Positions 1 to 64,000 of a DNA stretch of 64,000 bases are shown here, piece by piece. Each line of letters opens with the position of its first letter. The first letter of the stretch is position 1. Under the pieces are notes generated by a model. It saw only the letters and a program-made list of their open reading frames with translations, was not told the origin of the DNA and searched no databases. A program made the translations under genes and the position numbers. The stretch covers positions 186,001 to 250,000 of the forward strand of contig NZ_VCMV01000003.1 in NCBI RefSeq assembly GCF_008757455.1, written 5' to 3'. This DNA comes from Microvirga brassicacearum. GTDB lineage: Bacteria > Pseudomonadota > Alphaproteobacteria > Rhizobiales > Beijerinckiaceae.

Positions 1-197
1 CGCGCGAAGAAACGCTGCTTGCCTGGGCGGTGATGGGCGGTATCGCGTTCGAGCTGACAACCAATCTCAAGATCGATCTCGGCTACCGCTACAGCCGCCT
101 CGACGGCGGCGGGTTCGACCGCTGGAACGCGCCAATTCGTCCGCGCCACGTGAGCGCGCACGAATTTCGCGTTGGCGCGCGCTACATGCTCGACTGA
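1..197 (+). CDS. Outer-membrane beta-barrel protein, C-terminal fragment
   Basis: The gene is cut by the left edge; the reading frame begins at base 3 and runs 64 codons to TGA at 195-197. The visible part alternates polar and hydrophobic residues as in beta strands (for example DLGYRYSRLD, then EFRVGARYMLD) and ends just after an aromatic-rich final strand. This is typical of small alphaproteobacterial outer-membrane barrels of the Omp25/OmpA-barrel type. The exact family cannot be fixed from the fragment. It converges on the RND pump gene with a 13-base gap. Confidence 0.6.
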   Translation, partial: REETLLAWAVMGGIAFELTTNLKIDLGYRYSRLDGGGFDRWNAPIRPRHVSAHEFRVGARYMLD

Positions 198-210
198 GCG
201 CGATCGTCGA

Positions 211-3200
211 TTACTCGGCCGGATGCACCTTTGTCGGTGCCTCGCCATGCGGCCGCAAGCCGGTCTGCGCCCGCAGCTTGTCGAGCATCTCGCCCACATA
301 GGTCGCGGGTTTGGTGTAGCCGCCGAGAAGCAGATAGATCGCCGGCACCACGAGGATTGTCAGCAGGGTCGAGAGCGTGACGCCGCCGACGATGACGGTG
401 CCGATGGCATTGCGGGATTCAGCACCTGCGCCGGATGACCATGCGAGCGGGATCGCGCCGCCGATCATGGCGATCGACGTCATGAGGATGGGGCGAAGGC
501 GCATGACCGAAGCCTCGATGACGGCGTCGCGGACCGAGTAGCCGCGCTCGCGCAGTTGGTTCGAGAACTCGACGATGAGGATGCCGTTCTTGGTCATCAG
601 GCCGATCAGCAGGATCATGCCGATCTGACTGTAGATATTGAGCGATTGCCCCGTGAGCGCGAGCGCTGCGAGGCCGCCGGTGACCGCAAGCGGGACCGTC
701 AGCATGATGATGAACGGGTTGATCCAGCTCTCGAACTGCGCCGCCAGCACCAGGAAGACGACGAGCAGCGCCATGCCGAAGGTCACATAGATGGCGTTCG
801 AGGATTCGCGGAAATCGCGGGACTGGCCTGAATAGCCGATCCGTGCCTCGGCTGGCAGATTATCGCGCGCAATCTGCTCCAATTCTCCGAGACCCTCCCC
901 GATAGATACGCCGGGGGCGAGCGCCGATTGGATCGTGATCGAGCGTAGACGGTCAAACCGATTCAGTGCCTGCGGCGCTGCTGATTCCGAAAGGCTCACG
1001 AAGGACGAAAGGGGGATGAGATCACCGTTCGCTGCACGAACGAACGTGTTGGTAAGATCGTTGGGCGTTGCGCGATCCTCCGCGCGAGCGCGCATGATCA
1101 CCGGGTATTCGTCACCGCGATTGACGAAGGTGGAGACCTCGCGCTCCCCGAACATGAGTTCAAGCGTGCGGCCGATATCCTCAACCGATACGCCGAGATC
1201 GGCGGCGCGCTGACGATCGATCTGGATGCGGATGTCCGGTTGCGACTCGCGGTAGTTGGAGTCGATGTTGACGAATTTGCCCGTCTCCTGCGCCTTTTGC
1301 ATAACGAGGTCACGCCAACCCCGCAAAGTCTCGTAATCCGGCCCACCGAGCACAAACTGGATCGGCTGACCGAAGCCACCCGCGCCGCCGAAGGACGGCG
1401 GGTTAAGCGGAAAAGCGCGCGCTCCCGGGAAGTTCGACACCTTGGGCGTTAGCTGCTGGACAAGTTCCTGCTGTTTGATGTTACGGTTTTCCCAAGGCAC
1501 GAGACGCACGATCACGATACCTTCGTTCACGGGCGAGGGGCGCGCAAAGCCCGGCGCCACCTGACTCAGCATGGACGAGACGATGCCCTGTTCATGCAGC
1601 GGCATAAGGATACGCTCCACCTCCTTCACCCGGTTCCGAGTGTAGTCGAGGCTGGCGCCTTCCGGAGCCTGGATGCGCACGATGATTGCGCCGCGATCCT
1701 CTGTCGGAGCGAATTCCTTCGGCAGGGATTGAAACAGGCCATAGGCCGCGAGCGATACGATTGCGCCGAAGAAGAGAATGATGATCGGTGCCCGCAATGC
1801 GCGCGAGAGGAGCCAGCGATAACCGTTGTTCATGCCCTCGAAGAGCGGCTCCGTCATACGCTGGATGCGGCCATGAGCCGGCACCATCAGCTTCGAGCAC
1901 AGCATCGGCGTGAGCGTGCGGGCCACGACGCCGGAGAAGAAAATGGCGGCCGCCAGCGTGATTGCAAACTCGCGAAAGAGCTTGCCTGTATTGCCCGTCA
2001 TGAATGCGAGAGGAATGAATACCGCCATCAGGGTCGCCGTGGTCGCGATCACTGCGAAGCCGATCTCGCGCGCACCGTCGAAGGAGGCGAGCAGCGGCGG
2101 CTGCCCTTCCTCAATGCGGCGATGGATGTTCTCGATCTCCACGATTGCGTCGTCCACCACGATGCCGATGGCGAGAACGATGGCCAGTAGCGTGAGCACG
2201 TTGATGGAGGCGTTGAAGAAGGACATCACCATGAAGGCGGCGATCACCGAAACCGGGATCGCAACCATGGCGACGATAGTCGAACGCCAGTCGCGCAGAA
2301 ACAGCAGGATCACCAGAATGACGAGAGCCAGACCCTCGATCAACGTGTGCAGCACGCCGTCGATCGACGCGCGGATGAACTGACTCTCGTCGTAGAGGAT
2401 TTCGGCGGTGGTCTCTGGCGGAAGCGACGGTCTGAGTGCCTCCACCTCCTTGCGGACCGCGTCCGCAACCGACAACGTATTGGCTGTTGACTGGCGCACG
2501 ATGCCCATGCCGATCGCGGTCTGGCCGGATTGATAGAATTCGAACCGGGTGTCTTCGGCGCCAACCTCGACGCGGGCGACCTCGCCGAGCCGCACCAGAT
2601 AGCCGTTCTTGTTGGTGACGATCACCTGTTGGAATTCTTCCGGCGTTGCGAGGCGCGAATCCGTCTTGACGGTGAACTCGCGCTGGGCGGATTCGATGCG
2701 CCCACCAGGCAATTCCACATTCTGCCGTTTGATTGCGTTCTCAACATCCTGAACGGTCAAGCCGCGGGCCGCCAGCGCCGGCCGGTCGATCCAGATCCGC
2801 ATGGCATAACGCCGCTCACCACCCAGATAGACATTGGCGACGCCGGGGACCGTCGAGAGTCGGTCTACGTAGACGCGTTTCAGGTAATCGCTGAGTTCGA
2901 GCGAGTCGAGGCTGTTCGAAGTAATGCCGACCCACATGATCGCCTGCGCATTTGCGTCGACCTTGCGGATCACCGGGGTGTCGGCGCCATCGGGCAGACG
3001 GCCGATAACGCGCGAGACCGCATCGCGCACGTCGGAAGTGGCGCCTTCAGGAGCACGGCTGACTTCGAACTCGATCGAGACAGACGACCGGTCGTTCTGG
3101 CTTTGTGAATTGACCTGCCGGATACCCTCGATGCCCGCGACGGCCCCTTCAATAATCTCCGTTACGCGACTCTCGATAACCTCGTTCGATGCGCCGCGAT

Positions 3201-3351
3201 AGACGGTGGAGACGGAGACGACCGGCCGGTCGACGCTCGGATATTCACGCACCGGAAGATTGATGAGCGACGAGAGCCCGCCGACGATCAGCAACAGGCT
3301 GACGACGACTGCAAAAACAGGGCGGCGGATGAAGAGGTCGGAAACCTGCAT
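211..3351 (-). CDS. RND multidrug efflux pump, inner-membrane transporter (AcrB/MexB type, HAE1 family)
   Basis: The 1046-residue product has the full length of a tripartite efflux transporter. It uses the proton gradient to export drugs or other amphiphiles through the adaptor encoded just upstream and an outer-membrane channel not seen here. It starts MQVSDLFIRRP, the usual first amphipathic helix followed by a transmembrane segment. The proton-relay motif GIVVDDAIVEIENIHRR lies near residue 400 and the partner lysine motif GLMTKNGILIVEF near 930. The ATG at 3351 is preferred over an upstream in-frame start because it gives the conserved N-terminus. It follows the adaptor gene on the same strand after 95 bases, probably as one operon. 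Confidence 0.93.
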   Translation of the reverse strand: MQVSDLFIRRPVFAVVVSLLLIVGGLSSLINLPVREYPSVDRPVVSVSTVYRGASNEVIESRVTEIIEGAVAGIEGIRQVNSQSQNDRSSVSIEFEVSRAPEGATSDVRDAVSRVIGRLPDGADTPVIRKVDANAQAIMWVGITSNSLDSLELSDYLKRVYVDRLSTVPGVANVYLGGERRYAMRIWIDRPALAARGLTVQDVENAIKRQNVELPGGRIESAQREFTVKTDSRLATPEEFQQVIVTNKNGYLVRLGEVARVEVGAEDTRFEFYQSGQTAIGMGIVRQSTANTLSVADAVRKEVEALRPSLPPETTAEILYDESQFIRASIDGVLHTLIEGLALVILVILLFLRDWRSTIVAMVAIPVSVIAAFMVMSFFNASINVLTLLAIVLAIGIVVDDAIVEIENIHRRIEEGQPPLLASFDGAREIGFAVIATTATLMAVFIPLAFMTGNTGKLFREFAITLAAAIFFSGVVARTLTPMLCSKLMVPAHGRIQRMTEPLFEGMNNGYRWLLSRALRAPIIILFFGAIVSLAAYGLFQSLPKEFAPTEDRGAIIVRIQAPEGASLDYTRNRVKEVERILMPLHEQGIVSSMLSQVAPGFARPSPVNEGIVIVRLVPWENRNIKQQELVQQLTPKVSNFPGARAFPLNPPSFGGAGGFGQPIQFVLGGPDYETLRGWRDLVMQKAQETGKFVNIDSNYRESQPDIRIQIDRQRAADLGVSVEDIGRTLELMFGEREVSTFVNRGDEYPVIMRARAEDRATPNDLTNTFVRAANGDLIPLSSFVSLSESAAPQALNRFDRLRSITIQSALAPGVSIGEGLGELEQIARDNLPAEARIGYSGQSRDFRESSNAIYVTFGMALLVVFLVLAAQFESWINPFIIMLTVPLAVTGGLAALALTGQSLNIYSQIGMILLIGLMTKNGILIVEFSNQLRERGYSVRDAVIEASVMRLRPILMTSIAMIGGAIPLAWSSGAGAESRNAIGTVIVGGVTLSTLLTILVVPAIYLLLGGYTKPATYVGEMLDKLRAQTGLRPHGEAPTKVHPAE

Positions 3352-3446
3352 GGTTCTGTTATCCGGTTCAGGGCGACGTACGAGCCGCACAAACGGACGG
3401 CGGCTGTCCGCCCGCGCGGCAAAAGATCAGGTTCGCGCCCAACGCG

Positions 3447-4715
3447 TCATCGACGCTCGGCCGCAAGGGCGCTGCCAATCGCCTGCGGCACGTTCAGCGA
3501 ACTTCGCGACGGCTGTTCTCGGTTCGCCGCGGGAACGGGCGGCGCGGGTGGCGGCGAGCCCACCGGCCGCGCCACTACTTCGGCGCCTGCGCGGACCCGC
3601 TGGACGCCGAGCACCACAATCGACTCGCCCGGCTGCAAGCCTTCCAGCACCTCGACCTTGCCGCCCTGGCGCTGGCCGATGCGGATCACCCGCCGTTCGA
3701 TCTTGTTGTCCTTGACCGGGTAGACGATCTGCCGGAGACCTTCGCTGACGATCGCCTCCTCGGGGATGAGGATCGCATCGTCCTTGGTGGTGACTTCGAG
3801 GCCCACCGACAGGAACATGCCGGGCTTGAGCGCTTCGTCGGGATTCTGGAACTCAGCGGTAAGCCGAATGGTGCGGGTCGCCTGGTCGACGCGGGTGTCG
3901 AGCGTGGACACGATACCCTTGAAGGTGCGGCCCTGATACGCGGCCGAGGTGGCATTGACGGTCTGACCCGTCTTCAGACGCCCGAGAAGATTCTCGGGGA
4001 CGGAGAAATCCAGCCTGATGCGCGACAGGTCGTCCAGCGAGGTGATGCGCGTGCCGGGGGAGATATAGGCCCCGAGCGACACCGAGCGGGTGCCGACGCG
4101 GCCTGCAAAGGGCGCACGGATCGTCAGTTCCTCAAGCCGTGCTTCCGCGGCCTTGCGCTGTGCATGGGCGGATGCAAGCGACCCATCGAGGGATTTGACC
4201 TGCGCCGTCAGGTCTTCCACCTGGGCGCCGGTTCCGGCCCCGGTGCGGTTGAGTGTCATTGCACGGTCGAGCTTGATGGAGATTTCGTTTTTCAGCGCCA
4301 GGGCCCGGTTTGCTTCGGCGATCGCTTGTTCGATCTCGGCCCGGCGTTCATCCGCGTCCAGTTGCACCAGCACGTCGCCGGATTTGACGTTCTGGCCTTC
4401 CTCGAAACGGATTTCGTTGATGATGCCTGCAATTCGGGCAGTCACGGTGATGGATTCGAAGGCACGGACGGTGCCGACCGATTCCCGCACCTCGACGACG
4501 CGCCCGGTCTTGACGGTGTCGACTTCCACGGTCGCCGGGGCCGTCGCGCCCCCACGTCTGCCTTGTCCCGGCGCAGTCGCCTGCTGGGCCGACCCGGCGA
4601 AATAGCTGCCAATGACTGGCGCTTTCGCCAAATGGCCGCCCTGATAGGCGTACCAGCCACCAAAGCCTGCTGCCCCCAGCACGACAATGACGGCGAGCTG
4701 ACCGGACACACGCAT
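3447..4715 (-). CDS. RND efflux periplasmic adaptor (membrane fusion protein)
   Basis: The 422-residue HlyD/AcrA-type adaptor links the inner-membrane transporter to the outer-membrane channel. The N-terminus has a signal anchor (QLAVIVVLGAAGFGGWYAY) without a lipobox cysteine, so it is probably held by an uncleaved anchor. After a biotinyl-lipoyl half (VRAFESITVTARIAG) come a long coiled-coil hairpin, the second lipoyl half (IRAPFAGRVGTRSVSLGAYI) and a beta-barrel domain (NPDEALKPGMFLSVGLEV). The ATG at 4715 is preceded by a GGAG ribosome site; an ORF extension upstream is not needed. It is the first gene of the pump operon and lies behind the palindrome at 4806-4821. Confidence 0.92.
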   Translation of the reverse strand: MRVSGQLAVIVVLGAAGFGGWYAYQGGHLAKAPVIGSYFAGSAQQATAPGQGRRGGATAPATVEVDTVKTGRVVEVRESVGTVRAFESITVTARIAGIINEIRFEEGQNVKSGDVLVQLDADERRAEIEQAIAEANRALALKNEISIKLDRAMTLNRTGAGTGAQVEDLTAQVKSLDGSLASAHAQRKAAEARLEELTIRAPFAGRVGTRSVSLGAYISPGTRITSLDDLSRIRLDFSVPENLLGRLKTGQTVNATSAAYQGRTFKGIVSTLDTRVDQATRTIRLTAEFQNPDEALKPGMFLSVGLEVTTKDDAILIPEEAIVSEGLRQIVYPVKDNKIERRVIRIGQRQGGKVEVLEGLQPGESIVVLGVQRVRAGAEVVARPVGSPPPAPPVPAANREQPSRSSLNVPQAIGSALAAERR

Positions 4716-4805
4716 GCTCGCTCCTTGAAATCGGAATATTGTACTGCTCCTAGCACAAGATGTGCCAGCAAAAGCGACCATACCGCAGCAGACACGACAT
4801 TTTGT

Positions 4806-4821
4806 ATTACGATTTCGTAAT
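4806..4821. promoter_or_regulatory. Perfect palindrome, candidate repressor operator for the efflux operon
   Basis: ATTACGA-TT-TCGTAAT is a perfect 7+2+7 inverted repeat, 91 bases upstream of the adaptor ATG and 119 bases upstream of serC. Such palindromes in front of RND pump operons are commonly TetR-family operators. No regulator gene is present nearby, so the binding protein is an inference. Confidence 0.5.
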
Positions 4822-4888
4822 ATGATGCTGGAGAAATAGACTTAAGCGATGATCTTGACGGAGAGGGCAGCATCCGGCATATCCGGCG

Positions 4889-4939
4889 GCGGGATACCCC
4901 TCCCCAACGAGGGGCAACCATCTGGAAGGATGGATAGCC
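4889..4939 (+). ncRNA. serC RNA motif (5' leader of serC)
   Basis: Two short hairpins precede the serC start codon. The first pairs CCCCTC (4897-4902) with GAGGGG (4909-4914). The second pairs CCATC (4918-4922) with GATGG (4929-4933) and holds the GGAAGG ribosome-binding sequence in its loop and stem, just before the ATG at 4940. A conserved cis-regulatory element known as the serC motif occupies this position in alphaproteobacteria; the structure seen here fits, and an effect on translation start is likely. Confidence 0.7.
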
Positions 4940-6112
4940 ATGACCGATCTGCCCGCAGCGCGTCCGCGCTCGCCTTTCTTTTCCTCCGGCCCGTGCGCGA
5001 AGCGCCCCGGATGGTCTCTCGAAAACCTCAAAACCGACACGTTGGGCCGCTCGCATCGGGCGAAGCTCGGCAAGGCGCGCCTGAAGCGTGCCATCGACCT
5101 CACCCGCGAGGTGCTTGAGGTTCCGGCCGATTACCGCATCGGGATTGTGCCTGCATCCGACACCGGCGCGGTCGAGATGGCCTTGTGGTCGATGCTCGGC
5201 GCCCGCCCAGTGGAAATGCTCGCCTGGGAAAGCTTCGGCGAAGGCTGGGTCACCGATGTGGCAAAGCAGCTCAAGCTCGATGATGTCCGCATCACGACGG
5301 CCGATTACGGGCTGCTACCCGACCTGTCCAAGGTGGATACCAAGGCGCGCGACGTGGTGTTCACGTGGAACGGTACGACGTCGGGTGTTCGTGTCGAGAA
5401 CGCCGAGTGGATTGCTGCCGACCGCGAAGGTCTCACCATCTGCGATGCCACCTCGGCGGCATTCGCCCAGAAACTCGACTTCGCGAAGCTCGATGTAGTG
5501 ACCTTCTCGTGGCAGAAGGTGCTCGGCGGCGAAGCCGCGCACGGCATGCTGATCCTCTCCCCCCGCGCGGTCGAACGGCTCGAGACCTACAAGCCCGCGT
5601 GGCCGCTGCCGAAGATCTTCCGCATGACCAAAGGCGGCAAGCTCATCGAAGGCATCTTCGAAGGCGAGACCATCAACACCCCGTCCATGCTCTGCGTCGA
5701 AGATTACATCGACGCGCTGGAATGGGCGCAGGGCATCGGTGGTCTGAAAGGTCTTCTGGCGAAAGCCGATGCGAATGCCCGCGTGATTCACGATTGGGTC
5801 GCGCGCACACCCTGGATCGCCAATCTGGCAAAGGTTCCGGCGACCGCGTCGAACACCAGCGTCTGCCTCGTCATCGCCGATCCCGACGTGGTGGCGAAGG
5901 GACCGGATGCCGTGTCGCAAGTCGCCAAGGGTATTACGGCGGCGCTGGAGAAGGAGGGCGTGGCTCTCGATATCGGCGCCTACCGCGATGCTCCTCCGGG
6001 CCTGCGCATCTGGTGCGGCGCGACGGTGGAAGCCTCCGATCTTGAGGCTCTGACGCCGTGGCTCGACTGGGCGTTTGCGCAGGAAAAAGCGAAGCTCGCG
6101 AAAGCAGCATAG
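4940..6112 (+). CDS. serC: Phosphoserine aminotransferase
   Basis: The 390-residue PLP-dependent enzyme of aminotransferase class V converts 3-phosphohydroxypyruvate and glutamate to phosphoserine, the second step of serine synthesis. The N-terminus ([18 protein letters not shown]) and the PLP lysine motif [14 protein letters not shown] near residue 193 are those of the alphaproteobacterial serC branch. The start is set by the leader hairpin with its ribosome site directly upstream. It is followed after 190 bases by serA, which makes its substrate. Confidence 0.95.
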
Positions 6113-6121
6113 GCGTCCGTT

Positions 6122-6158
6122 TCCCTCCCCCTTGCGGGGAGGGCCAGGGTGGGGGTCG
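6122..6158 (+). repeat. GC-rich intergenic palindromic repeat, copy 1
   Basis: A CCCTCCCCCTTGCGGGGAGG core is followed by GGGTGGGGGTCG. It is the inverted partner of the copy at 6249-6287, and the two arms could fold into a long interrupted hairpin between serC and serA. Such short repeats are common in intergenic DNA of alphaproteobacteria. Confidence 0.6.
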
Positions 6159-6248
6159 CAAACCCGTAGCGCGACCGAACACCGTTCTGGCGGCGGGCCT
6201 GAGGCAGCCTGTCCCCGCAGATTTAATTCAGACCATTCACCGGTGGGA

Positions 6249-6287
6249 CGACCCCCACCCCCAGCCCCTCCCCGCAAGGGGGAGGGG
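6249..6287 (-). repeat. GC-rich intergenic palindromic repeat, copy 2 (inverted)
   Basis: CGACCCCCACCCCCAG followed by a CCCCTCCCCGCAAGGGGG core is the near-exact reverse complement of copy 1, about 90 bases away. It lies just before the serA start and could reduce read-through from serC or protect the mRNA end. Confidence 0.6.
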
Positions 6288-6302
6288 AGCACGAGGTGCC
6301 CC

Positions 6303-7895
6303 ATGACCAAACCCCGCGTTCTCATTTCCGACGCCCTCTCGCCCGCCGCCGTGCAGATTTTCAAGGATCGCGGCATCGACGTGGATTTCCAGCCCGACCT
6401 CGGCAAGGACAAGGATAAGCTTGCCGCCGTCATCGGCGATTATGACGGCCTGGCGATCCGCTCCGCCACCAAGGTGACGGCCAAGATCCTGGAACAGGCG
6501 AAGAACCTGAAGGTGATCGGCCGCGCCGGCATCGGGGTCGACAATGTCGAAATCCCGGCCGCCACCGCCAAGGGCGTGATCGTCATGAACACGCCGTTCG
6601 GCAATTCCATCACCACCGCTGAACACGCCATCGCGATGATGTTCGCGCTCGCCCGCCAGATCCCGCAGGCCGACACGTCGACCCAGGCCGGCAAGTGGGA
6701 GAAGAACCGCTTCATGGGCGTCGAACTCACCGCCAAGACACTTGGGGTGATCGGTTGCGGCAACATCGGGTCGATCGTGGCTGAACGCGGCATCGGCCTG
6801 CGTATGAAGGTCATCGCCTACGATCCGTTCCTCTCACCCGAGCGCGCTATCGAGATCGGAGTCGAGAAGGTGGAGTTGGAGGAACTGCTCCGCCGTGCCG
6901 ACATCATCACGCTGCACGTGCCGATGACCGAGAAGACAAAAAATATTCTGTCGGCCGAGAACATCGCCAAGACCAAGAAGGGCGTGCGCATCATCAATTG
7001 CGCGCGCGGCGGATTGGTCGACGAGACGGCGTTGCGGGCAGCGCTCGATTCCGGCCACGTCGCGGGCGCGGCCTTCGATGTGTTCATCGAGGAGCCGGCG
7101 ACCAGCAACCCGCTGTTTGGACACCCCAACGTGGTCTGCACCCCTCATCTGGGCGCCGCCACCACGGAGGCGCAGGAGAACGTGGCGTTGCAGGTTGCCG
7201 AGCAGATGTCGGATTACCTGCTGCAGGGCGCGATCCAGAACGCCGTCAACTTCCCGTCCATCTCGGCCGAGGAAGCACCGCGTCTCAAGCCTTTCGTGGC
7301 ATTGGCCGAGAAGCTCGGCTCGTTCCTGGGCCAGCTCACCGAAGCGCCGATCAAGGGCATCCGCATCGAATATGAAGGCGCGGTCGCGGACATGAACACC
7401 CGCGCGCTGACGTCGGCTGCGGTGACCGGCGTGCTGCGTCCGTTCCTGCAGGACATCAACATGGTGTCCGCGCCGGTCGTGGCGCGCGAGCGCGGCATTA
7501 CGATCGAAGAGGTGAAGCGCGAGAACGCCGTGCGCGATTACGAAAGCTTCGTCCGCATCGTCGTCCAGGCCGAAGACATGGCGCGCCATGCGGGCGGCAC
7601 GGTGTTCCAGGATGGCAAGCCGCGGGTGATCGAGATCCGCGACATCGCGGTGGACGCGGAATTTGCGCCGCACATGATATACGTGCGTAACGACGACAAG
7701 CCGGGTTTCATCGGACGCTTCGGCACGTTGCTTGGGGAGTCCGGCGTCAATGTCGCCACCTTCGCGCTCGGCCGTGACCGCGCCGGCGGCGATGCGATCT
7801 GCTTCGTGTCGGTCGATCAGCCCGTGACGGATGATCTGCTGCGCAAGATCGAGGCGATTCCGCAGGTCAAGCGCGCGCGCTCGGTGCGGTTCTAA
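6303..7895 (+). CDS. serA: D-3-phosphoglycerate dehydrogenase
   Basis: The 530-residue long-form SerA oxidises 3-phosphoglycerate with NAD+, the first step of serine synthesis. An N-terminal D-2-hydroxyacid dehydrogenase catalytic domain surrounds a Rossmann NAD domain (GVIGCGNIGSIVAERG). The catalytic motifs INCARGGLVDE and CTPHLGAATTEAQENVA follow. An ASB intervening domain and a C-terminal ACT domain (HMIYVRNDDKPGFIGRFG) follow, the usual site of serine feedback. The ATG at 6303 gives the conserved MTKPRVLISDAL start; the open frame continues upstream into the repeat and is ignored. Confidence 0.96.
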   Translation: MTKPRVLISDALSPAAVQIFKDRGIDVDFQPDLGKDKDKLAAVIGDYDGLAIRSATKVTAKILEQAKNLKVIGRAGIGVDNVEIPAATAKGVIVMNTPFGNSITTAEHAIAMMFALARQIPQADTSTQAGKWEKNRFMGVELTAKTLGVIGCGNIGSIVAERGIGLRMKVIAYDPFLSPERAIEIGVEKVELEELLRRADIITLHVPMTEKTKNILSAENIAKTKKGVRIINCARGGLVDETALRAALDSGHVAGAAFDVFIEEPATSNPLFGHPNVVCTPHLGAATTEAQENVALQVAEQMSDYLLQGAIQNAVNFPSISAEEAPRLKPFVALAEKLGSFLGQLTEAPIKGIRIEYEGAVADMNTRALTSAAVTGVLRPFLQDINMVSAPVVARERGITIEEVKRENAVRDYESFVRIVVQAEDMARHAGGTVFQDGKPRVIEIRDIAVDAEFAPHMIYVRNDDKPGFIGRFGTLLGESGVNVATFALGRDRAGGDAICFVSVDQPVTDDLLRKIEAIPQVKRARSVRF

Positions 7896-7914
7896 CGACC
7901 TTCCTCCGGCGGGA

Positions 7915-8820
7915 TCAGGCGCGTCTTTCAGCGAGCCAGATTCCGCCGAGAACGAGGGCCAGCCCAACCGCGTGATAAAGCGCAAAGGGCTCGCCCAGAA
8001 TCAGAACGGCCAGCAACGCGCCGAAGACCGGCACCAGATTGACGAAAAGGCCGGCGCGGGCCGGGCCGATCAGCTCCACGCCGCGGATGAAGAAGACCTG
8101 CGCCACCAGCGACGGCAGCAGGCCGATATAGAGCATGATGACCCATCCCGCCGGCGTCGGCCATTGCACGCTCCCGCTCGCCATCTCGATGGCGAGCAGC
8201 GGAAGCGATGTCATGAACGCAACCATCGCGAGGGACGTGAAGAAGACGAGACCCGATACCGGTGGTTTGCGTCTCAGGCCCAGCGTGTAGGCGGCGTAGA
8301 ACACGCAGGCGATCAGCGTGAAGACGTCGCCGATGTTGAGCGCCAGCGTTCGCAGAATCTCCAGATCGCCCTTCACCGAAACCAGGACCACGCCGGCGAT
8401 GGTCATGAGCATCCCGAAAACCTGCACCCGCGCCACGCGCACATGCAGGAACAGGACCGAAGCCAGCAGCACCAATACGGGGATCGCCCCCTGAAAAAGC
8501 GTCAGGTTGACGGCGGTGGTGTAGTGCGCGGCCGTGTAGAACAACGCGTTGAAAGCCGTAAAGCCGAAGATGCCGGACAGGACGATGATGCGCCACCCGG
8601 TCTTCAGGATCGACCATTCGGCGACCATCTGGCGCCCGACGATGGGCAGCAGCACGATGAGGACCATCACCCATCGCAGGCACGTAAGCGCCATCGGCGA
8701 GATCTCACCAACGGCAAGCCGACCTGCGACGGCGTTGCCGCCCCACATGAGCATCGCCAGGGCGAGCAGCAGGAAGGCTTGCCCGAAGAGGCCGTTCCAG
8801 AGCGAATTCACGAATCTCAT
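7915..8820 (-). CDS. EamA/DMT-family permease
   Basis: The 301-residue protein has ten predicted hydrophobic segments and two EamA repeats, the build of drug/metabolite transporter exporters. The start WGGNAVAGRLAVGEISPMAL and the mid segment GFTAFNALFYTAAHYTTAVN are typical of this family. The substrate is unknown; family members export amino acids, purines or drugs. It is convergent with serA, only 19 bases apart. Confidence 0.88.
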   Translation of the reverse strand: MRFVNSLWNGLFGQAFLLLALAMLMWGGNAVAGRLAVGEISPMALTCLRWVMVLIVLLPIVGRQMVAEWSILKTGWRIIVLSGIFGFTAFNALFYTAAHYTTAVNLTLFQGAIPVLVLLASVLFLHVRVARVQVFGMLMTIAGVVLVSVKGDLEILRTLALNIGDVFTLIACVFYAAYTLGLRRKPPVSGLVFFTSLAMVAFMTSLPLLAIEMASGSVQWPTPAGWVIMLYIGLLPSLVAQVFFIRGVELIGPARAGLFVNLVPVFGALLAVLILGEPFALYHAVGLALVLGGIWLAERRA

Positions 8821-8899
8821 GGAGTTTTTCAGACCTCAGGGCGCTTGCCGCGGCGCGCGGTTCGGTCTAACCGGCGTCGAGCGAAGGCAGGAACAGCTT

Positions 8900-9763
8900 A
8901 TGGCCTTAAGATTTCTGGTGGTCGAGGGCAATACGCGTGACGCAAGGCAGAACCACAAGGCGGCCTATGGATTGATACCATCCGAATCCTATGCGGCCGT
9001 GCTGCAGGGGATCGAGCCGGACATCGTCTGCGATCTGGCGTTCCCGGCCGATGAGGGCGCGAACTTGCCCGATGCGGCGGGCTTGCAATCCTACGATGGC
9101 ATTGTGCTGACCGGCTCGCATCTCAGCATCTACGACCGCACGCCGGACATCCTTCGTCAGATCGATCTCATGCGGGCGATTTATGCGTCCGGGACGCCGT
9201 CTTTCGGCTCCTGCTGGGGCCTTCAGGTCGCGGCTGTCGCGGCCGATGGGGACGTGCAGAAGAACCCGCTCGGTCGCGAGGTCGGCTTTGCCCGGCGCCT
9301 TCTGCCGACGGAGGCCGGCAGGGCACATCCGATGCTCGCGGGTCGCCCGGATGTCTATGATGCGCCAGCGATCCATCTCGATATGGTGACCGTGCTCCCA
9401 GCCGATTGCACCATCCTGTCGTCCAACAGCGTCTCGCCTGTGCAAGCCGCGGAGATCCGGCTCGACGGCGGTGTCTTCTGGGGCGTGCAATATCATCCGG
9501 AATTCAGCCTCGGCGAACTCGCCGTCATTCTCGATCGGCGCAAGACCCTGCTCGTGGACGAGGGCTTCTGCCGGAGTGAAGCGGATGCCGCGGCCTATGT
9601 GGCCGATCTCGCGGCTTTGCAGCAGAATCGCCACCGGGCCGATCTCGCCTGGCGCCATGGAATCGACATGGAGGTGCTAGATTCTGCTCGCCGGACACGG
9701 GAAATCGCGAACTTCGTGGCGCACCGGGTGAAGCCGGAAAAGAGTTCACGCGGAAGGGCTTGA
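8900..9763 (+). CDS. Class I glutamine amidotransferase
   Basis: The 287-residue protein has the triad of a class I GATase: nucleophile cysteine in GSCWGLQ near residue 104 and the histidine motif WGVQYHPEFS near 200. The FLVVEGNTRDARQNHKAAYG start is typical of stand-alone amidotransferases related to GMP-synthase-like and YfeJ-type proteins. The acceptor substrate is unknown. ATG 8900 has an AGGA site upstream; the longer upstream frame overlaps the divergent permease gene and is not used. Confidence 0.85.
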   Translation: MALRFLVVEGNTRDARQNHKAAYGLIPSESYAAVLQGIEPDIVCDLAFPADEGANLPDAAGLQSYDGIVLTGSHLSIYDRTPDILRQIDLMRAIYASGTPSFGSCWGLQVAAVAADGDVQKNPLGREVGFARRLLPTEAGRAHPMLAGRPDVYDAPAIHLDMVTVLPADCTILSSNSVSPVQAAEIRLDGGVFWGVQYHPEFSLGELAVILDRRKTLLVDEGFCRSEADAAAYVADLAALQQNRHRADLAWRHGIDMEVLDSARRTREIANFVAHRVKPEKSSRGRA

Positions 9764-9859
9764 GACCTCTGGCCGCAGCCGTGGCGGCAACAGGAGGTCA
9801 TTCCGGCTTGACCTCCCGCGCATCATCCACCATGAGACTTTGCAAGGTTTTTCCACCCC

Positions 9860-9887
9860 AACCCTGGCCTTGCGCCGGGGTTTTTTT
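9860..9887 (+). terminator. Rho-independent terminator upstream of purA
   Basis: AACCCTGGC (9860-9868) pairs over nine positions, with one G-T wobble, with GCCGGGGTT (9874-9882) around a 5-base loop, and a run of seven T follows from 9881. It would end transcription from the amidotransferase gene before purA. Confidence 0.85.
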
Positions 9888-9903
9888 ATGCGAGGCTTGA
9901 GCG

Positions 9904-11196
<1,293 letters not shown>

Positions 11197-11228
11197 CGGC
11201 GGCATCGTCGCGGGCCATCCCAAACCAA

Positions 11229-12368
11229 ATGGCTGATTACTATCCCCTAATCGCCCGAGCCGTCGAAGGCTTGGCCGACACTTCACCCGAAACGCGTCGC
11301 GCGGTCTATGAGCGCGCGCGGACGGCACTCGTGGCTCAGTTGGGTTCGATCGACCCGCCTCTCTCCGAGCGAGACATCGAGAATGAGCGTGTGTCGCTCG
11401 ACGATGCGATCGCGCGCGTCGAGGCCGATTTTACGCCTGCTTCCGATATGGCTGACCTGCTCGCCGCTTCGCTTGCGGCGGCGCGGACCGATCCGGCACC
11501 CCATGAGCCTGCGCGTGATCCTGCGGTCGCCGCCGACTTGGCACCGGAAATGGAGCCGACGGAGCGGCCGCGGGTCGAGAGCCGCCCTCATCCCGGCATT
11601 AAGACGGGCGCGCGAGGCCGCACGATCCTGCTCGGAACCGTTCTGGCGCTCGTGATTGCGGCCATCGGCGGACTGGCATTCTGGCAGCGCGACAAGCCGG
11701 AAGATCTTGCGCCGGCAGCAGGCGTCGCCCAGGCGCCTCAGGCAGCACCCGATGCCGCGAAATCCAACGAGCGAGTCGGCGGCCCGGCCGCTCCCGTCGC
11801 GGCGCCGGCTGCCCGGCAGGAAGTTGGCGTTGCCCAACGCGCCGTCTTCTACGAGGAAGACCCCGCATCGCCATCGACCCCGAAGGCCCAGACGGGACGC
11901 GTGATCTGGCGTCTTGAGGATGTCAATGCCGGCCAGGGACAGCCGCTCGACCGGGCCGTGAGCGCCAACGTGGACATTCCGGATGCCGGGCTGACCATGA
12001 AGATGGTTCTGCGCCGCAACCTTGATTCGACGCTGCCTGCCTCCCATACGGTCGAGTTGTCGTTCACCACCCGCGCCGGCGACAGCGGACGCGTCATCCG
12101 CGACGTGGGATTGCTGCAGTTCAAGGACGAGGAAGCCGCGCGCGGCACTCCGATCGCCGGATTGCCAGTGCCGGTGCGTGAGAACCTGTTTCTGATCGGC
12201 TTGTCCAACCTCTCCAGCGACGTCGAGCGCAACACCGAACTCCTGGTGCGCCGCAACTGGATCGACCTGCCGGTGCGCATGGCATCCGGACAGCGCGCCA
12301 TTCTCAGTTTCGAGAAAGGTGCGTCGGGTGAGCAGGTCCTGACGCGCGCCTTCGGTCACTGGCGCTGA
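11229..12368 (+). CDS. Conserved membrane-anchored protein of unknown function
   Basis: The 379-residue product begins with a helical cytoplasmic segment (MADYYPLIARAVEGLADTSP), has one transmembrane helix near residues 138-158 (ILLGTVLALVIAAIGGLAF), an alanine/proline-rich linker and a folded beta-rich domain with LPASHTVELSFT. A topology with the C-terminal domain in the periplasm is likely. Similar proteins sit after purA in Hyphomicrobiales, but no function is known to me. The ATG at 11229 is preferred; an earlier start would overlap purA. Confidence 0.75.
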   Translation: MADYYPLIARAVEGLADTSPETRRAVYERARTALVAQLGSIDPPLSERDIENERVSLDDAIARVEADFTPASDMADLLAASLAAARTDPAPHEPARDPAVAADLAPEMEPTERPRVESRPHPGIKTGARGRTILLGTVLALVIAAIGGLAFWQRDKPEDLAPAAGVAQAPQAAPDAAKSNERVGGPAAPVAAPAARQEVGVAQRAVFYEEDPASPSTPKAQTGRVIWRLEDVNAGQGQPLDRAVSANVDIPDAGLTMKMVLRRNLDSTLPASHTVELSFTTRAGDSGRVIRDVGLLQFKDEEAARGTPIAGLPVPVRENLFLIGLSNLSSDVERNTELLVRRNWIDLPVRMASGQRAILSFEKGASGEQVLTRAFGHWR

Positions 12369-12374
12369 CGTAAG

Positions 12375-12397
12375 GCCGCGCAAGGAGCGCGGCTTCT
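12375..12397 (+). terminator. Probable terminator hairpin
   Basis: GCCGCGC (12375-12381) pairs with GCGCGGC (12387-12393) around AAGGA, directly after the stop of the preceding gene. The tail TTCTC is only weakly T-rich, so efficiency is uncertain. Confidence 0.5.
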
Positions 12398-12468
12398 CGG
12401 GCTGGTATGGCGGGGAACCGCCGACGTGGATCGACCCGGTGGGGCCGTGCGGCTATAACCGTCGAACC

Positions 12469-13260
12469 ATGGATCTTCGGTCACCTTCTCCTGCGGAACG
12501 TTCTGGCGGCGGCTATTTCGCCTCGATGCGGCGGATCGTGGATGCCGATCGGACCGGGGAATCCGACGCGCAACTCGGCATGGTTCTGACGTTCATCGCG
12601 GGAGCCATCAATGCCGGAGGGTTTTTGGCGGTCGGACAATATACATCCCATATGTCGGGGATCTTTTCGGCGATGGCGGACAATGCGGCGCTCGGTGCCT
12701 TCGGACTTGTCGGCCTCGGATTGGGAGCGTTTCTTCCCTTCATCGCGGGCGCTGCCTGTTCGGCGGTTCTGATCAATTGGGGACGGCGGCACCATTCTGG
12801 AATTCAATACGCACTGCCGATCATGCTTGAGGCGTTGCTGCTCTGCCTGTTCGGCGTGATCGGCGCCCTTTTCTATCCCTCGCCTGGCCTGGTCCTGTCG
12901 GCGGTTCCGCTGCTCTGCTTCATCATGGGCCTGCAGAATGCCACGGTTACAAAGCTTTCCGGCGCCAGAATACGGACGACGCACGTCACCGGCCTGGTGA
13001 CGGACCTCGGGATTGAATTTGGAAAGCTGCTTTTCTGGAACCGCAGCCGAGATGAGCGATATGGCAGCCCCGTCATCGCCGACCGCCCGAAGATGAGACT
13101 CCTGTCGCTCTTGCTTGGGTCGTTCTTCGTCGGCGGCATCATCGGTGCGCTCGGCTTCAGCCACCTCGGGTTCCTCTTTGCGCTGCCCCTTGCCGCACTC
13201 CTGTTCGTGATCGCCGTTCCAACCTTGGCCAACGCCCCTGGAGCGCAAGAACGGCAATAG
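12469..13260 (+). CDS. DUF1275 (YoaK-like) membrane protein
   Basis: The 263-residue protein has about six hydrophobic segments. The GAINAGGFLAVGQYTSHMSG motif in the first and MGLQNATVTKLSGARIRTTH further on are hallmarks of the DUF1275 family, whose transport or other role is not established. The ATG at 12469 is chosen; a GTG 30 bases upstream is possible. It converges on the rpoH-type sigma gene. Confidence 0.85.
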   Translation: MDLRSPSPAERSGGGYFASMRRIVDADRTGESDAQLGMVLTFIAGAINAGGFLAVGQYTSHMSGIFSAMADNAALGAFGLVGLGLGAFLPFIAGAACSAVLINWGRRHHSGIQYALPIMLEALLLCLFGVIGALFYPSPGLVLSAVPLLCFIMGLQNATVTKLSGARIRTTHVTGLVTDLGIEFGKLLFWNRSRDERYGSPVIADRPKMRLLSLLLGSFFVGGIIGALGFSHLGFLFALPLAALLFVIAVPTLANAPGAQERQ

Positions 13261-13319
13261 AGAACGGGCGTGACGTGTTTAACGTCCGCCGCGTATCGAA
13301 TGATCGCTTGAGGATCGGG

Positions 13320-14210
13320 CTAGTGAGCCGGCTGCTCTTCCGGCTCTTCGATCTCGGCCAGGTTCTTCTTCACGGCCTCCTGGATTTTCTCGAATGCGCG
13401 GACCTCGATCTGCCGCACGCGCTCCCGCGACACGCCGAATTCTGTCGAGAGGTCTTCCAGCGTAATCGGATTATCCGACAGGCGACGCGCCTCGAAAATG
13501 CGGCGCTCACGCGGATTGAGCACCGACAGGGCGTTGCGCAGGGCGGAGAGGCGGTTCTGGCCTTCCTCTTCCTTGACCAGCAATTGCTCCTGGCTTTCGC
13601 TCGTGTCGACCAGCCAATCCTGCCACTCGCCTTCGCCTTCCTCGCGCAACGGCGAATTCAGCGAGGAATCGCCGCCGAGGCGACGGTTCATGTCGACCAC
13701 ATCCTGCTCGTTGACGCCGAGCTGCTTGGCGATGGTCTTCACGTGATCGGGGTGAAGGTCGCCTTCCTCCAGCGCGGAGATGCGGCCCTTCGCCTTGCGC
13801 AGGTTGAAGAACAGCTTCTTCTGGTTCGCGGTCGTGCCCATTTTGACGAGCGACCACGAACGCAGGATGTATTCCTGGATGGCGGCCTTGATCCACCACA
13901 TCGCGTAGGTGGCAAGACGGAAACCTTTGTCGGGCTCGAAGCGCTTGACCGCCTGCATGAGCCCCACATTACCTTCCGACACGACTTCGCCGATCGGCAG
14001 GCCGTAGCCGCGATAACCCATGGCGATCTTCGCCACGAGCCTCAGGTGCGATGTCACGAGTTTATGCGCCGCATCGCGGTCGCCCTGCTCGCGCCAGCGC
14101 TTGGCGAGCATGAATTCTTCGCTCGGTTCGAGCATCGGGAACTTACGAATCTCGTCGAGATATCGTGACAGCCCCCCTTCGGTAGCAAGCACCGGAAGTG
14201 CTGCAGCCAT
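13320..14210 (-). CDS. rpoH: RNA polymerase sigma-32 factor
   Basis: The 296-residue sigma-70 family protein directs heat-shock transcription. Region 2 (GNVGLMQAVKRFEPDKGFRLATYAMWWIKAAIQEYILR, read in parts near residues 80-115) contains the sigma-32 RpoH box QKKLFFNLRK near 130. Region 4 ends in the helix-turn-helix SRERVRQIEVRAFEKIQ. The GAGGAG ribosome site before ATG 14210 fixes the start; the longer frame upstream is non-coding leader. It follows rluD on the same strand after about 195 bases. Confidence 0.95.
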   Translation of the reverse strand: MAAALPVLATEGGLSRYLDEIRKFPMLEPSEEFMLAKRWREQGDRDAAHKLVTSHLRLVAKIAMGYRGYGLPIGEVVSEGNVGLMQAVKRFEPDKGFRLATYAMWWIKAAIQEYILRSWSLVKMGTTANQKKLFFNLRKAKGRISALEEGDLHPDHVKTIAKQLGVNEQDVVDMNRRLGGDSSLNSPLREEGEGEWQDWLVDTSESQEQLLVKEEEGQNRLSALRNALSVLNPRERRIFEARRLSDNPITLEDLSTEFGVSRERVRQIEVRAFEKIQEAVKKNLAEIEEPEEQPAH

Positions 14211-14405
14211 GGTCAACTCCTCCTCTGGCTTCCTCTCTGCATGAGGCAAGCCCCAGGCGACCCCCGTGTGAGGCAGGTCGCTAAGCCACCTATACTCCGC
14301 CAGACCGTGTCCGAATAGAGGCGCCCCGCCCAAGAAAGGAAGAACGCACGACCCGGAAAGAGGTGCCCGGGCAAGCCGGTTTGCGACGCAATGACGCTGA
14401 AGAGG

Positions 14406-15398
14406 TCAGGCGCGCAGGCTGTCGAGGAGCCTCGCCATGTCGGCCGGCAGAGGGCTCTCGAAACGCAGGAAATCGCCTGTTCGCGGGTGTTCGAAGCCAA
14501 GGATGGTCGCATGCAGCGCCTGTCGGCGCAGGGCCGCCAAAGCCGATTGCTGGTCCTCTCCGAGCCGATTGGCTTTGGTTTTGAAGCCGGACCCGTAAAG
14601 CTGGTCGCCCAAAAGCGGATGGCCGATATGCGCCATGTGCACGCGGATCTGGTGGGTGCGCCCCGTTTCCAGCTCGCAACGCACAAGCGCCGCGACGGGA
14701 TTGCCCGGTGGCAGCGGCTCCGCGACCGCGTAATGTGTCAGCGCAAACCGCCCGCTTTCGCCGGTCACGACGACGATCTTCTCGCGGTTATGGGCGCCGC
14801 GGGCCAAAGCCGCCTCGACGGTGCCTTTCGCGCGTTCCGGTACGCCCCACACGATCGCCAGATAGGCCCGTTCGAGCGGTCCGGTGCGACCATGGTCGGC
14901 GAACTGATCGGCAAGACCTTTATGCGCGCGGTCGTTCTTGGCCACCACGAGCAGGCCCGACGTGTCCTTGTCGAGCCGATGCACGATCCCCGGCCGCTTC
15001 ACGCCGCCGATGCCCGACAGGCTTTCGCCGCAATGGGCGATGAGTGCATTGACGAGAGTTCCCGAGGCATGCCCCGCAGCGGGATGAACCACCAGTCCCG
15101 CGGGCTTGTCGATGACGATGAGGTCGTCGTCCTCATAAACGACCTCGAGACCGATCGATTCCGCTTGCGGCTCCGCAGCCACAGGCGCCGGAACGACGAG
15201 GCCGAGATGCGCGCCTGGCCCGACCTTGAGATTCGGGTCGTGAACCTCGGCCCCGTTGACCGCCATGCGGCCATCGCGAATGAGCGCCTGCAGCCGGGAG
15301 CGGGAAAGGTCGGGCCAAATCCGCGCAGCCACCCGGTCGAGGCGTTCGGCTGGGTGCTCGGCTTCCACCGTCCATTCTCTGTGCGTTTCGCCGCTCAC
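14406..15398 (-). CDS. rluD: Ribosomal large-subunit pseudouridine synthase D
   Basis: The 330-residue RluA-family enzyme converts specific uridines of 23S rRNA helix 69 to pseudouridine. An S4 RNA-binding domain (AERLDRVAARIWPDLSRSRL) precedes the catalytic domain with HRLDKDTSGLLVV, in which D143 is the catalytic aspartate. The GRTHQIRVHMAHIGHPLLGD motif follows. The start is GTG at 15398. It is divergent from the tRNA-Glu gene. Confidence 0.92.
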   Translation of the reverse strand: MSGETHREWTVEAEHPAERLDRVAARIWPDLSRSRLQALIRDGRMAVNGAEVHDPNLKVGPGAHLGLVVPAPVAAEPQAESIGLEVVYEDDDLIVIDKPAGLVVHPAAGHASGTLVNALIAHCGESLSGIGGVKRPGIVHRLDKDTSGLLVVAKNDRAHKGLADQFADHGRTGPLERAYLAIVWGVPERAKGTVEAALARGAHNREKIVVVTGESGRFALTHYAVAEPLPPGNPVAALVRCELETGRTHQIRVHMAHIGHPLLGDQLYGSGFKTKANRLGEDQQSALAALRRQALHATILGFEHPRTGDFLRFESPLPADMARLLDSLRA

Positions 15399-15512
15399 CG
15401 TGGCCTCATTCCTGTGCTGCGCCAGCGCGGCGCATTCCCAAGCGGCTTTTTTCAGCGCAAGGGCTTGTGGGGGTTCACAAGGCTGGTTATACGAGCGGCC
15501 TCCACCTTGCTA

Positions 15513-15588
15513 GCTCCCTTCGTCTAGCGGTCCAGGACGTCGCCCTCTCACGGCGAAAACAGGGGTTCGATTCCCCTAGGGAGCGCCA
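15513..15588 (+). tRNA. tRNA-Glu (anticodon CUC)
   Basis: The 76-base gene folds as a full cloverleaf: acceptor stem GCTCCCT (15513-15519) with AGGGAGC (15578-15584), anticodon loop CTCTCAC with CTC, T-arm AGGGG TTCGATT CCCCT, discriminator G and an encoded CCA. The prophage begins at its 3' end, and an intact tRNA has been kept. Confidence 0.95.
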
Positions 15589-15590
15589 AG
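15560..15590. other. Probable attL: 3' end of tRNA-Glu
   Basis: A tyrosine integrase gene ends 72 bases beyond the tRNA, the classic layout of tRNA-integrated prophages. The T-arm and 3' acceptor half would be the crossover core. The second copy (attR) is expected beyond the right edge of the window, so the exact core cannot be defined here. Confidence 0.5.
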
Positions 15591-15659
15591 TGGCCTATTT
15601 TTCTCAATATTTTCAATGGGTGGGACACTTATTCCACACCACCCCCGAGAAAAGTGGGA

Positions 15660-16739
15660 CTATTTTGTTCTCGGTTTCGCCTTCCCGAGACGTGCCATAG
15701 CCCGATTCGAGAGGGCGATTTTCTCCGCCGCTTTCGTATACCGCTCGACCTCTTCGAGGCTTTGGTGGCCGGTGATGGACATGATCTCGTAAGGTCCGGC
15801 GCCCCGCTCCGCGAGCCTCGCTGCAGTCGCCTTCCGGAGCCCGTGAGCCGAACAATTCGGCAGTCCGGCCTCATCACATCGATCCCGAAACCAGTTGCCG
15901 AACCCGTTCGCGGTGAATGGCTTCCCATATTCGGTGACCATGAACGTGAGGTGGCCAGAGGGCGTCTTGTCGATCACCTCCGCGAGGTCGGGGTGAACAG
16001 GGATGTCGATCTGGATCGGCTCACGGTCCTCGTTCTTCGCCTGGATGAACCGGATTCTGCCGCCTCGGATATGCTGCTTGCCTAACCGAACGACGTCCTC
16101 CCGCCGGCAGGCGGTATAGAGCATGATGGCACACGCGAGGCGAGCCTTGCTGCCGATCGGATGCCTTTCCTCAAACTTGGTGACCTCGTCCAGCGTCCAT
16201 GAGTGATGCCCGCTGGACGAGTACCGGATCAGCTTGATCTCGCGAGCCGGGTTGAAGCGGGACTCGCCGGCGCCGACTGCCCAAACGAACAAGGCTTTGA
16301 GGGCTTTCAGCCGAGCGTTGGCGGCTCCCGGCGTGTCGACGAGTTCGTCTCGAAGAATCCGGATGTGCTTGGGCTCAATGACCGAGACCTTGTCGTCGCC
16401 CCGCTTCTCAGCGATTTTGTCGAGCGCCCGCTGGCGCCAGTTCCGCGTGCTCTGGTCGAGCCCTTTGAACTCTCCGCTCGCGTAGTAGGCGATGCACAGG
16501 GCGCGGAACGAGCCCTTCACGACCGCGGGCGCTGCCGGCGCGGCCTTGTCAGGCTTGGTCCGAGCGATGCCGGCCATGGCGTCTTCATAGGCGGCATTGA
16601 ACTCCGGCGTGCCGGGTATCTCCCGGATCCTGATCTTCTTCTGCCCAGGCGCCCTCACATAGAGGCGCGGGTTCCCGTGCCGATCCCTGTCCTCGATCAG
16701 GTAGCGAAGGTTTTTGATCCCAACCATAAGCTCGCTCAT
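15660..16739 (-). CDS. int: Phage tyrosine-type integrase
   Basis: The 359-residue recombinase integrates and excises the prophage at tRNA-Glu. It has an N-terminal arm-binding region, a SAM-like core-binding domain (residues about 75-165) and the catalytic domain. Catalytic residues are visible: R212 in TACRREDVVRL, K235 in IQAKNEDRE, H299 and R302 in SAHGLRKATA, H325 in TGHQS and Y334 in VERYTKA. The ATG at 16739 overlaps the stop of the upstream HTH gene (ATGA), which decides the start. Its 3' end faces attL. Confidence 0.95.
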   Translation of the reverse strand: MSELMVGIKNLRYLIEDRDRHGNPRLYVRAPGQKKIRIREIPGTPEFNAAYEDAMAGIARTKPDKAAPAAPAVVKGSFRALCIAYYASGEFKGLDQSTRNWRQRALDKIAEKRGDDKVSVIEPKHIRILRDELVDTPGAANARLKALKALFVWAVGAGESRFNPAREIKLIRYSSSGHHSWTLDEVTKFEERHPIGSKARLACAIMLYTACRREDVVRLGKQHIRGGRIRFIQAKNEDREPIQIDIPVHPDLAEVIDKTPSGHLTFMVTEYGKPFTANGFGNWFRDRCDEAGLPNCSAHGLRKATAARLAERGAGPYEIMSITGHQSLEEVERYTKAAEKIALSNRAMARLGKAKPRTK

Positions 16740-17005
16740 GACGTGCCCAGATCCCACGGATTAGGCTCGTCGCTTGGATGTCCATACGCTCCCGCCTCAT
16801 CGGGAAGGTCCATGAACGCGCTGTCAAGGGCCAGCCGATCCCAGATCACTCGAGAGCCATACCTCTTAGCCTTGGGCATTACTCCCTCCGAGATCATTCG
16901 GTCGAATGTCGTTGGCGACACGCCGACATAGGCGGCCGCCTCCACGCGAGAGAGCCCGCGGGGCGGGCAACTGATGGGCAGGACGTCGCGTCGCTCTCGG
17001 CTCAC
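16736..17005 (-). CDS. Excisionase-like HTH DNA-binding protein
   Basis: The 89-residue protein carries a MerR/AlpA-type winged helix (GLSRVEAAAYVGVSPTTFDR, then MISEGVMPKAKRYGSRVIWD), the fold of phage excisionases and AlpA activators. It is joined by a 4-base overlap to the integrase gene, so control of excision direction is the likely role. No enzyme motif is present. Confidence 0.75.
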   Translation of the reverse strand: MSRERRDVLPISCPPRGLSRVEAAAYVGVSPTTFDRMISEGVMPKAKRYGSRVIWDRLALDSAFMDLPDEAGAYGHPSDEPNPWDLGTS

Positions 17006-17196
17006 AGAAGGACTTCCCCTTCCTCTGGCAGCTTGACCCTCCCGGCGATACGGCGGGGAAGGTTTCTAATTTTGACCTCTTTGGTCATCCATCGGCGCCC
17101 GCACTTCATGCACTCCCGCACCCTGACGGGGTCGCCGCCCAGCATCCGGGTTGAGGCGACCTTGCTTCCTGAGCCACATCCTGAGCAGCGGATCAT
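17002..17196 (-). CDS. NrdR-like zinc-ribbon protein
   Basis: The 64-residue protein starts MIRCSGCGSGSKVASTRML and continues RVRECMKCGRRWMTKEV, two CxxC pairs spaced exactly as in the N-terminal zinc ribbon of the ribonucleotide reductase repressor NrdR. The ATP-cone that follows in NrdR is absent. ATG 17196 overlaps the stop of the upstream gene (ATGA), so a longer upstream frame is rejected. Role unknown; a DNA-binding regulator is plausible. Confidence 0.65.
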   Translation of the reverse strand: MIRCSGCGSGSKVASTRMLGGDPVRVRECMKCGRRWMTKEVKIRNLPRRIAGRVKLPEEGEVLL

Positions 17197-17765
17197 TGGA
17201 TGTTCACCTTTGCCGCCTCGAGCCCGGTGATGATCTGATAGACGGCCCGCGCACGCGCCCTGTCCGCGGTGGCCAGCGCCCAACCCCTCTGTTCGACGAT
17301 CCGACGCCATGGGCGGCGATAGGCCTTGCAGGCCAGCCAGGTATTCAGGACTTCGAGGATCCGCCGGTCTGTGACGTACCGGGCCGGCCACATCATCGCC
17401 TCTTCGGCTCGGGTCACCTGGGCGGATGTTGCCTGGAACCGGATCCGGTTGCCGTCGACGAGCAGGGTGTTCTCGCCGGCGGCGCCGACGAGTTCACCGA
17501 AGTTGCGGACGACCTCGGGCCAGAAGCCTTTGACGCTGGCGGGGCCGACCCTGCCCGTCGTCCACTGGACGACCTTGATCGCCTCGGCGAGACGGTTTTC
17601 GACCTTGCGCTTCGTCCAGCCTTCGCCCTCGTCCACGTCATCGTCGGGATCCCGGATCGTCGAGACCGAGCGGCGGTTCCAACCGTCACCATCCCGGTCG
17701 TCGCCGAGGTTGTCGTAAGCCGACTCGGCAATGGCGGCTTTCTCTGTCTTTGAACGTCGTGCCAT
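17193..17765 (-). CDS. Phage protein, DUF6362-like
   Basis: The 190-residue protein has an acidic N-terminus, a helical centre (GWTKRKVENRLAEAIKVVQW) and a C-terminal HTH-like part (YRRPWRRIVEQRGWALATAD followed by RARARAVYQI). This arrangement resembles DUF6362 phage proteins, which carry a sigma-like HTH; the assignment rests on memory of the family pattern only. It lies between the primase-helicase and zinc-ribbon genes in the left early operon. Confidence 0.5.
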   Translation of the reverse strand: MARRSKTEKAAIAESAYDNLGDDRDGDGWNRRSVSTIRDPDDDVDEGEGWTKRKVENRLAEAIKVVQWTTGRVGPASVKGFWPEVVRNFGELVGAAGENTLLVDGNRIRFQATSAQVTRAEEAMMWPARYVTDRRILEVLNTWLACKAYRRPWRRIVEQRGWALATADRARARAVYQIITGLEAAKVNIQ

Positions 17766-17774
17766 GCGAGCCTC

Positions 17775-20090
17775 CTAGAACTTCGTGAGATCGTCGGTTT
17801 CGGGGACGGTGCGAGAAGCCTCGAACGGCTTGTCTTCATCGACAGGCGCCGCGTTGCCGCCACCGATCGGTGGCTGGCCTTGCTCCGTCACACCGCGAAG
17901 GTGGAAGTTCTGGACCGGCTTGCCGGTCATCCAGAGATAGACCTTGTTCGAACCGATGATCTTCCAGCGGATCAGCGCCTTGGTCGCCCTCGACCACCTG
18001 GCCTTCAGTCGGTTCTCGACCGCGACCTCGTCTCCGGTTTCGGTGGCCGCGAACTTCTCCATGAAGGCGTCGCGCACGTCCCTCACGTTCGCCACGAGGT
18101 TCACTCGTCCCGGTACTTCGACACCGGCCGGGGGCATGATGCCGCGCTTCTCGATCGTCTCGGCAAGCGCCTGCAGGAACTCCAACTCGGTCGGATTGAC
18201 CTTGAAGCCCCTGGCCTTTTCTCTCTTGCCCGAGAGATCGCCGGTCTGCTTGACCACGACGCATGACGTGACCGGATCGCCATCGCCATCGCTGCCGACC
18301 GTCACTTGTTTCAACCGGAACTTCTCAGTCTTGCCGCCCGGTCCAGCCTTCATTTTCCGGATGACGAATGCGTTGGGAGTGTCCTCCGTGGCGCTTGCCA
18401 CCTCGATTTCAAGATCGGCGGCGCCATGAAGGGACTCGTGTCCGCGCGGACCGCGCCCGCCTTCCTTCCCGCCGTGATGGACGCCGATCACCGCCACCTT
18501 CAAGCTTTCCTGAAGGAGCCCGCAGTTCTTGACGAACGTGGACATCACGGCGCTGTCATTCTCATTGCCGCCGGCGAGCGATCGCGCCACCGTGTCGAGG
18601 ACAACGAGTTCGGTAGGGACGCCACATAGGGCGAGCATTGAGGCGGAGATCGCTTTCACATCGGACGCGAGTTTCTGCGTATCGGCATCGCTGCTTCGCA
18701 TGTCCACCGTCGTCGGCAGAAACACGAACGGGATGACGGCATCAGGCGGAACGTTGTTGTTCTCCCGCCATGCGTGAAGCCGGATCTCGAAATCGTCGCT
18801 GCCTTCGGCCACGACATAGACCACTCCGAACACCCGGCCTTTGTATCCGAACCACTCGGGCCGATCGCGGTTGAGGGCCTTCCCCGCGGCCATGGTCAAG
18901 CACAGGTCCGAAAGGAGAAAGCTTTTCCCGCATCCAGGCGGCCCGTAGACAATCCCGAAAACGGACGCGAGCAGGAGGTTCTTGAGCAGCCAATTCCGAA
19001 CAGGCTTCTTGCCGCTGATCTGGTGAAACCAAACGGCCTTGAAGTTGAGCTTCAGCGTCTCGGGGTCGAGGTTCGGGTTGGAGCCCTCCGCCTTCGGGCC
19101 GGTGTAGGCGTTCCACGCGACCGCACTCGAGTCGACGAGTTCGTACAGCGCGTCCGGCGTTCCTCCTGCCTCGATCCAATCGAACCCGTCGCCCTTTTCC
19201 GGCAGTCCCGGCAACTCGAGGATTCGGACGCTTCGAGCGACTGCCGACGTTTCAAACGCGACGCGCTTCGCGTGGTCCTGTCCGACGAATACCGGCGCGC
19301 CGTCCTCGTAAAACTTGAGAGCGCCATCTTTCCGTTTCGCCTGCCGGTCATTATCCGGCAGGACGACCAGGTCCACGTCGTCAAAGTAGTTGGTGAGTTC
19401 GTCCCACCACTTGCCGGCGCCCATGGGGTTGCACGTCGCGGGCACGCCTACGGACCGAAGCCGGTCGACGACCTTCTCGCCCTCCACGAAAAAGATTGTC
19501 ACGCCATCGGCGACATCTGCGAGATACTCGGGAAGGCGGTAAGGGACGATCCGAACGCCGTCCAGATTCCAGACCCACCCACGCTTGATCGTCTCCGGAT
19601 CGTCGTCGTCGCGCGGCTTCCGCCGTTGCGCGTAGCTCTTTTTCCGCTTGCCGTCCTCCTCCCACTCGAACTTCACGACTTGGTAGATCTCGACGTTGTT
19701 CTCGTCGACATAGGGGAAGGTGGCGGTGATCTTTTTCTCGGTGACGACCTTCGGCGCACGAGCCGCCGGCTTCGGCTTGCTCTCCTTTGGCATGTCGTTT
19801 TTCTTGACCGCCGGGGAGGTCGCATCCCGACGCTCCGGAACGGGGAACTTGTGTTCCTCGAGCCACTCGAAAATCTCCTTGCCCTGAAGGCCGGCTTCCT
19901 CCTGCAGGAACTTGATCGGGCCTCCGCCGACATCATTGCCATGAACAAAATAGCGGCCGATCTTCGGATTAACGGTCCGGCCTCCGCCATACCGGATCTC
20001 CGACGCGTTGCCCTCGCCCTTGCGCGGCGGGCCCCACACTACCGCGGCGATGTCGGCCATCTTGGATTCGAGTTCGTCGAGGCCGCTCAT
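17775..20090 (-). CDS. Phage primase-helicase (Toprim plus RepA-like ATPase)
   Basis: The 771-residue protein combines a Toprim domain with a RecA-fold helicase. The Toprim glutamate lies in FFVEGEKVVDRL near residue 200 and the acidic pair in VVLPDNDRQAK near 245. The Walker A motif GPPGCGKS is near 380, Walker B is ELVVLDTVARSLAGG, and a GVHHGGKEGGRGPRGHESL segment follows, as in RepA-type AAA_25 helicases. The N-terminus resembles a primase zinc-finger region but lacks the cysteines. It probably starts replication of the phage genome. Confidence 0.82.
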   Translation of the reverse strand: MSGLDELESKMADIAAVVWGPPRKGEGNASEIRYGGGRTVNPKIGRYFVHGNDVGGGPIKFLQEEAGLQGKEIFEWLEEHKFPVPERRDATSPAVKKNDMPKESKPKPAARAPKVVTEKKITATFPYVDENNVEIYQVVKFEWEEDGKRKKSYAQRRKPRDDDDPETIKRGWVWNLDGVRIVPYRLPEYLADVADGVTIFFVEGEKVVDRLRSVGVPATCNPMGAGKWWDELTNYFDDVDLVVLPDNDRQAKRKDGALKFYEDGAPVFVGQDHAKRVAFETSAVARSVRILELPGLPEKGDGFDWIEAGGTPDALYELVDSSAVAWNAYTGPKAEGSNPNLDPETLKLNFKAVWFHQISGKKPVRNWLLKNLLLASVFGIVYGPPGCGKSFLLSDLCLTMAAGKALNRDRPEWFGYKGRVFGVVYVVAEGSDDFEIRLHAWRENNNVPPDAVIPFVFLPTTVDMRSSDADTQKLASDVKAISASMLALCGVPTELVVLDTVARSLAGGNENDSAVMSTFVKNCGLLQESLKVAVIGVHHGGKEGGRGPRGHESLHGAADLEIEVASATEDTPNAFVIRKMKAGPGGKTEKFRLKQVTVGSDGDGDPVTSCVVVKQTGDLSGKREKARGFKVNPTELEFLQALAETIEKRGIMPPAGVEVPGRVNLVANVRDVRDAFMEKFAATETGDEVAVENRLKARWSRATKALIRWKIIGSNKVYLWMTGKPVQNFHLRGVTEQGQPPIGGGNAAPVDEDKPFEASRTVPETDDLTKF

Positions 20091-20326
20091 GATATTCCCA
20101 CCGCCCGCTCAATCGCGGCCCGCTTCACACGTCGCCAGAGTCGGTCACCTCGAGAGCCGTACTCACCGAGACCGCGCCGGAAGCGGCGTGTGACGCGGCC
20201 GTAGGCCTGACGCATCGGCTTCGGCACACCGCGCCAGTGGTCGCCGCAAATCCATTCGAGGAATCCGAGGTCGTTCTTGCGAGTTCGCCGGCAGAACGGG
20301 ACGCAGCATGAAATGCGGTCGCTCAT
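20087..20326 (-). CDS. Small phage protein with Cys/His cluster, unknown
   Basis: The 79-residue protein is basic and begins SDRISCCVPFCRRTRKND, with a later ICGDHW, a possible zinc site. The rest is arginine-rich. It overlaps the primase-helicase start by four bases. I do not recognise the family. Confidence 0.6.
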   Translation of the reverse strand: MSDRISCCVPFCRRTRKNDLGFLEWICGDHWRGVPKPMRQAYGRVTRRFRRGLGEYGSRGDRLWRRVKRAAIERAVGIS

Positions 20327-20613
20327 TGGATGAGACCTTGCGCGTTGAGTTCCTCGCGGCAGGCGGCCATCCCGATAACCAGCCGGAACCCGCGATTATG
20401 GGCCTCGCGAACCATCATTCCGATCTCGCCGGAGCGGCTTCCCACGTTGAACGGATCTAGGAGGGCGAGATCTTTTGAGAGACCTGACAGCTTTCTAAAA
20501 TTCTCCCACCGCTCAGGCCGGAGGATATCAAGCCGGCGATGGTCGACCCCAAGGTCGACGATCGTGCTGTCCCGCGGGTATGGCTCAGGCCAGATGACAA
20601 CTGGCTTCCTCAT
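20323..20613 (-). CDS. Phage protein of unknown function
   Basis: The 96-residue protein contains STIVDLGVDHRRLDILRPER and LVIGMAACREELNAQGLIQ. It overlaps both neighbours by four bases and so belongs to the coupled left early operon. No known domain is recognised. Confidence 0.6.
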   Translation of the reverse strand: MRKPVVIWPEPYPRDSTIVDLGVDHRRLDILRPERWENFRKLSGLSKDLALLDPFNVGSRSGEIGMMVREAHNRGFRLVIGMAACREELNAQGLIQ

Positions 20614-20999
20614 GCGTCACCGCCGTCTTCAAAGACGTCGTGAATGTGTTTGGCGGTAGCTTCCATCGCCAGGCGGAGCATGAAAGGTCCGGCTTCCATG
20701 TCGAAGCGTTCGGCGAAAGCGGTGATCGCTTCGCGCTCCGGCGTGGTGCAGCGGACGACAATGCGATCGTCGTAGCCGCCGCGGCGTTTCAAGCTGATGC
20801 CGTGCTTGCTCAAGAGAGAGCGGATCTTCACCGCGGTTGTGCCGCCGAGGGCGATCGCGATCTCGCTTGCTGACATACCTTCCCCCGCCATGTAGATCGC
20901 GCGCTTGAGTTCGTGACCCAGGTATTTCCGCGTCGGGGTGTATTTCTGCCGCGGCCGCGGCTTGCCCTTCGGCTTCTTCGCCATCTTTTTTTCTGTCAT
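20610..20999 (-). CDS. Lysine-rich phage protein with HTH-like region
   Basis: The 129-residue protein has a very basic start (MTEKKMAKKPKGKPRPRQK). An HTH-like stretch (GMSASEIAIALGGTTAVKIR followed by SLLSKHGISL) and an acidic helical C-terminus follow. ATG 20999 overlaps the previous stop. Nucleic-acid binding is likely, the target unknown. Confidence 0.62.
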   Translation of the reverse strand: MTEKKMAKKPKGKPRPRQKYTPTRKYLGHELKRAIYMAGEGMSASEIAIALGGTTAVKIRSLLSKHGISLKRRGGYDDRIVVRCTTPEREAITAFAERFDMEAGPFMLRLAMEATAKHIHDVFEDGGDA

Positions 21000-21190
21000 G
21001 ACGCGCTCACCCCAACGCATTTCGGTGTTCGTTCGGAATGGATTCGCTGGCCGTCTCGGAACCATTCAGTCCAAGGGAGGCCGTCGCCGTCGTGCCGTGT
21101 GATCCGCTTGAGATCGCACACGTCACACCAGCGTTCGGTTTCGTATTGAGTACGCGCGGGGAGCGACCACTTGTGGCGCGGCGTCTTCAC
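20996..21190 (-). CDS. Small phage protein, unknown
   Basis: The 64-residue product is read from GTG at 21190, which overlaps the stop of the methyltransferase gene (GTGA). It contains WCDVCDLKRITRHDGDGLPW, with a single CxxC pair that may bind metal with the later cysteine. An ORF extending further upstream is inconsistent with the coupling seen in this operon. Confidence 0.55.
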   Translation of the reverse strand: MKTPRHKWSLPARTQYETERWCDVCDLKRITRHDGDGLPWTEWFRDGQRIHSERTPKCVGVSAS

Positions 21191-21804
21191 TGCCTCGTCC
21201 TCAACCAGTGAAATGTCGTCGCCGTACGTGGAGCGGTCTGGTCGAAGACGAGCCAGATCCAATCTGCAGTTCCGCCGCCGGCCTTATTTCCAGCTTCAAG
21301 CCACTCGCCAGGAGGGCAGGAAGGGCGGGGCGTTATCATCCAGACTCTCGTTGGGGGGTGCTCTGCCCAGAGACTATTTGCGCGGCCTGACCCGGCGAGG
21401 AACTTGAGGTCTGTGAACACCGCAAGCTTGCCGCTGCAAAGTTCCAAGCCACGACGGATAAACGCCTCTGTCCCTTTTCCACGGAAGAACGGTGGGTTCA
21501 TCATCACGGATCTGTAGCGCGCCGGCGCGAAAGCAGGATCAGCCTTGAGAAAATCGCTTTCGCCTAGAAACCATGACGTATCCACCGGCACCCGTCGCAC
21601 GATGTCCGTGCCGACAGAATCCCCGTAGCCCTCCGCAAGAGCCGCCCTGACGATGTTTCCGCCACCGCAACAGGGGTCATAGATTCCGTCGCCAAAGAAA
21701 CCTTCGGCGGCGAGCAACGCGCGTGTCGATGCCTCAGGCTCGACATACCAATCGAGTTCATCGCGCTCGAAAATGTGTGCGTTTTTCTCGACCTTGTCAG
21801 CCAT
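21187..21804 (-). CDS. SAM-dependent DNA methyltransferase-like protein
   Basis: The 205-residue protein has motif I-like DPCCGGGN at residues 43-50 and the catalytic motif IV MMNPPFF (NPPF 103-106), the signature of N6-adenine or N4-cytosine DNA methyltransferases. No target-recognition domain is visible, and the enzyme is small. Phages use such orphan methyltransferases to evade restriction or to control genes. It sits in the left early operon. Confidence 0.75.
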   Translation of the reverse strand: MADKVEKNAHIFERDELDWYVEPEASTRALLAAEGFFGDGIYDPCCGGGNIVRAALAEGYGDSVGTDIVRRVPVDTSWFLGESDFLKADPAFAPARYRSVMMNPPFFRGKGTEAFIRRGLELCSGKLAVFTDLKFLAGSGRANSLWAEHPPTRVWMITPRPSCPPGEWLEAGNKAGGGTADWIWLVFDQTAPRTATTFHWLRTRQ

Positions 21805-22084
21805 CTTTCCCCTCAGGCTCCTTCTCAGCGATCACTGCAATGCGCGCTTGTTCCGCAGCGCGAGCTTCGAGCATTGGACGAATGGTCGTGTCCCAATGCG
21901 GCTCGATCGCGAGCAACAGGTTCTCCATGGATCCGAGTAGCCGGTGGCGCCTAACCTCGGACTCGAGGGGCTGGACACCCGTCTCCCTCAGCACCTTGAA
22001 CGTGATCTCGAATTGGCGTTGCCACGACCAGATCTCGCCCAAAGCTCCGGTGAGAGGTTGTGGAGGGAGAGCCGGCTCTGGCAT
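21797..22084 (-). CDS. Helical phage protein, unknown
   Basis: The 95-residue protein is predicted to be mainly helical, with QRQFEITFKVLRETG and an acidic end (EKEPEGKDG). It overlaps the methyltransferase gene by eight bases and follows the resolvase gene. Function unknown. Confidence 0.58.
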   Translation of the reverse strand: MPEPALPPQPLTGALGEIWSWQRQFEITFKVLRETGVQPLESEVRRHRLLGSMENLLLAIEPHWDTTIRPMLEARAAEQARIAVIAEKEPEGKDG

Positions 22085-22632
22085 CAGAACTTCCCGCGAT
22101 GAAAAGGTTTCACGTCGGGCACCAAGAGCCCGAGTTCATTCGCTCGCCAGTGAGCGACCGCCGCGGCGTCGCTCTCGTCGTTATTGTTGGGATCCCAGCC
22201 GATCTCCCGGCAGACGTTCCGGACGAGGCGCTTCGCCTCCGGTCCCTTCAAGTTGCCGTGACCGATGAAATGTTTCCGTACAGTCTGGACTCTCGCGCCT
22301 CGGACCGTGACGCTGCTCTTGAGACCGATAGGACCAAGCAGCGCGCCGAGAAGGAGATATTTGATCGCCGTCGTATTGGCGTTCGTGTTGCCGGTGTTCC
22401 CGGCCTCGATCGGAGCTTCGATAATGATCTGGTCGACGTGCGAGGCCTTCAGACGATCGACGATCCACCGGGTCGCGCGTTTGCACTTCCTCGTCCATGC
22501 ATCGAAGCCTTGCTCGTCATCGCCGCCGAGTTTGATGGTGTAGAAGGTCGGCCTGTTGCCGACCTCCCAATCACAGACGCCCATGGCGCTCGCCACGTCG
22601 AGACCGAGGATAACGACAGGCGCCACGATCAA
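22084..22632 (-). CDS. RuvC-like Holliday-junction resolvase
   Basis: The 182-residue protein has the RNase-H fold acidic residues of RuvC-family enzymes: D12 in VILGLDVASAMG, E72 in QIIIEAPIEAG and D155 in NDESDAAAVAHW. It probably resolves branched DNA during phage recombination and packaging. It is followed by four-base overlap with the GapR-like gene upstream. Confidence 0.82.
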   Translation of the reverse strand: MIVAPVVILGLDVASAMGVCDWEVGNRPTFYTIKLGGDDEQGFDAWTRKCKRATRWIVDRLKASHVDQIIIEAPIEAGNTGNTNANTTAIKYLLLGALLGPIGLKSSVTVRGARVQTVRKHFIGHGNLKGPEAKRLVRNVCREIGWDPNNNDESDAAAVAHWRANELGLLVPDVKPFHRGKF

Positions 22633-23051
22633 CCCTCGTCCTTGCCCATCGAGTCGAAGGCGTTCTCATCTTCCTTTCGCTTATCGGCAGCGGTGACGGC
22701 GGCCGCGCCGAGCGGAAGATCAGCGAAGTCGCCGAGGGCGCTCCGCATCAACTCCGCCTGGTCGGCGTCGTCGGCCTCAAGTTCGGAGCGCGTTGCGGCA
22801 ATCTTCCGCGAGAGGTCGATCTCTTTCAGGACGGCCTTCAGCGGCTTGGTCGCGATTCCGCGGGACTTAGCCTCTTCGATGAGTCCGCGCTTACTGTCCG
22901 CAATGTCGCGAGCGCGCTTCATGTAGACGCCCTTGGCGGACGCTAACTCGTCGTTCAGTTCATCGAAGCGATGGACGATGTCATTCAGCACGGTCGCGTC
23001 GAATCCGTTCGTGCTTGCCTGCTTTTTCGCAGCGCGTGGCTTACGGGCCAT
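22629..23051 (-). CDS. GapR/DUF2312-like phage protein
   Basis: The 140-residue protein has a long helical first half (IVHRFDELNDELASAKGVYM), then EEAKSRGIATKPLKAVLKEI and LMRSALGDFADLPLGAAA. The pattern of coiled coil, A(K)xxGIxxKxLKxV(L) and ALGDFADLPLG resembles the alphaproteobacterial GapR family, a DNA-overtwisting binding protein. The match is suggestive only. ATG 23051 has an AGGAG site. Confidence 0.5.
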   Translation of the reverse strand: MARKPRAAKKQASTNGFDATVLNDIVHRFDELNDELASAKGVYMKRARDIADSKRGLIEEAKSRGIATKPLKAVLKEIDLSRKIAATRSELEADDADQAELMRSALGDFADLPLGAAAVTAADKRKEDENAFDSMGKDEG

Positions 23052-23151
23052 GGTCTTCTCCTGGTCGTGGCGTGCGTGCCCGTTGCGTGCGAACGGCCGC
23101 GGTTTGCGTCAGGTTGGGGAGAAGGCTCGACCGCAGCGCCGAGCCGGGTCG

Positions 23152-23406
23152 CTAGGCGGCTTCGCGGGCCTGGATGTCCGGGGGAATCGGGGGACCGTCG
23201 AGCAGCCACTCGTCCTTCCACGGCAGAGAGCGAGAAATGGCGCAATCACGAAGGAGGCGAAGTTTGTCGATGCGCGGCTCTGGCGCGCCGCTCTTTTCCC
23301 ACTTGCAAACCGTCGCCTGCGAAACCCGCATAATCGCCGCCATGTCGGCTTGGTCAGTCCGGAAGAGGTGATGGCGGAAACGCTCAATGATCGTCATGTC
23401 AGACAC
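23152..23406 (-). CDS. Cro-like HTH repressor
   Basis: The 84-residue protein carries a Cro/CI-type helix-turn-helix (RTDQADMAAIMRVSQATVCK then WEKSGAPEPRID). It is divergent from the CI-type repressor and is the first gene of the left early operon, the usual position of Cro. GTG 23406 has a GGAG six bases upstream and is preferred; ATG 23397 is an alternative. Confidence 0.75.
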   Translation of the reverse strand: MSDMTIIERFRHHLFRTDQADMAAIMRVSQATVCKWEKSGAPEPRIDKLRLLRDCAISRSLPWKDEWLLDGPPIPPDIQAREAA

Positions 23407-23433
23407 GGGGATCTCCGAAGTGATCCCTCATTA

Positions 23434-23452
23434 GTATAGGACTACGAATACC
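23434..23452. promoter_or_regulatory. Candidate repressor operator 1
   Basis: GTATAGGACTACGAATACC is an imperfect dyad in the divergent interval between the Cro-like and CI-like genes. It shares the GGTAT/ATACC ends with the element at 23493. Assignment as an operator is inferred from position and partial symmetry. Confidence 0.3.
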
Positions 23453-23492
23453 CAGGCAACTAAAAATATTCGAGCACGAAATTATTCTTTTT

Positions 23493-23511
23493 GGTATAAC
23501 TCCGCATAACC
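23493..23511. promoter_or_regulatory. Candidate repressor operator 2
   Basis: GGTATAACTCCGCATAACC is a second imperfect dyad, 59 bases centre to centre from the first and just upstream of the repressor ribosome site. The AT-rich DNA between the two probably holds the divergent promoters. Confidence 0.3.
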
Positions 23512-23547
23512 AGGAAAGCGGCTTGCGACAGGAGGTTGATCGAAAAC

Positions 23548-24264
23548 ATGAATGAAACAGAAGAGGGCGCCGCGGAGGCGATCGTCAGGCGGATGAAATT
23601 CCTCATGAGCCGTGGCGTCACACAAACTACGCTGGGGACCGCGGCTGATATCTCACAGCCGACCATCTCGAAGTGGCTGAACCTCGAGAAACCGAAGATG
23701 ACCTATGAGAACGCCGTGAAGATGGACCGCGCACTACGAGTGTTCGAGGAAAAGATCTTGGGCAATGGGGATCGGATCGAGCCAACCCCACCACACCCGC
23801 GCGATCCCGAGCCGGAGCCGAACGGCGTATTCGCCGGCGCCGTCCGCTTTGCCCCAGAGCGTTTGCCGATTTTTGGAGAGGCCGTAGCAGGCGACGACGG
23901 GATGTTTGAGTTCAACGGGCAGGTAATAGATACGATCGGCCGGCCGCCTAACCTGGCGAGCGTGAAATCCGCCTATGGGGTCTATGTTCGAGGCACGTCG
24001 ATGTATCCTCGGTACAACGAAGGCGAAGTCGTGCACGTGAACCCGGTAAAGCCTGCCCGACCTGGGCACGATGTCCTCGTTCAAATACTGCCGGAAGTCG
24101 AAGGCGACCCACCTCTCGGATTCATCAAGCGCCTGGTGAAGCGAGAGGGCCACGAGCTTATCCTCGAGCAGCTGAATCCGCCCGAGGGACAGGACCGGCT
24201 AATGCGCTTTCCACAGGAGCGGGTTCATTCCGTGCACCGGATCGTCGGTATGTCGGAGGACTAG
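23548..24264 (+). CDS. cI: CI/LexA-type phage repressor (S24 peptidase)
   Basis: The 238-residue repressor maintains lysogeny and can cleave itself on SOS induction. An N-terminal HTH (TQTTLGTAADISQPTISKWL) binds operators. The linker holds the probable Ala-Gly cleavage bond A114-G115 (EAVAGDD), and the C-terminal S24 domain has S151 in RGTSMYPRYNEGE and K194 in GFIKRLVKR. ATG 23548 is 12 bases after AGGAGG; a TTG at 23536 would touch the ribosome site and is rejected. Confidence 0.92.
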   Translation: MNETEEGAAEAIVRRMKFLMSRGVTQTTLGTAADISQPTISKWLNLEKPKMTYENAVKMDRALRVFEEKILGNGDRIEPTPPHPRDPEPEPNGVFAGAVRFAPERLPIFGEAVAGDDGMFEFNGQVIDTIGRPPNLASVKSAYGVYVRGTSMYPRYNEGEVVHVNPVKPARPGHDVLVQILPEVEGDPPLGFIKRLVKREGHELILEQLNPPEGQDRLMRFPQERVHSVHRIVGMSED

Positions 24265-24445
24265 GCCAGGACGCCCGAATGACGAAGTTGTCGGCAAGAC
24301 CTCCGTCCTGTTTGCACGTCCGGCAATATAGGCGTCGATAGAGGTCATCGATCGTTGTGAGACCACGATCTTTGAGGTCGTCCAGTCCATGCCGATGGAT
24401 CTCCTTCGATCGCCCGCAGTCATCGCATGTGATTTCGATCGACAC
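24158..24445 (-). CDS. Possible zinc-ribbon protein, antisense to the repressor 3' end
   Basis: Read from GTG 24445, the 95-residue frame contains EITCDDCGRSKEI and LYCRTCKQDGG, two CxxC pairs about 30 residues apart, a zinc-ribbon layout unlikely by chance. The last 35 residues are antisense to the repressor gene and look less protein-like. An earlier TTG start at 24496 is possible. Convergent overlap of 107 bases with cI is odd. Confidence 0.45.
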   Translation of the reverse strand: MSIEITCDDCGRSKEIHRHGLDDLKDRGLTTIDDLYRRLYCRTCKQDGGLADNFVIRASWPSPPTYRRSGARNEPAPVESALAGPVPRADSAARG

Positions 24446-24575
24446 GGCTCGATCCAGCCTGCCATCCCATCTTCTCGCACTCACGCTCTCACCCAACCGG
24501 TCGGTAATGTTCCGTTAATGTTCACGTTACGGAAAGGGAGACGAGCGAGTCGAGTCGAAGATGCGCCTGTGAGTA

Positions 24576-24720
24576 TTTTCCACAGGTTGTCCACAGAGCG
24601 CCTCCGTCAGGGCGCGGCTGCTGGCTCTCGGCAGCAACCAATCCTGCGCGCGAGGATATTAACTACGCGGGCACGCGCGTAAGAGATCAAACTTAAAATA
24701 GATATCATTCGATTAGTCGG
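24576..24720. other. Candidate phage replication origin: DnaA-like boxes and AT-rich stretch
   Basis: TTTTCCACA (24576-24584) and TTGTCCACA (24587-24595) each differ by one base from the DnaA box TTATCCACA and lie 11 bases apart. An AT-rich segment follows at about 24655-24720. The interval 24497-24887 has no convincing gene and also contains the right early promoter region. Origin activity is inferred. Confidence 0.35.
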
Positions 24721-24887
24721 TCACGGATCGTTTGGACGAGGTAGGGCGCCTTAAGCGCCCCTATAACCTCATTCGCCATCTATAATTTGTTGCTTGCTCG
24801 AAAAATAATATTCGTGAAGGCAATAATTTCTCTTGCATGAATATTCTTGCTCGCATAATCTCTCGTCATCACAAGCGAGAGACGCAC

Positions 24888-25025
24888 ATGCGCCGCACCA
24901 AAAAGCTTCCAACGTTCTCCCTGTCGACCCCCGCCGAAACCCGCTTAAAATCCTTCGACCTCGTCGCCGGTGGAACCCTCGTGGTCGGCTGCATCGTGGC
25001 AATCAGCCTCGTGTTCTTCGCATGA
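24888..25025 (+). CDS. Small membrane protein, unknown
   Basis: The 45-residue protein has a basic start (MRRTKKLPTFSLS) and one C-terminal transmembrane helix (LVVGCIVAISLVFFA). ATG 24888 has a GAGAG site upstream and ends in an ATGA overlap with the next gene. It is the first gene of the right early operon. Confidence 0.6.
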   Translation: MRRTKKLPTFSLSTPAETRLKSFDLVAGGTLVVGCIVAISLVFFA

Positions 25026-25234
25026 GCGATAACTTCGAGGCGCTCGGCGAAATCGTGCGGCGCATCGTGCCGACCACAACTACCTTCCGCGCCAAAAACG
25101 AGAGCATCGACGACACCCACGTTGTCGTCAGCCTCCCACGCGTGAGGTTCCTCGATAGCGACCCGGCCTTTGAGGCCCGAATGGCTGCTGTGGACGATCA
25201 GATCCGCGCGCACCGACTTTCCCGCTTTCTCTGA
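25022..25234 (+). CDS. Small phage protein, unknown
   Basis: The 70-residue protein (MSDNFEALGEIVRRIVPTTT start, RIRAHRLSRFL-like basic end) starts at the ATG that overlaps the previous stop by four bases. No domain is recognised. Confidence 0.58.
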   Translation: MSDNFEALGEIVRRIVPTTTTFRAKNESIDDTHVVVSLPRVRFLDSDPAFEARMAAVDDQIRAHRLSRFL

Positions 25235-25261
25235 ACCGCACACCCCAACCAGGAGGCATCG

Positions 25262-25633
25262 GTGACAAATACCGATCCAACGAACGGCACGATTGACTCC
25301 GCCGAAATCAACATCGCTCGCGGATTTATCCTCGAGAGCACGATCGCCATAAACGACGGCACGAGTACGCAACTTTTCGGTGGCTTCATCCTCGGTGGAA
25401 CTCCGGGTTCCAAAGCTGGCGGACACGAAACGTCGCCGAACTCATGCGCCGAGTGGATCGTGAGCATCATGTCAGCCGCCGAGGCCGTCCGGTGGTCTGA
25501 TCTCCGAGGGCGCGCCGTTCGATTTAAGCGCGATGAGACCGGCGAGATCGTCGCTATCGGTCACATCACTAGCGATGATCATTGGTTCGAGCCGGCAGCG
25601 GTGTTCGGGTCGTGGAAAGCGAGCCGGTCATGA
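25262..25633 (+). CDS. Phage protein, unknown
   Basis: The 123-residue product is read from GTG 25262, behind a strong AGGAGG site at 25250-25255. It contains AINDGTSTQLFGGFILGG and IVSIMSAAEAVRWSDLRGRA followed by a small beta-rich end. The family is not known to me. It overlaps the YqaJ gene by four bases, so it is part of the recombination operon. Confidence 0.6.
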   Translation: MTNTDPTNGTIDSAEINIARGFILESTIAINDGTSTQLFGGFILGGTPGSKAGGHETSPNSCAEWIVSIMSAAEAVRWSDLRGRAVRFKRDETGEIVAIGHITSDDHWFEPAAVFGSWKASRS

Positions 25634-26559
25634 GCATCCAGCGCATTCCAGCGGGCGACCGCAACACCTGGCTCGAGCTTCGACAGAAGGACGTCACGGC
25701 CTCGGCCGTAGCGGCACTGCTCGACGTCCATCCCTTCATTACCGGCTATGAACTTTGGGCTCTGAAGACAGGAGTCATCCACGAGGATCCGGAAGAGACA
25801 CCGGAGATGCAGCGCGGTCGCCTGCTGGAACCTGTCGCCGTCCAACTCATGCGAGAGACGACGGATTGGAAGATCACCCACAACACAGGCGCCGACCAAG
25901 TCTACCTCCGCGACCCGGCTATACGTCTCGGCGCGACGATCGACGTCTTTGCGGTCGACAATCTCGGCAGTCCCGGCGTCGTCCAGATCAAGAGCGTCGC
26001 GCCGCAAGTGTTCAAATCGAAGTGGCACAACGAGGCGGGCGAGCTTGAAGCCCCTATCGGTGTGGTGCTTCAGGCACTCACCGAAGCGGACCTCGCCGGC
26101 GCCGAATGGGCGGCGGTCGCGCCTCTGGTCGTCGGCTTCGGTCTGGATATGCCGCTTTGCCACATCCCGATCAACAAGGGCGCGATGGAGCGCGTTCGGG
26201 AGGCGGTCGTCGACTTCTGGCAGATGATCGCGGAAGGCCGCGAACCGGAGCCTGATTGGAACAAGGACGACGCGCTCCTGAATCGTCTCGGCAAAACCGA
26301 CAACGGAACCGAGGTCAACCTGTCGGGCGACAACCGTCTCGTCGAGTTGCTCCACGAGCGCACGATCCTCAAGGCCGAAATCAAGGAGCAAGAGGGCCGG
26401 GTGAAGGAGATCAACGAAGAGATCGTCCAGAAACTCGGTCCTCACGAGCGGGCCTACGTCCCCGGATTCAGCGTGCGCCGGCCGACAATCGAGCGGCGCG
26501 GATACACGGTCCAGCCCACCACCTATCGCCAACTCACCGTCAAAGCCCTCAACAGCTAG
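25630..26559 (+). CDS. YqaJ-family phage recombinase exonuclease
   Basis: The 309-residue protein belongs to the lambda-exonuclease-like PD-(D/E)XK group: WLELRQKDVTASAVAALLDV is the typical N-terminal YqaJ motif, MQRGRLLEPVAVQLM carries a conserved glutamate, and LGATIDVFAV with VVQIKSVAP form the metal-binding D and ExK-like core (here QIK). It degrades one strand of linear DNA to feed the RecT annealing protein encoded four genes downstream. Confidence 0.82.
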   Translation: MSIQRIPAGDRNTWLELRQKDVTASAVAALLDVHPFITGYELWALKTGVIHEDPEETPEMQRGRLLEPVAVQLMRETTDWKITHNTGADQVYLRDPAIRLGATIDVFAVDNLGSPGVVQIKSVAPQVFKSKWHNEAGELEAPIGVVLQALTEADLAGAEWAAVAPLVVGFGLDMPLCHIPINKGAMERVREAVVDFWQMIAEGREPEPDWNKDDALLNRLGKTDNGTEVNLSGDNRLVELLHERTILKAEIKEQEGRVKEINEEIVQKLGPHERAYVPGFSVRRPTIERRGYTVQPTTYRQLTVKALNS

Positions 26560-26568
26560 GAGACCACG

Positions 26569-26817
26569 TTGCCGTATCACGACTCCGCCTACAACCAAGC
26601 GACGCTGGATGCTCACCCTGGCAAGAACCCTCACCACGTTGAGGGTAGGGGCTACGTCTGGGTCATCTTCCGCAGCGCGATCACGACGGTGACCGGCGAA
26701 GTTCGGGACCTAATCGGGGTCCGCGATCAATCCCGCTGGATGCCGCACGTCGGCAACCGCGAAGCGACGCGTCACGAGCGGCAGTTGGCGCGCCGTCTCG
26801 CGAGGGCGAACCCATGA
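26569..26817 (+). CDS. Small phage protein, unknown
   Basis: The 82-residue protein is read from TTG 26569 behind TAGGAGA. It contains GRGYVWVIFRSAITTVTGEV and a basic C-terminus. It overlaps the next gene by four bases. No known domain. Confidence 0.52.
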   Translation: MPYHDSAYNQATLDAHPGKNPHHVEGRGYVWVIFRSAITTVTGEVRDLIGVRDQSRWMPHVGNREATRHERQLARRLARANP

Positions 26818-27572
26818 CCGCCGCAATGGAGGCCGGGATCGGCCACAACAAACCGCCCTCGTTAATCGAGCAACTCGGCGAAACCTATGTCGATGAGATC
26901 AAGGAGCTAGACGAGGTCGCCAAGCGCGCCGATGAAGCGCCTAAAGAGGTCAAGAGCGACGCGGATGTCGCGACCGTTGGCGATATCGCGAAAGATGCGC
27001 GCAAACTGTTCAAAGAGTTGGACAAGCACCGCGACAATGAGGGGCGTCCCCACCTCACCGCCAAGCGCGAGATCGACGGGTTCTTCAAGGTTCACCTCGA
27101 GCGTTTGAGCCACATGATGGATGTCCTCGAAGCGAGGGCGACTGCTTACCAGCGCAGGAAGCTCGCCGAAGCACGCGCTGCACAAGAGGCCGAGTCCCGG
27201 CGCCTCCGCGAGGAAGAGGATCGGCAGCGCGAGATCGCTCGGCAGGAGGCGGAACGGAACCGCCCGAATGCAGCCTTGAAGCACGTAAACAAAGCGGAGG
27301 ATCTTGGGGAGCGAGCCGAGATTGCAGAAGCCGCGGCGACCGTGAGCAACGCCGACCTCACCCGCGTCCGGTCCGAGTCCGGAACAGTCGTCGGATCTCG
27401 CACCGAATGGAAGGGCGAGATCCTGTCCATGGACGAGATCGACCTCGACAAGCTTCGTCCGTTCCTCAAGCGCGAGGACGTCCAGAAGGCGCTCAACACA
27501 TACGTCCGCATGGGAAATCGCACGCTCACCGGCGCCAGGATATTCGAGGACGTGAAGGCAAACTTCCGATGA
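26814..27572 (+). CDS. Coiled-coil phage protein of the recombination module
   Basis: The 252-residue protein starts with GIGHNKPPS, a motif frequent at the N-terminus of proteins from alphaproteobacterial phages. It has a long charged coiled coil (about residues 100-150, RRLREEEDRQREIARQEAER) and a folded C-terminal part (ALNTYVRMGNRTLTGARIFE). It lies between the exonuclease and RecT genes, so a role in recombination or replication is plausible but unproven. Confidence 0.65.
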   Translation: MTAAMEAGIGHNKPPSLIEQLGETYVDEIKELDEVAKRADEAPKEVKSDADVATVGDIAKDARKLFKELDKHRDNEGRPHLTAKREIDGFFKVHLERLSHMMDVLEARATAYQRRKLAEARAAQEAESRRLREEEDRQREIARQEAERNRPNAALKHVNKAEDLGERAEIAEAAATVSNADLTRVRSESGTVVGSRTEWKGEILSMDEIDLDKLRPFLKREDVQKALNTYVRMGNRTLTGARIFEDVKANFR

Positions 27573-27952
27573 GCGACGCGCCGCGCATGCACCCGATTCT
27601 GGTCTACGTCGACAACGGTCACTTCGCCGTCTCACAAGACGGAAAGTCTTCGGAGCAACTTTGTTGGGGCGAGATGGTCGAGCAGGTGGTCATGCTCTCC
27701 CACCCAAAGATCCGGCAAGAGCGATTCCAGATGCTCTCGTCTGCGGACAGAGAGAAGCAGGAGGCCGAACGAGCGGGCCGCATTCCGCTCGAACGTCGGA
27801 TGGTCAACGTTCAACTCACCTACCGCGAGGCGAAGGAGTTTTTCGAGGCTCTGTCCGACGCTCTGGCACTCGCACCTCCGGCCCGACTCGGCACAGTCCG
27901 AATGCTGGCCGCCGAACTCAAGAACGCAATCGAAGAAGTGGAAAAGCTGTGA
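27569..27952 (+). CDS. Phage protein, unknown
   Basis: The 127-residue protein starts at the ATG overlapping the previous stop (ATGA). The first half resembles a short beta domain (HPILVYVDNGHFAVSQDGKS), the second is helical (LTYREAKEFFEALSDALALA). It overlaps the RecT gene by four bases. Confidence 0.6.
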   Translation: MSDAPRMHPILVYVDNGHFAVSQDGKSSEQLCWGEMVEQVVMLSHPKIRQERFQMLSSADREKQEAERAGRIPLERRMVNVQLTYREAKEFFEALSDALALAPPARLGTVRMLAAELKNAIEEVEKL

Positions 27953-29106
27953 GCCAGGAAGTTCAAACCATCGAACAACGCATTGAAGGCAAGGTCGACC
28001 GCGAGACGACCGGCCAGTTGGCGATCTCGGACCGTCTCGGCGGCATGGTCTTCGCCAACATGAACGAGGTGATGGAGTTCGGCAAACTCATGTCGATCTC
28101 TCAGGTCGCCGTCAGGAAGCACCTTCGCGGCAACCCGGGCGCGTGCCTGGCCGTGTGCATCCAGGCGATCGAGTGGCGCATGTCGCCATACGCCGTCGCG
28201 AACAAGAGCTACGCGGTGAACGACCAACTCGCCTTTGAGGCGCAGTTGATCCACGCGGTGATCCTGCAGCGCGCGCCTATCAAGGGTCGTGTGAAATCGG
28301 AATACAAGGGTGAGGGCGACAGCCGCACCCTCCGCGTCTGGGCCGAGTTGAGCGATGGGTCGGGTGAAATCGTCGATTACGAGTCGCCGCTGTTCGGGAA
28401 GATCCAGCCGAAGAACTCTCCGCTCTGGAAGAACGATCCCGACCAACAGCTTCACTACTATTCGGTTCGCGCGTGGTGCCGTCGCCATTTCCCCGACGTG
28501 ATCCTCGGCGTCTACGCTCGCGACGAGCTTGAGCCGGCCCGCGACGACTACCAAGATGATGTGCGGGAGATCAACCCGCCGTCGCTCTCGACTGCCCAGA
28601 AGCTCGATCGCATCGCATCGACCAGGCGGACGAACCAAACTATCGACCATGAGGCCGAGACGGGGAGGGTCCGAGGCCACACCGCCGAATTCGCCGAAGC
28701 CGATCGCGTGGTGGCCGAAGACGGGCGTGTCATCAAGGACGTGGAGATGGCCGACACCCGCGAACGGCAGCGCGAGGATGAGCGATCCGAGCAGGATCAG
28801 CCCGAGCCTGTGCGGGATACCCGTCCTGCACAACAGGACGCGGCAGAAACTACTGAGCACCCGTCCGAAGACGGTGAGCAGACCGCGATCGACAACGAGA
28901 TCGAGAACATTCTCACCAACCAACTCGATCACTCGCCCAAGGGCATCGACACGAGCGATTTGCATCAGCTTCGCGCTTACGTCTCCGGCATGGCGGCGAA
29001 GGGCAAGGGCAGGGCGATCGGTGCCGTACCGCGAGACCTCGACGAAGTGGAGCGCGCCGCCTGGCAGGCCGGTCACAAGGCCGGTCCTGGGAAGGGGGAA
29101 CGGTGA
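27949..29106 (+). CDS. RecT-family single-strand annealing protein
   Basis: The 385-residue protein is read from GTG 27949 (GTGA overlap). The RecT core lies at about residues 35-200: ACLAVCIQAIEWRMSPYAVANK, read in two parts, then KSYAVNDQLAFEAQLIHAV and LHYYSVRAWCRRHFPDVILG. The remaining 180 residues are acidic and probably flexible, ending in a small domain rich in G and K. It anneals single strands produced by the YqaJ exonuclease. Confidence 0.87.
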   Translation: MSQEVQTIEQRIEGKVDRETTGQLAISDRLGGMVFANMNEVMEFGKLMSISQVAVRKHLRGNPGACLAVCIQAIEWRMSPYAVANKSYAVNDQLAFEAQLIHAVILQRAPIKGRVKSEYKGEGDSRTLRVWAELSDGSGEIVDYESPLFGKIQPKNSPLWKNDPDQQLHYYSVRAWCRRHFPDVILGVYARDELEPARDDYQDDVREINPPSLSTAQKLDRIASTRRTNQTIDHEAETGRVRGHTAEFAEADRVVAEDGRVIKDVEMADTRERQREDERSEQDQPEPVRDTRPAQQDAAETTEHPSEDGEQTAIDNEIENILTNQLDHSPKGIDTSDLHQLRAYVSGMAAKGKGRAIGAVPRDLDEVERAAWQAGHKAGPGKGER

Positions 29107-29429
29107 TGGCGATCTATGTTCGGGAAGGCGACGTCGTGCTCGTGCGGGGGACGGTGACGCTCACCGGCCTCGGCGAGACCAAGGAGGTCGGCCTCACCGT
29201 TAACGGCACCCCCGTTTATCTGAAGCCAGACGAGATCGTGAAGGTCGATCGCCGTCACTACGCCATCGGCGACCAAGTCGCGAGCAAGAACCACTTCGGC
29301 AAGATCCTCGCCATCAACGACCCCGATAAGGAGAGGATCCGGCAGTTCTTCGTCGTTGATCCAGATGGGTACGCCGCCACGATCTTGGAGTGCGACCTCC
29401 TTCCGCCGGAGAACCCCGATGCTGCTTAG
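29106..29429 (+). CDS. Phage protein with beta-rich fold, unknown
   Basis: The 107-residue protein begins MAIYVREGDVVLVRGTVTLT and is mostly beta strand. ATG 29106 overlaps the RecT stop by one base; GTG 29103 is an alternative. It overlaps the exonuclease gene by 11 bases. Unknown function. Confidence 0.6.
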   Translation: MAIYVREGDVVLVRGTVTLTGLGETKEVGLTVNGTPVYLKPDEIVKVDRRHYAIGDQVASKNHFGKILAINDPDKERIRQFFVVDPDGYAATILECDLLPPENPDAA

Positions 29430-30099
29430 AGTCATCGACACGGAAACGACAGGCATTCCCGATGAGGATGACGGTCACGCGCTGGTGGAGGTCGGCTGTT
29501 GCGACATCGTCGACGGCGTCGTCGGAACGCCTCGATCGATGCTCGTAAACCCTCGGCGTCCAATCTCGGTCGGCGCAATGGCAACCCATCACATCACCGA
29601 CGATGACGTGGAGAATGCGCCGCCGATCGACGCTGGATTGAAAATGCTCATGGAGGGCAATCCGGATTATTTCTTCGCTCACAAGGCGGAGTTCGACGAA
29701 CAATTCTTCGGCGCCGGTGGCGCGACGATCATCTGCACATGGAAGGCGGCGCTCCGGCTCTACCCGGACTCAGAGCGGCACACCAACCAGTATCTTCGAT
29801 ACGAGTTGGGCCTCGATGTCGACCGCGTCCTTGCGGACCCTCCGCACCGAGCCGGTGCCGATGCATACGTCACTGCTCATCTGCTTCACAGGATGTTCGA
29901 TGACGGCGCCTCGATCGAGGACATGCTGCGATGGTCCAAAGGCCATCCTCTCTTCCCGAAGATCGGATTCGGTAAGCACTTCGGAAAGCGATGGGAGGAT
30001 GTCGATATCGGCTACCTCAACTGGATCATCGGGACCGAGGACATGGACCCCGCAGTCAAAGCCAATGCCCGCCACCATCTCAAACTGAGGGGACGGTAA
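29419..30099 (+). CDS. DnaQ-like 3'-5' exonuclease (DEDD family)
   Basis: The 226-residue protein starts MLLRVIDTETTGIPDEDDGH, with the Exo I DxE pair in residues 7-9. Exo II follows in FFAHKAEFDEQF and Exo III in HRAGADAYVTAHLL. The C-terminal domain (GHPLFPKIGFGKHFGKRWED then YLNWIIG) is the putative quorum-like exodeoxyribonuclease X tail found in phage DnaQ proteins. It probably trims DNA ends during recombination or replication. Confidence 0.85.
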   Translation: MLLRVIDTETTGIPDEDDGHALVEVGCCDIVDGVVGTPRSMLVNPRRPISVGAMATHHITDDDVENAPPIDAGLKMLMEGNPDYFFAHKAEFDEQFFGAGGATIICTWKAALRLYPDSERHTNQYLRYELGLDVDRVLADPPHRAGADAYVTAHLLHRMFDDGASIEDMLRWSKGHPLFPKIGFGKHFGKRWEDVDIGYLNWIIGTEDMDPAVKANARHHLKLRGR

Positions 30100-30359
30100 T
30101 GGCAGTTCGCCTCGTGACGTTTTCCAGCGTCGATGCTCCGGAGTCCGAGCGGTGGATTGGGTTCTTCTACCAACACGACGTCAAAGGGCCCGGTGAAAAA
30201 CGTCTTCCACTCGTCGTCGCCGGTGTCGACGAGGTGACAGTCACCGAGCGCGCATGGACCTGGTGGGCCGACGAGCAGACGCGGCTCGGATTGATCAAGC
30301 TTCGCCGACAGGACCGCAGGACGAAGGCGAAGGAGGTCCGGGAGGCCACGGCGACATGA
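30099..30359 (+). CDS. Small phage protein, unknown
   Basis: The 86-residue protein starts at an ATG overlapping TAA of the exonuclease gene. It contains KGPGEKRLPLVVAGVDEVTV and a tryptophan-rich TERAWTWWADEQTRLG. No family recognised. Confidence 0.58.
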   Translation: MAVRLVTFSSVDAPESERWIGFFYQHDVKGPGEKRLPLVVAGVDEVTVTERAWTWWADEQTRLGLIKLRRQDRRTKAKEVREATAT

Positions 30360-30438
30360 TCCTCGCGCTCATTCTCCGCCGGCGCAGTCGGCCGCCGCGC
30401 GTCAACCCAAAGATCCAAGTCAACGGAAGGCACATCTC

Positions 30439-30843
30439 ATGGTCTATTCCCGCCCCACGGCAATCGAACTCGGCACCGAAGTGCTCGACGACCTCGGCAA
30501 TCAGTACGGTCAACTCGCTATCCACACGGCGCGGGTAATCACAGCGCAGAACCTTGTGCTCGAGACCGCCTCGAAACGTGGCGAGGTGACGTTCATTGAC
30601 CCTCGAGTCTCTGTCGCGTTGGCCCTTGCCCAGGCGTCGATCGACATTCTGTTCACGACGGATCCGGGCAGGGTCCTTACCGAAGCTGTTGCGGCCATCG
30701 GCGCCCACGATGGCATCTTCCTGATCGAGGAAGCTGAAGCCAAGCGGAAAGGCGAGAGCATCACCTTGAGCAACGACGACGTGGCGGACATCAACTCGAT
30801 CGCCACCATGCTCGCACCGCGCAAGGTCGGCTCCCATGAGTGA
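30439..30843 (+). CDS. Helical phage protein, unknown
   Basis: The 134-residue protein is mainly helical (ASIDILFTTDPGRVLTEAVA) with no known motif. An 80-base gap separates it from the gene before, with only a weak short frame inside. Confidence 0.58.
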   Translation: MVYSRPTAIELGTEVLDDLGNQYGQLAIHTARVITAQNLVLETASKRGEVTFIDPRVSVALALAQASIDILFTTDPGRVLTEAVAAIGAHDGIFLIEEAEAKRKGESITLSNDDVADINSIATMLAPRKVGSHE

Positions 30844-31099
30844 AGATCCAGCCATCAGGCACCTCCGCGACGCAATCACTGCAGCGACGGCTCGCTACAT
30901 GGAGCGGTCGCCCAGGAGCGCGTCGGATGCCGGAAGCATCATCCTCACTGTCCTCCTGACAGAGGCCGGGACGGCGATGGCGGCTGTGGCTCTCGCCGGC
31001 GATCACAACGAAGACAAGATCAACCGCACGCTCCACCGGGCCCAACAGGCTCTCGCCCTGTCCGTCCAGCGGGCGCTCGAGGTGGGAGTGCGGCGGTAA
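30836..31099 (+). CDS. Helical small phage protein, unknown
   Basis: The 87-residue protein is alanine-rich and helical (LTEAGTAMAAVALAGDHNED). It overlaps the preceding gene by eight bases and the helicase gene by one. Unknown. Confidence 0.57.
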   Translation: MSEDPAIRHLRDAITAATARYMERSPRSASDAGSIILTVLLTEAGTAMAAVALAGDHNEDKINRTLHRAQQALALSVQRALEVGVRR

Positions 31100-32199
31100 T
31101 GCCGGATTGGTCGCCACAACAGGAGTCCGCCCTAAAGGACGTTCGCCGGTGGCTCGCGGACAAGGGCGGCAGGCAATTCTTCTACCTGGCTGGCTTCGCC
31201 GGGACGGGAAAGACGACGCTCGCGAAGGAGATGGCGGAAGGCGTTGCTGGATGCGTTCTCTACGGCGCGTTCACGGGCAAGGCGGCGCTCGTGCTGCAGC
31301 GGAAAGGCTGCGTTGGAGCGTCGACGATCCACTCGATGATCTACACCGTGCAGAGAGGGAAGGGCGGTATCGCCGAATTTGTTCTGAACGTTGATAGCCC
31401 GGTGAACGGTGCGGCCCTCGTCATCATCGACGAGGTCTCGATGGTCTCGGAAGAACTGGCACGAGATCTGCTCTCGTTCGGTACTCGAGTCCTCGTGCTC
31501 GGAGATCCGGCGCAGTTGCCGCCGGTCCGAGGGACCGGGTACTTCACGAGCGGCGAGCCGGACGTGATGCTCACAGAGGTCCACCGCCAGGCGCGCGACA
31601 ATCCGATCATTCGTCTCTCAATGGATGTGCGCGAAGGACGGTCGCTCGACATCGGATCCTACGGCAACAGCAAGGTCATCCGCCGCGGTCAGGTCGACCA
31701 GGCCGAGGTCATGAAGGCTGACCAGGTGCTCGTCGGAAAGAACCTCACGCGCCGGACATACAACGGCCGGATGCGCGAACTGCAGAACTTCAAAGGCACC
31801 TACCCGGTCGTTGGGGAGCGCCTCGTGTGCCTGCGCAACAACAAGGAAAAGGGCCTCTTGAACGGCGGCCTCTGGAAGGTGGCAAAACGGGTCTCAGCGA
31901 CCGCCAAGGGCATCAATCTCATCGTTGAGCCGGACGACGCCGGCATGGCGGTTCGAGCCACAGACGTCCGAATCCACCCGTACCTCTTCGAGGGTCGAGA
32001 GACCGAATTGGATTGGAAGGAAAAGCGCAAGTTCGACGAGTTCGATTTTGGCTACGCGCTCACCGTCCACAAGTCCCAGGGCTCGCAATGGGACAACGTC
32101 TATCTCTTCGACGAGAGCGGTTCGTTCGGCGAGCACCAGAGCAATCACCTCTACACGGGCCTCACGCGTGCGGCCGAGCAGATCACGATCGTAGTTTAG
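31099..32199 (+). CDS. RecD/Dda-like SF1 DNA helicase
   Basis: The 366-residue ATPase has all core motifs: Walker A GFAGTGKTTLAK, Walker B ALVIIDEVSMVS, motif III LGDPAQLPPVRG, motif V/VI region TVHKSQGSQWDNV and YTGLTRAAEQ. The short 1B/2B insertions match phage Dda-type 5'-3' helicases, which remodel forks and displace proteins. It is placed directly before SSB. Confidence 0.88.
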   Translation: MPDWSPQQESALKDVRRWLADKGGRQFFYLAGFAGTGKTTLAKEMAEGVAGCVLYGAFTGKAALVLQRKGCVGASTIHSMIYTVQRGKGGIAEFVLNVDSPVNGAALVIIDEVSMVSEELARDLLSFGTRVLVLGDPAQLPPVRGTGYFTSGEPDVMLTEVHRQARDNPIIRLSMDVREGRSLDIGSYGNSKVIRRGQVDQAEVMKADQVLVGKNLTRRTYNGRMRELQNFKGTYPVVGERLVCLRNNKEKGLLNGGLWKVAKRVSATAKGINLIVEPDDAGMAVRATDVRIHPYLFEGRETELDWKEKRKFDEFDFGYALTVHKSQGSQWDNVYLFDESGSFGEHQSNHLYTGLTRAAEQITIVV

Positions 32200-32209
32200 G
32201 AAACGCAAC

Positions 32210-32728
32210 ATGGCCGGCACACTCAACGAAGTTTCGATCATCGGAAACCTGGGGAGAGACCCCGAAGTCCGGCGGCTTGGAAACGGGAATCCTGTCGTAA
32301 GCTTTTCGGTCGCCTGCACCGAGTCGTGGAAGGACAAGCAAACCGGAGAGCGCAAGGAGGCGACCGAATGGATCAACGTCGTCATCTACAACGAGAACAT
32401 AGCGCGCGTGGCTGAGCAGTATCTTCGGAAGGGATCGAAAGCCTTCATCCGAGGAAAGTTCAAAACCCGCAAATGGGAAAAGGACGGCCAGAAGCATTAC
32501 TCGTCCGAGGTTGTGATCGAAAACTTCGGGGGCACTTTGCTTCTGCTCAGCGGCCGGGATGAAAACGGCGGCGGCTCGCGCGATCGCGATGACGATCGTG
32601 GCTATGACCGAGGATCCAGCCGCGGCGGTGACTTCGGAAGCTCATCACCTATGGAACGCCGTCCGGCGCCCGGCTTTTCCGGCGGCGGATCTCGGTACGG
32701 CGACATCGACGACGACATCCCGTTCTAA
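32210..32728 (+). CDS. ssb: Single-stranded DNA-binding protein
   Basis: The 172-residue protein has a standard OB fold (LNEVSIIGNLGRDPEVRRLG, then WINVVIYNENIARVAEQYLR), a glycine- and arginine-rich linker and the acidic tip DIDDDIPF that recruits partner proteins. Phage-borne copy; it protects single strands for the recombination module. Confidence 0.95.
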   Translation: MAGTLNEVSIIGNLGRDPEVRRLGNGNPVVSFSVACTESWKDKQTGERKEATEWINVVIYNENIARVAEQYLRKGSKAFIRGKFKTRKWEKDGQKHYSSEVVIENFGGTLLLLSGRDENGGGSRDRDDDRGYDRGSSRGGDFGSSSPMERRPAPGFSGGGSRYGDIDDDIPF

Positions 32729-32759
32729 AACCCATTTCCTCCTACCCTACGAGGTCTAA

Positions 32760-33380
32760 ATGACGACGGCATATCCCCTCTCTTGGCCCTTGGCTCGCCC
32801 GAGGACCATCAATCGGAAGACGGCCTCTTTCAACAAGAGGGTCGACACCGGGAAAGGATGGTCTGCCTCCAAGGAGTTGTCGGTTGCAGACGCGACGAGG
32901 CGATTGCAGTTGGAACTCGATCGACTTGGCGCCCGCGACTACATCCTTTCGTCCAACCTGGCGCTGCGCCTGGACGGCCTTCCGAGGTCGGATCAGGCGA
33001 CGCCCTCCGACCCTGGTGTTGCGCTTTACTTTTCTCTGAAGAACGTCCCGCATTGCCTGCCGTGTGACACATTCCTTCGGGTCGCTGACAACATCGCGGC
33101 AATTGCGAAGCACATCGAAGCGACTCGTGCGATCGAGCGGTACGGCGTGGCCTCGATCAAAGAGATGTTTGCGGGATTCGCAGCGCTCCCGGCACCGGCT
33201 GGACAACGGCCGTGGCGGGAGGTTCTTGGTTGGCGACAGAGCCACGTTCCAGACATGCAGGATATCCAGACGCGATATCGAAAACTCACCAAGGAATGCC
33301 ACCCCGACAACGGTGGCACTCACGAAAAGATGTCCGAACTAAACCGCGCTCGAGACGAGGCGCTGAAGGAGGTTTCGTGA
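32760..33380 (+). CDS. Phage protein with C-terminal J-domain
   Basis: The 206-residue protein combines an N-terminal region common in phages and plasmids (starting TAYPLSWPLARPRT, with FSLKNVPHCLPCDTFLRVAD) with a C-terminal J-domain-like segment, YRKLTKECHPDNGGTHEKMS, containing the HPD tripeptide that activates DnaK. It may direct the host chaperone to phage replication proteins, as lambda does with P and DnaJ; that is inference. Confidence 0.75.
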   Translation: MTTAYPLSWPLARPRTINRKTASFNKRVDTGKGWSASKELSVADATRRLQLELDRLGARDYILSSNLALRLDGLPRSDQATPSDPGVALYFSLKNVPHCLPCDTFLRVADNIAAIAKHIEATRAIERYGVASIKEMFAGFAALPAPAGQRPWREVLGWRQSHVPDMQDIQTRYRKLTKECHPDNGGTHEKMSELNRARDEALKEVS

Positions 33381-33565
33381 GGGTTCGCGATTGGATCAAG
33401 GACGCGGGGAAGCTGCACTTCTCCGTTTGCGGCGACGAGGTGAACTTCTCGGTCGGTTGGTTTTGGATCGCCGCCCTGATCCTCGCGCTCATCCTGACCG
33501 GCTGCGCCGCACCCTGTGGCCGCCCGATTGACGGCAAACCCGCCTGCTGGATGCGGGACAACTGA
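33377..33565 (+). CDS. Small membrane or lipoprotein-like protein
   Basis: The 62-residue product is read from GTG 33377 (GTGA overlap). It has a hydrophobic segment WFWIAALILALILTGCAAPC whose LTGC matches a lipobox, so it could be a lipoprotein of about 20 residues after cleavage, or a single-pass membrane protein. The N-terminal part before it is unusually long (28 residues) for a signal peptide. Confidence 0.5.
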   Translation: MRVRDWIKDAGKLHFSVCGDEVNFSVGWFWIAALILALILTGCAAPCGRPIDGKPACWMRDN

Positions 33566-33576
33566 AAGGAAAATTT

Positions 33577-33921
33577 GTGCCGAACAAAATGAGCGACGAA
33601 AGGGTCATCGCCCTATCCGACCTTCACCGGATCATGGTGGAGGTAGGCGGCCCCCGTCCGAAAGTCGGGATCGTTGAACCCGCGTGGAATATCGACGGTT
33701 TTGAGTTTATGCGCCGGCTCGAGGCAACGGCCTTCAGAAAAGAGCACGAGATCGAGCGCCTGACTCGAGAGCGCGATGCGGCCCGCGAAGATCTCATCAA
33801 CATGGGGAAGCCGAAGGTCTCGCCGCTTCCGGATGGCAGCGACGAACCTGACCATCTCCGCGACATTGACGATCAAGGAGACGCTTCATGGTTCCACGAC
33901 CCCGACATGGGTGCGCGATGA
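33577..33921 (+). CDS. Phage protein with coiled coil, unknown
   Basis: The 114-residue protein is read from GTG 33577 (ATG 33589 is possible); GAAAGGAAAA lies upstream. A short coiled coil (KEHEIERLTRERDAAREDL) precedes an acidic tail. It overlaps the following gene by four bases. Confidence 0.58.
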   Translation: MPNKMSDERVIALSDLHRIMVEVGGPRPKVGIVEPAWNIDGFEFMRRLEATAFRKEHEIERLTRERDAAREDLINMGKPKVSPLPDGSDEPDHLRDIDDQGDASWFHDPDMGAR

Positions 33922-34634
33922 GAGACCTTCCCATCATCTTCTCGGCTCCCATGGTTCGCGCGCTGCTCGCCGGCAACAAGACGCAAACGCGGCGGGTAAT
34001 TGAACCCTACAAGCCGCAGCCAAGCGCAAAATCCGTTCCGGATGACCTGATCGCTGGCAAAACTGCGGTCAACGGCATCCTCGCTTATTCAACGTCCGGT
34101 TTTCGCCCACGCTACCGCGTCGGCGACCGCCTCTATGCCCGCGAGAACTTCATTGCGACGTGGGGCGATCGCTTCGGCGGTCGCGGCCTCCGGGTAGAGC
34201 ACGGCGAGGTCAAACAAAAGAACGGGACGGTCGAGGCCATCACGCCGTCGAATCCGATCTTCGTGCTCTACAAAGCGAACTCCGACGACGTTCCTCATGT
34301 CCGCTGGCGCCCGTCCATCCACATGCCGCGTTGGGCTTCCCGCCTCACTCTCGTCGTGACCGGCGTCAAGGTCGAGCGGTTGCAGGATATCAGCCCTGAG
34401 GATGCGCGCGACGAGGGCGTTGAACGACGCAGCAAATTGGTTCGCCAGATGTGGCTTTTCGGGGCGGATCAGGCGGGTCGCGACGCGATCTATCTGCACG
34501 CCTGCATCTGGGAATACGAAAAGCTCTGGAATGAGATCAACGGCCCTGACGCCTGGTCTTCGAACCCTTGGGTCGCCGCCTACACCTTTACCGTTCACCG
34601 CTGCAACATTTCAGAGATGGGGAAACAGCCATGA
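33918..34634 (+). CDS. ASCH-like phage protein
   Basis: The 238-residue protein starts RDLPIIFSAPMVRALLAGNK then TQTRRVIEPYK, the typical opening of a widespread phage family annotated as morphogenetic or ASCH/PUA-like. YRVGDRLYARENFIATWGD and RWRPSIHMPRWASRLTLVVT follow in the usual order. RNA or modified-base binding is suggested by the fold; actual role unknown. Confidence 0.7.
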   Translation: MRDLPIIFSAPMVRALLAGNKTQTRRVIEPYKPQPSAKSVPDDLIAGKTAVNGILAYSTSGFRPRYRVGDRLYARENFIATWGDRFGGRGLRVEHGEVKQKNGTVEAITPSNPIFVLYKANSDDVPHVRWRPSIHMPRWASRLTLVVTGVKVERLQDISPEDARDEGVERRSKLVRQMWLFGADQAGRDAIYLHACIWEYEKLWNEINGPDAWSSNPWVAAYTFTVHRCNISEMGKQP

Positions 34635-35302
34635 CGAGCATGACGGAACGCAAGCTGAAGTTCGCGATCGACGCGCTGGAAAAGATCGACGACATGCTAA
34701 CTCCCATGAGCGAGAACAAGAGGCGGATTGCCGGCGACGCGCTCTACCTGATTGCGAACATGGACGAGTCCGCGGCTGCACCGGTTGGATCCGAGGCCAT
34801 CGCCGCCGGCGACTTTGAGATGGGTCCGCTCATGCCTGTCGAGGAATTCGCGCAGATGGGAGTCGACGCGGTCAACTCCTTGCTGAAGGAGCGCGACGAG
34901 TTGCTAGCCGAGCGCGCCACGCTGATCGAGGAACGCGACGAAGCCCGCAAGGGATGGAGCGAGTTGGGACATGAGACCGCCGAGTGGGCTTCTCGTCTCG
35001 CCGAAATCACCGGTCGCGATCCTCGGTTGCCGGACAGGATGGGAGATTTTTGGGGTAAGTTCCAAGTCGGCGATAAGGTCTGGAAGCACACCGGCGATTA
35101 TCAGCTTGCCGGCGAAGTCCGTGGGATTGCCCACACGATCCGAGGGCACAAGAGGCGCTACGTTGTCGAGCACGAAGCGGGTTTTCTGCACATCTACAGT
35201 GAGGCCAATCTCTGTCGCGTCTGCCCGTCGTGCGGAGCGCCGGAAACGCCGGCCAGCGATGCCAATGGGCTTCATCCCGATTGCCCGTTGCCGCGCCGGT
35301 AA
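34631..35302 (+). CDS. Phage protein with C-terminal zinc ribbon, unknown
   Basis: The 223-residue protein has a coiled-coil middle (LLKERDELLAERATLIEERD) and a small beta domain (GKFQVGDKVWKHTGDYQLAG). A C-terminal CRVCPSCGAPETPASD stretch may bind zinc with the final DCPLP cysteine. It starts at the ATG overlapping the previous stop. No function known. Confidence 0.6.
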   Translation: MTSMTERKLKFAIDALEKIDDMLTPMSENKRRIAGDALYLIANMDESAAAPVGSEAIAAGDFEMGPLMPVEEFAQMGVDAVNSLLKERDELLAERATLIEERDEARKGWSELGHETAEWASRLAEITGRDPRLPDRMGDFWGKFQVGDKVWKHTGDYQLAGEVRGIAHTIRGHKRRYVVEHEAGFLHIYSEANLCRVCPSCGAPETPASDANGLHPDCPLPRR

Positions 35303-35311
35303 GGCGCCGCA

Positions 35312-35812
35312 ATGGGTTTGCAGAGAGACAAGAGAAGCAAACGCCGCCGACTCATGAAGGAACAGGATGGTCGTTGCATCTACTGCTCTGAGCCGATGGG
35401 CGAAGGGCGCCAGAGGCAAACCCTCGATCACATTATCCCGAAGGCGGAGGGCGGCACGCTACGGAACAGCAACATCGTCTTGGCTTGCCAGCCCTGCAAT
35501 GTCGACCGCGCCCAGATGGATGCATTCGTTTACCTGATCCGGCGGCTCATGATCGAGTCTTGCGTCCGGCGCGGCATCCTAGTCGGGGCGAAGAAGCACC
35601 GCCGCCGCCAAGGAAAGATCAGACCGAGGCACCTAGGCCCGGTCGGCGGCGGCTTGCCTGGGAACGGTAAACGCCCACACCAAGGCGGCCACCCATCCGA
35701 GGAAGGTCCACCCGAGGAAGATATTGAGGATCAAGATGGCGGTGGCTTGCGGGTGACGGCGAGCCCTCGCGACGGTCGTCGGGAGGAAGTACAACCAAGC
35801 CGCGACGCCTAG
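35312..35812 (+). CDS. HNH endonuclease with dubious C-terminal extension
   Basis: The first about 100 residues are a typical HNH domain: GRCIYCSEPMGEG zinc pair, QTLDHIIPKAEGGTLRNSNI catalytic part and LACQPCN second pair. It may act near cos during packaging or simply cut foreign DNA. The last 60 residues (GGHPSEEGPPEEDIEDQDGG and around) are antisense to the immunity gene at 35633-35878 and of low complexity, so the original stop was probably lost. Start ATG 35312. Confidence 0.75.
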   Translation: MGLQRDKRSKRRRLMKEQDGRCIYCSEPMGEGRQRQTLDHIIPKAEGGTLRNSNIVLACQPCNVDRAQMDAFVYLIRRLMIESCVRRGILVGAKKHRRRQGKIRPRHLGPVGGGLPGNGKRPHQGGHPSEEGPPEEDIEDQDGGGLRVTASPRDGRREEVQPSRDA

Positions 35813-35878
35813 GCCGAAGCCTATGACGATCGCCCATAGGACGAAGGAAAGGTCAATCTGCGCCAGAATCCCATCCAT
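35633..35878 (-). CDS. Superinfection immunity membrane protein (T4 Imm-like family)
   Basis: The 81-residue protein has two transmembrane helices: SFVLWAIVIGFGLGVAAWLY and, after a PTTVARARRHPQATA loop, ILILNIFLGWTFLGWVAALV. This LPTxxARxRxHxxAxxILxLNxFLGWTxxGW pattern marks the superinfection-immunity family, which blocks DNA entry of related phages at the inner membrane. It is encoded opposite to the early operon and overlaps the HNH gene tail by 180 bases. Confidence 0.85.
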   Translation of the reverse strand: MDGILAQIDLSFVLWAIVIGFGLGVAAWLYFLPTTVARARRHPQATAILILNIFLGWTFLGWVAALVWAFTVPRQAAADRA

Positions 35879-35907
35879 CTCGCCGCTCCATCTGTGTCGC
35901 TGCCAGC

Positions 35908-36546
35908 CTACTGCCCATCAGGCTCCTGTATCAATCCATCCCAATTTCCTAGAAGGCCGCCTCCCGCAAGTGCCCCGAGCCCGCCGCCGAAAAAGGTTCG
36001 TTCTTTAGAAATCGCCCGCAGCATCTCCGACCTTGTTTTCCGCTTTAGCAGATCAGGCCCCATAGGCTGAATCTCGCGGCATAGGCGAAAAATATTTCGG
36101 ATTTTCTGGTGGGCCTGTTGTTTCGTCCACCGGATCAACGGCCTTTCGGCCTTGGTCCTCGCCCGGCTACGATAGAAGTCCACACCGCCTTCCGATGAGC
36201 CGAAGAACATGGAGTGCGCAAGCATGTTCCGGTCTGCCTCACCGAGGCCCTGGATCTGACCGAGAAGCTTTATGGCGCTTTTCTTCCATTCGTCCTCGTC
36301 CTCATCCGGTCCGTGCATGTTACACAAACACATCAGGATCGCGATCTTTCCCGAAAAGGGGATCAGATCAACAAGGGCGATTCTTTCCAGTGGCTCGATC
36401 CCTAGAGCCGTCTGAATTGCATCCCCAACGTCACTTTCGAGAAAGGCGAATGCCTGAAGGTATTCGCCAACGATGCGGTACGCCTCGGCGTTTTGTCCCT
36501 CTGTCGGGACGGCGGCGAGGTCGGCCAGAAATTCTTCTGAAGACAT
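35908..36546 (-). CDS. HEPN-type putative ribonuclease
   Basis: The 212-residue helical protein contains RNMLAH at residues 106-111, the Rx4H catalytic motif of HEPN RNases, preceded by a helical domain (AFAFLESDVGDAIQTALGIE) and followed by a beta turn (FFGSSEGGVDFYRSR) and WTKQQAHQKIRNIF, the usual layout of HEPN domains. HEPN proteins act in abortive infection and toxin-antitoxin systems. Position next to the immunity gene suggests a role against rival phages; no antitoxin partner is evident. Confidence 0.6.
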   Translation of the reverse strand: MSSEEFLADLAAVPTEGQNAEAYRIVGEYLQAFAFLESDVGDAIQTALGIEPLERIALVDLIPFSGKIAILMCLCNMHGPDEDEDEWKKSAIKLLGQIQGLGEADRNMLAHSMFFGSSEGGVDFYRSRARTKAERPLIRWTKQQAHQKIRNIFRLCREIQPMGPDLLKRKTRSEMLRAISKERTFFGGGLGALAGGGLLGNWDGLIQEPDGQ

Positions 36547-36640
36547 TGGGATCTCTCAGTCAATGCTCGGCGCCATGCTACGCTTGGATCGACGGCCGTG
36601 TCGATCATCAAGACCGAGGCGCTTATCACCACCCTCATAC

Positions 36641-36901
36641 CTAGCCTTCCCGGCGCTGGTCACGACAGACCTCATCCACCCAAGCGTCCGTCTCGTCCAT
36701 CGCAGGCTCGAACTTGAGCCAGAGCCGCGTCAAGAGGTCGATATGGGGCGGTATGTCCTCCTTGCCGGAGAGCCAATCGATCGCCCGTTGCTCGCTGGCT
36801 CCACAGCAGCGCGCTAAGTCGCGGGCGGGCATGTCGAGTTCGTTGAGGCGACGGGAGAGTTCGGCGGCATTGATCCGGCTGTAGGTATAGCGTCGTGCCA
36901 T
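36641..36901 (-). CDS. HTH protein, XRE-like
   Basis: The 86-residue protein has an HTH-like region (DMPARDLARCCGASEQRAID then WLSGKEDIPPHID), as in small XRE regulators found near phage accessory genes. It overlaps the HerA gene end by 88 bases in another frame and is preceded by the shared leader element at 36919-36935. A regulator of the reverse block is plausible. Confidence 0.62.
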   Translation of the reverse strand: MARRYTYSRINAAELSRRLNELDMPARDLARCCGASEQRAIDWLSGKEDIPPHIDLLTRLWLKFEPAMDETDAWVDEVCRDQRREG

Positions 36902-38172
36902 GATTCTTGTGTCTTTCTGGTTGCCGCTAGGGCGGTGTCCTGGGACTCGAGCCGTGCGATAAACGAGGCGAAGAGGTCCGCGCGCTCGCCAAAGCGAACG
37001 CCGTATTTGGGTTTGAGGTTGTCGGCCTTGATGACCGCAATCCGCTGGAAGCGGTCAACCGGACCGATCTGAGCCTGGGGCGGGTCGACCTTGATCCGCT
37101 CGACCACAGACGGCACGCCGCCTTCGCCAAGGAATGATACCAAGGCCTCGCCGACGCCCATCTCCGTGATGGCCTCTTGCGTCTTGATGGCCGGGTTTTG
37201 CCGGAAGGTCTCGGCGGCCGTCCGGACCGCTCGGCGGTCCCGCGGGGTAAAGGCGCGCAACGCGTGCTGCACCCGATTGCCGAGTTGCGAAAGGATTGGC
37301 GCCGGAACATCGAGAGGGTGTTGCGTGACGAAATAGACGCCGACGCCCTTCGACCGGATCAGCCGGACCACGCGCTCGATGGTCTCCATCAGGACCGGGC
37401 TCGCCTCCGAAAACAGGAGATGGGCCTCGTCGAAGAAGAACACGAGCTTCGGCTTGTCCAGATCGCCAGCCTCCGGAAGAACCTCGAAGAGGCGGAGCAA
37501 CAGCCAGAGCAGGAACGCGCCATAGAGTTTGGGCGAGTCCATCAGCCGGTCGGCCGACAGGAGGTTGATGACGCCGCGCCCGTCCTGGTCGACGCGCAGG
37601 AAATCGCGAACGTCGAGCGCGGGCTCGCCAAAGAGGACGTTGCCGCCCTGGCCTTCGAGAGTGAGCATTGACCGCTGGATTGCGCCGATGCTTGCCGCAG
37701 TGACGTTGCCGTGGCTCGCCTGCAATTCCTCGCGATACTCCATCATCTCGCCGATGACGGCCCGGAGGCAGTCCATGTCCATCATCCGGCTCCCGCCGAG
37801 CGGCGCCTCTGGATCGTCCAGCCACTTGAATGCGACATTGAGCACGCCGGTTTGCGTTGCGTTCAGGTCGAGCAGCCGCGCGAGGATGGTTGGCCCCATC
37901 TCATGAATGGACGTCTTGATGGGGAGGCCGTCGTCGGAGAACAGGTCCCAGAACGCGACAGGATAGGACCGGCCCTGGCCGGCGGCCGCGACGCCGGAGA
38001 GGTCACCCTTCACGTCGGCTGCGAAGACGGGCACGCCGGCGTCGGAGAAGCCCTCTGCGAGCTTCTGAAGGGTGACGGTCTTGCCGGTGCCGGTGGCGCC
38101 TGTCACGAGGCCGTGCCGGTTGGCGTACCGAAGCGGCAGGCCGATGCCGTTGCCGAGGATGATGTGCGTCAT
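36814..38172 (-). CDS. HerA-like (DUF853/YjgR) ATPase
   Basis: The 452-residue protein starts MTHIILGNGIGLPLRYANRH and has Walker A GATGTGKTVTLQK, Walker B LVFFFDEAHLLF and the arginine/sensor region YFVTQHPLDVPAPILSQLGN. It is a member of the YjgR/DUF853 branch of HerA-FtsK pumping ATPases. The usual C-terminal tail is missing and the last 29 codons overlap the HTH gene, so the 3' end looks altered. ATG 38172 has a strong AGGAGG site and an ATGA overlap. Role in the phage is unknown; HerA proteins occur in DNA processing and defence. Confidence 0.82.
   Translation of the reverse strand: MTHIILGNGIGLPLRYANRHGLVTGATGTGKTVTLQKLAEGFSDAGVPVFAADVKGDLSGVAAAGQGRSYPVAFWDLFSDDGLPIKTSIHEMGPTILARLLDLNATQTGVLNVAFKWLDDPEAPLGGSRMMDMDCLRAVIGEMMEYREELQASHGNVTAASIGAIQRSMLTLEGQGGNVLFGEPALDVRDFLRVDQDGRGVINLLSADRLMDSPKLYGAFLLWLLLRLFEVLPEAGDLDKPKLVFFFDEAHLLFSEASPVLMETIERVVRLIRSKGVGVYFVTQHPLDVPAPILSQLGNRVQHALRAFTPRDRRAVRTAAETFRQNPAIKTQEAITEMGVGEALVSFLGEGGVPSVVERIKVDPPQAQIGPVDRFQRIAVIKADNLKPKYGVRFGERADLFASFIARLESQDTALAATRKTQESWHDAIPTAGSMPPNSPVASTNSTCPPAT
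36919..36935 (-). promoter_or_regulatory. Shared leader element, copy in front of the HTH gene
   Basis: Read on the minus strand it is CCGCC-CTAG-CGGCAACC, followed by a GAAAG ribosome site and the ATG at 36901. It is one of six related elements in this block. Confidence 0.45.
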
Positions 38173-38495
38173 CAGAGTTGTCCTCCTGTCAGCCTGGGAT
38201 CGTCCAATGCGATGCGGGTGCCGTCCGGCAACTCCGCATAAAGAGCAGCGTACTCGTAGGTATCGAGCCCGAACTCGGGATCGGGATGGGCCGCGTGAGC
38301 CGGACCGAACGAGAGATGTTCGGCGTCCTCGAAGAACGTTTCGCGGTTGCCATCGCTCGCGTAGTTGCCCTCGGTCCAGAGCCATTGAGTCGGCGACTCG
38401 TCGGAGTCGCCCTCCGGCGGTGACCATTCCACCGGGCTCGTATAGAGCCGGACCTCGCCGGTCGAGTTCTTCCTGATGGCCACCCTATACGTCAC
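38172..38495 (-). CDS. Unknown protein coupled to the HerA-like gene
   Basis: The 107-residue acidic protein is read from GTG 38495, behind GGGAGG and overlapping the previous stop. It contains YRVAIRKNSTGEVRLYTSPV and EWSPPEGDSDESPTQWLW. The stop overlaps the HerA start codon (ATGA), suggesting coordinated translation. No known family. Confidence 0.6.
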   Translation of the reverse strand: MTYRVAIRKNSTGEVRLYTSPVEWSPPEGDSDESPTQWLWTEGNYASDGNRETFFEDAEHLSFGPAHAAHPDPEFGLDTYEYAALYAELPDGTRIALDDPRLTGGQL

Positions 38496-38755
38496 GATTG
38501 ACCTCCCTTGGTTGCACTTGCCCCGCCATTTGCCGCCTCGGCCTCTTTGATAGCAAGCCGAACGCCTGGCTTGAGTTGCTCCCATTCGGTCCGGTTGTCG
38601 CCGGTGAAGCCTCGCCCGTCCGAGTCGGCGTACTCGATCAGGTCAACTGTCGCCTTCATCGCCGTCAACAGGTTCTCATTGATCGCCTCGTTTCCTCCGA
38701 TAAGGATGGACCGGACCTGGGTCTTGACGTGATCCTTGACGGTGGCCTCGTTCAT
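38492..38755 (-). CDS. Unknown small protein, possible C-terminal part of a frameshifted gene
   Basis: The 87-residue product is read from ATG 38755 (ATGA overlap). The same frame is open further upstream and there encodes ERCPMCGEAVRSFFDHVDRD followed by C, a CxxC-x9-H-x4-C zinc-finger pattern. This suggests that the protein once continued from the gene at 38752-39312. Otherwise it is a helical acidic protein (NENLLTAMKATVDLIEYADS). Confidence 0.5.
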   Translation of the reverse strand: MNEATVKDHVKTQVRSILIGGNEAINENLLTAMKATVDLIEYADSDGRGFTGDNRTEWEQLKPGVRLAIKEAEAANGGASATKGGQS

Positions 38756-39312
38756 GCAGTCGCGGTCGACGTGATCGAAGAACGAGCGGACGGCCTCGCC
38801 GCACATTGGGCAACGCTCGTTCTTGGCGCCATCGCCGCGTCGACTGCCCTGTCCAGGTCCTCGCCGTTTAGCACCGTGTTCTCCGGCGTCCTGCCCGCAA
38901 AGACGCCACCCTTGTCGATGGTGTCCAGGTCGCGCGACCGGAGGAAACGATAGCGCGCCGCGTCGACGTGGTCCGCGATCGGGTTCATTCTCTCGCTCAC
39001 TAGATGGCGGACCCGGCTCTTTGTTGCCGAGTCGATGTCGGCGGCGACCTCATCGTAAGACCGGCCCTCCGTGCTGAGGATCGCGGCGCAGGTCGGAATC
39101 CATGTCGCCAACTCCGCCCCATAGTCGAGGTTGATCCGCTCGCAAAGCTCGTCGATTTCGTCCAGCGAGAGCGGATCTTGCGTGCCGCCATTGGTGGCAA
39201 GCTCGCCAATCTCGTCGCTCACCTTGGCGACTGTGGCGTCAGCTTGGTAGTGGCGCAGCGCCGCCAGGATGGTATCGCGCTCGCGGTTGTCGATGAGGTT
39301 CGGCATGGTCAT
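38752..39312 (-). CDS. Unknown protein, probably with disrupted C-terminus
   Basis: The 186-residue protein starts MTMPNLIDNRERDTILAALR behind a GAAAGGA site and the shared leader element. Up to EDLDRAVDAAM the sequence looks native. The last 20 residues (arginine-, serine- and alanine-rich) do not, while another frame reads a zinc-finger-like sequence over the same bases. A single-base deletion near 38826-38832 would explain this. Confidence 0.55.
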   Translation of the reverse strand: MTMPNLIDNRERDTILAALRHYQADATVAKVSDEIGELATNGGTQDPLSLDEIDELCERINLDYGAELATWIPTCAAILSTEGRSYDEVAADIDSATKSRVRHLVSERMNPIADHVDAARYRFLRSRDLDTIDKGGVFAGRTPENTVLNGEDLDRAVDAAMAPRTSVAQCAARPSARSSITSTATA

Positions 39313-39321
39313 GTTCCTTTC

Positions 39322-39339
39322 GGTTGCCACGATTGGCGG
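39322..39339 (-). promoter_or_regulatory. Shared leader element, copy in front of gene 38752-39312
   Basis: Minus strand CCGCCAATCGTGGCAACC, then GAAAGGAAC and the ATG at 39312. GCC and GGC can pair around a six-base loop. Confidence 0.5.
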
Positions 39340-39341
39340 TT

Positions 39342-39534
39342 TCAGAGTTCTTCGATGTCGGCTTCGGCGCCGGACCGCACGTCGCCCGCCGTCCAATCTT
39401 CGATGATGGTGTTCGTATCATCGTTGAGTTGTTCCCCAGGCCGCGGCCTCGGCCGCTTCCTCGTCGTCGGCCTCGACCTCGACCGACTTCGAGAATGGTA
39501 TCTCGCGATAGAGCGTCACCCGGTATTTAGCCAT
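39342..39534 (-). pseudogene. Frameshifted small protein gene
   Basis: From ATG 39534 the frame reads MAKYRVTLYREIPFSKSVEV and then ADDEEAAEAAAW, but stops early at 39418. Removing one base from the C4 run at 39434-39437 restores EQLNDDTNTIIEDWTAGDVR and an end at 39342, giving a coherent acidic protein of about 64 residues. A real mutation, a sequencing error or programmed slippage are all possible. Confidence 0.6.
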
Positions 39535-39844
39535 TGGCTTTGCCCTCCACTGCCGCAATGGCGGCTTTTGCCAAACCGCGCCACTCTGTGAACCAATCGA
39601 CGAGATCCGACCCAGAGACGTCGAGATCCTGGTCCGCCGGTCCGTCAAACTGTTCTTCCCATGCCTCCGTCGCTTGCTTCAGGATGTCGAGCATCAGCGG
39701 CGCGGCGGCAAAAAGTTTGCCATTTGCGTCCTTTACCGCTTCACCGTGCGCGGTCGCTACATAGCCAACCGGCTTCATTCCTTTTGCATAGATCATGCCG
39801 CCGGTTGGAGTGTAGCTGTAGGGACCTGGGGTATGGCTAGCCAT
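39527..39844 (-). CDS. Phage/plasmid protein of the HTPGP type, unknown
   Basis: The 105-residue protein starts MASHTPGPYSYTPTGGMIYA and contains ANGKLFAAAPLMLDILKQAT. This HTPGPW...ANAxLIAAAPxLL pattern recurs in many phage and plasmid proteins of unknown role. ATG 39844 follows GAAAGGACAG closely, so it is preferred over the upstream start. Confidence 0.68.
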   Translation of the reverse strand: MASHTPGPYSYTPTGGMIYAKGMKPVGYVATAHGEAVKDANGKLFAAAPLMLDILKQATEAWEEQFDGPADQDLDVSGSDLVDWFTEWRGLAKAAIAAVEGKANG

Positions 39845-39922
39845 CGTCTGTCCTTTCATGCCTCAGCGCGCCGGTCCTGGCGTCGCTGGCTGGCGTTGTG
39901 AGAAAATTGGTAGGGTTGGCGC

Positions 39923-39949
39923 GGCGACCTTGCCGCCGCGCCCTGGCGC
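39923..39949 (-). terminator. Strong GC hairpin after dnaN
   Basis: GGCGCGGCG pairs with CGCCGCGCC around a loop of about seven bases just beyond the clamp stop codon. The T run on the minus strand (CAATTTTCT) is weak and displaced, so it may stabilise the mRNA end rather than terminate. Confidence 0.4.
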
Positions 39950-39953
39950 GGTC

Positions 39954-41165
39954 CTAGACTCGCATTGGCATTTGGACGTATCGCGTGGCGACCGAGCCGT
40001 GATCGTCCGCCATGAGGATCGGCGAGCCGGGATCAGCCAGAGCCACGGCGACGGTCTCATGGTCCGATGCTTTGAGAATGGTTGTCAGGTACGCGGCGTT
40101 GACGCCGAGTTCCAGGCAAGGCCCGCTATAGTCGCACGGGATGCTCATTTCAGCCTTGCCGAGGTCGGGATTCGTGACGATCAAATGAAGGTTGCCGCCG
40201 TTCAGATCCGAGAACGTGAGTTTGACGGCGCGCCCTCGTTCGCTGGACATTGCAGAGACCGCGTTGACGGCTTCTGTGAAAGCCTTGCGATTGACAATCA
40301 CGAGGTTCGGATTCCTCGCCGGCATGACGCGCTGATAGTCCGGGTAGGTGCCGTCAATCAGCTTCGTGATGACGTCGACGTGGCCGACAGTGAACCGGGC
40401 CTTGACGGTATTTATCAGAACGTCAACGGACTCCGCCGCACCCTTCGCCTTGACGATGGACAAGAGGAAAGCGACCGTCTTACGCGGGATGATGACGCCA
40501 TAGTCCAGGCCCGCGCCCTCGATATCAACGTCATGGACTGCCATGCGATGACCGTCCGTCGCGACGAACCGGAGCTTGCCCTGGCGCGCTTCCATGAAAA
40601 TCCCGTTCAGGTAGTAGCGGGTTTCCTCCGTCGATATGGCGAATTGGACCGCCTCGAACGCCTCGCGCAACGCGGCGGACGGAATCGAGAACGAGGCCTT
40701 GATTTCGCCCTCGATCCGTAGCTCTGGGAAGTCCGCGACCGGAAGGCCTGGGATCGTCATTCGCAGGCCTTCGAAGTCAAGCGCCGCCGTGCAGTCCTCG
40801 CACGCAACCTCGAACACGTCGCCGGGATTGACGCCAGCCTCCCGCCGTTCGTCCGCCGTCGCGCGCCGCGTTGTCTTTTCAATGAGCGCGTCAATCGCGA
40901 CGTGGCCCGTTGCCGGAGCTTTCTTTTCCAGGTCGCGAAGTGCATGGGCCGGAATGGTTGCCGCAAAACCCGCGTCGGTTGTCGCGTCCAGGCTCACCGT
41001 TGCCATGAGGTCCATATCGGTCGCGATGATGGACAGTCCGCCCTCAGCATTGGCGCGCAACAAGGCATTGGCGAGGATCGGAATCGTATTCCGCTTTTCA
41101 GCGACGCCGCACACGGTTGCCAGAGCGGCGCGAAGGGCAGGGCGGGCGATGATGGTTGAAGACAT
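39954..41165 (-). CDS. dnaN: DNA polymerase III beta subunit homologue (sliding clamp), phage-borne
   Basis: The 403-residue protein keeps the three-domain clamp pattern: GVAEKRNTIPILANALLRAN, then ATDMDLMATVSL in domain 1, TRYYLNGIFMEARQGKLRFV with ATDGHRMAVHD in domain 2, and a C-terminal RYVQMPMRV, near the usual MPMR(L/V) end. An insertion around residues 90-120 (KTTRRATADERREAGVNPGD) makes it longer than host clamps. It would hold a polymerase on phage DNA or compete with the host clamp. ATG 41165 follows GAAAGGAAAA and the leader element. Confidence 0.9.
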   Translation of the reverse strand: MSSTIIARPALRAALATVCGVAEKRNTIPILANALLRANAEGGLSIIATDMDLMATVSLDATTDAGFAATIPAHALRDLEKKAPATGHVAIDALIEKTTRRATADERREAGVNPGDVFEVACEDCTAALDFEGLRMTIPGLPVADFPELRIEGEIKASFSIPSAALREAFEAVQFAISTEETRYYLNGIFMEARQGKLRFVATDGHRMAVHDVDIEGAGLDYGVIIPRKTVAFLLSIVKAKGAAESVDVLINTVKARFTVGHVDVITKLIDGTYPDYQRVMPARNPNLVIVNRKAFTEAVNAVSAMSSERGRAVKLTFSDLNGGNLHLIVTNPDLGKAEMSIPCDYSGPCLELGVNAAYLTTILKASDHETVAVALADPGSPILMADDHGSVATRYVQMPMRV

Positions 41166-41179
41166 GAAGTTTTCCTTTC

Positions 41180-41196
41180 GGTTGCCACAATTGGCG
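41180..41196 (-). promoter_or_regulatory. Shared leader element, copy in front of dnaN
   Basis: Minus strand CGCCAATTGTGGCAACC, then GAAAGGAAAA and the ATG at 41165. Nearly identical, including flanks, to the element before gene 38752-39312. The rest of the interval 41197-41427 holds only very short frames with similar GCGGCAAC sequences and no gene I can support. Confidence 0.5.
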
Positions 41197-41427
41197 TTCT
41201 CCGCTTGTCGCGGTCTATCCGTCGTTGCGCGGCGGATGGATCGAAACAAGATCATGGGAAGGCGAGCGTTGTCGCGCCCGGTCTCGCCTTAACCCGATAT
41301 TCCGGGCTCGATTGCACGGCCTAGCGGCGCCGCATGATGTACCTCCTATGTTGCCGCCTCGCGGTGAGTTCTTTGGGCTTCCGCATGGCGCGGCTGTAGC
41401 GGCGACGTTGCCGCCGCTAGGGTCGCG

Positions 41428-41886
41428 TTAAGCGAGGGGAGCTAGATGGCCTTCGCGGATAGCCCATGCGGCGAAGGCGTTGACCTCGTCCGCATTATCT
41501 GTCGGACAATCTGGCGTTTCGTCGCCCTTGAAGGCGTGGCGAAAGTCTTCACATTGATCGTCGCCAGACCAGGACGCACTTGCATCGTCCGCAACTCGCG
41601 TCAAAGTAAAGCCGCTTTCGTTCTCCGTGATCCGGTAATCTTCGCTTGACGCAATGACGGTCTCGCCGTCGACCTCAAACAGTTGACCGGCCTCGATGAA
41701 ATCCATGCAATCGGGATCGAAGTCGAGCGAGGCCTCGCCGGTGATAGGGTCGCCATTCGGCCATGCGCCGAAATTGGTGTCGGCGCAATCTAGCGCCGCA
41801 ATTAACAGGCCTCGCGCGTCGGCCTCTGTTGCCGCACGAACGCGGATGGCGGCGTTTATCTTCAGGTCAAAAGCGAATTCTCTCAT
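41428..41886 (-). CDS. Acidic protein, unknown
   Basis: The 152-residue protein starts MREFAFDLKINAAIRVRAAT, a beta-strand opening seen in small plasmid proteins, and is strongly acidic (DDQCEDFRHAFKGDETPDCP). It may be a DNA mimic, but nothing specific shows this. GGAAGGC precedes the ATG. Confidence 0.6.
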   Translation of the reverse strand: MREFAFDLKINAAIRVRAATEADARGLLIAALDCADTNFGAWPNGDPITGEASLDFDPDCMDFIEAGQLFEVDGETVIASSEDYRITENESGFTLTRVADDASASWSGDDQCEDFRHAFKGDETPDCPTDNADEVNAFAAWAIREGHLAPLA

Positions 41887-41889
41887 GAT

Positions 41890-42150
41890 TCAAGCCTTCC
41901 GTGCTTTGGCTGATTCCGCGAGAACGACGCAATAGGGTGGCGCATGGCCAATCTTGTTGTCGAGCCGGTGGCGCATGGTGAGCGCGCCTTGCAAGAGAGC
42001 ATGGGAAATGGCGAGCGCGGCGCGCGACGACTTGGGCCGATCTTCGAGAATGGCGATAGGTTCGCCACCCATGCAAAGCTCTATCCGAAACTCCTTGCCG
42101 TCAGGGACGGCGCGGCTGCTCAACACTGATGGGTTGTTCGGATCTGCCAT
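41890..42150 (-). CDS. Unknown small protein
   Basis: The 86-residue protein contains KEFRIELCMGGEPIAILEDR and AALAISHALLQGALTMRHRL. GGAGGGC lies before ATG 42150. Two other frames are open here, but this one has the ribosome site and normal composition. No family known. Confidence 0.58.
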   Translation of the reverse strand: MADPNNPSVLSSRAVPDGKEFRIELCMGGEPIAILEDRPKSSRAALAISHALLQGALTMRHRLDNKIGHAPPYCVVLAESAKARKA

Positions 42151-42153
42151 GGT

Positions 42154-42396
42154 CTAGCCCTCCGCTTCTGCGACCGCGTCGCTTTCGATCCAAATAAAAT
42201 GGTAATGGGTATCGTGAGCCCATAGCGTCCCGCGACCGCGCGCTTGCGTCGGTGGCAATTCGACGTGAGCGGGCTCGACGACATAGCCGCCCGTTCCGCC
42301 GCTCTGCCAGCGAACCGGAGTTCCAGCCTTAACCCGGCAATGGTGGAGGCCTTGAAACATGAATTCCAAGTCTCGCGTCGTGACAAACTTTGGCAT
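42154..42396 (-). CDS. Unknown small protein
   Basis: The 80-residue protein (MPKFVTTRDLEFMFQGLHHC start, LWAHDTHYHFIWIESDAVAE end) follows GGAGG. It looks like a compact beta domain. No known family. Confidence 0.57.
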   Translation of the reverse strand: MPKFVTTRDLEFMFQGLHHCRVKAGTPVRWQSGGTGGYVVEPAHVELPPTQARGRGTLWAHDTHYHFIWIESDAVAEAEG

Positions 42397-42400
42397 TGCC

Positions 42401-42616
42401 TTAGGCCTCCGGCTTGATTTCGGTTGACGAGAAAAGCGAATCGACGAACGAGCGCGCTTTGATGTCGCGAACGCAACGGTTGAGGTTTGACGCTATGGTG
42501 ACCGCCTCCGCCCGTGTGAGATAGACGGTCGCGGCGTCGCCCTGGTCGTTGCGAATGTAGAGAGCGACATGCTCGCGAAAGCGGTGGACCTGTGCGGCTT
42601 TCAAACGGTTCGGCAT
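42401..42616 (-). CDS. Unknown small protein
   Basis: The 71-residue protein starts at ATG 42616, overlapping the TAA of the preceding gene. It contains FREHVALYIRNDQGDAATVY and a helical part. Unknown. Confidence 0.57.
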   Translation of the reverse strand: MPNRLKAAQVHRFREHVALYIRNDQGDAATVYLTRAEAVTIASNLNRCVRDIKARSFVDSLFSSTEIKPEA

Positions 42617-43032
42617 TAGGCGACCCCCCAACCGGATTCCGCGCCGCCGAAAGTGTTGTTGCGACCAGAGGCGAGGAAGAGGCGCAAGGTGTAGCCACGC
42701 GGATCTCCGCCGATTTGCGCTTTCGCGCCGTAGCGCGCGGCGATCTCGGAAGCCTTGGCGAGGTCGCGAGCGTCAAGGCGCTCTTTCCTGTCCTCGTCCT
42801 CTTGATGCCAGGTGGCGACAAGCTGGCCCGGCTTCCCCTCATAGCGTGGAATGCCGTTGCAGTGCTGGACCGCGCGACGCGCGACGCCTCCGCCGATCCG
42901 CAACAGGGCGATTACGTCCGCCGCGATAAGGTGCGGCGCGGGATTGTTTCGACCCTTCGGACAATGGCCGTTTGCGGCCTCTTGAGCAAAGATTGCGGCG
43001 AGTTCACAGGCAGATTGCAGCTTGCTAGTCAT
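42616..43032 (-). CDS. Unknown protein
   Basis: The 138-residue protein has a helical N-terminus (KLQSACELAAIFAQEAANGH), a charged middle and FLASGRNNTFGGAESGWGVA at the end. CAAGGAACG precedes the ATG, with a leader element further upstream. No family known. Confidence 0.58.
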   Translation of the reverse strand: MTSKLQSACELAAIFAQEAANGHCPKGRNNPAPHLIAADVIALLRIGGGVARRAVQHCNGIPRYEGKPGQLVATWHQEDEDRKERLDARDLAKASEIAARYGAKAQIGGDPRGYTLRLFLASGRNNTFGGAESGWGVA

Positions 43033-43050
43033 GGCGTTTCGTTCCTTGCG

Positions 43051-43068
43051 TGCCGCACGATTGCGGGC
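43051..43068 (-). promoter_or_regulatory. Shared leader element, divergent copy before gene 42616-43032
   Basis: Minus strand CCCGCAATCGTGCGGCA keeps the CAATCGTG core and G/C arms, followed by CAAGGAAC and the ATG at 43032. Confidence 0.38.
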
Positions 43069-43086
43069 TTGATGGCAGGCGACGGC

Positions 43087-43215
43087 TTAGACGGTCGTGA
43101 AAAACGAATGCTTCTCCGCCAGCCGGTTGCGGCGAGCCTTCCGCATGATCCGGACGCGAGCGTCGCGCATGGCGTGGCGGAGGTGGCGATCGGACATTGT
43201 GCAATCTTGGTACAT
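43087..43215 (-). CDS. Small basic protein, possible
   Basis: The 42-residue frame MYQDCTMSDRHLRHAMRDAR and on to the end KHSFFTTV is preceded by GGGAG seven bases before the ATG and by a leader element. It fills a gap in the operon. Basic composition suggests nucleic-acid binding. Confidence 0.45.
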   Translation of the reverse strand: MYQDCTMSDRHLRHAMRDARVRIMRKARRNRLAEKHSFFTTV

Positions 43216-43233
43216 GGTCAAACTCCCAGGATC

Positions 43234-43249
43234 TTGCCGCGCGTGGCGG
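43234..43249 (-). promoter_or_regulatory. Shared leader element, copy before the 42-residue gene
   Basis: Minus strand CCGCCACGCGCGGCAA, followed by a GGGAG ribosome site and the ATG at 43215. Confidence 0.42.
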
Positions 43250-43303
43250 CTGTGGTATGATGGACCCCGGCTAGGAGGGACGTTTCCGCCCCTCCCGCCG
43301 TCT

Positions 43304-43411
43304 TCAGAGACCGAAATAGAAGAGGATCGTTAGAAATGCCGTGGCGACGGCTCTAGCGGTCCTTTTTCGTTTCCGAGTCCTTCGGACAGAGACGATCAGC
43401 ACAACGTGCAT
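43304..43411 (-). CDS. Small hydrophobic protein, possible
   Basis: The 35-residue frame (MHVVLIVSVRRTRKRKRTAR then AVATAFLTILFYFGL) is preceded by GGAGG with good spacing. It has a basic centre and a hydrophobic end that could insert in the membrane. Confidence 0.4.
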   Translation of the reverse strand: MHVVLIVSVRRTRKRKRTARAVATAFLTILFYFGL

Positions 43412-43544
43412 GAGGTTCGCCTCCGTGGGTGTCCGCAAGTTATCCGCGCGGACGTCCGGCCTTCGGTGCGAGGTTCGCCCGCCTTGAAGAGGTAGAGGGC
43501 AAGCCCTCCCTAATGCGCCACGGTCGCGGCGCATGGGGGAATGC

Positions 43545-43811
43545 TCATTCGTCTTCTAATTTGCCTTCCCAAGCCTCGGGCGAGACGTTGAAGACGATCC
43601 ACGCGCCCGACGCGGTGAGGATGGCAACGCGACCGTGAGAAGACTTTGCGGCGATCCGCGCGGGCTCGCCCTGATATCCGACCGGCGCGCCTATCGCGTG
43701 CAGGCCGTAGCAAGCGGGCGACTCGTAGAATGAGTCCGTACCTTCCACGCAATCGCCAGAGGCGAGGGCAGGCGAGGCGATAAGTGCGAAGGCGAGGGCG
43801 AGGGCGCGCAT
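43545..43811 (-). CDS. Small exported protein, unknown
   Basis: The 88-residue protein has a clear signal peptide (MRALALAFALIASPALASG, cleavage after ALA-S). The mature part has two cysteines (GDCVEGTDSFYESPACYG) likely to form a disulphide in the periplasm and ends WIVFNVSPEAWEGKLEDE. An exported product inside a phage early block suggests a surface or exclusion role, but this is speculative. Confidence 0.62.
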   Translation of the reverse strand: MRALALAFALIASPALASGDCVEGTDSFYESPACYGLHAIGAPVGYQGEPARIAAKSSHGRVAILTASGAWIVFNVSPEAWEGKLEDE

Positions 43812-43813
43812 GG

Positions 43814-44008
43814 TCAAAGCCTCCACTCGCCGACGAGAGCGCGCGACCGCTCGTGATAGAAAAGCATATCGCGATAGAAGCGGTGCCGAGCGGCGCGTGC
43901 CTCGCGTCCTGTCCGGTGATGCTCCGCAATCTTGAGCCGAGCGGCGCGGATCACATCGCAATTGCTTGCGGAGGTTGTGAGGTTGAGCCGGGTATATGTG
44001 CCGAACAT
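43814..44008 (-). CDS. Unknown small protein
   Basis: The 64-residue protein starts MFGTYTRLNLTTSASNCDVI and is then basic and helical (ARHRFYRDMLFYHERSRALV). It begins two bases after the previous stop. Unknown. Confidence 0.55.
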   Translation of the reverse strand: MFGTYTRLNLTTSASNCDVIRAARLKIAEHHRTGREARAARHRFYRDMLFYHERSRALVGEWRL

Positions 44009-44010
44009 GC

Positions 44011-44322
44011 TCAACCCTCCACAACGGCGAGGCCGACCGAGCGGCACGCGTCCAGAGCGAACGCGAGGGCGATAGCGCGCGAGGCGAAATAGTGAGGCGA
44101 GACGCGGCGCGCGCGGATGCGGCCGCCTTGAACGATGGCCACGGATGGCTGATAGCCTCGCACGGTGAGAGACGCGGAAGGGCGCGCAACAAACACGGTC
44201 TGGACCGGTTCAGGCTTCACCTTCAGGGCGCGCGAGACGGACCAGCTAATATTGATCCGACCGAGCTTTAGGAAGGTGAGGCCTCCGACCTTGCGGAGCG
44301 AGATGTTGAAGAGCTTTGACAT
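44011..44322 (-). CDS. Unknown protein, first gene of the reverse operon
   Basis: The 103-residue protein starts MSKLFNISLRKVGGLTFLKL and is beta-rich then helical (ASRAIALAFALDACRSVGLA). It follows ACAGGAAACC, the leader element at 44341-44355 and a promoter, so it heads the reverse operon. Confidence 0.6.
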   Translation of the reverse strand: MSKLFNISLRKVGGLTFLKLGRINISWSVSRALKVKPEPVQTVFVARPSASLTVRGYQPSVAIVQGGRIRARRVSPHYFASRAIALAFALDACRSVGLAVVEG

Positions 44323-44340
44323 GGCCCGGTTTCCTGTAGT

Positions 44341-44355
44341 GCGCCACAATTGGCG
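44341..44355 (-). promoter_or_regulatory. Shared leader element, promoter-proximal copy
   Basis: Minus strand CGCCAATTGTGGCGC, identical in its 12-base core to the copy before dnaN, 20 bases before the ATG at 44322. Confidence 0.48.
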
Positions 44356-44371
44356 TCTGTTTCGTGAGTTC

Positions 44372-44399
44372 AGATTATCACCTCCCATTCGTTCGTCAA
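44372..44399 (-). promoter_or_regulatory. Probable promoter of the reverse operon
   Basis: On the minus strand TTGACG (44399-44394) is followed after 16 bases by TAATCT (44377-44372), within AT-rich DNA and about 50 bases before the first start codon. Confidence 0.5.
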
Positions 44400-44520
44400 T
44401 AGAAATATGCGTATAGGAATACAATTTATTCCAGAATATTCACCAGCTTGCCCGACCTGACTGGCTCTGTTCCCGACTGGCACCGCTCCGCCAGGGCGGA
44501 CGAAAAGAGCGTTCGTCTAT

Positions 44521-44765
44521 CTGCCTTGCATGTCGTGTTGCATGGCATGGGCTAGAGCATGGGCATGGGCTAGAGGCCTGCCTTGCATGGGCATGGTGAT
44601 AGGGCAGGGGATGGCGTGAGGGCATGGACCTGTCATGGCTCGGCATGGGCAGGAGGAAGGGCAGGCCTCGGCATGGGCGGACGCATCGGCATGGCTCGGC
44701 ATGGATCGAAGGTAGGGCAAGCCCCGCTCGGCATGGTCTATGGGTGAGGGCATGGCATGGGAATA
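44521..44765. repeat. CATGG-saturated low-complexity region
   Basis: CATGG occurs 15 times in about 240 bases, several times as CTCGGCATGG, with irregular spacing. Open frames across it (for example a histidine- and proline-rich one on the minus strand) are repeat artefacts. From 44400 to 45030 I see no gene. The role is unknown; origin, packaging or protein-binding functions are possible. Confidence 0.6.
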
Positions 44766-45030
44766 GATATCACTATGCACAATGGGCTCGATTAGAGAGG
44801 CAAGGACAGGGAGTGAGGGCCTGGGGACGGCCCAGGGGCGTGGGCAAGGGGAGATCGGGCTCAGTGAGCACGGCACGCGATCGGACGGGCTGGAAATCAA
44901 AGGGACCGTATGAGAAGGGCAGGCCGGCGAGGCGCCCCGTCGCCCGCCGATATTGCCGGATTTGTGCGCGCAAAGGGGGATCGTCGTCTTAAGGGTCTGA
45001 AAACGTTGTGAAAACGGGGTTGACCGCCCC

Positions 45031-45429
45031 TTGCGTTTGTGGGCGGGAATAGGCATATTGTTATTGCGATTCAAACACTTGCCGGGGGCGGCATTGCCAC
45101 AAATCACACGAGTTCGACGCGTCGGGCGGGCCCGACCGCTGTTCCACATCATCCAGACGAAGGGCCGGGTCGCTCGTTGCGACCTCCTGGCTTGGGCTCG
45201 AGAGAACTTGCTCGTCGAGGAATCCTGGTACGGAGGTCACCTCCTGCGGATTTCACTACGCAGAATGCGTGCTCAAGGGATCATCGGGTTTGACGAGCAA
45301 TTCGTCTGGGCAACCGGGATCCCGAAGCCACGCCGACCGCTCCGCGGATGCGTCGCAGAACAGGCCCGAAAGCACCGAGAGCGCCAAAACCTGTCAATCC
45401 CTGCAGGCCAAGAAAGCGCATTTAATTAG
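45031..45429 (+). CDS. Possible winged-helix DNA-binding protein
   Basis: The frame encodes up to 132 residues; the start is uncertain (TTG codons at 45031 and later). The segment LFHIIQTKGRVARCDLLAWA followed by RENLLVEESWYGGHLLRISL and RRMRAQGIIGFDEQFVWATG looks like a winged helix. It lies alone between the CATGG region and the 21-bp array, the place where a late-gene activator or antiterminator might be expected. Confidence 0.45.
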   Translation: MRLWAGIGILLLRFKHLPGAALPQITRVRRVGRARPLFHIIQTKGRVARCDLLAWARENLLVEESWYGGHLLRISLRRMRAQGIIGFDEQFVWATGIPKPRRPLRGCVAEQARKHRERQNLSIPAGQESAFN

Positions 45430-45703
45430 GACGAATCCGGCACGGGGGGATAAACCGCTGAGATCGCAAGCGGAATGCCCGAAAAAGCGTGCTCGCAGCT
45501 ACGGGTGGATAAAGTTCAGGCTATTGCGCTTTGAGGACTTTCTCGGCAATTCTCGCGTCCATCAGCCTGTAAGTGACTCTTAACAAAGATCGTCTGGGCC
45601 GGCGCCAAGCCGAGCCCACAGCACTCACTTACCGAGATCATTACGATCGTGCTTATTTAAGAGAGAGACCGGCATCTCTTTCATTCTGTTTTCGGCGCTT
45701 CGC

Positions 45704-45859
45704 GTCACGTTCCGTCCAGGCTTCGGCCTCGGGCGGATTTTTTATGTCCCGGTTCTGGCGGAGATCGTCACCAATTCGGTCGGTCTCGTCACGTTTCGCG
45801 CTTGTCGCGTCACGAGCCACGGCGCGATGTCACGTTTTGAGACGACGACGTCACTTTTT
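45704..45859. repeat. GTCAC direct-repeat array with 21-bp period
   Basis: GTCAC or GTCCC begins at 45704, 45746, 45767, 45788, 45809, 45829 and 45850, steps of 21 (or 42, 20) bases; the unit due at 45725 is degenerate and coincides with an AGGC-TTCG-GCCT hairpin followed by T6. The best units read GTCACGTTT. All copies thus face the same side of the helix. The rest of 45430-45703 shows no gene. Position between early blocks and the late operon suggests terminase (cosB-like) or activator binding. Confidence 0.65.
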
Positions 45860-45936
45860 CGCAGGGTAGAGCAGTCCGGAAGCTCGCGTGGCTCATAACC
45901 ATGAGGTCGGCGGTTCAAATCCGCCCCCTGCAACCA
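45860..45936 (+). tRNA. Initiator-type tRNA-fMet (anticodon CAU), phage-borne
   Basis: The 77-base cloverleaf has acceptor CGCAGGG with CCCTGCA, leaving the C1 x A72 mismatch that marks formylated initiators. The D-arm is GAGC...GCTC, anticodon loop CTCATAA, T-arm GGCGG TTCAAAT CCGCC, and CCA is encoded. The anticodon stem next to the loop is TGG/CCA, two G-C pairs plus T-A rather than three G-C pairs. It begins immediately after the last GTCAC repeat. Confidence 0.92.
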
Positions 45937-46266
45937 TTCTTCACTAGGGGCGAGGCCCGCAACTGCCGTGGCAACGGTGCGGATAACCGGACCCCGAACA
46001 TCAAGGCGCGCGACCCCTGGGCCACGAAGGGGCGAGCAGATGGCCGAATCTTGCCAGGATCGGCCGGAGCCATGACGGCAACTAGCCCGCTGTAAGTCGC
46101 TCGGGCGAAAGAGCGACGGGCGCCCTGCAAGGCGCCACAACCTATTCGCCCACTTGGGCACAACAAACGTCGCGGTGGCGCTCCGCGCCTGCCGAGCGAT
46201 CGCGATCAAGCCCGCCCCCGGCATTTTCGAGTCGCTCGACCGCGCCGGCCACATGAAAGACTCCGG
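45937..46266. other. Interval without a recognisable gene
   Basis: This 330-base stretch between the tRNA and the first late gene has a plus-strand frame without an ATG (open from about 46073 to 46300) and a minus-strand frame that runs antisense through the tRNA. Neither has a ribosome site or protein-like composition. A cos site or late promoter could be here, but no motif is clear. Confidence 0.4.
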
Positions 46267-46539
46267 ATGTCCGACCTCCAACCGACGCGTCGCCGGCTGA
46301 CCATCCTGTCGGCGCTCGCGACCGGTTGGTTGCCCTGGGGCGTGGAGTGGAAGCCGTATCTGTCGTTGTGCGGGAATGAGTACATCCTGTGTTGCGGTCA
46401 CGTCATGGGACGGAGCGAAGCGCAAGTGTTCGTTGATCAAGGCCTCTTGGAGGCCGGCGACCCGGACCGCTTCGGTCGGCCGACTCTTGTCATTACCGAG
46501 CGCGGCAAGGGCTGGCTTGGCTCCAACTGGGGCTCGTGA
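46267..46539 (+). CDS. Phage protein, unknown, first gene of the late operon
   Basis: The 90-residue protein contains RRLTILSALATGWLPWGVEW and ends LVITERGKGWLGSNWGS, a short winged-helix-like arrangement. It overlaps the gpZ-like gene by one base (TGATG). Function unknown. Confidence 0.6.
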   Translation: MSDLQPTRRRLTILSALATGWLPWGVEWKPYLSLCGNEYILCCGHVMGRSEAQVFVDQGLLEAGDPDRFGRPTLVITERGKGWLGSNWGS

Positions 46540-47102
46540 TGTCTGGAATTCGCGTCTCGGTCGACAAGAGCCGCGTTACCGACCTCAAAACACTGATCAA
46601 ACGCCTTGAGGGCCCAGAGATCCGCTCTGCCGCGGCTCGCGGCCTCAATGAGCACGTTCGACTGCAGGAACGGCAGGCCGTGCGCCTGCTCTCCGCACAA
46701 ACGAAGATCCCTGCCGGACGCGTCGCGGCGGTGACCAAATCCGTGAAGGCGTCCGCCTCCGGAGGATCTTCGATGGAAGCATCAGTCGACGTCCGCGACG
46801 CTTCAATTCCTCTCGGCCAATTCACCTATCGCTCATGGTCACGCGGCGATGCCGGCGCTTCGGCCGGGGATTGGAACGGGAAGACGTACAAGGGCTCGTT
46901 CACCATCGCGAAGTACGGCGGCGCCATCTTCGCGCGTCGCCCAGGAGCGAAGAAGTGGCCTGTCATCCGGCTCTGGGGCCCGTTGCTCCCGAGCGAACTC
47001 CGGCGCGCTGACATGCCGACATTGCCTGCCGCACAACGGCTGGCCGACACCGACCTGGAAAGGCGGGTGCTCCGGCACCTTGTGAACGTTCTGGGCGCAT
47101 AA
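46539..47102 (+). CDS. Minor tail protein Z-like
   Basis: The 187-residue protein has a helical start (RGLNEHVRLQERQAVRLLSA), then IPAGRVAAVTKSVKASASGG and a beta-rich part with the VDVRDASIPLGQFTYR motif and GAKKWPVIRLWGPLLPSEL. This matches the order of segments in lambda gpZ, which completes the tail terminus. Its position before the terminase genes is unusual; in lambda Z follows the head genes. Confidence 0.68.
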   Translation: MSGIRVSVDKSRVTDLKTLIKRLEGPEIRSAAARGLNEHVRLQERQAVRLLSAQTKIPAGRVAAVTKSVKASASGGSSMEASVDVRDASIPLGQFTYRSWSRGDAGASAGDWNGKTYKGSFTIAKYGGAIFARRPGAKKWPVIRLWGPLLPSELRRADMPTLPAAQRLADTDLERRVLRHLVNVLGA

Positions 47103-47120
47103 AAAACCCAGGAAGTTCAT

Positions 47121-47714
47121 ATGCCGCGGCGAGCCGCAAAGAAGTCCGCGAATCCGACGAAGGACGCAAAAAGGAAGCGTTTGGACGGCATCATGGCGGA
47201 TTTTCCGCGTGATGTGAGCGCCAACGAACTCGCTGTTTTGTGGGGAATTGCCTCGCGAAATGTCCAAAGGCTCGCGACGGACGGGATCATCCCGCGATCG
47301 AGCGTTCGTGGCCGGTTTCCCCTGAAGGAATCGACTGTCGCTTACCTCCACGACCTCCGCGAGAAGGCGGCCGGTCGTGCAGCGGGCGAAGGCGGCATGA
47401 CTTTGGCTGCACAACGGTCGCGATTGACCGATCTGCAGGCCCAAGAACAGGAATTGAAGGTCCAAAAGCTCCGCGGCGACGTGATCTCACGCGACGAAGC
47501 GACAGAGGGTTGGACGAAAATCGCACGAGCAGCCAAGGCAGCGTTTCTTGCGCTACCGAGCAAGATCCGGTTCGCGATTCCGCATCTCACCGCGCATGAC
47601 GCGGTCGTTCTCGGCCGGCTCTGCCGTGAATCTCTCGAGGACGTCGCAAACGAACTTGAGGGCGATGATATCCCAGGCGTCGGCTCCGAAAACGGGCTGA
47701 CCGATGAGCCGTAA
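47121..47714 (+). CDS. Terminase small subunit (Nu1-like)
   Basis: The 197-residue protein has an N-terminal winged HTH (SANELAVLWGIASRNVQRLA, TDGIIPRSSVRGRFPL) for cos binding and a coiled-coil middle (SRLTDLQAQEQELKVQKLRG). A C-terminal part for the large subunit follows (LSKIRFAIPHL-like). This is the layout of lambda Nu1. AGGAAG precedes the ATG. It overlaps the large subunit gene by 11 bases. Confidence 0.85.
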   Translation: MPRRAAKKSANPTKDAKRKRLDGIMADFPRDVSANELAVLWGIASRNVQRLATDGIIPRSSVRGRFPLKESTVAYLHDLREKAAGRAAGEGGMTLAAQRSRLTDLQAQEQELKVQKLRGDVISRDEATEGWTKIARAAKAAFLALPSKIRFAIPHLTAHDAVVLGRLCRESLEDVANELEGDDIPGVGSENGLTDEP

Positions 47715-49542
47715 TGCTCTGGGCCAGGCTCTCAGGGATGTCGGAAGGGCTTTTCGGCCACCGCCGGTGCTCTCCTATTCGGATTGGTCCGAAAAATATA
47801 TTCGACTGCCGTCGAGTTCGGCGATCTCGGGCCGTTACAAGCTCTGGAAGTATCAACGGCGGATCCTCGAGGCGATCGGCGATCCATTAATCGAACGGGT
47901 GACCGTCCGAAAGCCGACGCGTATCGGCTATACGCGCCTCCTTTGCGCGGCGCTCGGCGCGGACATGGCGAATGACCCTTGTTCGGTCATTTTGCTTCTG
48001 CCGACCGATGACGACGCGCGCGGCATTATGGTCGACGAGGTGGATCCGACGTTTCAGGAATCGCCGGCGATCTCGACGCTCATGCGGACCGGCCGTTACG
48101 ACGGCAAGAATACGTTGACGACCAGGTCGCTTCTCGGTGGCGGGTCGCTAAAGGCTCTCTCGGCTCGTGCGCCCCGCAACCTTCGCCGCCACACCGCTCG
48201 CAAGCTGTATTGCGACGAGGTCGACGGCATGGAGGTCACCAAGGAAGGTGACCCGATTGCACTCGCCGAGAAGCGGACTGAATCGTTCGCCGACCGCAAG
48301 ATCGTAAAGGGCTCGACGCCGACTGATGTCACGACGTCGATCATCTCTCGTGATTATGACGAGAGTGACAGGCAGATCTTCAAGGTGCCCTGTCCGCACT
48401 GTAACGAGACATTCGAACTGCTCTGGGAGCACATCAGCTTCCCGCATGACAGTCCTGCCGAGGCAGTGGCTATCTGTCCGTTGTGCGGTTGCGTGATTGA
48501 GGAACGCTTCAAGCCAGCGATGGTCGAGGCAGGCGACTTCGAGGCCCAGGCGCCCGACGTTAAGGGGCACGCCGGGTTCCAGTTGAACGCGCTCGTCTCT
48601 CTGCAGCCGAACGCGTCTTGGGGGCAGCTTGCCGCCGAATACCTGAAGGCGAAGCGCGGTGGTCCGTCCCTGATGCAGGGGTTTTGGAACACCGTTCTCG
48701 GCCTGCCGTGGAACACGACCGTCGACAACACCGACGAGCACGAACTGCTCGGCCGTGTCGAGAGCTTCGGTCTCTCTTGGGACCAGGTCTCGGCGGAGTG
48801 GCGCCAGGACATCCCGAGGGACGTCCTGTTCATCACTTGCGGCGTCGACGTGCAGCCGGACCGTCTTGAAATGGTCTTCATCGGGTGGTCGCGCCAGCAG
48901 CGGTTTATCCTCGGTCATCACGTCATCGTCGGCGCAACGAATGTCTCGACGACCTGGGACGAGTTGGACTCGGTCCTGCTTACGAGGTGGGATCATCCGC
49001 TCGGCAACAAAATCGGAATTGAGGCCGCCGCCATCGACTCCGGCGACGGCAACCGAACTTCCTACGTCTATGATTTTGCCGGTCCGCGATCGCATCGCCG
49101 GATCTACGCGATCAAAGGCAAGGAAGGACCGCTCCCCGCATTCAAATTCACCACTTCCCGTCGCGTTCGTCGCGCCGGCGCCCGTCTCGCCATAGTCGGT
49201 GTTGAGGGCATTAAGACCGACATCATGACCTCGCTTTCAATCCCGCAAGACGGGCTGCAGGCGATCCGGTTCTCGGATGATCTGGACGAGGAATGGTTCG
49301 TCCAGTTCACGTCCGAGCGTCGCAAGGTCGAGTACCGCAAAGGCCGCAAGGTCGAGACCTTCGTTCGCATCGGATATCGGGCTGCGGAGGCCCTGGACGC
49401 CACCGTTTACGGGCTGGCGGTTCGGGCGACTTGCGTTTTTCACTTCGATCAACGTGAGGCGGACTTGACCAAGACCGAAGAAGCCAAACCGCCTCGGATG
49501 CAGGCTTTCCGCGACAAAGTGAAAAGGTTGCATAGCCGATGA
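47704..49542 (+). CDS. Terminase large subunit (lambda gpA type)
   Basis: The 612-residue packaging motor has the gpA-type Walker A VRKPTRIGYTRLL near residue 70, Walker B ARKLYCDEVDGME, and a zinc-ribbon-like insert (CPHCNETFELLW ... ICPLCGCVIEE). The C-terminal nuclease domain has acidic residues in CGVDVQPDRLE and AAIDSGDGNRTS. It cuts concatemers at cos and pumps DNA. It overlaps the portal gene by four bases. Confidence 0.93.
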   Translation: MSRNALGQALRDVGRAFRPPPVLSYSDWSEKYIRLPSSSAISGRYKLWKYQRRILEAIGDPLIERVTVRKPTRIGYTRLLCAALGADMANDPCSVILLLPTDDDARGIMVDEVDPTFQESPAISTLMRTGRYDGKNTLTTRSLLGGGSLKALSARAPRNLRRHTARKLYCDEVDGMEVTKEGDPIALAEKRTESFADRKIVKGSTPTDVTTSIISRDYDESDRQIFKVPCPHCNETFELLWEHISFPHDSPAEAVAICPLCGCVIEERFKPAMVEAGDFEAQAPDVKGHAGFQLNALVSLQPNASWGQLAAEYLKAKRGGPSLMQGFWNTVLGLPWNTTVDNTDEHELLGRVESFGLSWDQVSAEWRQDIPRDVLFITCGVDVQPDRLEMVFIGWSRQQRFILGHHVIVGATNVSTTWDELDSVLLTRWDHPLGNKIGIEAAAIDSGDGNRTSYVYDFAGPRSHRRIYAIKGKEGPLPAFKFTTSRRVRRAGARLAIVGVEGIKTDIMTSLSIPQDGLQAIRFSDDLDEEWFVQFTSERRKVEYRKGRKVETFVRIGYRAAEALDATVYGLAVRATCVFHFDQREADLTKTEEAKPPRMQAFRDKVKRLHSR

Positions 49543-51248
49543 AAGCTCCGATGCTCATTGACACGAGCGGCCGCCCGCTCATCAATCAGAGCAAGCCGCA
49601 GTCGGCGTACTTCCGGCAGAACAAGTCGCCGTTCCTGTCGACCTGGAAACCGGTCCTACGCGAGGGATCGGACGACGTTCGCGCAGGGTGGCAACTGGCG
49701 GCCGCGCGTGCGATCGACGCCATTCAGAACAACGGCTTCATGTCGGGCATCGTCGACGCTTCGGCGGCCTCAGTCGTCGGGCAAGGTCTGCAACTCGCGT
49801 CACGTCCGGATGGCGAGGCTCTCGGTTGGAGCGAGACTTACAAGGAAGAGTGGGCCGCGAAGGTCGAACGCGAGTTCCGCGCTTGGGCGAACGTGCCGAT
49901 GGAAGTCGACGGCGGCGCCCGCATGACGTTCTATCAGATGCAAATTGCGGCCTACAAGTGCTGGATGTTCTATGGCGAGATCCTCGCCATGCTCCCCATG
50001 CGCCGGCGCCAGGCTGGGGGTTCGCTTACCAAGATTCTGCTTCTGCCACCGAGCCGCATCGCCGACGAGACGGAAGAGTACAACCGGCTCGTGCATGGCG
50101 TCCGGATGGACGATCTCGGCGCTCCCATCGCTTATCGGATTCGGCAAAAGAGCCAGTTCGGATACGAGGTGAGCAAGGAATTTCGCGCCCGCGATCGCGA
50201 CGGCCGCCCTAATGTGCTTCACATCTTCGACCCATCGATCGCTTCGCCGCGCGGGATCTCGCCGCTCGCGCCGGTCCTGAAGGTCTGCCAACAAGTCGAT
50301 CAACTTGCCGACGCCACGATCGCTGCGGCGCTCCTGCAGACGATGTTTGCGGCGACCATCCAAAACCAGACTTCGGGCTTGGCTGGGTTCTCCGGCCTGC
50401 TCACTGAAGAGGAACAAGCCGGCGGCAAGACGCTCGACATGGACGTGTTCATGGACGCGCAAAACGCATGGTACGACTCGAACGGCCTCAACCTCAACAC
50501 GCACGGCCGCATCGCGCACCTCTTCCCCAACGACAAGTTGGAGTTTCACGAGGCGAAGCACCCGTCCGAGAATTACGACAACTTCGCCGGCTGGCTGATG
50601 AGAGAAATCGCCCGCTGCGCTGGTCTCACCTACGAAGAAGCGACTATGGACTTCCGGAGCGCGACGTACTCGTCGGTCCGAATGGGCACAGCGCAGATCT
50701 GGCCCATCGTGCTCAATCGGCGAACGAACATCGTAAACCCATTTTCGCAAGCTGGTTTCGAGGCTTGGCTCGAGGAAAAGATCGGTGAAGGAAGGATCCC
50801 GTTCCCTGGAGGTCTCGAAGCCTTCTTCCGGAATAAAGCCGCCGCTTGCGGCGCCTGGTGGAACGGCCCCGCCGCGCCCCAAGCCGACGATTTAAAGACG
50901 GCGCGCGCGCACCAGACCCTCAAAGACATGGGCGCCACGACCCTCGAAGCGGTCTCGGCGAGCTACGGCCGGGATTGGCGCGATGACATGAAGCAACGCG
51001 CCCGCGAGCGCGATTTTGCTCTGAAACTCGGGCTCCCCGACCCCCACGCTGATCCGCTCGAGAAGAAAGCGGAGTTTTCCCGCGCGGAACAAGGTGACGA
51101 CGCGGACAAATCCGACGACCCGTCCTTCGCGCCTGACAATCCCGGCTCGAAGCGGTCCCGCTCGGCGCTCAACCTCATGGGGTATGGGCGCCGGAAACCA
51201 GATGCAGCCGACCTCGAATTTGAGGCGGAATGGGCAAAGGAAGATTGA
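49539..51248 (+). CDS. Portal protein (lambda gpB type)
   Basis: The 569-residue protein forms the dodecameric head vertex for DNA entry. VRAGWQLAAARAIDAIQNNG and the WLMREIARCAGLTYEEATMD motif with SSVRMGTAQIWPIV are typical of lambda-type portals. The C-terminal about 60 residues are charged and probably disordered. Directly downstream of the terminase. Confidence 0.92.
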   Translation: MKAPMLIDTSGRPLINQSKPQSAYFRQNKSPFLSTWKPVLREGSDDVRAGWQLAAARAIDAIQNNGFMSGIVDASAASVVGQGLQLASRPDGEALGWSETYKEEWAAKVEREFRAWANVPMEVDGGARMTFYQMQIAAYKCWMFYGEILAMLPMRRRQAGGSLTKILLLPPSRIADETEEYNRLVHGVRMDDLGAPIAYRIRQKSQFGYEVSKEFRARDRDGRPNVLHIFDPSIASPRGISPLAPVLKVCQQVDQLADATIAAALLQTMFAATIQNQTSGLAGFSGLLTEEEQAGGKTLDMDVFMDAQNAWYDSNGLNLNTHGRIAHLFPNDKLEFHEAKHPSENYDNFAGWLMREIARCAGLTYEEATMDFRSATYSSVRMGTAQIWPIVLNRRTNIVNPFSQAGFEAWLEEKIGEGRIPFPGGLEAFFRNKAAACGAWWNGPAAPQADDLKTARAHQTLKDMGATTLEAVSASYGRDWRDDMKQRARERDFALKLGLPDPHADPLEKKAEFSRAEQGDDADKSDDPSFAPDNPGSKRSRSALNLMGYGRRKPDAADLEFEAEWAKED

Positions 51249-51250
51249 AA

Positions 51251-51619
51251 ATGGCTACCGCGAAAACGACTGCTGAGGCCGCCCCCGCTGGCAACGGTCC
51301 GCCCACCACCGAAGTCGAGAAGAACGCTGCGGCCGAGGCCCTGAAAGTCTCGGACACGGCCGTCGCGAAGACGAAGGACGATGAGCCCGCCGCCAACGCC
51401 GCTCCTTCCCGAGACCTAGACGAGGGCTTCGTTCTCGCCCGTCCGGCGAGGTTCGAGGGAGATCTCCCGTCCTATTGGACCGATGGCGACTACGCCGTCG
51501 CGGGTTGGACTTGGGAGATTCAGAAGGCTCTCGTCTACCCGACGAAGGCCTCCGCGAAAGAGGCTCTTAATGGCCCTGCAGCCGGAGAGAATGCCAAAGC
51601 CGTCGCGCACCGTCCGTAA
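51251..51619 (+). CDS. Small head-region protein, unknown
   Basis: The 122-residue protein starts MATAKTTAEAAPAGNGPPTT, an alanine-rich disordered region, and ends with a small folded part (DYAVAGWTWEIQKALVYPTK). ATG 51251 is three bases after the portal stop and is preferred to a start inside the portal gene. Unknown. Confidence 0.58.
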   Translation: MATAKTTAEAAPAGNGPPTTEVEKNAAAEALKVSDTAVAKTKDDEPAANAAPSRDLDEGFVLARPARFEGDLPSYWTDGDYAVAGWTWEIQKALVYPTKASAKEALNGPAAGENAKAVAHRP

Positions 51620-51631
51620 GGGATCAGCAAA

Positions 51632-51904
51632 ATGGCGATCGATTGGGGAGTGATCCTGGACCTCAAGGAAACGGATCCCTGTGCCGGACTCCGGCAACTC
51701 CGCATTGTTCGCTTGGAAATGGCGTCTACTGGTACGGTGCAGAAAATCTCGTTTCGCGACCGCGAGACTTGGTTTTCGCCCGGTGACGGCAAGATCCTCG
51801 ACAATATTGAGCGGGAGTTCGAGGCGGCCTGCGCTGCGAAAGAGGGCAGGGCGCTTCACTTCGCGATCACATTGGGCCCGGGCCCGCGCTGTGGGTGCCG
51901 ATAA
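51632..51904 (+). CDS. gpW-like head-tail joining protein
   Basis: The 90-residue protein pattern LRQLRIVRLEMASTGTVQKI then FRDRETWFSPGDGKILDNIE and FEAACAAKEG resembles lambda gpW (helix, hairpin with GK-R, second helix), which closes the portal for tail attachment. In lambda, W lies between A and B; here it is after B. A cysteine-containing tail (GPRCGCR) is extra. Confidence 0.6.
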   Translation: MAIDWGVILDLKETDPCAGLRQLRIVRLEMASTGTVQKISFRDRETWFSPGDGKILDNIEREFEAACAAKEGRALHFAITLGPGPRCGCR

Positions 51905-53232
51905 TGCCAACGTATGATCTCATCCTCCGCAAGGCGTTCAACAAGCCGCTCTGGCTTTTGCCGTCCGCCGCGGAGACTATCGGCGCTTTCCTTTTGGATC
52001 GCGCTCGCGGCGACCAAGTCGCGCGCCCCATGAGCGGACGTCTCGACGCCGAGCCGGTTCGCGGCCGCAATGGAACCATGTACCGGCGGCAAGGCTCGGC
52101 AGCGATCATCACGGTCGAAGGCGAACTCGTAAACCGTGGCGCGTGGGTCGGTGCGGATTCCGGGCTCACCTCATACGAAGGTGTTGCCTCGCAGTTGAAA
52201 GAGGCCGCGCGCGACGCGTCCGTACAAACGATCGTGCTCGACATGGAGTCGCCCGGTGGCGAGGCGGTTGGCGCAATGGAGATCGCCAGCCTTGTTCGGA
52301 AAGTCAACGCGGATAAGCGTGTGGTCGCCGTCGTCGATGGCATGGCGGCCTCCGCCGGCTACGCGATCGCGTCAGGCGCCGACGAGATTATCACCGTCCC
52401 GTCCGGCATCGTCGGGTCCATTGGCGTCGTGATGCTCCACATCGACCAGAGTCAGGCGCTCGCCGATCGCGGCATCAAGCCTACCCTCATCTTCGCCGGT
52501 GCCCACAAGGTCGACGGCCACTCATTCGCAGCGCTGCCGGAAAACGTGCGCGCGGACTTCCAATCTGAGATCGAGCAATTCTATTCCTTGTTCGTCCAGA
52601 CCGTCGCGGAAGGCCGTAGGGGCATGTCCGCAAAAGCGGTGCGCGCAACGGAAGCGCGTACTTACATCGGCCAGGAAGCCGTCAAGGTCGGCCTCGCCGA
52701 TGCGGTTGGCACCCTAGACGACGTCCTCGCCGGAATCGCCGCTCGCGGCAACGGACGGAAGTCATATTCCAAAGCAAAAGGATCTCTGAAAATGGATATC
52801 GAAGAGAAAAACGCAGCCGCGATCGCTTCTCTCGCTGCCGTGGTTGACAAACAGATCGCCTCGGCGACCGCCATCCAGCCGGCTCCCGCAGCCGCAACAC
52901 TCGACACCGGCGCGATCGCCGCACAGGCCGCGGCCGACGCCAAGGCCCGTATCGGCGCCATCCTTCAGTCTGATGAAGCGAAGGGCCGCGAAACGCAGGC
53001 CAACCACATCGCGTTCCAGACCGATATGTCGGTCGACGATGCGAAGAAAATGCTCGCGGCTTCGGCGATCGCGGCCCCGGCGGCCAGCGAGCAATCTTAC
53101 GTCGAGCGTAAGGCAGAGGGTGGCACGCTCGGCTTTCACGAAAGCACCCCGGACACGAAGGCCGTGGCCTCCGCTGGATGGGGTAAGGCCACCAAGGCGG
53201 CCAACCGTCAGTTCGAGGACAACCCGACCTAA
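51904..53232 (+). CDS. Capsid maturation protease (S49 family, gpC type) with scaffold domain
   Basis: The 445-residue protein joins an S49 protease (residues about 60-290) to a C-terminal scaffold. The ESPGGEAVGAMEIASLVRK helix, nucleophile S150 in GMAASAGYAIASGAD and the base K202 in FAGAHKVDGHS are visible. It processes head proteins during assembly. It starts by one-base overlap (TAATG) with the preceding gene. Confidence 0.9.
   Translation: MPTYDLILRKAFNKPLWLLPSAAETIGAFLLDRARGDQVARPMSGRLDAEPVRGRNGTMYRRQGSAAIITVEGELVNRGAWVGADSGLTSYEGVASQLKEAARDASVQTIVLDMESPGGEAVGAMEIASLVRKVNADKRVVAVVDGMAASAGYAIASGADEIITVPSGIVGSIGVVMLHIDQSQALADRGIKPTLIFAGAHKVDGHSFAALPENVRADFQSEIEQFYSLFVQTVAEGRRGMSAKAVRATEARTYIGQEAVKVGLADAVGTLDDVLAGIAARGNGRKSYSKAKGSLKMDIEEKNAAAIASLAAVVDKQIASATAIQPAPAAATLDTGAIAAQAAADAKARIGAILQSDEAKGRETQANHIAFQTDMSVDDAKKMLAASAIAAPAASEQSYVERKAEGGTLGFHESTPDTKAVASAGWGKATKAANRQFEDNPT
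52792..53232 (+). CDS. Nested scaffolding protein (Nu3-like), in frame with the protease
   Basis: An internal ATG at 52792 with AAAGGAT upstream would give a 146-residue protein (MDIEEKNAAAIASLAAVVDK start) that is alanine-rich and helical with ARIGAILQSDEAKGRETQAN, typical of phage scaffolds. Lambda makes Nu3 in the same way from gene C. Separate expression is inferred. Confidence 0.65.
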   Translation: MDIEEKNAAAIASLAAVVDKQIASATAIQPAPAAATLDTGAIAAQAAADAKARIGAILQSDEAKGRETQANHIAFQTDMSVDDAKKMLAASAIAAPAASEQSYVERKAEGGTLGFHESTPDTKAVASAGWGKATKAANRQFEDNPT

Positions 53233-53289
53233 TCGGGCTCGCTCACTCTCTCCACCCACCCATTCAGATCCGTTTTAAGGGAGGCTTAA

Positions 53290-53661
53290 ATGCCTGTTCT
53301 CACCGAAGGCGTCCATCCTGGCGAATTCATTATGTCGGAAGCCGGATGGCACCGGTCGCGCGATGCGATCACGATCGTCGCGGGATCTGGCGTCGTCACT
53401 GCCGGAACCGTGCTCGGCAAGGTCATCGCGTCGGGCAAGTACGCACCGTCTCCGGCTACTGGCGCGGATGGTTCCCAAGTCGGCTCGGCCATCAACATCT
53501 ACACCGTCGACGCCACGTCTGTTGACGTGAAGGTCTCGGCCATCACGCGCGACGCCGAGGTCAACAAGAACTGCCTGCTCTATGCAGTGACGGTCAACGA
53601 CGCCACCAAAAAGGGCGTGAAGAACAGTGAACTTGCCGCCGTAGGCATCATCACTCGTTAA
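53290..53661 (+). CDS. Head decoration protein (gpD-like)
   Basis: The 123-residue protein starts MPVLTEGVHPGEFIMSEAGW and contains TIVAGSGVVTAGTVLGKVIA, the pattern of gpD trimers that clamp the expanded capsid. A GGGAGG site precedes the ATG. Located between protease and major capsid genes as in lambda. Confidence 0.87.
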   Translation: MPVLTEGVHPGEFIMSEAGWHRSRDAITIVAGSGVVTAGTVLGKVIASGKYAPSPATGADGSQVGSAINIYTVDATSVDVKVSAITRDAEVNKNCLLYAVTVNDATKKGVKNSELAAVGIITR

Positions 53662-53753
53662 CTCCCGAGCCTCTTCGCCCCATCCCCTAAACGCCCGCAA
53701 GGCGGGCACACGGACCACCGCCTTAACGCGGGAAACAAAGGGAAACCGCTACT

Positions 53754-54791
53754 ATGTTGGACATTTTCAACGACGACGCATTCTCCGTCACGTCGATGAG
53801 CGACGCGATGCGCGAGATAAAGTACGTCCCCGGTTACGTCGGGAAACTCGGCCTCTTCCGCGCCACCCCTATCGACACGCTGAATATCGCGATCGAAAAG
53901 GCCGCGGATGGGCAATATTCGATCGTGCCGGCCTCGCCACGCGGCGCCCCGGGCGACACGGTTGGAAAAAATCGTCGCACCATGCGGATGCTCCGCGTCC
54001 CGCACTTCCAGCGCGACGACGCTATCTATGCCGACGAGGTCCAGGGCGTTCGTGCTTTCGGCACTGAAAAGGCCGTTGAAACCCTGCAGGGCAAGATCGC
54101 CATGCGGGCGGCCGAGCACAGCCAGAGCTTTGCGCTCACCGAAGAGTACCATCGCCTCTCCGTCATTACCTCCGGCACGTTGCTGGATGCTGACGGTACT
54201 GTGCTTTACAACTACTTCACGGAAATGGGCGAGTCACAGCCGGCGGAAGTCGATTGGGACCTCGACAACGCCTCCCCGGCCGAAGGGGTCTTGCGCCAGA
54301 AGTCCGCGGATCTCATGCGCGCCATGGGCACCGCTCTCGGCGGCCTTCCGTTCAACGGCATCCTCGCGCTCACCGGCGATCAGTTTTACGACAAACTGAT
54401 TCAGCACAAGGAAATCCGTGACACCTACAAGGGATTCGAAGGTGTGCAGGCGCTTCGCTCTGGCTTCCTAGAGGCAAGCAACGCCGGCGCCAATTCCGGC
54501 GTTTGGGGTGAGTTCGACGCGCTCAACATCCGTTGGGTCAACTACCGTGGTGGTCTTGGCGTTAGCATCGCCCCGACCGAAGCGAAGTTCATCCCCCTCG
54601 GCGTTCCCGGCCTCTTCCGCACCGTCTATGCGCCAGCGGACTACGAAGAGACGGTCAACCAACCGGGCCAGCGGCTCTACGCGAAGCAGTGGTCGATGCC
54701 GAATGGAAAGGGACGGAACCTCGAGTTCCAGACCAACTCCCTTCATTACGTCACCCGTCCGCGCGTGCTCATGCGCGCCCGTATGACCTAA
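53754..54791 (+). CDS. Major capsid protein (gpE type, HK97 fold)
   Basis: The 345-residue protein has the lambda gpE arrangement: N-terminal MLDIFNDDAFSVTSMSDAMR, TVGKNRRTMRMLRVPHFQRD, a KEIRDTYKGFE motif and the C-terminal YAPADYEETVNQPGQRLYAK. It builds the head shell. Ribosome site GGGAAA. Confidence 0.93.
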   Translation: MLDIFNDDAFSVTSMSDAMREIKYVPGYVGKLGLFRATPIDTLNIAIEKAADGQYSIVPASPRGAPGDTVGKNRRTMRMLRVPHFQRDDAIYADEVQGVRAFGTEKAVETLQGKIAMRAAEHSQSFALTEEYHRLSVITSGTLLDADGTVLYNYFTEMGESQPAEVDWDLDNASPAEGVLRQKSADLMRAMGTALGGLPFNGILALTGDQFYDKLIQHKEIRDTYKGFEGVQALRSGFLEASNAGANSGVWGEFDALNIRWVNYRGGLGVSIAPTEAKFIPLGVPGLFRTVYAPADYEETVNQPGQRLYAKQWSMPNGKGRNLEFQTNSLHYVTRPRVLMRARMT

Positions 54792-54810
54792 TCGAAAACG
54801 GCGCGCGGCA

Positions 54811-55209
54811 ATGCAAAAGTTCGACGCCTATGAGGCCATTGCATCCGAGAATGTGGATGACCTCTTCGGCGAAGAAATTTATGTTGAGCCGCGCGCCGAT
54901 GGCGAGTTCGTGAAGGGAACCGCTGATCCCCTCCGTGTGGCGTTCTCCACGGTTGGAGTCGTCGACTTCTCTCCGAAGACCATGAAAACCCGCTACGGCG
55001 GTCGCAATGACGCCGACGCGTCGGAACTGGTCGGCGAGCTTCTCCACATCAGCATTCGGGAGGTGAATCTCCCGACCACGATAAAGCCAGGTGACCGCGT
55101 CCAGATGCTCTCGAGGCCACTAGAGCCCGTCGCGGCCGTGACAACCGTCGAGCCCGATGGCCTCGGTCGCGTCATCCTGCGCTGCAAGCCTGGAAAGATG
55201 AAGACATGA
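54811..55209 (+). CDS. FII-like head-tail attachment protein
   Basis: The 132-residue protein starts MQKFDAYEAIASENVDDLFG and contains DPLRVAFSTVGVVDFSPKTM and IKPGDRVQMLSRPLEPVAAV, a beta-barrel layout like lambda gpFII. Position right after the capsid gene agrees. The similarity is pattern-level only. Confidence 0.58.
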   Translation: MQKFDAYEAIASENVDDLFGEEIYVEPRADGEFVKGTADPLRVAFSTVGVVDFSPKTMKTRYGGRNDADASELVGELLHISIREVNLPTTIKPGDRVQMLSRPLEPVAAVTTVEPDGLGRVILRCKPGKMKT

Positions 55210-55985
55210 GCCTCGTCGGCGCCGCGATGCGGATCATTTTCACCAAACTGGTGCGCGGTCGCACAATGGCGGGTCAAGCGGTCCTCAACGCGCCTGTCGA
55301 GCCGCTTGTCGAAGTTCTCCGCCAGCAGGTCCCGGTCATTTCGGTCTATACCGGCGTCCACAAGGGCGACGTCACGGGCCGTGAGTTGACCTCTCTCAAC
55401 AATGGCTCCATCGAACTCGTCTACCAGGCTTATCTACCGGCAGGCGACGACACAGCCGAGGATCTCAATCTGCAGCGCGCAGGCGCGGCGCTCGGAATCG
55501 ATCTTCTCGTGCGCCAGATCTCGGTTGCGCTCTCCACTGGCTCGAAGCCGTGGATCGATCTGTGGAAGTTTCTCGTGGCCGGCTACGGCGACTTTGACAG
55601 TCGGCCAATCCTGATCGAACTCGAAACCGGATTGCGCGTGCCCTGCCGCGAAGTTTCAATGGCGTGCCGAACGATCCCGGAACCTGGCATCGGCATTGCC
55701 CTCAACCCGTTTTGGGCCGGCTTCGATGCGGCACTCCGCGCCGATCCGGATCCGGGTCTGAATGTGCTTGCGGATATGTTCAGAGACCTCATCGTTGAGC
55801 CCACCGGCCTCGCAACCTGGGAACAGGTGCAGGCGGCCGCCGGGTTGAGCGACGCTGCTATTCAGGCGATCGGCCTTGCTCCGGTCGACCCGACAGAAGA
55901 AGGCGAGCCGGCCGAACTCTCGGGTATCGAGATCAACCCGGCCGACCTGACGGTGGTTGTGCCGCCAACTCTCTCGGGCTCGTAA
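55206..55985 (+). CDS. Phage structural protein, possibly tail completion
   Basis: The 259-residue protein contains QVPVISVYTGVHKGDVTGRE and QISVALSTGSKPWIDLWKFL. It lies exactly at the junction between lambda-type head and P2-type tail genes, where a connector between the two systems is needed. No family recognised with certainty. It overlaps both neighbours by one to four bases. Confidence 0.58.
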   Translation: MSLVGAAMRIIFTKLVRGRTMAGQAVLNAPVEPLVEVLRQQVPVISVYTGVHKGDVTGRELTSLNNGSIELVYQAYLPAGDDTAEDLNLQRAGAALGIDLLVRQISVALSTGSKPWIDLWKFLVAGYGDFDSRPILIELETGLRVPCREVSMACRTIPEPGIGIALNPFWAGFDAALRADPDPGLNVLADMFRDLIVEPTGLATWEQVQAAAGLSDAAIQAIGLAPVDPTEEGEPAELSGIEINPADLTVVVPPTLSGS

Positions 55986-56488
55986 TGCGCTCGCTGATCG
56001 AGACGCTCGCCCGCCAAGTCGAGTCGGAAAATCGGGGATCGAATTCGCTTCGGTATGGAACGGTCCATGAGGTCAACGCCGAGACCCACAAGATCCGCGT
56101 CCGCCTCGGCGGCACAGACGAAAAGCCGTACCTTTCGCCGTGGATCCCGTACGCACAGGTCGCCGGCGCACTGAAGGTTCACACGCCACCTTCCAAAGGG
56201 CAGCAATTCGCGCTCATGTCCGGCGATGGTGACTTCCGCCGCGGCATAGCGATCCCGATGACGTGGAGCGACGAGAACGCCTCGCCCTCGAAAAAGGGCG
56301 ACGAGCACGTCATGACTTTTGGCGATGTGAAGGTCGAGGTTCGCGGCAAGCAATTGAAGCTGACGGTCGGTGGCGCGGTCTTCGACGCGACCGACCAGGC
56401 CGTGACGCTCTCGATCGGCGGCACGAAAATGGAATGGAGCGACGGCGGCCTGAAGACCAGGGCCGCCGATTACGATTGGAAGACGTAA
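55985..56488 (+). CDS. Baseplate assembly protein V (spike, P2 type)
   Basis: The 167-residue protein has an OB-fold N-terminal half (LRYGTVHEVNAETHKIRVRL and WIPYAQVAGALKVHTPPSKG then QQFALMSGDGDFRRGIAIP) and a repetitive beta-helix end (VEVRGKQLKLTVGGAVFDAT). This matches gpV of contractile tails, which pierces the outer membrane. Stop overlaps the next start. Confidence 0.88.
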   Translation: MRSLIETLARQVESENRGSNSLRYGTVHEVNAETHKIRVRLGGTDEKPYLSPWIPYAQVAGALKVHTPPSKGQQFALMSGDGDFRRGIAIPMTWSDENASPSKKGDEHVMTFGDVKVEVRGKQLKLTVGGAVFDATDQAVTLSIGGTKMEWSDGGLKTRAADYDWKT

Positions 56489-56760
56489 TGCCTGGGGTCG
56501 CTTGCGTAGGTGTTGATGCCGCCGGCGGCACTCAACTCGGGCTGCAGGGCGCAAATTTCAAGGTCGACGGGAATCCCATCGTGCTCTTGGGGGATCATGT
56601 CGCCCCGCACTCACCGTTCGAGCCTCCACACGTCCCTGATCCGACGATGGCCCAGGGCTCACCGAACTTCCGTCTCAACGGCATCCCGGTTTGCCGGGAA
56701 GGCCACGTCGCAACGTGCGGGCATCCGACAACCGGACGCCCGAAATTCAGGATCCCGTAA
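56488..56760 (+). CDS. PAAR-like spike tip protein
   Basis: The 90-residue protein has repeated short beta segments with glycine turns and metal-binding candidates (H and C in LGDHVAPHSPFEPPHVPD and CREGHVATCGHPTTGRPKF). PAAR proteins sharpen the gpV spike. TAATG overlap with gpV fixes the start; longer upstream frames are not used. Confidence 0.85.
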   Translation: MPGVACVGVDAAGGTQLGLQGANFKVDGNPIVLLGDHVAPHSPFEPPHVPDPTMAQGSPNFRLNGIPVCREGHVATCGHPTTGRPKFRIP

Positions 56761-56770
56761 GGAGGGCTCA

Positions 56771-56947
56771 ATGGTTGACTTGACCAAATCTCGATACCTC
56801 GTGACCGAACTAGCCGGTCCGTTCGTCGCCGGCCGGCGCCATCGCAATCAGCCGCTCGATCTCACCGCTAGCCAGGCCGAGCATGAGCTTCGCCTCGGCC
56901 ACATCCGCCCCGAAGCCGCCAAGCCCGCCGGCAAAAAGACCGCGTAA
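56771..56947 (+). CDS. Small baseplate-region protein, unknown
   Basis: The 58-residue protein (MVDLTKSRYLVTELAGPFVA start) has a GGAGGG site upstream and ends with a lysine-rich tail. It sits between the PAAR and gpW/gp25 genes. Unknown. Confidence 0.55.
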   Translation: MVDLTKSRYLVTELAGPFVAGRRHRNQPLDLTASQAEHELRLGHIRPEAAKPAGKKTA

Positions 56948-57378
56948 TGTCCTCGGCGGGGATGGATCGCGAGACGGGGCGGCTGATCCACAATTTCGAT
57001 CACGTCGCACAATCTATCGGCGACGTCCTCACCACCGGAATCGGCCAACGTGCGGTGCGCGAATGGTACGGCTTCCCAGGTCTCGCGATGCTCGGCGAGA
57101 ACATGAATCATGACAACCTGGTCAAGTTCTTCCAGATCGTCGCGATCGCGCTCTCCATGCGCCAGAAAAACGGGCTCCCGGTGGAGCCTCGCTTTCGCGT
57201 CATAAAGATCGTGCCGCTCGAGGCTCTCCGAAGTGGCGAGTTCGCGTGTCGGCTCGAGGGAGAATATCTCCCCCGCGGGCATCTTGGCGACTTCACTCCT
57301 GCCGGTAAGCGGCGCGTCGTTCTCTCGGGATCCGGAAGCCGGTTCACGGCGGTCGAAGAAGCTGAAAGCATTGGATAG
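56947..57378 (+). CDS. Baseplate assembly protein W (gp25-like)
   Basis: The 143-residue protein contains IGDVLTTGIGQRAVREWYGF and PRFRVIKIVPLEALRSGEF, with an internal EYLPRGHLGDF. The first motif (IxxIL.T..GeR..R..fG) marks the gp25/W family, a wedge component of contractile-tail baseplates. Located between V and J as in P2. Confidence 0.87.
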   Translation: MSSAGMDRETGRLIHNFDHVAQSIGDVLTTGIGQRAVREWYGFPGLAMLGENMNHDNLVKFFQIVAIALSMRQKNGLPVEPRFRVIKIVPLEALRSGEFACRLEGEYLPRGHLGDFTPAGKRRVVLSGSGSRFTAVEEAESIG

Positions 57379-57383
57379 CCTCG

Positions 57384-58241
57384 ATGGCCGATAGCACCCT
57401 CTATGACCTTTCGGCCTTCCCCGAGCCGCAGATCATCGAAGAGGTCTCGCTCGAGACGACTGTCGGTCTCATGACGGGCGACCTGGTGGCTCTCTTCCCG
57501 GATTTGGTCGGGGTTGCGGGGCTCGAAAGCGAACCGAGCCAGAAGAACATCCAGGTCGTCGCGTTCCGAAAGGCCATCCTCGAAGCCCGGATGAACGACG
57601 TCGTCAAGTCGAACCTCCTGGCCTTCGCTGTTGGAACGGATCTCGACAACCTGGCCGTCTTCTACGACGTGATCCGGATGAACGACGAGGGTGATGACCG
57701 CCTCCGCAAGCGCGTCGTGTTGGAAATTCAGGGTCGCTCGACCGGCGGCACAGCACCCCGTTACCGGGCAGTCGCGATGAAGTCGAGCCTGCGGGTCCAG
57801 GACGTCGTCGTCTATCGCGAAGGCACGGATCCGACCATCTATGTCGCGGTCTATTCGATCGATAACAACGGGGTCGCCGACGAGGCGCTTCTCGAGACCG
57901 TCCGTACAGCCGTCAATGACGCGTCCGTCCGGATGGTGAACGACACGATCATCGTCAAAGCGGCCATCTTTACGGTCATCAACATCTCGGCGAACGTTTG
58001 GCTTCTGCCGGAATCGCCGGACTCGCTCATCGGAACGATGCCGGCAACGTTGCGCTCCACATGGGCCGCCGAAACCGGCCTTGGATTCGATCTCGCGCGC
58101 GCGTGGATCGGCGCTCGGCTCATGCGCCCAGGCATTCAGCGTGTCGACGTTCTGACGCCAGTAGACAATGTCGTGGCATCCCCGAATGAGGCGATCGCAA
58201 TCGGCACGGTGACGCTCAACAATATGGGGCGGGCGTACTAA
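57384..58241 (+). CDS. Baseplate assembly protein J
   Basis: The 285-residue protein has the J-type arrangement: LLAFAVGTDLDNLAVFYDV, then ERGDDRLRKRV-like (DEGDDRLRKRVVLEIQG) and a C-terminal RPGIQRVDVLTPVDNVVASP. It forms the wedge with W and I. Overlaps the I gene by one base. Confidence 0.9.
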   Translation: MADSTLYDLSAFPEPQIIEEVSLETTVGLMTGDLVALFPDLVGVAGLESEPSQKNIQVVAFRKAILEARMNDVVKSNLLAFAVGTDLDNLAVFYDVIRMNDEGDDRLRKRVVLEIQGRSTGGTAPRYRAVAMKSSLRVQDVVVYREGTDPTIYVAVYSIDNNGVADEALLETVRTAVNDASVRMVNDTIIVKAAIFTVINISANVWLLPESPDSLIGTMPATLRSTWAAETGLGFDLARAWIGARLMRPGIQRVDVLTPVDNVVASPNEAIAIGTVTLNNMGRAY

Positions 58242-59359
58242 TGCCGCTGGATCTCCTGCCGCAACAGTCGACCGCTTTCGAGCGGGCCCTGCAGGAGGCA
58301 ACCGACTTCTACGATAAGATTTCGCCGAGCATCGACGCGGCCCGCGGCCTCAAGATCCTGAACCCACCGCCTTCTTTCCTGCCGTTCCTGATCTACGAAT
58401 ACGGCCTCGGCGAGCTTACGCCCTACGTCGTCAATCTCTACGACCTGATCGACGAGGGGATTCGGTGGCAGCGGGTCCGAGGCACTCCGCAAGCATTGTC
58501 CTATGCTCTCGCGTGGGTCGGATATACCGCGCGGCTTGAGGAAGCGCCTCCGCGCCGCCGGCGCTGGAACGCCTTCCAACTTGAACTCGACCGGATCAGG
58601 GATAGCGAGGACGACCTCGCCCGTATTGAGGGTGTTGCTCGCCTGTCTGTCCCAATGCGGTCATACCTGGCGCGCGGGTTCAAAGGTTACGACATCCGCG
58701 CACTCGAGTATGGGCACGGCGCCTGGGGCAACAAGCTATGGTCTGACTACTCGGGCGTCCGGATCGATCCGGAGGGCGCCAAATGGTCGTTCTCCCGAAA
58801 GTACGAATCCGATCACGCGATGTCCGAAGCCGAGTTGACCGCGCTCGGCGTCTGGTTGCCGCCGGTCGGCCCAGGCAACGTGACGTGGGGCGCGTTCCCC
58901 TGGCTTGCCGCGCCTTGGGGGGATGAAGCGACGCGGGCGCGATCAGCCGCCATGGTTGAGGCGGTCTTCACCGACCGGAATGGTCGTCCGGCTTGGGCAG
59001 TTTTCAAGGATGGCGACGGCGCGGTCATCGGATATCGGCGCGCGCGGGCCTTCCACCGGGTCGCACCAAACAGCAACGGTCAATACAAGATCGGGTCGAC
59101 CTCTTATGGGATCGTCTCGTCTTCGGCCACTTCGATCTATGTCGAGGCCCTGACGGACTTCGGCGACGGGTTCGGAACGACGGCTGCAACGGTCGGGTTC
59201 CTCGCCGGCGCTGAGCCCGTTGTCGGCAACCCCCTCGGATCCTTGTGGCTTCCACCCGGCGGCCTTTCGGTCACAGGGCCAATTTTCGCTGAGAAACCTT
59301 TCTCGATCCAGTTCGGTCGCACCGTGCGCGAGCGCGTGAGCGCCGTTCTCCGGTTTTAG
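58241..59359 (+). CDS. Phage tail protein I, extended
   Basis: The 372-residue protein has an N-terminal P2 gpI part: LLPQQSTAFERALQEATDFY, PPSFLPFLIYEYGLGELTPY and RVRGTPQALSYALAWVGYT. The C-terminal half is longer than in P2 and looks beta-rich, ending at a virion-surface-like segment. It connects the baseplate to the fibre genes that follow. Confidence 0.85.
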   Translation: MPLDLLPQQSTAFERALQEATDFYDKISPSIDAARGLKILNPPPSFLPFLIYEYGLGELTPYVVNLYDLIDEGIRWQRVRGTPQALSYALAWVGYTARLEEAPPRRRRWNAFQLELDRIRDSEDDLARIEGVARLSVPMRSYLARGFKGYDIRALEYGHGAWGNKLWSDYSGVRIDPEGAKWSFSRKYESDHAMSEAELTALGVWLPPVGPGNVTWGAFPWLAAPWGDEATRARSAAMVEAVFTDRNGRPAWAVFKDGDGAVIGYRRARAFHRVAPNSNGQYKIGSTSYGIVSSSATSIYVEALTDFGDGFGTTAATVGFLAGAEPVVGNPLGSLWLPPGGLSVTGPIFAEKPFSIQFGRTVRERVSAVLRF

Positions 59360-59367
59360 GAGCCATC

Positions 59368-62300
59368 ATGGCAAACGAGCATCCGTCCGGCATTCCCGAC
59401 GCTTACGACCGTTCGGCGGAAAACCCCGATTGGGCGCGAGTCGTGGTGCGTGAAAATCGCTTTGCTCAGGGTGCGGAGATCAACGAACTGCAGTCGATCA
59501 CGGAGCGGCGCAATCGCCGGGTCGGCAACATGACGGCGAAGGACGGCGACCGGATCTCCGGCGCCGACATCATCATCGACACCGACGCTGAGACCGCCAC
59601 TCTTTCGGCCGGTGAGATTTATGTCGAAGGCGATATCCGTCCGGTCGCCGCCGCGTTCTTTCCGGATATCCAGATGGTGGGTGAATTCGCCATCGGAGTG
59701 CGCCTGCTCAAGACTTCGATCGACGAGTTGGACGACCCGAACCTTGTCGGCCTCCATCCTGGCTCGGAAGCCGAAGGCGAGCCCGGTGCGGCTCGCGTAA
59801 TCGAGACGATCTCCTGGTCAGTCTTCGGTGACGCTCAGCCTGGCGTGTTCTATGGCGTCTATCTCATCAAGGATGGCGCGGTCATCGACCAGCAGGCGCC
59901 GCCCTCGCTTTCGGGTGTCATCTCTCAGATCGCCGTCTATGATTTTGACGCGAACGCGAACTATATCGTCGAGGGATGTGAGGTCACGTCGCTCGGCAAA
60001 ACGGGCAACGACCAGGTATTCAGCATCGGTGCCGGCCGCGCGAACGTCCTCGGCTTCAAGAGGATCCGAGAGGCTAGCATCCGGCACTCCGAGCCGGAGG
60101 AACCTGACCTCGAGCAGATCGCCGCTGAGCCCCATACGTTTACGGGCGTGACCGGCGGCTCAACGGTGGTCGAGGTCTCGCGCGCGCCCATCGAATCCGT
60201 CCAAGCTGCCATTGTGGTCAAGCGAGCGGTCGAGGTCATCCCACGCGGGCTTGTCCCCGGTGGCATGGATGACCTTGGATTTTCATCGGTCATTGAGATC
60301 GAGTCGATCGTTTACGCCGGCAACCCCGTCCCCGACACCGCATGGGATCTCATCGGGGACGCCGTCTCCTGGGCACCGGGCGGCACCGAACCGCCGGCTT
60401 CGTCCACCTACACGGTGACCTATCTCTATAACTCATCGGTCACGCCGACCGCGATCACTGATACGACGGTCACGGTGAGCGGCGGTGTCAACGGGCGTCC
60501 CGTCCTCATCTCGTACACGTCGAAGCTCCCGCGCACGGATATCCTGTGCATGGACGTCACCGGACGCCCGGTCTACGTGAAGGGCCTCTCGGCCCGCCGC
60601 AACGCCTTGCCGCCGATCACGCCATCGAACGTGCTGAAGCTCGCGGAGATCCAGAACAACTTTCTCGTCGCCGAACGGCCGGTCGTTATCAGCAATGGCA
60701 CCCACAACTTCACCTATGACGAGCAGCGCCGGTACTTCAACCGCCTGATCGATATCCTTGACCAATTCGACCGGGCGGAGAGCGAGCGGGACATCCTTTC
60801 GCGCGAGCCCGTGAGCAAGAAGGGCATCTTCACCGACACTTTTGTCGATGACTTCTACCGCGACCAGGGCGCATCCCAGACGGCCGCGGTCAACAAGGGG
60901 GTCCTGCAACTCGCGATCGACGACGTGCTGCTTCAGCGCATAGGCACGACAATCCAGACCCTCAACTTCACGGAAGAGGTGGTCATCAGTCAGCCGCTCC
61001 GTACGCGGTCGATGAACATCAACCCGTACGACAACTTCACGGTCATGCCGGGTGCCATGACCCTCGTGCCGCCGGTCGATTTCTGGACGGACGAGCAAAC
61101 GGCGTGGACGTCAGCGATCACGCAAGAGTTCACCGCCGCGCCAAACCAGCCTCCCGGCCAAACGACCTTCAACGAGGTTACCGAGATCCGGCGCGTCAAC
61201 GCCGTCAACCTTCGGCAGATCACGGTCAACGTAACGCTGGATGGCTTCGGCGCCGGCGAGAACTTGGCAACGCTCACGTTCGACGGGATCGACGTGAAAC
61301 CGCCTGGCGTCCAGACGGCGAACGGCTCGGGCGTTGTCACGACCTCGTTTGTCATCCCGGCTGGCGTGCCGGTTGGTCGCCGCCGGGTCCATGCGACCGG
61401 CGCCGCCGAGAGCTTCTGTGAAGCGATTTTCGTGGGTGAGGGCACGATCGACATCACGACCATGCGTCGGGTGACGCTTATCACGCGTGCGGCGCCGACA
61501 GTGAAGCCGCCTGTGACTCCTACGACGCCGATCATCCGGAACATCACGATCATCAATCAGATCACGCAACCCGTGATCCAGCAGAACAACCAGGATCCCG
61601 GCGGCGGATCAAACGGTGGCGCCCCGGATCCGCTGGCTCAGAGCTTTACGATCCCGGAGCCGCGGCTCATCGTCGGCCTCAACTTTCGCTTCACCGAAAT
61701 CGGCGACAGGGCCAAGGGCGTTCGTGTCCAGTTGGCTCGGATGCAGAATGGCTTCCCATCGAACGAGGTGTTGGCCGAAGCCTTCATCAGCATGGCAACC
61801 CCGGCCGTGGGTGACCTGATCCAGGCTCGCTTTGCGGCACCGGTCTTCCTGCCGTCCGACCGGGAGTTCTGCTTCGTCATCTTGACGGCGGATCCGGACC
61901 ACTCGGTCGCCGTCTGCCGGTTGGGTGACGTCGACGTCGCGACCCAAAAAAGGATCTCGTCTCAGCCTTACACGGTCGGTGTGCTGTTCTCATCGGCGAA
62001 CCGCATGTCCTGGACACCGCACCAGGACACCGATCTTCATTTCGAGATTGTCGCGGCGAAGTTCGCCCCGGCAACCAAGTCTATCGATCTGTGGACGGGA
62101 GCGTTCGACCAAGTCTCGGACATGGTCATTCGGGCCGCTGTTGAAATCCCGACTGACGATGCCGCCTTTCGGTTCGAGCTTGTGCGTCTGTCCGGCGAGG
62201 TCATTCAGGTCGCCCCCGACCAGACGTGGGAGTTCGATGAGTTCGTCGACGAAACGGTCACACTGCGCGCCGTCTTGAGCGGCACGGAGAAGATCTCCCC

Positions 62301-62637
62301 GATCCTGTACCCTCATGGGATCCTGATAGGCGGCCGCATTCGTGAAAGCGGCACCTATATTTCGCGTCTGTTCCAAATGGGCGTCGCGGTAAAGATCGCC
62401 GCCGTGTTCAAGTCGTTCCTTCCGGCCGGATCGTCGATCTCCGTCGATGTCGACGAGGGCACCGGGACATTTTCGCCGTTGACGCTCGGCCTGACGGACG
62501 TTCTTGGCAACAACTGGAACGAGCCGAAGTACGAAAAGGCCTCTCACACGGCGGCCTTCGGAAGGATCCGCATCACCTTGAACGGCACGCCCGCCGCTCG
62601 GCCATCCATCGCGCGCCTTCGCGCCTATTCGATCTAG
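59368..62637 (+). CDS. Large tail protein, DUF4815-like
   Basis: The 1089-residue protein starts MANEHPSGIPDAYDRSAENP with REN RFAQGAEINELQSI, the opening of DUF4815 tail proteins. The middle has a helical part with NRLIDILDQFDRAESERDIL, then several beta domains and a proline- and threonine-rich hinge near 710 (TVKPPVTPTTPIIRNITIIN). It is likely a baseplate-associated fibre or spike support. It follows gpI by nine bases. Confidence 0.8.
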   Translation: MANEHPSGIPDAYDRSAENPDWARVVVRENRFAQGAEINELQSITERRNRRVGNMTAKDGDRISGADIIIDTDAETATLSAGEIYVEGDIRPVAAAFFPDIQMVGEFAIGVRLLKTSIDELDDPNLVGLHPGSEAEGEPGAARVIETISWSVFGDAQPGVFYGVYLIKDGAVIDQQAPPSLSGVISQIAVYDFDANANYIVEGCEVTSLGKTGNDQVFSIGAGRANVLGFKRIREASIRHSEPEEPDLEQIAAEPHTFTGVTGGSTVVEVSRAPIESVQAAIVVKRAVEVIPRGLVPGGMDDLGFSSVIEIESIVYAGNPVPDTAWDLIGDAVSWAPGGTEPPASSTYTVTYLYNSSVTPTAITDTTVTVSGGVNGRPVLISYTSKLPRTDILCMDVTGRPVYVKGLSARRNALPPITPSNVLKLAEIQNNFLVAERPVVISNGTHNFTYDEQRRYFNRLIDILDQFDRAESERDILSREPVSKKGIFTDTFVDDFYRDQGASQTAAVNKGVLQLAIDDVLLQRIGTTIQTLNFTEEVVISQPLRTRSMNINPYDNFTVMPGAMTLVPPVDFWTDEQTAWTSAITQEFTAAPNQPPGQTTFNEVTEIRRVNAVNLRQITVNVTLDGFGAGENLATLTFDGIDVKPPGVQTANGSGVVTTSFVIPAGVPVGRRRVHATGAAESFCEAIFVGEGTIDITTMRRVTLITRAAPTVKPPVTPTTPIIRNITIINQITQPVIQQNNQDPGGGSNGGAPDPLAQSFTIPEPRLIVGLNFRFTEIGDRAKGVRVQLARMQNGFPSNEVLAEAFISMATPAVGDLIQARFAAPVFLPSDREFCFVILTADPDHSVAVCRLGDVDVATQKRISSQPYTVGVLFSSANRMSWTPHQDTDLHFEIVAAKFAPATKSIDLWTGAFDQVSDMVIRAAVEIPTDDAAFRFELVRLSGEVIQVAPDQTWEFDEFVDETVTLRAVLSGTEKISPILYPHGILIGGRIRESGTYISRLFQMGVAVKIAAVFKSFLPAGSSISVDVDEGTGTFSPLTLGLTDVLGNNWNEPKYEKASHTAAFGRIRITLNGTPAARPSIARLRAYSI

Positions 62638-62648
62638 GGGACGCCCGG

Positions 62649-63818
62649 ATGCCCATTATCGATGACCGGTCGCCAAACCGGAATTACCCGATTCCGAATG
62701 CGGCGAACGACATGGTCGACGACGTTGTCCGTATCGCTGCAGCAATCAACGGCATAGACGCCGATGTCTACGGCCTGATCTTGGCAGTCGGGCAAAAGGC
62801 GGCTATCGAACACACGCACTCGATCGGCCAGATCAATGGCTTGCAGTCGACTTTGGACGATAAGGCAGCGTCCAATCATAGCCACGCTCTTGACGACCTG
62901 ACGAACGTTGACGCGAGCACCGCCACAGGCGGTCAGTTCTTCAAATTTGTCGGTACGGCTTGGCAACCCGCTTCCATCGCGGTCAGCGACGTCGGAAACC
63001 TTGAGAGCATTCTGAACGGAAAGGCTGGCCTAGACGGGTCGTCGGTCATCGTGCCCCAAGGCGACACGGCGGCACGCCCTCCGTCGCCGTCCGGCGCGCG
63101 TATTCGTTACAACACGCAGCTTGGTTTCTACGAAGGCTGGGGCGGCGGCCAATGGTCCGCGCTGTCGGTAGCGGCGGCGCTTCTCAAAGCACTGGACCTA
63201 GCCGATGTGGTCAACAAGGACGCAGCGTTGGCGAACTTGGGCGCACAGAAGAGCATTCCCGGCAGTATAGACTATTTCCCAAGGACCACTGCGCCGGCCG
63301 GTTGGTTGAAAGCCAATGGTGCGCTGCTCAATAGAACGGCATATCCCGCCCTTTGGAATGAGGCTCAGGTTAGCGGAATGCTCGCAGCCAACGACGCTGC
63401 TTGGGCTACGAATCCCGGTATGTACTCACCGGGCAACGGAACGACAACGTTTCGCATTCCCGATCTCCGCGGCGAGTTCATTCGCGGCTTTGATGATGGT
63501 AGGGGCATCGATATCGGCCGCGCGGTCGGGTCAAATCAGGGCCAGACGATCCAGTCGCACAATCACGGTGTCAATGACCCAACCCATGCTCACAGCGTTT
63601 ACGATCCTGGACACTCTCACGGCTACGACCGCTATTCGGCAATAACCAGCACTTCAGGCTCGACCGGCTCAAATCGTGGTTTGGACCATATCGCGACAAG
63701 CGCGGCTCTCACAGGCATCGCGATTTACGGAGCGGGCACCGGCATCTCTATACAGCATACGGGTAGCCCGGAGACGCGACCGCGAAACGTCGCGCTACTC
63801 GCCTGCATCAAATACTGA
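62649..63818 (+). CDS. Tail fibre protein with phage collar domain
   Basis: The 389-residue protein starts with short helical and repeat regions (HSIGQINGLQSTLDDKAASN and HSHALDDLTNVD) typical of fibre shafts. The C-terminal collar domain (GSIDYFPRTTAPAGWLKANG, FRIPDLRGEFIRGFDDG) ends in HxH metal-binding motifs (SHNHGV, THAHSV, GHSHGY). The final RPRNVALLACIKY is the usual end. It probably binds the host surface. Confidence 0.9.
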   Translation: MPIIDDRSPNRNYPIPNAANDMVDDVVRIAAAINGIDADVYGLILAVGQKAAIEHTHSIGQINGLQSTLDDKAASNHSHALDDLTNVDASTATGGQFFKFVGTAWQPASIAVSDVGNLESILNGKAGLDGSSVIVPQGDTAARPPSPSGARIRYNTQLGFYEGWGGGQWSALSVAAALLKALDLADVVNKDAALANLGAQKSIPGSIDYFPRTTAPAGWLKANGALLNRTAYPALWNEAQVSGMLAANDAAWATNPGMYSPGNGTTTFRIPDLRGEFIRGFDDGRGIDIGRAVGSNQGQTIQSHNHGVNDPTHAHSVYDPGHSHGYDRYSAITSTSGSTGSNRGLDHIATSAALTGIAIYGAGTGISIQHTGSPETRPRNVALLACIKY

Positions 63819-63827
63819 GGTCCCGAA

Positions 63828-64000
63828 ATGCCAGCACCGATCTGTTACGGATATTCATCGATTACAGGCGAGTTCACAGGGCTTGTTGCCGCGGACCGGT
63901 CGCCGCGTGAGCCTAACGTGTGGTTGATCCCGGCGTTCACCGTGTCGGTTCCGCCGCCAGTGGTCACGACAGGATTGGTTGCTGTCTGGACCGGCACCAG
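63828..64000 (+). CDS. Tail fibre assembly-like protein, 5' part
   Basis: The gene is cut by the right edge after 57 codons. It reads MPAPICYGYSSITGEFTGLV, then REPNVWLIPAFTVSVPPPVV and VAVWTGT, the usual opening of small tail fibre assembly proteins (YxYxxxTGE... IPA.ATxxxPP...). Start ATG 63828 lies ten bases after the fibre gene. Confidence 0.65.
   Translation, partial: MPAPICYGYSSITGEFTGLVAADRSPREPNVWLIPAFTVSVPPPVVTTGLVAVWTGT

Follow-up and report, generated by a model that had tools for sequence, protein, structure and literature searches.

What could be the role of a row of seven near-identical five-base units between the early and the late genes of a prophage? The DNA analysed here, called the window, is a stretch of 64,000 nucleotides of Microvirga brassicacearum (contig NZ_VCMV01000003.1). 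It holds a prophage whose IMG/VR copy begins at about 15.66 kb beside a tRNA-Glu gene (placed by arithmetic) and runs beyond the window end. Among its early gene products are an AAA_25 helicase, a polymerase III beta clamp, an integrase and RecT-like, HerA-like and DUF6362 proteins, and the late genes, encoding Neck1-like, TerS, GpA-type TerL, portal, protease and capsid proteins, begin past the array. The late operon is headed by a tRNA-Met(CAT) gene, in which a C1-A72 mismatch was seen by eye; we take this mismatch to suggest an initiator tRNA.

A phased array at the early/late boundary

The first-pass annotation had described seven GTCAC/GTCCC units, and direct reading confirmed all of them where it had placed them (Table 1), six reading GTCAC and the one at 45746 GTCCC. 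All lie on one strand with successive steps of 42, 21, 21, 21, 20 and 21 bp, in agreement with the proposal that the same face of the DNA is presented at intervals of about two helical turns. The slot at 45725, where a unit is absent, is occupied by the UUCG loop of a hairpin with T6 after it, also as described. The RNA fold of this hairpin has an energy of -19.1 kcal/mol (z -3.4), with 1 of 200 shuffles equally good. A terminator consensus scan did not include it among its sites and gave three others, which equals the chance mean of 2.9. The hairpin and T6 between units 1 and 2 are a probable intrinsic terminator. The array had also been said to end exactly at the tRNA; it does adjoin tRNA-Met, but "exactly" was a slight overstatement, as a gap of 5 bp separates the two. 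As a general feature this boundary did not hold up. Of the four phages that carry the array (see below), the window phage, with its IMG/VR copy, is alone in having a tRNA at this place, and the others share a conserved 66-aa gene after the array. Because the relatives have this gene instead, the tRNA boundary is without general meaning and its place next to the array incidental.

Table 1. Positions of the array units and of neighbouring features in the window
Feature	Position	Strand	Remarks
Unit 1	45704..45708	+	GTCAC; outlying, 5' of hairpin
Possible weak unit GTCCA	45714..45718	+	10 bp past unit 1; suggested by helical phase
Unit 2	45746..45750	+	GTCCC variant
Unit 3	45767..45771	+	GTCAC; invariant in three relatives
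Unit 4	45788..45792	+	GTCAC; invariant in three relatives
Unit 5	45809..45813	+	GTCAC; invariant in three relatives
Unit 6	45829..45833	+	GTCAC
Unit 7	45850..45854	+	GTCAC
Hairpin with UUCG loop (45711-45737) and T6 (45738-45743)	45711..45743	+	probable intrinsic terminator
Relatively A+T-rich stretch beside array	45480..45729	.	possible unwinding element
Small basic protein	45031..45429	+	possible winged-helix protein and candidate binder; starts with TTG, real start uncertain
AGGGACCGTA, candidate cos site	44901..44910	+	conserved upstream of late genes
AAA_25 helicase gene, replication module	17775..20090	-	
tRNA-Met(CAT)	45860..45936	+	first gene past array; not found at relatives' loci
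Tail completion / Neck1 protein	46536..47102	+	phrog_27
Terminase small subunit (TerS)	47121..47714	+	phrog_57
Terminase large subunit (TerL), GpA family	47704..49542	+	

Relatives of TerL were gathered from IMG/VR and from genomes. Besides the window phage, three distinct phages were found to have a GTCAC triple with steps of 20 to 22 bp, located 1.7 to 1.9 kb upstream of TerL: metagenome contig L004 and two Ancylobacter prophages (L031/L055/G224 and L045/L054), whose TerL proteins are 56 to 57% identical to that of the window. Alignment of the four intergenic regions showed three units that never vary and are set at exactly 21+21 bp, with variable spacers between them, so that the 21-bp spacing is conserved in the three related phages. 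In all four phages the array occupies a non-coding gap between the gene for a small basic protein and the first late gene. L004 has three further units at +14, +42 and +21, the 14-bp step being out of phase. In L004 (1530-1554), L031 (3083-3106) and, by eye, L045, a GC-rich hairpin, GAGCGCGCCG...GCGCTC, with no U-run lies upstream of the array.

The interval 45400-45960 holds a five-unit GTCAC chain (period tolerance 1 bp). None of 1,000 dinucleotide shuffles of this interval reached five units with any 5-mer at any period from 8 to 40, and eight reached four, so that the phasing is not common in this composition, a possibility the first-pass annotation had raised against itself. A scan of the window found at least five units in 4 of 227 overlapping 560-bp stretches, two of them being the GTCAC array and two a patch of low complexity, rich in GCATG, near 44.6 kb. 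This patch (about 44440-44780) lies on the early side of the candidate cos site discussed below, and a similar stretch was noticed by eye in L004 (281-560). Base shuffles of the intergenic regions of the four array phages gave a triple in 0 of 20,000 for each, and all four real regions have one. In its own genome the GTCAC array was the sole match. Across whole genomes, GTCAC triples occurred in 9 of 101 (reversed control, 3 of 101), including G016, G097 and G099, and four units in 3 of 397 (control, 2 of 397). Triples per se are thus not very rare in whole genomes, and the weight is carried by the array length here and by the position in relatives, not by triples alone. Because the five-unit chain beats chance and the triple is invariant amid variable spacers in three relatives, the conserved direct GTCAC units on one helix face constitute a candidate protein-binding array, which supports the earlier proposal of a site for a DNA-binding, probably oligomerising, protein.

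The array as a possible replication origin

The array is most likely a docking site for a viral protein, used either for the start of DNA copying or for late-gene control. The choice between these two is a matter of judgement in which no single result decides, and we tentatively prefer the former, in which the array would be a phage replication origin (an iteron array), or the second of two origins as with oriR of phage SPP1. In this model a phage DNA-binding protein, for which the small basic protein with the winged-helix model encoded just before the array is the best guess, would occupy the units head to tail, two helical turns apart, and wrap or bend the DNA; the A+T-richer stretch to the left of the array would then open, and the phage AAA_25 helicase would be loaded there. 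Transcripts arriving from upstream would be kept from entering the site by the probable terminator that separates units 1 and 2.

The array consists of helically phased direct repeats of one word, as iteron origins do, and the phased, conserved units with their changing spacers were counted in favour of the origin. The adjoining stretch has a GC content of 0.53 (rank 35 of 1,926 among 250-bp windows of the prophage part), and mild dips also occur in the three relatives; the A+T richness beside the array is mild. Since the units extend to within 5 bp of the tRNA and take up space that a promoter would need, an origin fits better than the site of an upstream activator.

The early region was read in one array phage, G224, where the genes shared with the window include those for the AAA_25 helicase, RecT-like, YqaJ and SSB proteins. 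No copy of these four genes was found in the 29 to 39 kb of upstream DNA of each of the array-less G106, G185 and G003 (G185 being limited by its contig end), and with one array phage set against three without, overall relatedness could explain the sharing. G224 also carries a second triple, of GTCACG at 21+21 bp, in its replication module, 27 bp past the AAA_25 helicase gene; this triple and the shared genes were counted for an origin. The second triple lies inside the start of the DUF6362 gene (L345 15513-15559, as GTGAC on the + strand; G532 47526-47572), and only two of its three units are kept in the closest relative, L490. The window phage has no second triple after its helicase gene. 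These limits of the second triple were counted against an origin, as were the distance of about 26 kb between array and helicase gene in the window phage and the absence of DnaA-box-like sites in three of the four array phages.

The best-guess binder, the protein at 45031, has at most 132 codons and a pI of 11.7. A small basic protein gene is located upstream of the array in all four array phages, and the relatives' proteins have 128 to 131 aa and pI values of 11.1 to 12.0. They are 39 to 62% identical among themselves, and the window protein resembles this family weakly (25 to 28% identity; hhalign probability 5.7%). A family model from five sequences was a winged helix with a mean pLDDT of 73 (winged-helix blocks, 71 to 91). 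The fold search returned the winged helix generally, with VIA-align Z scores up to 10.2, many unrelated families close behind and no function indicated, and Foldseek gave no match at an E value of 0.001 or better. No phage initiator was named among the best 50 matches of each fold search, which was not counted as evidence against. Neither the 45031 protein nor that of L031 matched a Pfam or PHROG family, including the initiator families HTH_36, O-like and Phage_rep_org_N, for which part of the window proteins was scanned; homology to HTH_36 initiators was dropped at an hhalign probability of 0.2%, and both results were counted against the origin. A strict pairing of this protein family with the array was also abandoned on account of one member, L336, which has no array in the stretch examined and, by eye, an integrase-like frame after the gene.

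In SPP1, oriL lies inside gene 38 and oriR is intergenic in the late region (PMC6316719). Both origins, which are bound by gp38, resemble the present site in having direct repeats beside an A+T-rich stretch, and the pairing of an intergenic late-region origin with one inside a replication gene may recur in the Ancylobacter phage G224. Unlike SPP1, the window has no gp38/HTH_36-type initiator among its scanned proteins, and the origin role here is putative. The iterons of lambda O-type systems (HTH_36, phage replisome organiser) are likewise helically phased direct repeats with variable spacers, but they are found inside the initiator gene, whereas the window array is intergenic.

Arrays of similar form were surveyed in IMG/VR, where four GTCAC units at this pitch occurred in at least 120 stretches, many of them coding repeats with near-identical spacers; in 78 of the 120 listed the spacers were at most 80% alike. 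Where the spacers were unlike, 70 proteins encoded across GTCAC arrays were scanned, and at least 34 of them matched a replication-initiation family (70 of 71 ORFs were scanned, L186 being omitted from alignment A3). The CACTG control (23 proteins) yielded no initiation family among the 25 families listed of 76, most of those named being tail proteins. Spacer identity fell below 0.4 in 13 of 120 GTCAC, 0 of 115 CACTG and 1 of 128 TGCAC loci among those listed. An initiator HMM matched somewhere in the examined stretch at 42 of 128 TGCAC, 39 of 120 GTCAC and 2 of 109 CACTG loci listed, the GTCAC figure being circular, as initiators of GTCAC loci had served to build the HMM. The idea that GTCAC is specific to origins was therefore dropped: because the control word TGCAC also leads to initiators, the array form points to iterons generally, and the word itself is not diagnostic, which was counted against the origin. 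At spacer identities up to 0.8, no ORF of at least 100 codons crossed the array in 7 of 78 GTCAC and 11 of 34 CACTG loci. By eye, two of these seven GTCAC arrays (L111 and L139) stand directly before apparent terminase genes, and a third (L151) just after an apparent AAA_25-type helicase gene; since L111 and L139 precede apparent terminase rather than replication genes, they were counted against the origin.

Two further arrays were noticed. G035, which belongs to the same genus as the window, has an array (L023 14973-15158) of six GTCAC units spaced at exactly 21 bp, of which five read TGTCAC. It continues with GTCC units at steps of 10, 11, 33, 11 and 11 bp and is flanked by an unnamed 230-aa gene on one side and a tape-measure-like minor-tail gene on the other. 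The G035 protein beside this array had no family match. A pairing rule for protein and array was dropped because seven neighbourhoods of its homologs had no GTCAC cluster and no five-unit phased 5-mer chain within 1.5 kb (alignment A11 used seven of eight, with the G122 homolog omitted). In L333, at about 7850-8000, GGGCAACGTTTTGGGCC repeats at a 21-bp pitch were seen by eye at the start of a 402-aa ORF resembling a plasmid replication initiator.

Late-operon control and other readings

Control of the late operon is a possible reading to which we give only slightly less weight than to the origin. Here the upstream small basic protein would bind the units and switch the late operon in the manner of Ltr, as an activator or as a promoter-overlapping repressor. 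The gene order of the window, in which the gene for a small basic protein of about 130 aa comes immediately before the repeats and the late genes, and the size and charge of the protein match the Ltr description (PMC13123087). The Ltr/Alt regulators of phi13 and TP901-1 likewise have the order of small basic protein gene, direct repeats and late operon. The winged-helix model, the presence of the small gene upstream in four array phages and the position of the array beside the first late gene in each of them, though that gene is a tRNA in one and a 66-aa gene in the others, agree with such a role. However, the last unit stops 5 bp short of the tRNA in the window, and in the Ancylobacter phage L031 a mere 29 bp lie between it and the start codon, so that the units would cover the promoter; the phi13 Ltr repeats are placed at about -107 to -42 of the late promoter (PMC13123087). 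Such a geometry is unfavourable to a classical upstream activator. No sigma-70-type promoter was found in 44.5-47.2 kb, which also tells against late control, with the reservation that promoters of another type may be in use in hosts of this group. The probable terminator inside the array, the number of units (up to seven, many for an activator) and the lack of any match of the 45031 and L031 proteins to a known late-regulator family in Pfam or PHROG weigh on the same side, and the host group, unlike that of Ltr/Alt, is Gram-negative.

A site for partition, antitermination or some other phage or host protein is rather unlikely. Direct repeats serve many such systems, and nothing specific favours one here; no partition protein was present among the window proteins scanned, and the variable spacers would disfavour a structured RNA signal.

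The first-pass annotation had also suggested Nu1-like cosB sites, a suggestion that found no support; a better cos candidate is AGGGACCGTA. This motif lies upstream of TerL in 11 distinct phages after merging of duplicates (the window phage, L004, L006, L031, L037, L038, L039, L045, L052, L056 and L076) and was not found in more distant relatives; several loci are too short to judge. In the four array phages the region past it shows good conservation. It is a candidate cos by conservation and place only. The motif was absent from the first 120 to 300 bases (left ends only) of four phage records with sequenced virion ends; the best TerL identity was 34.6% among the 30 listed of 698 such records. 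Terminase-binding sites beside cos would suit an array that, like the repeats of lambda cosB, stands upstream of the terminase genes and at a fairly constant distance from AGGGACCGTA to the first invariant unit (866, 957, 958 and 935 bp). However, the GTCAC array is present in 4 of the 11 phages and missing in the other 7, although these keep TerL (TerS was confirmed in two array-less phages, G106 and G185), and it would sit about 0.9 kb from the inferred cut with a gene in between. The cosB of lambda lies within about 200 bp of the cos cut. A cosB-like role is accordingly very unlikely.

Other phased repeats were observed in this part of the relatives. Four TGTCC units with a pitch of exactly 11 bp occur in L034/L039 and, in the opposite orientation, in L038/L053, which are two distinct TerL relatives; they lie some 2 kb upstream of TerL and no more than about 0.6 kb from the cos candidate. 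L052, which has no GTCAC array, has four GCCAG units with steps of 20, 22 and 20 bp, 1663 to 1601 bp upstream of TerL and thus about as far from it as the GTCAC array is in other phages. From these TGTCC and GCCAG arrays, phased arrays of other words may replace the GTCAC array in relatives.

Chance, or a by-product of coding repeats, is hardly tenable: many phage 21-bp arrays are indeed heptad-coding repeats and triples do turn up in whole genomes, but the shuffles never gave five units and the identical triple recurs with unlike spacers at the homologous place in three relatives.

Implications for temperate alphaproteobacterial phages

The origin and late-control readings could both apply. 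In this unlikely case, one hitherto undescribed family of tiny basic winged-helix proteins would serve a group of alphaproteobacterial phages as origin binder and bind a late-operon operator at a single cos-proximal array, and in at least one phage would also bind a second array in the replication module. If true, one site would couple the replication switch to late gene expression. If the array is an origin, as we tentatively prefer, a Gram-negative phage would have an intergenic origin in its late region, of the oriR kind. No description of a GTCAC array of such kind in a phage was found among the open-access titles and abstract openings listed; the kind of site is unusual, not unprecedented. 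The array is now separated from a second conserved motif, which is a good cos candidate, and it offers a short, testable site, together with a candidate for the protein that binds it, where early and late genes meet in a little-studied group of temperate alphaproteobacterial phages.
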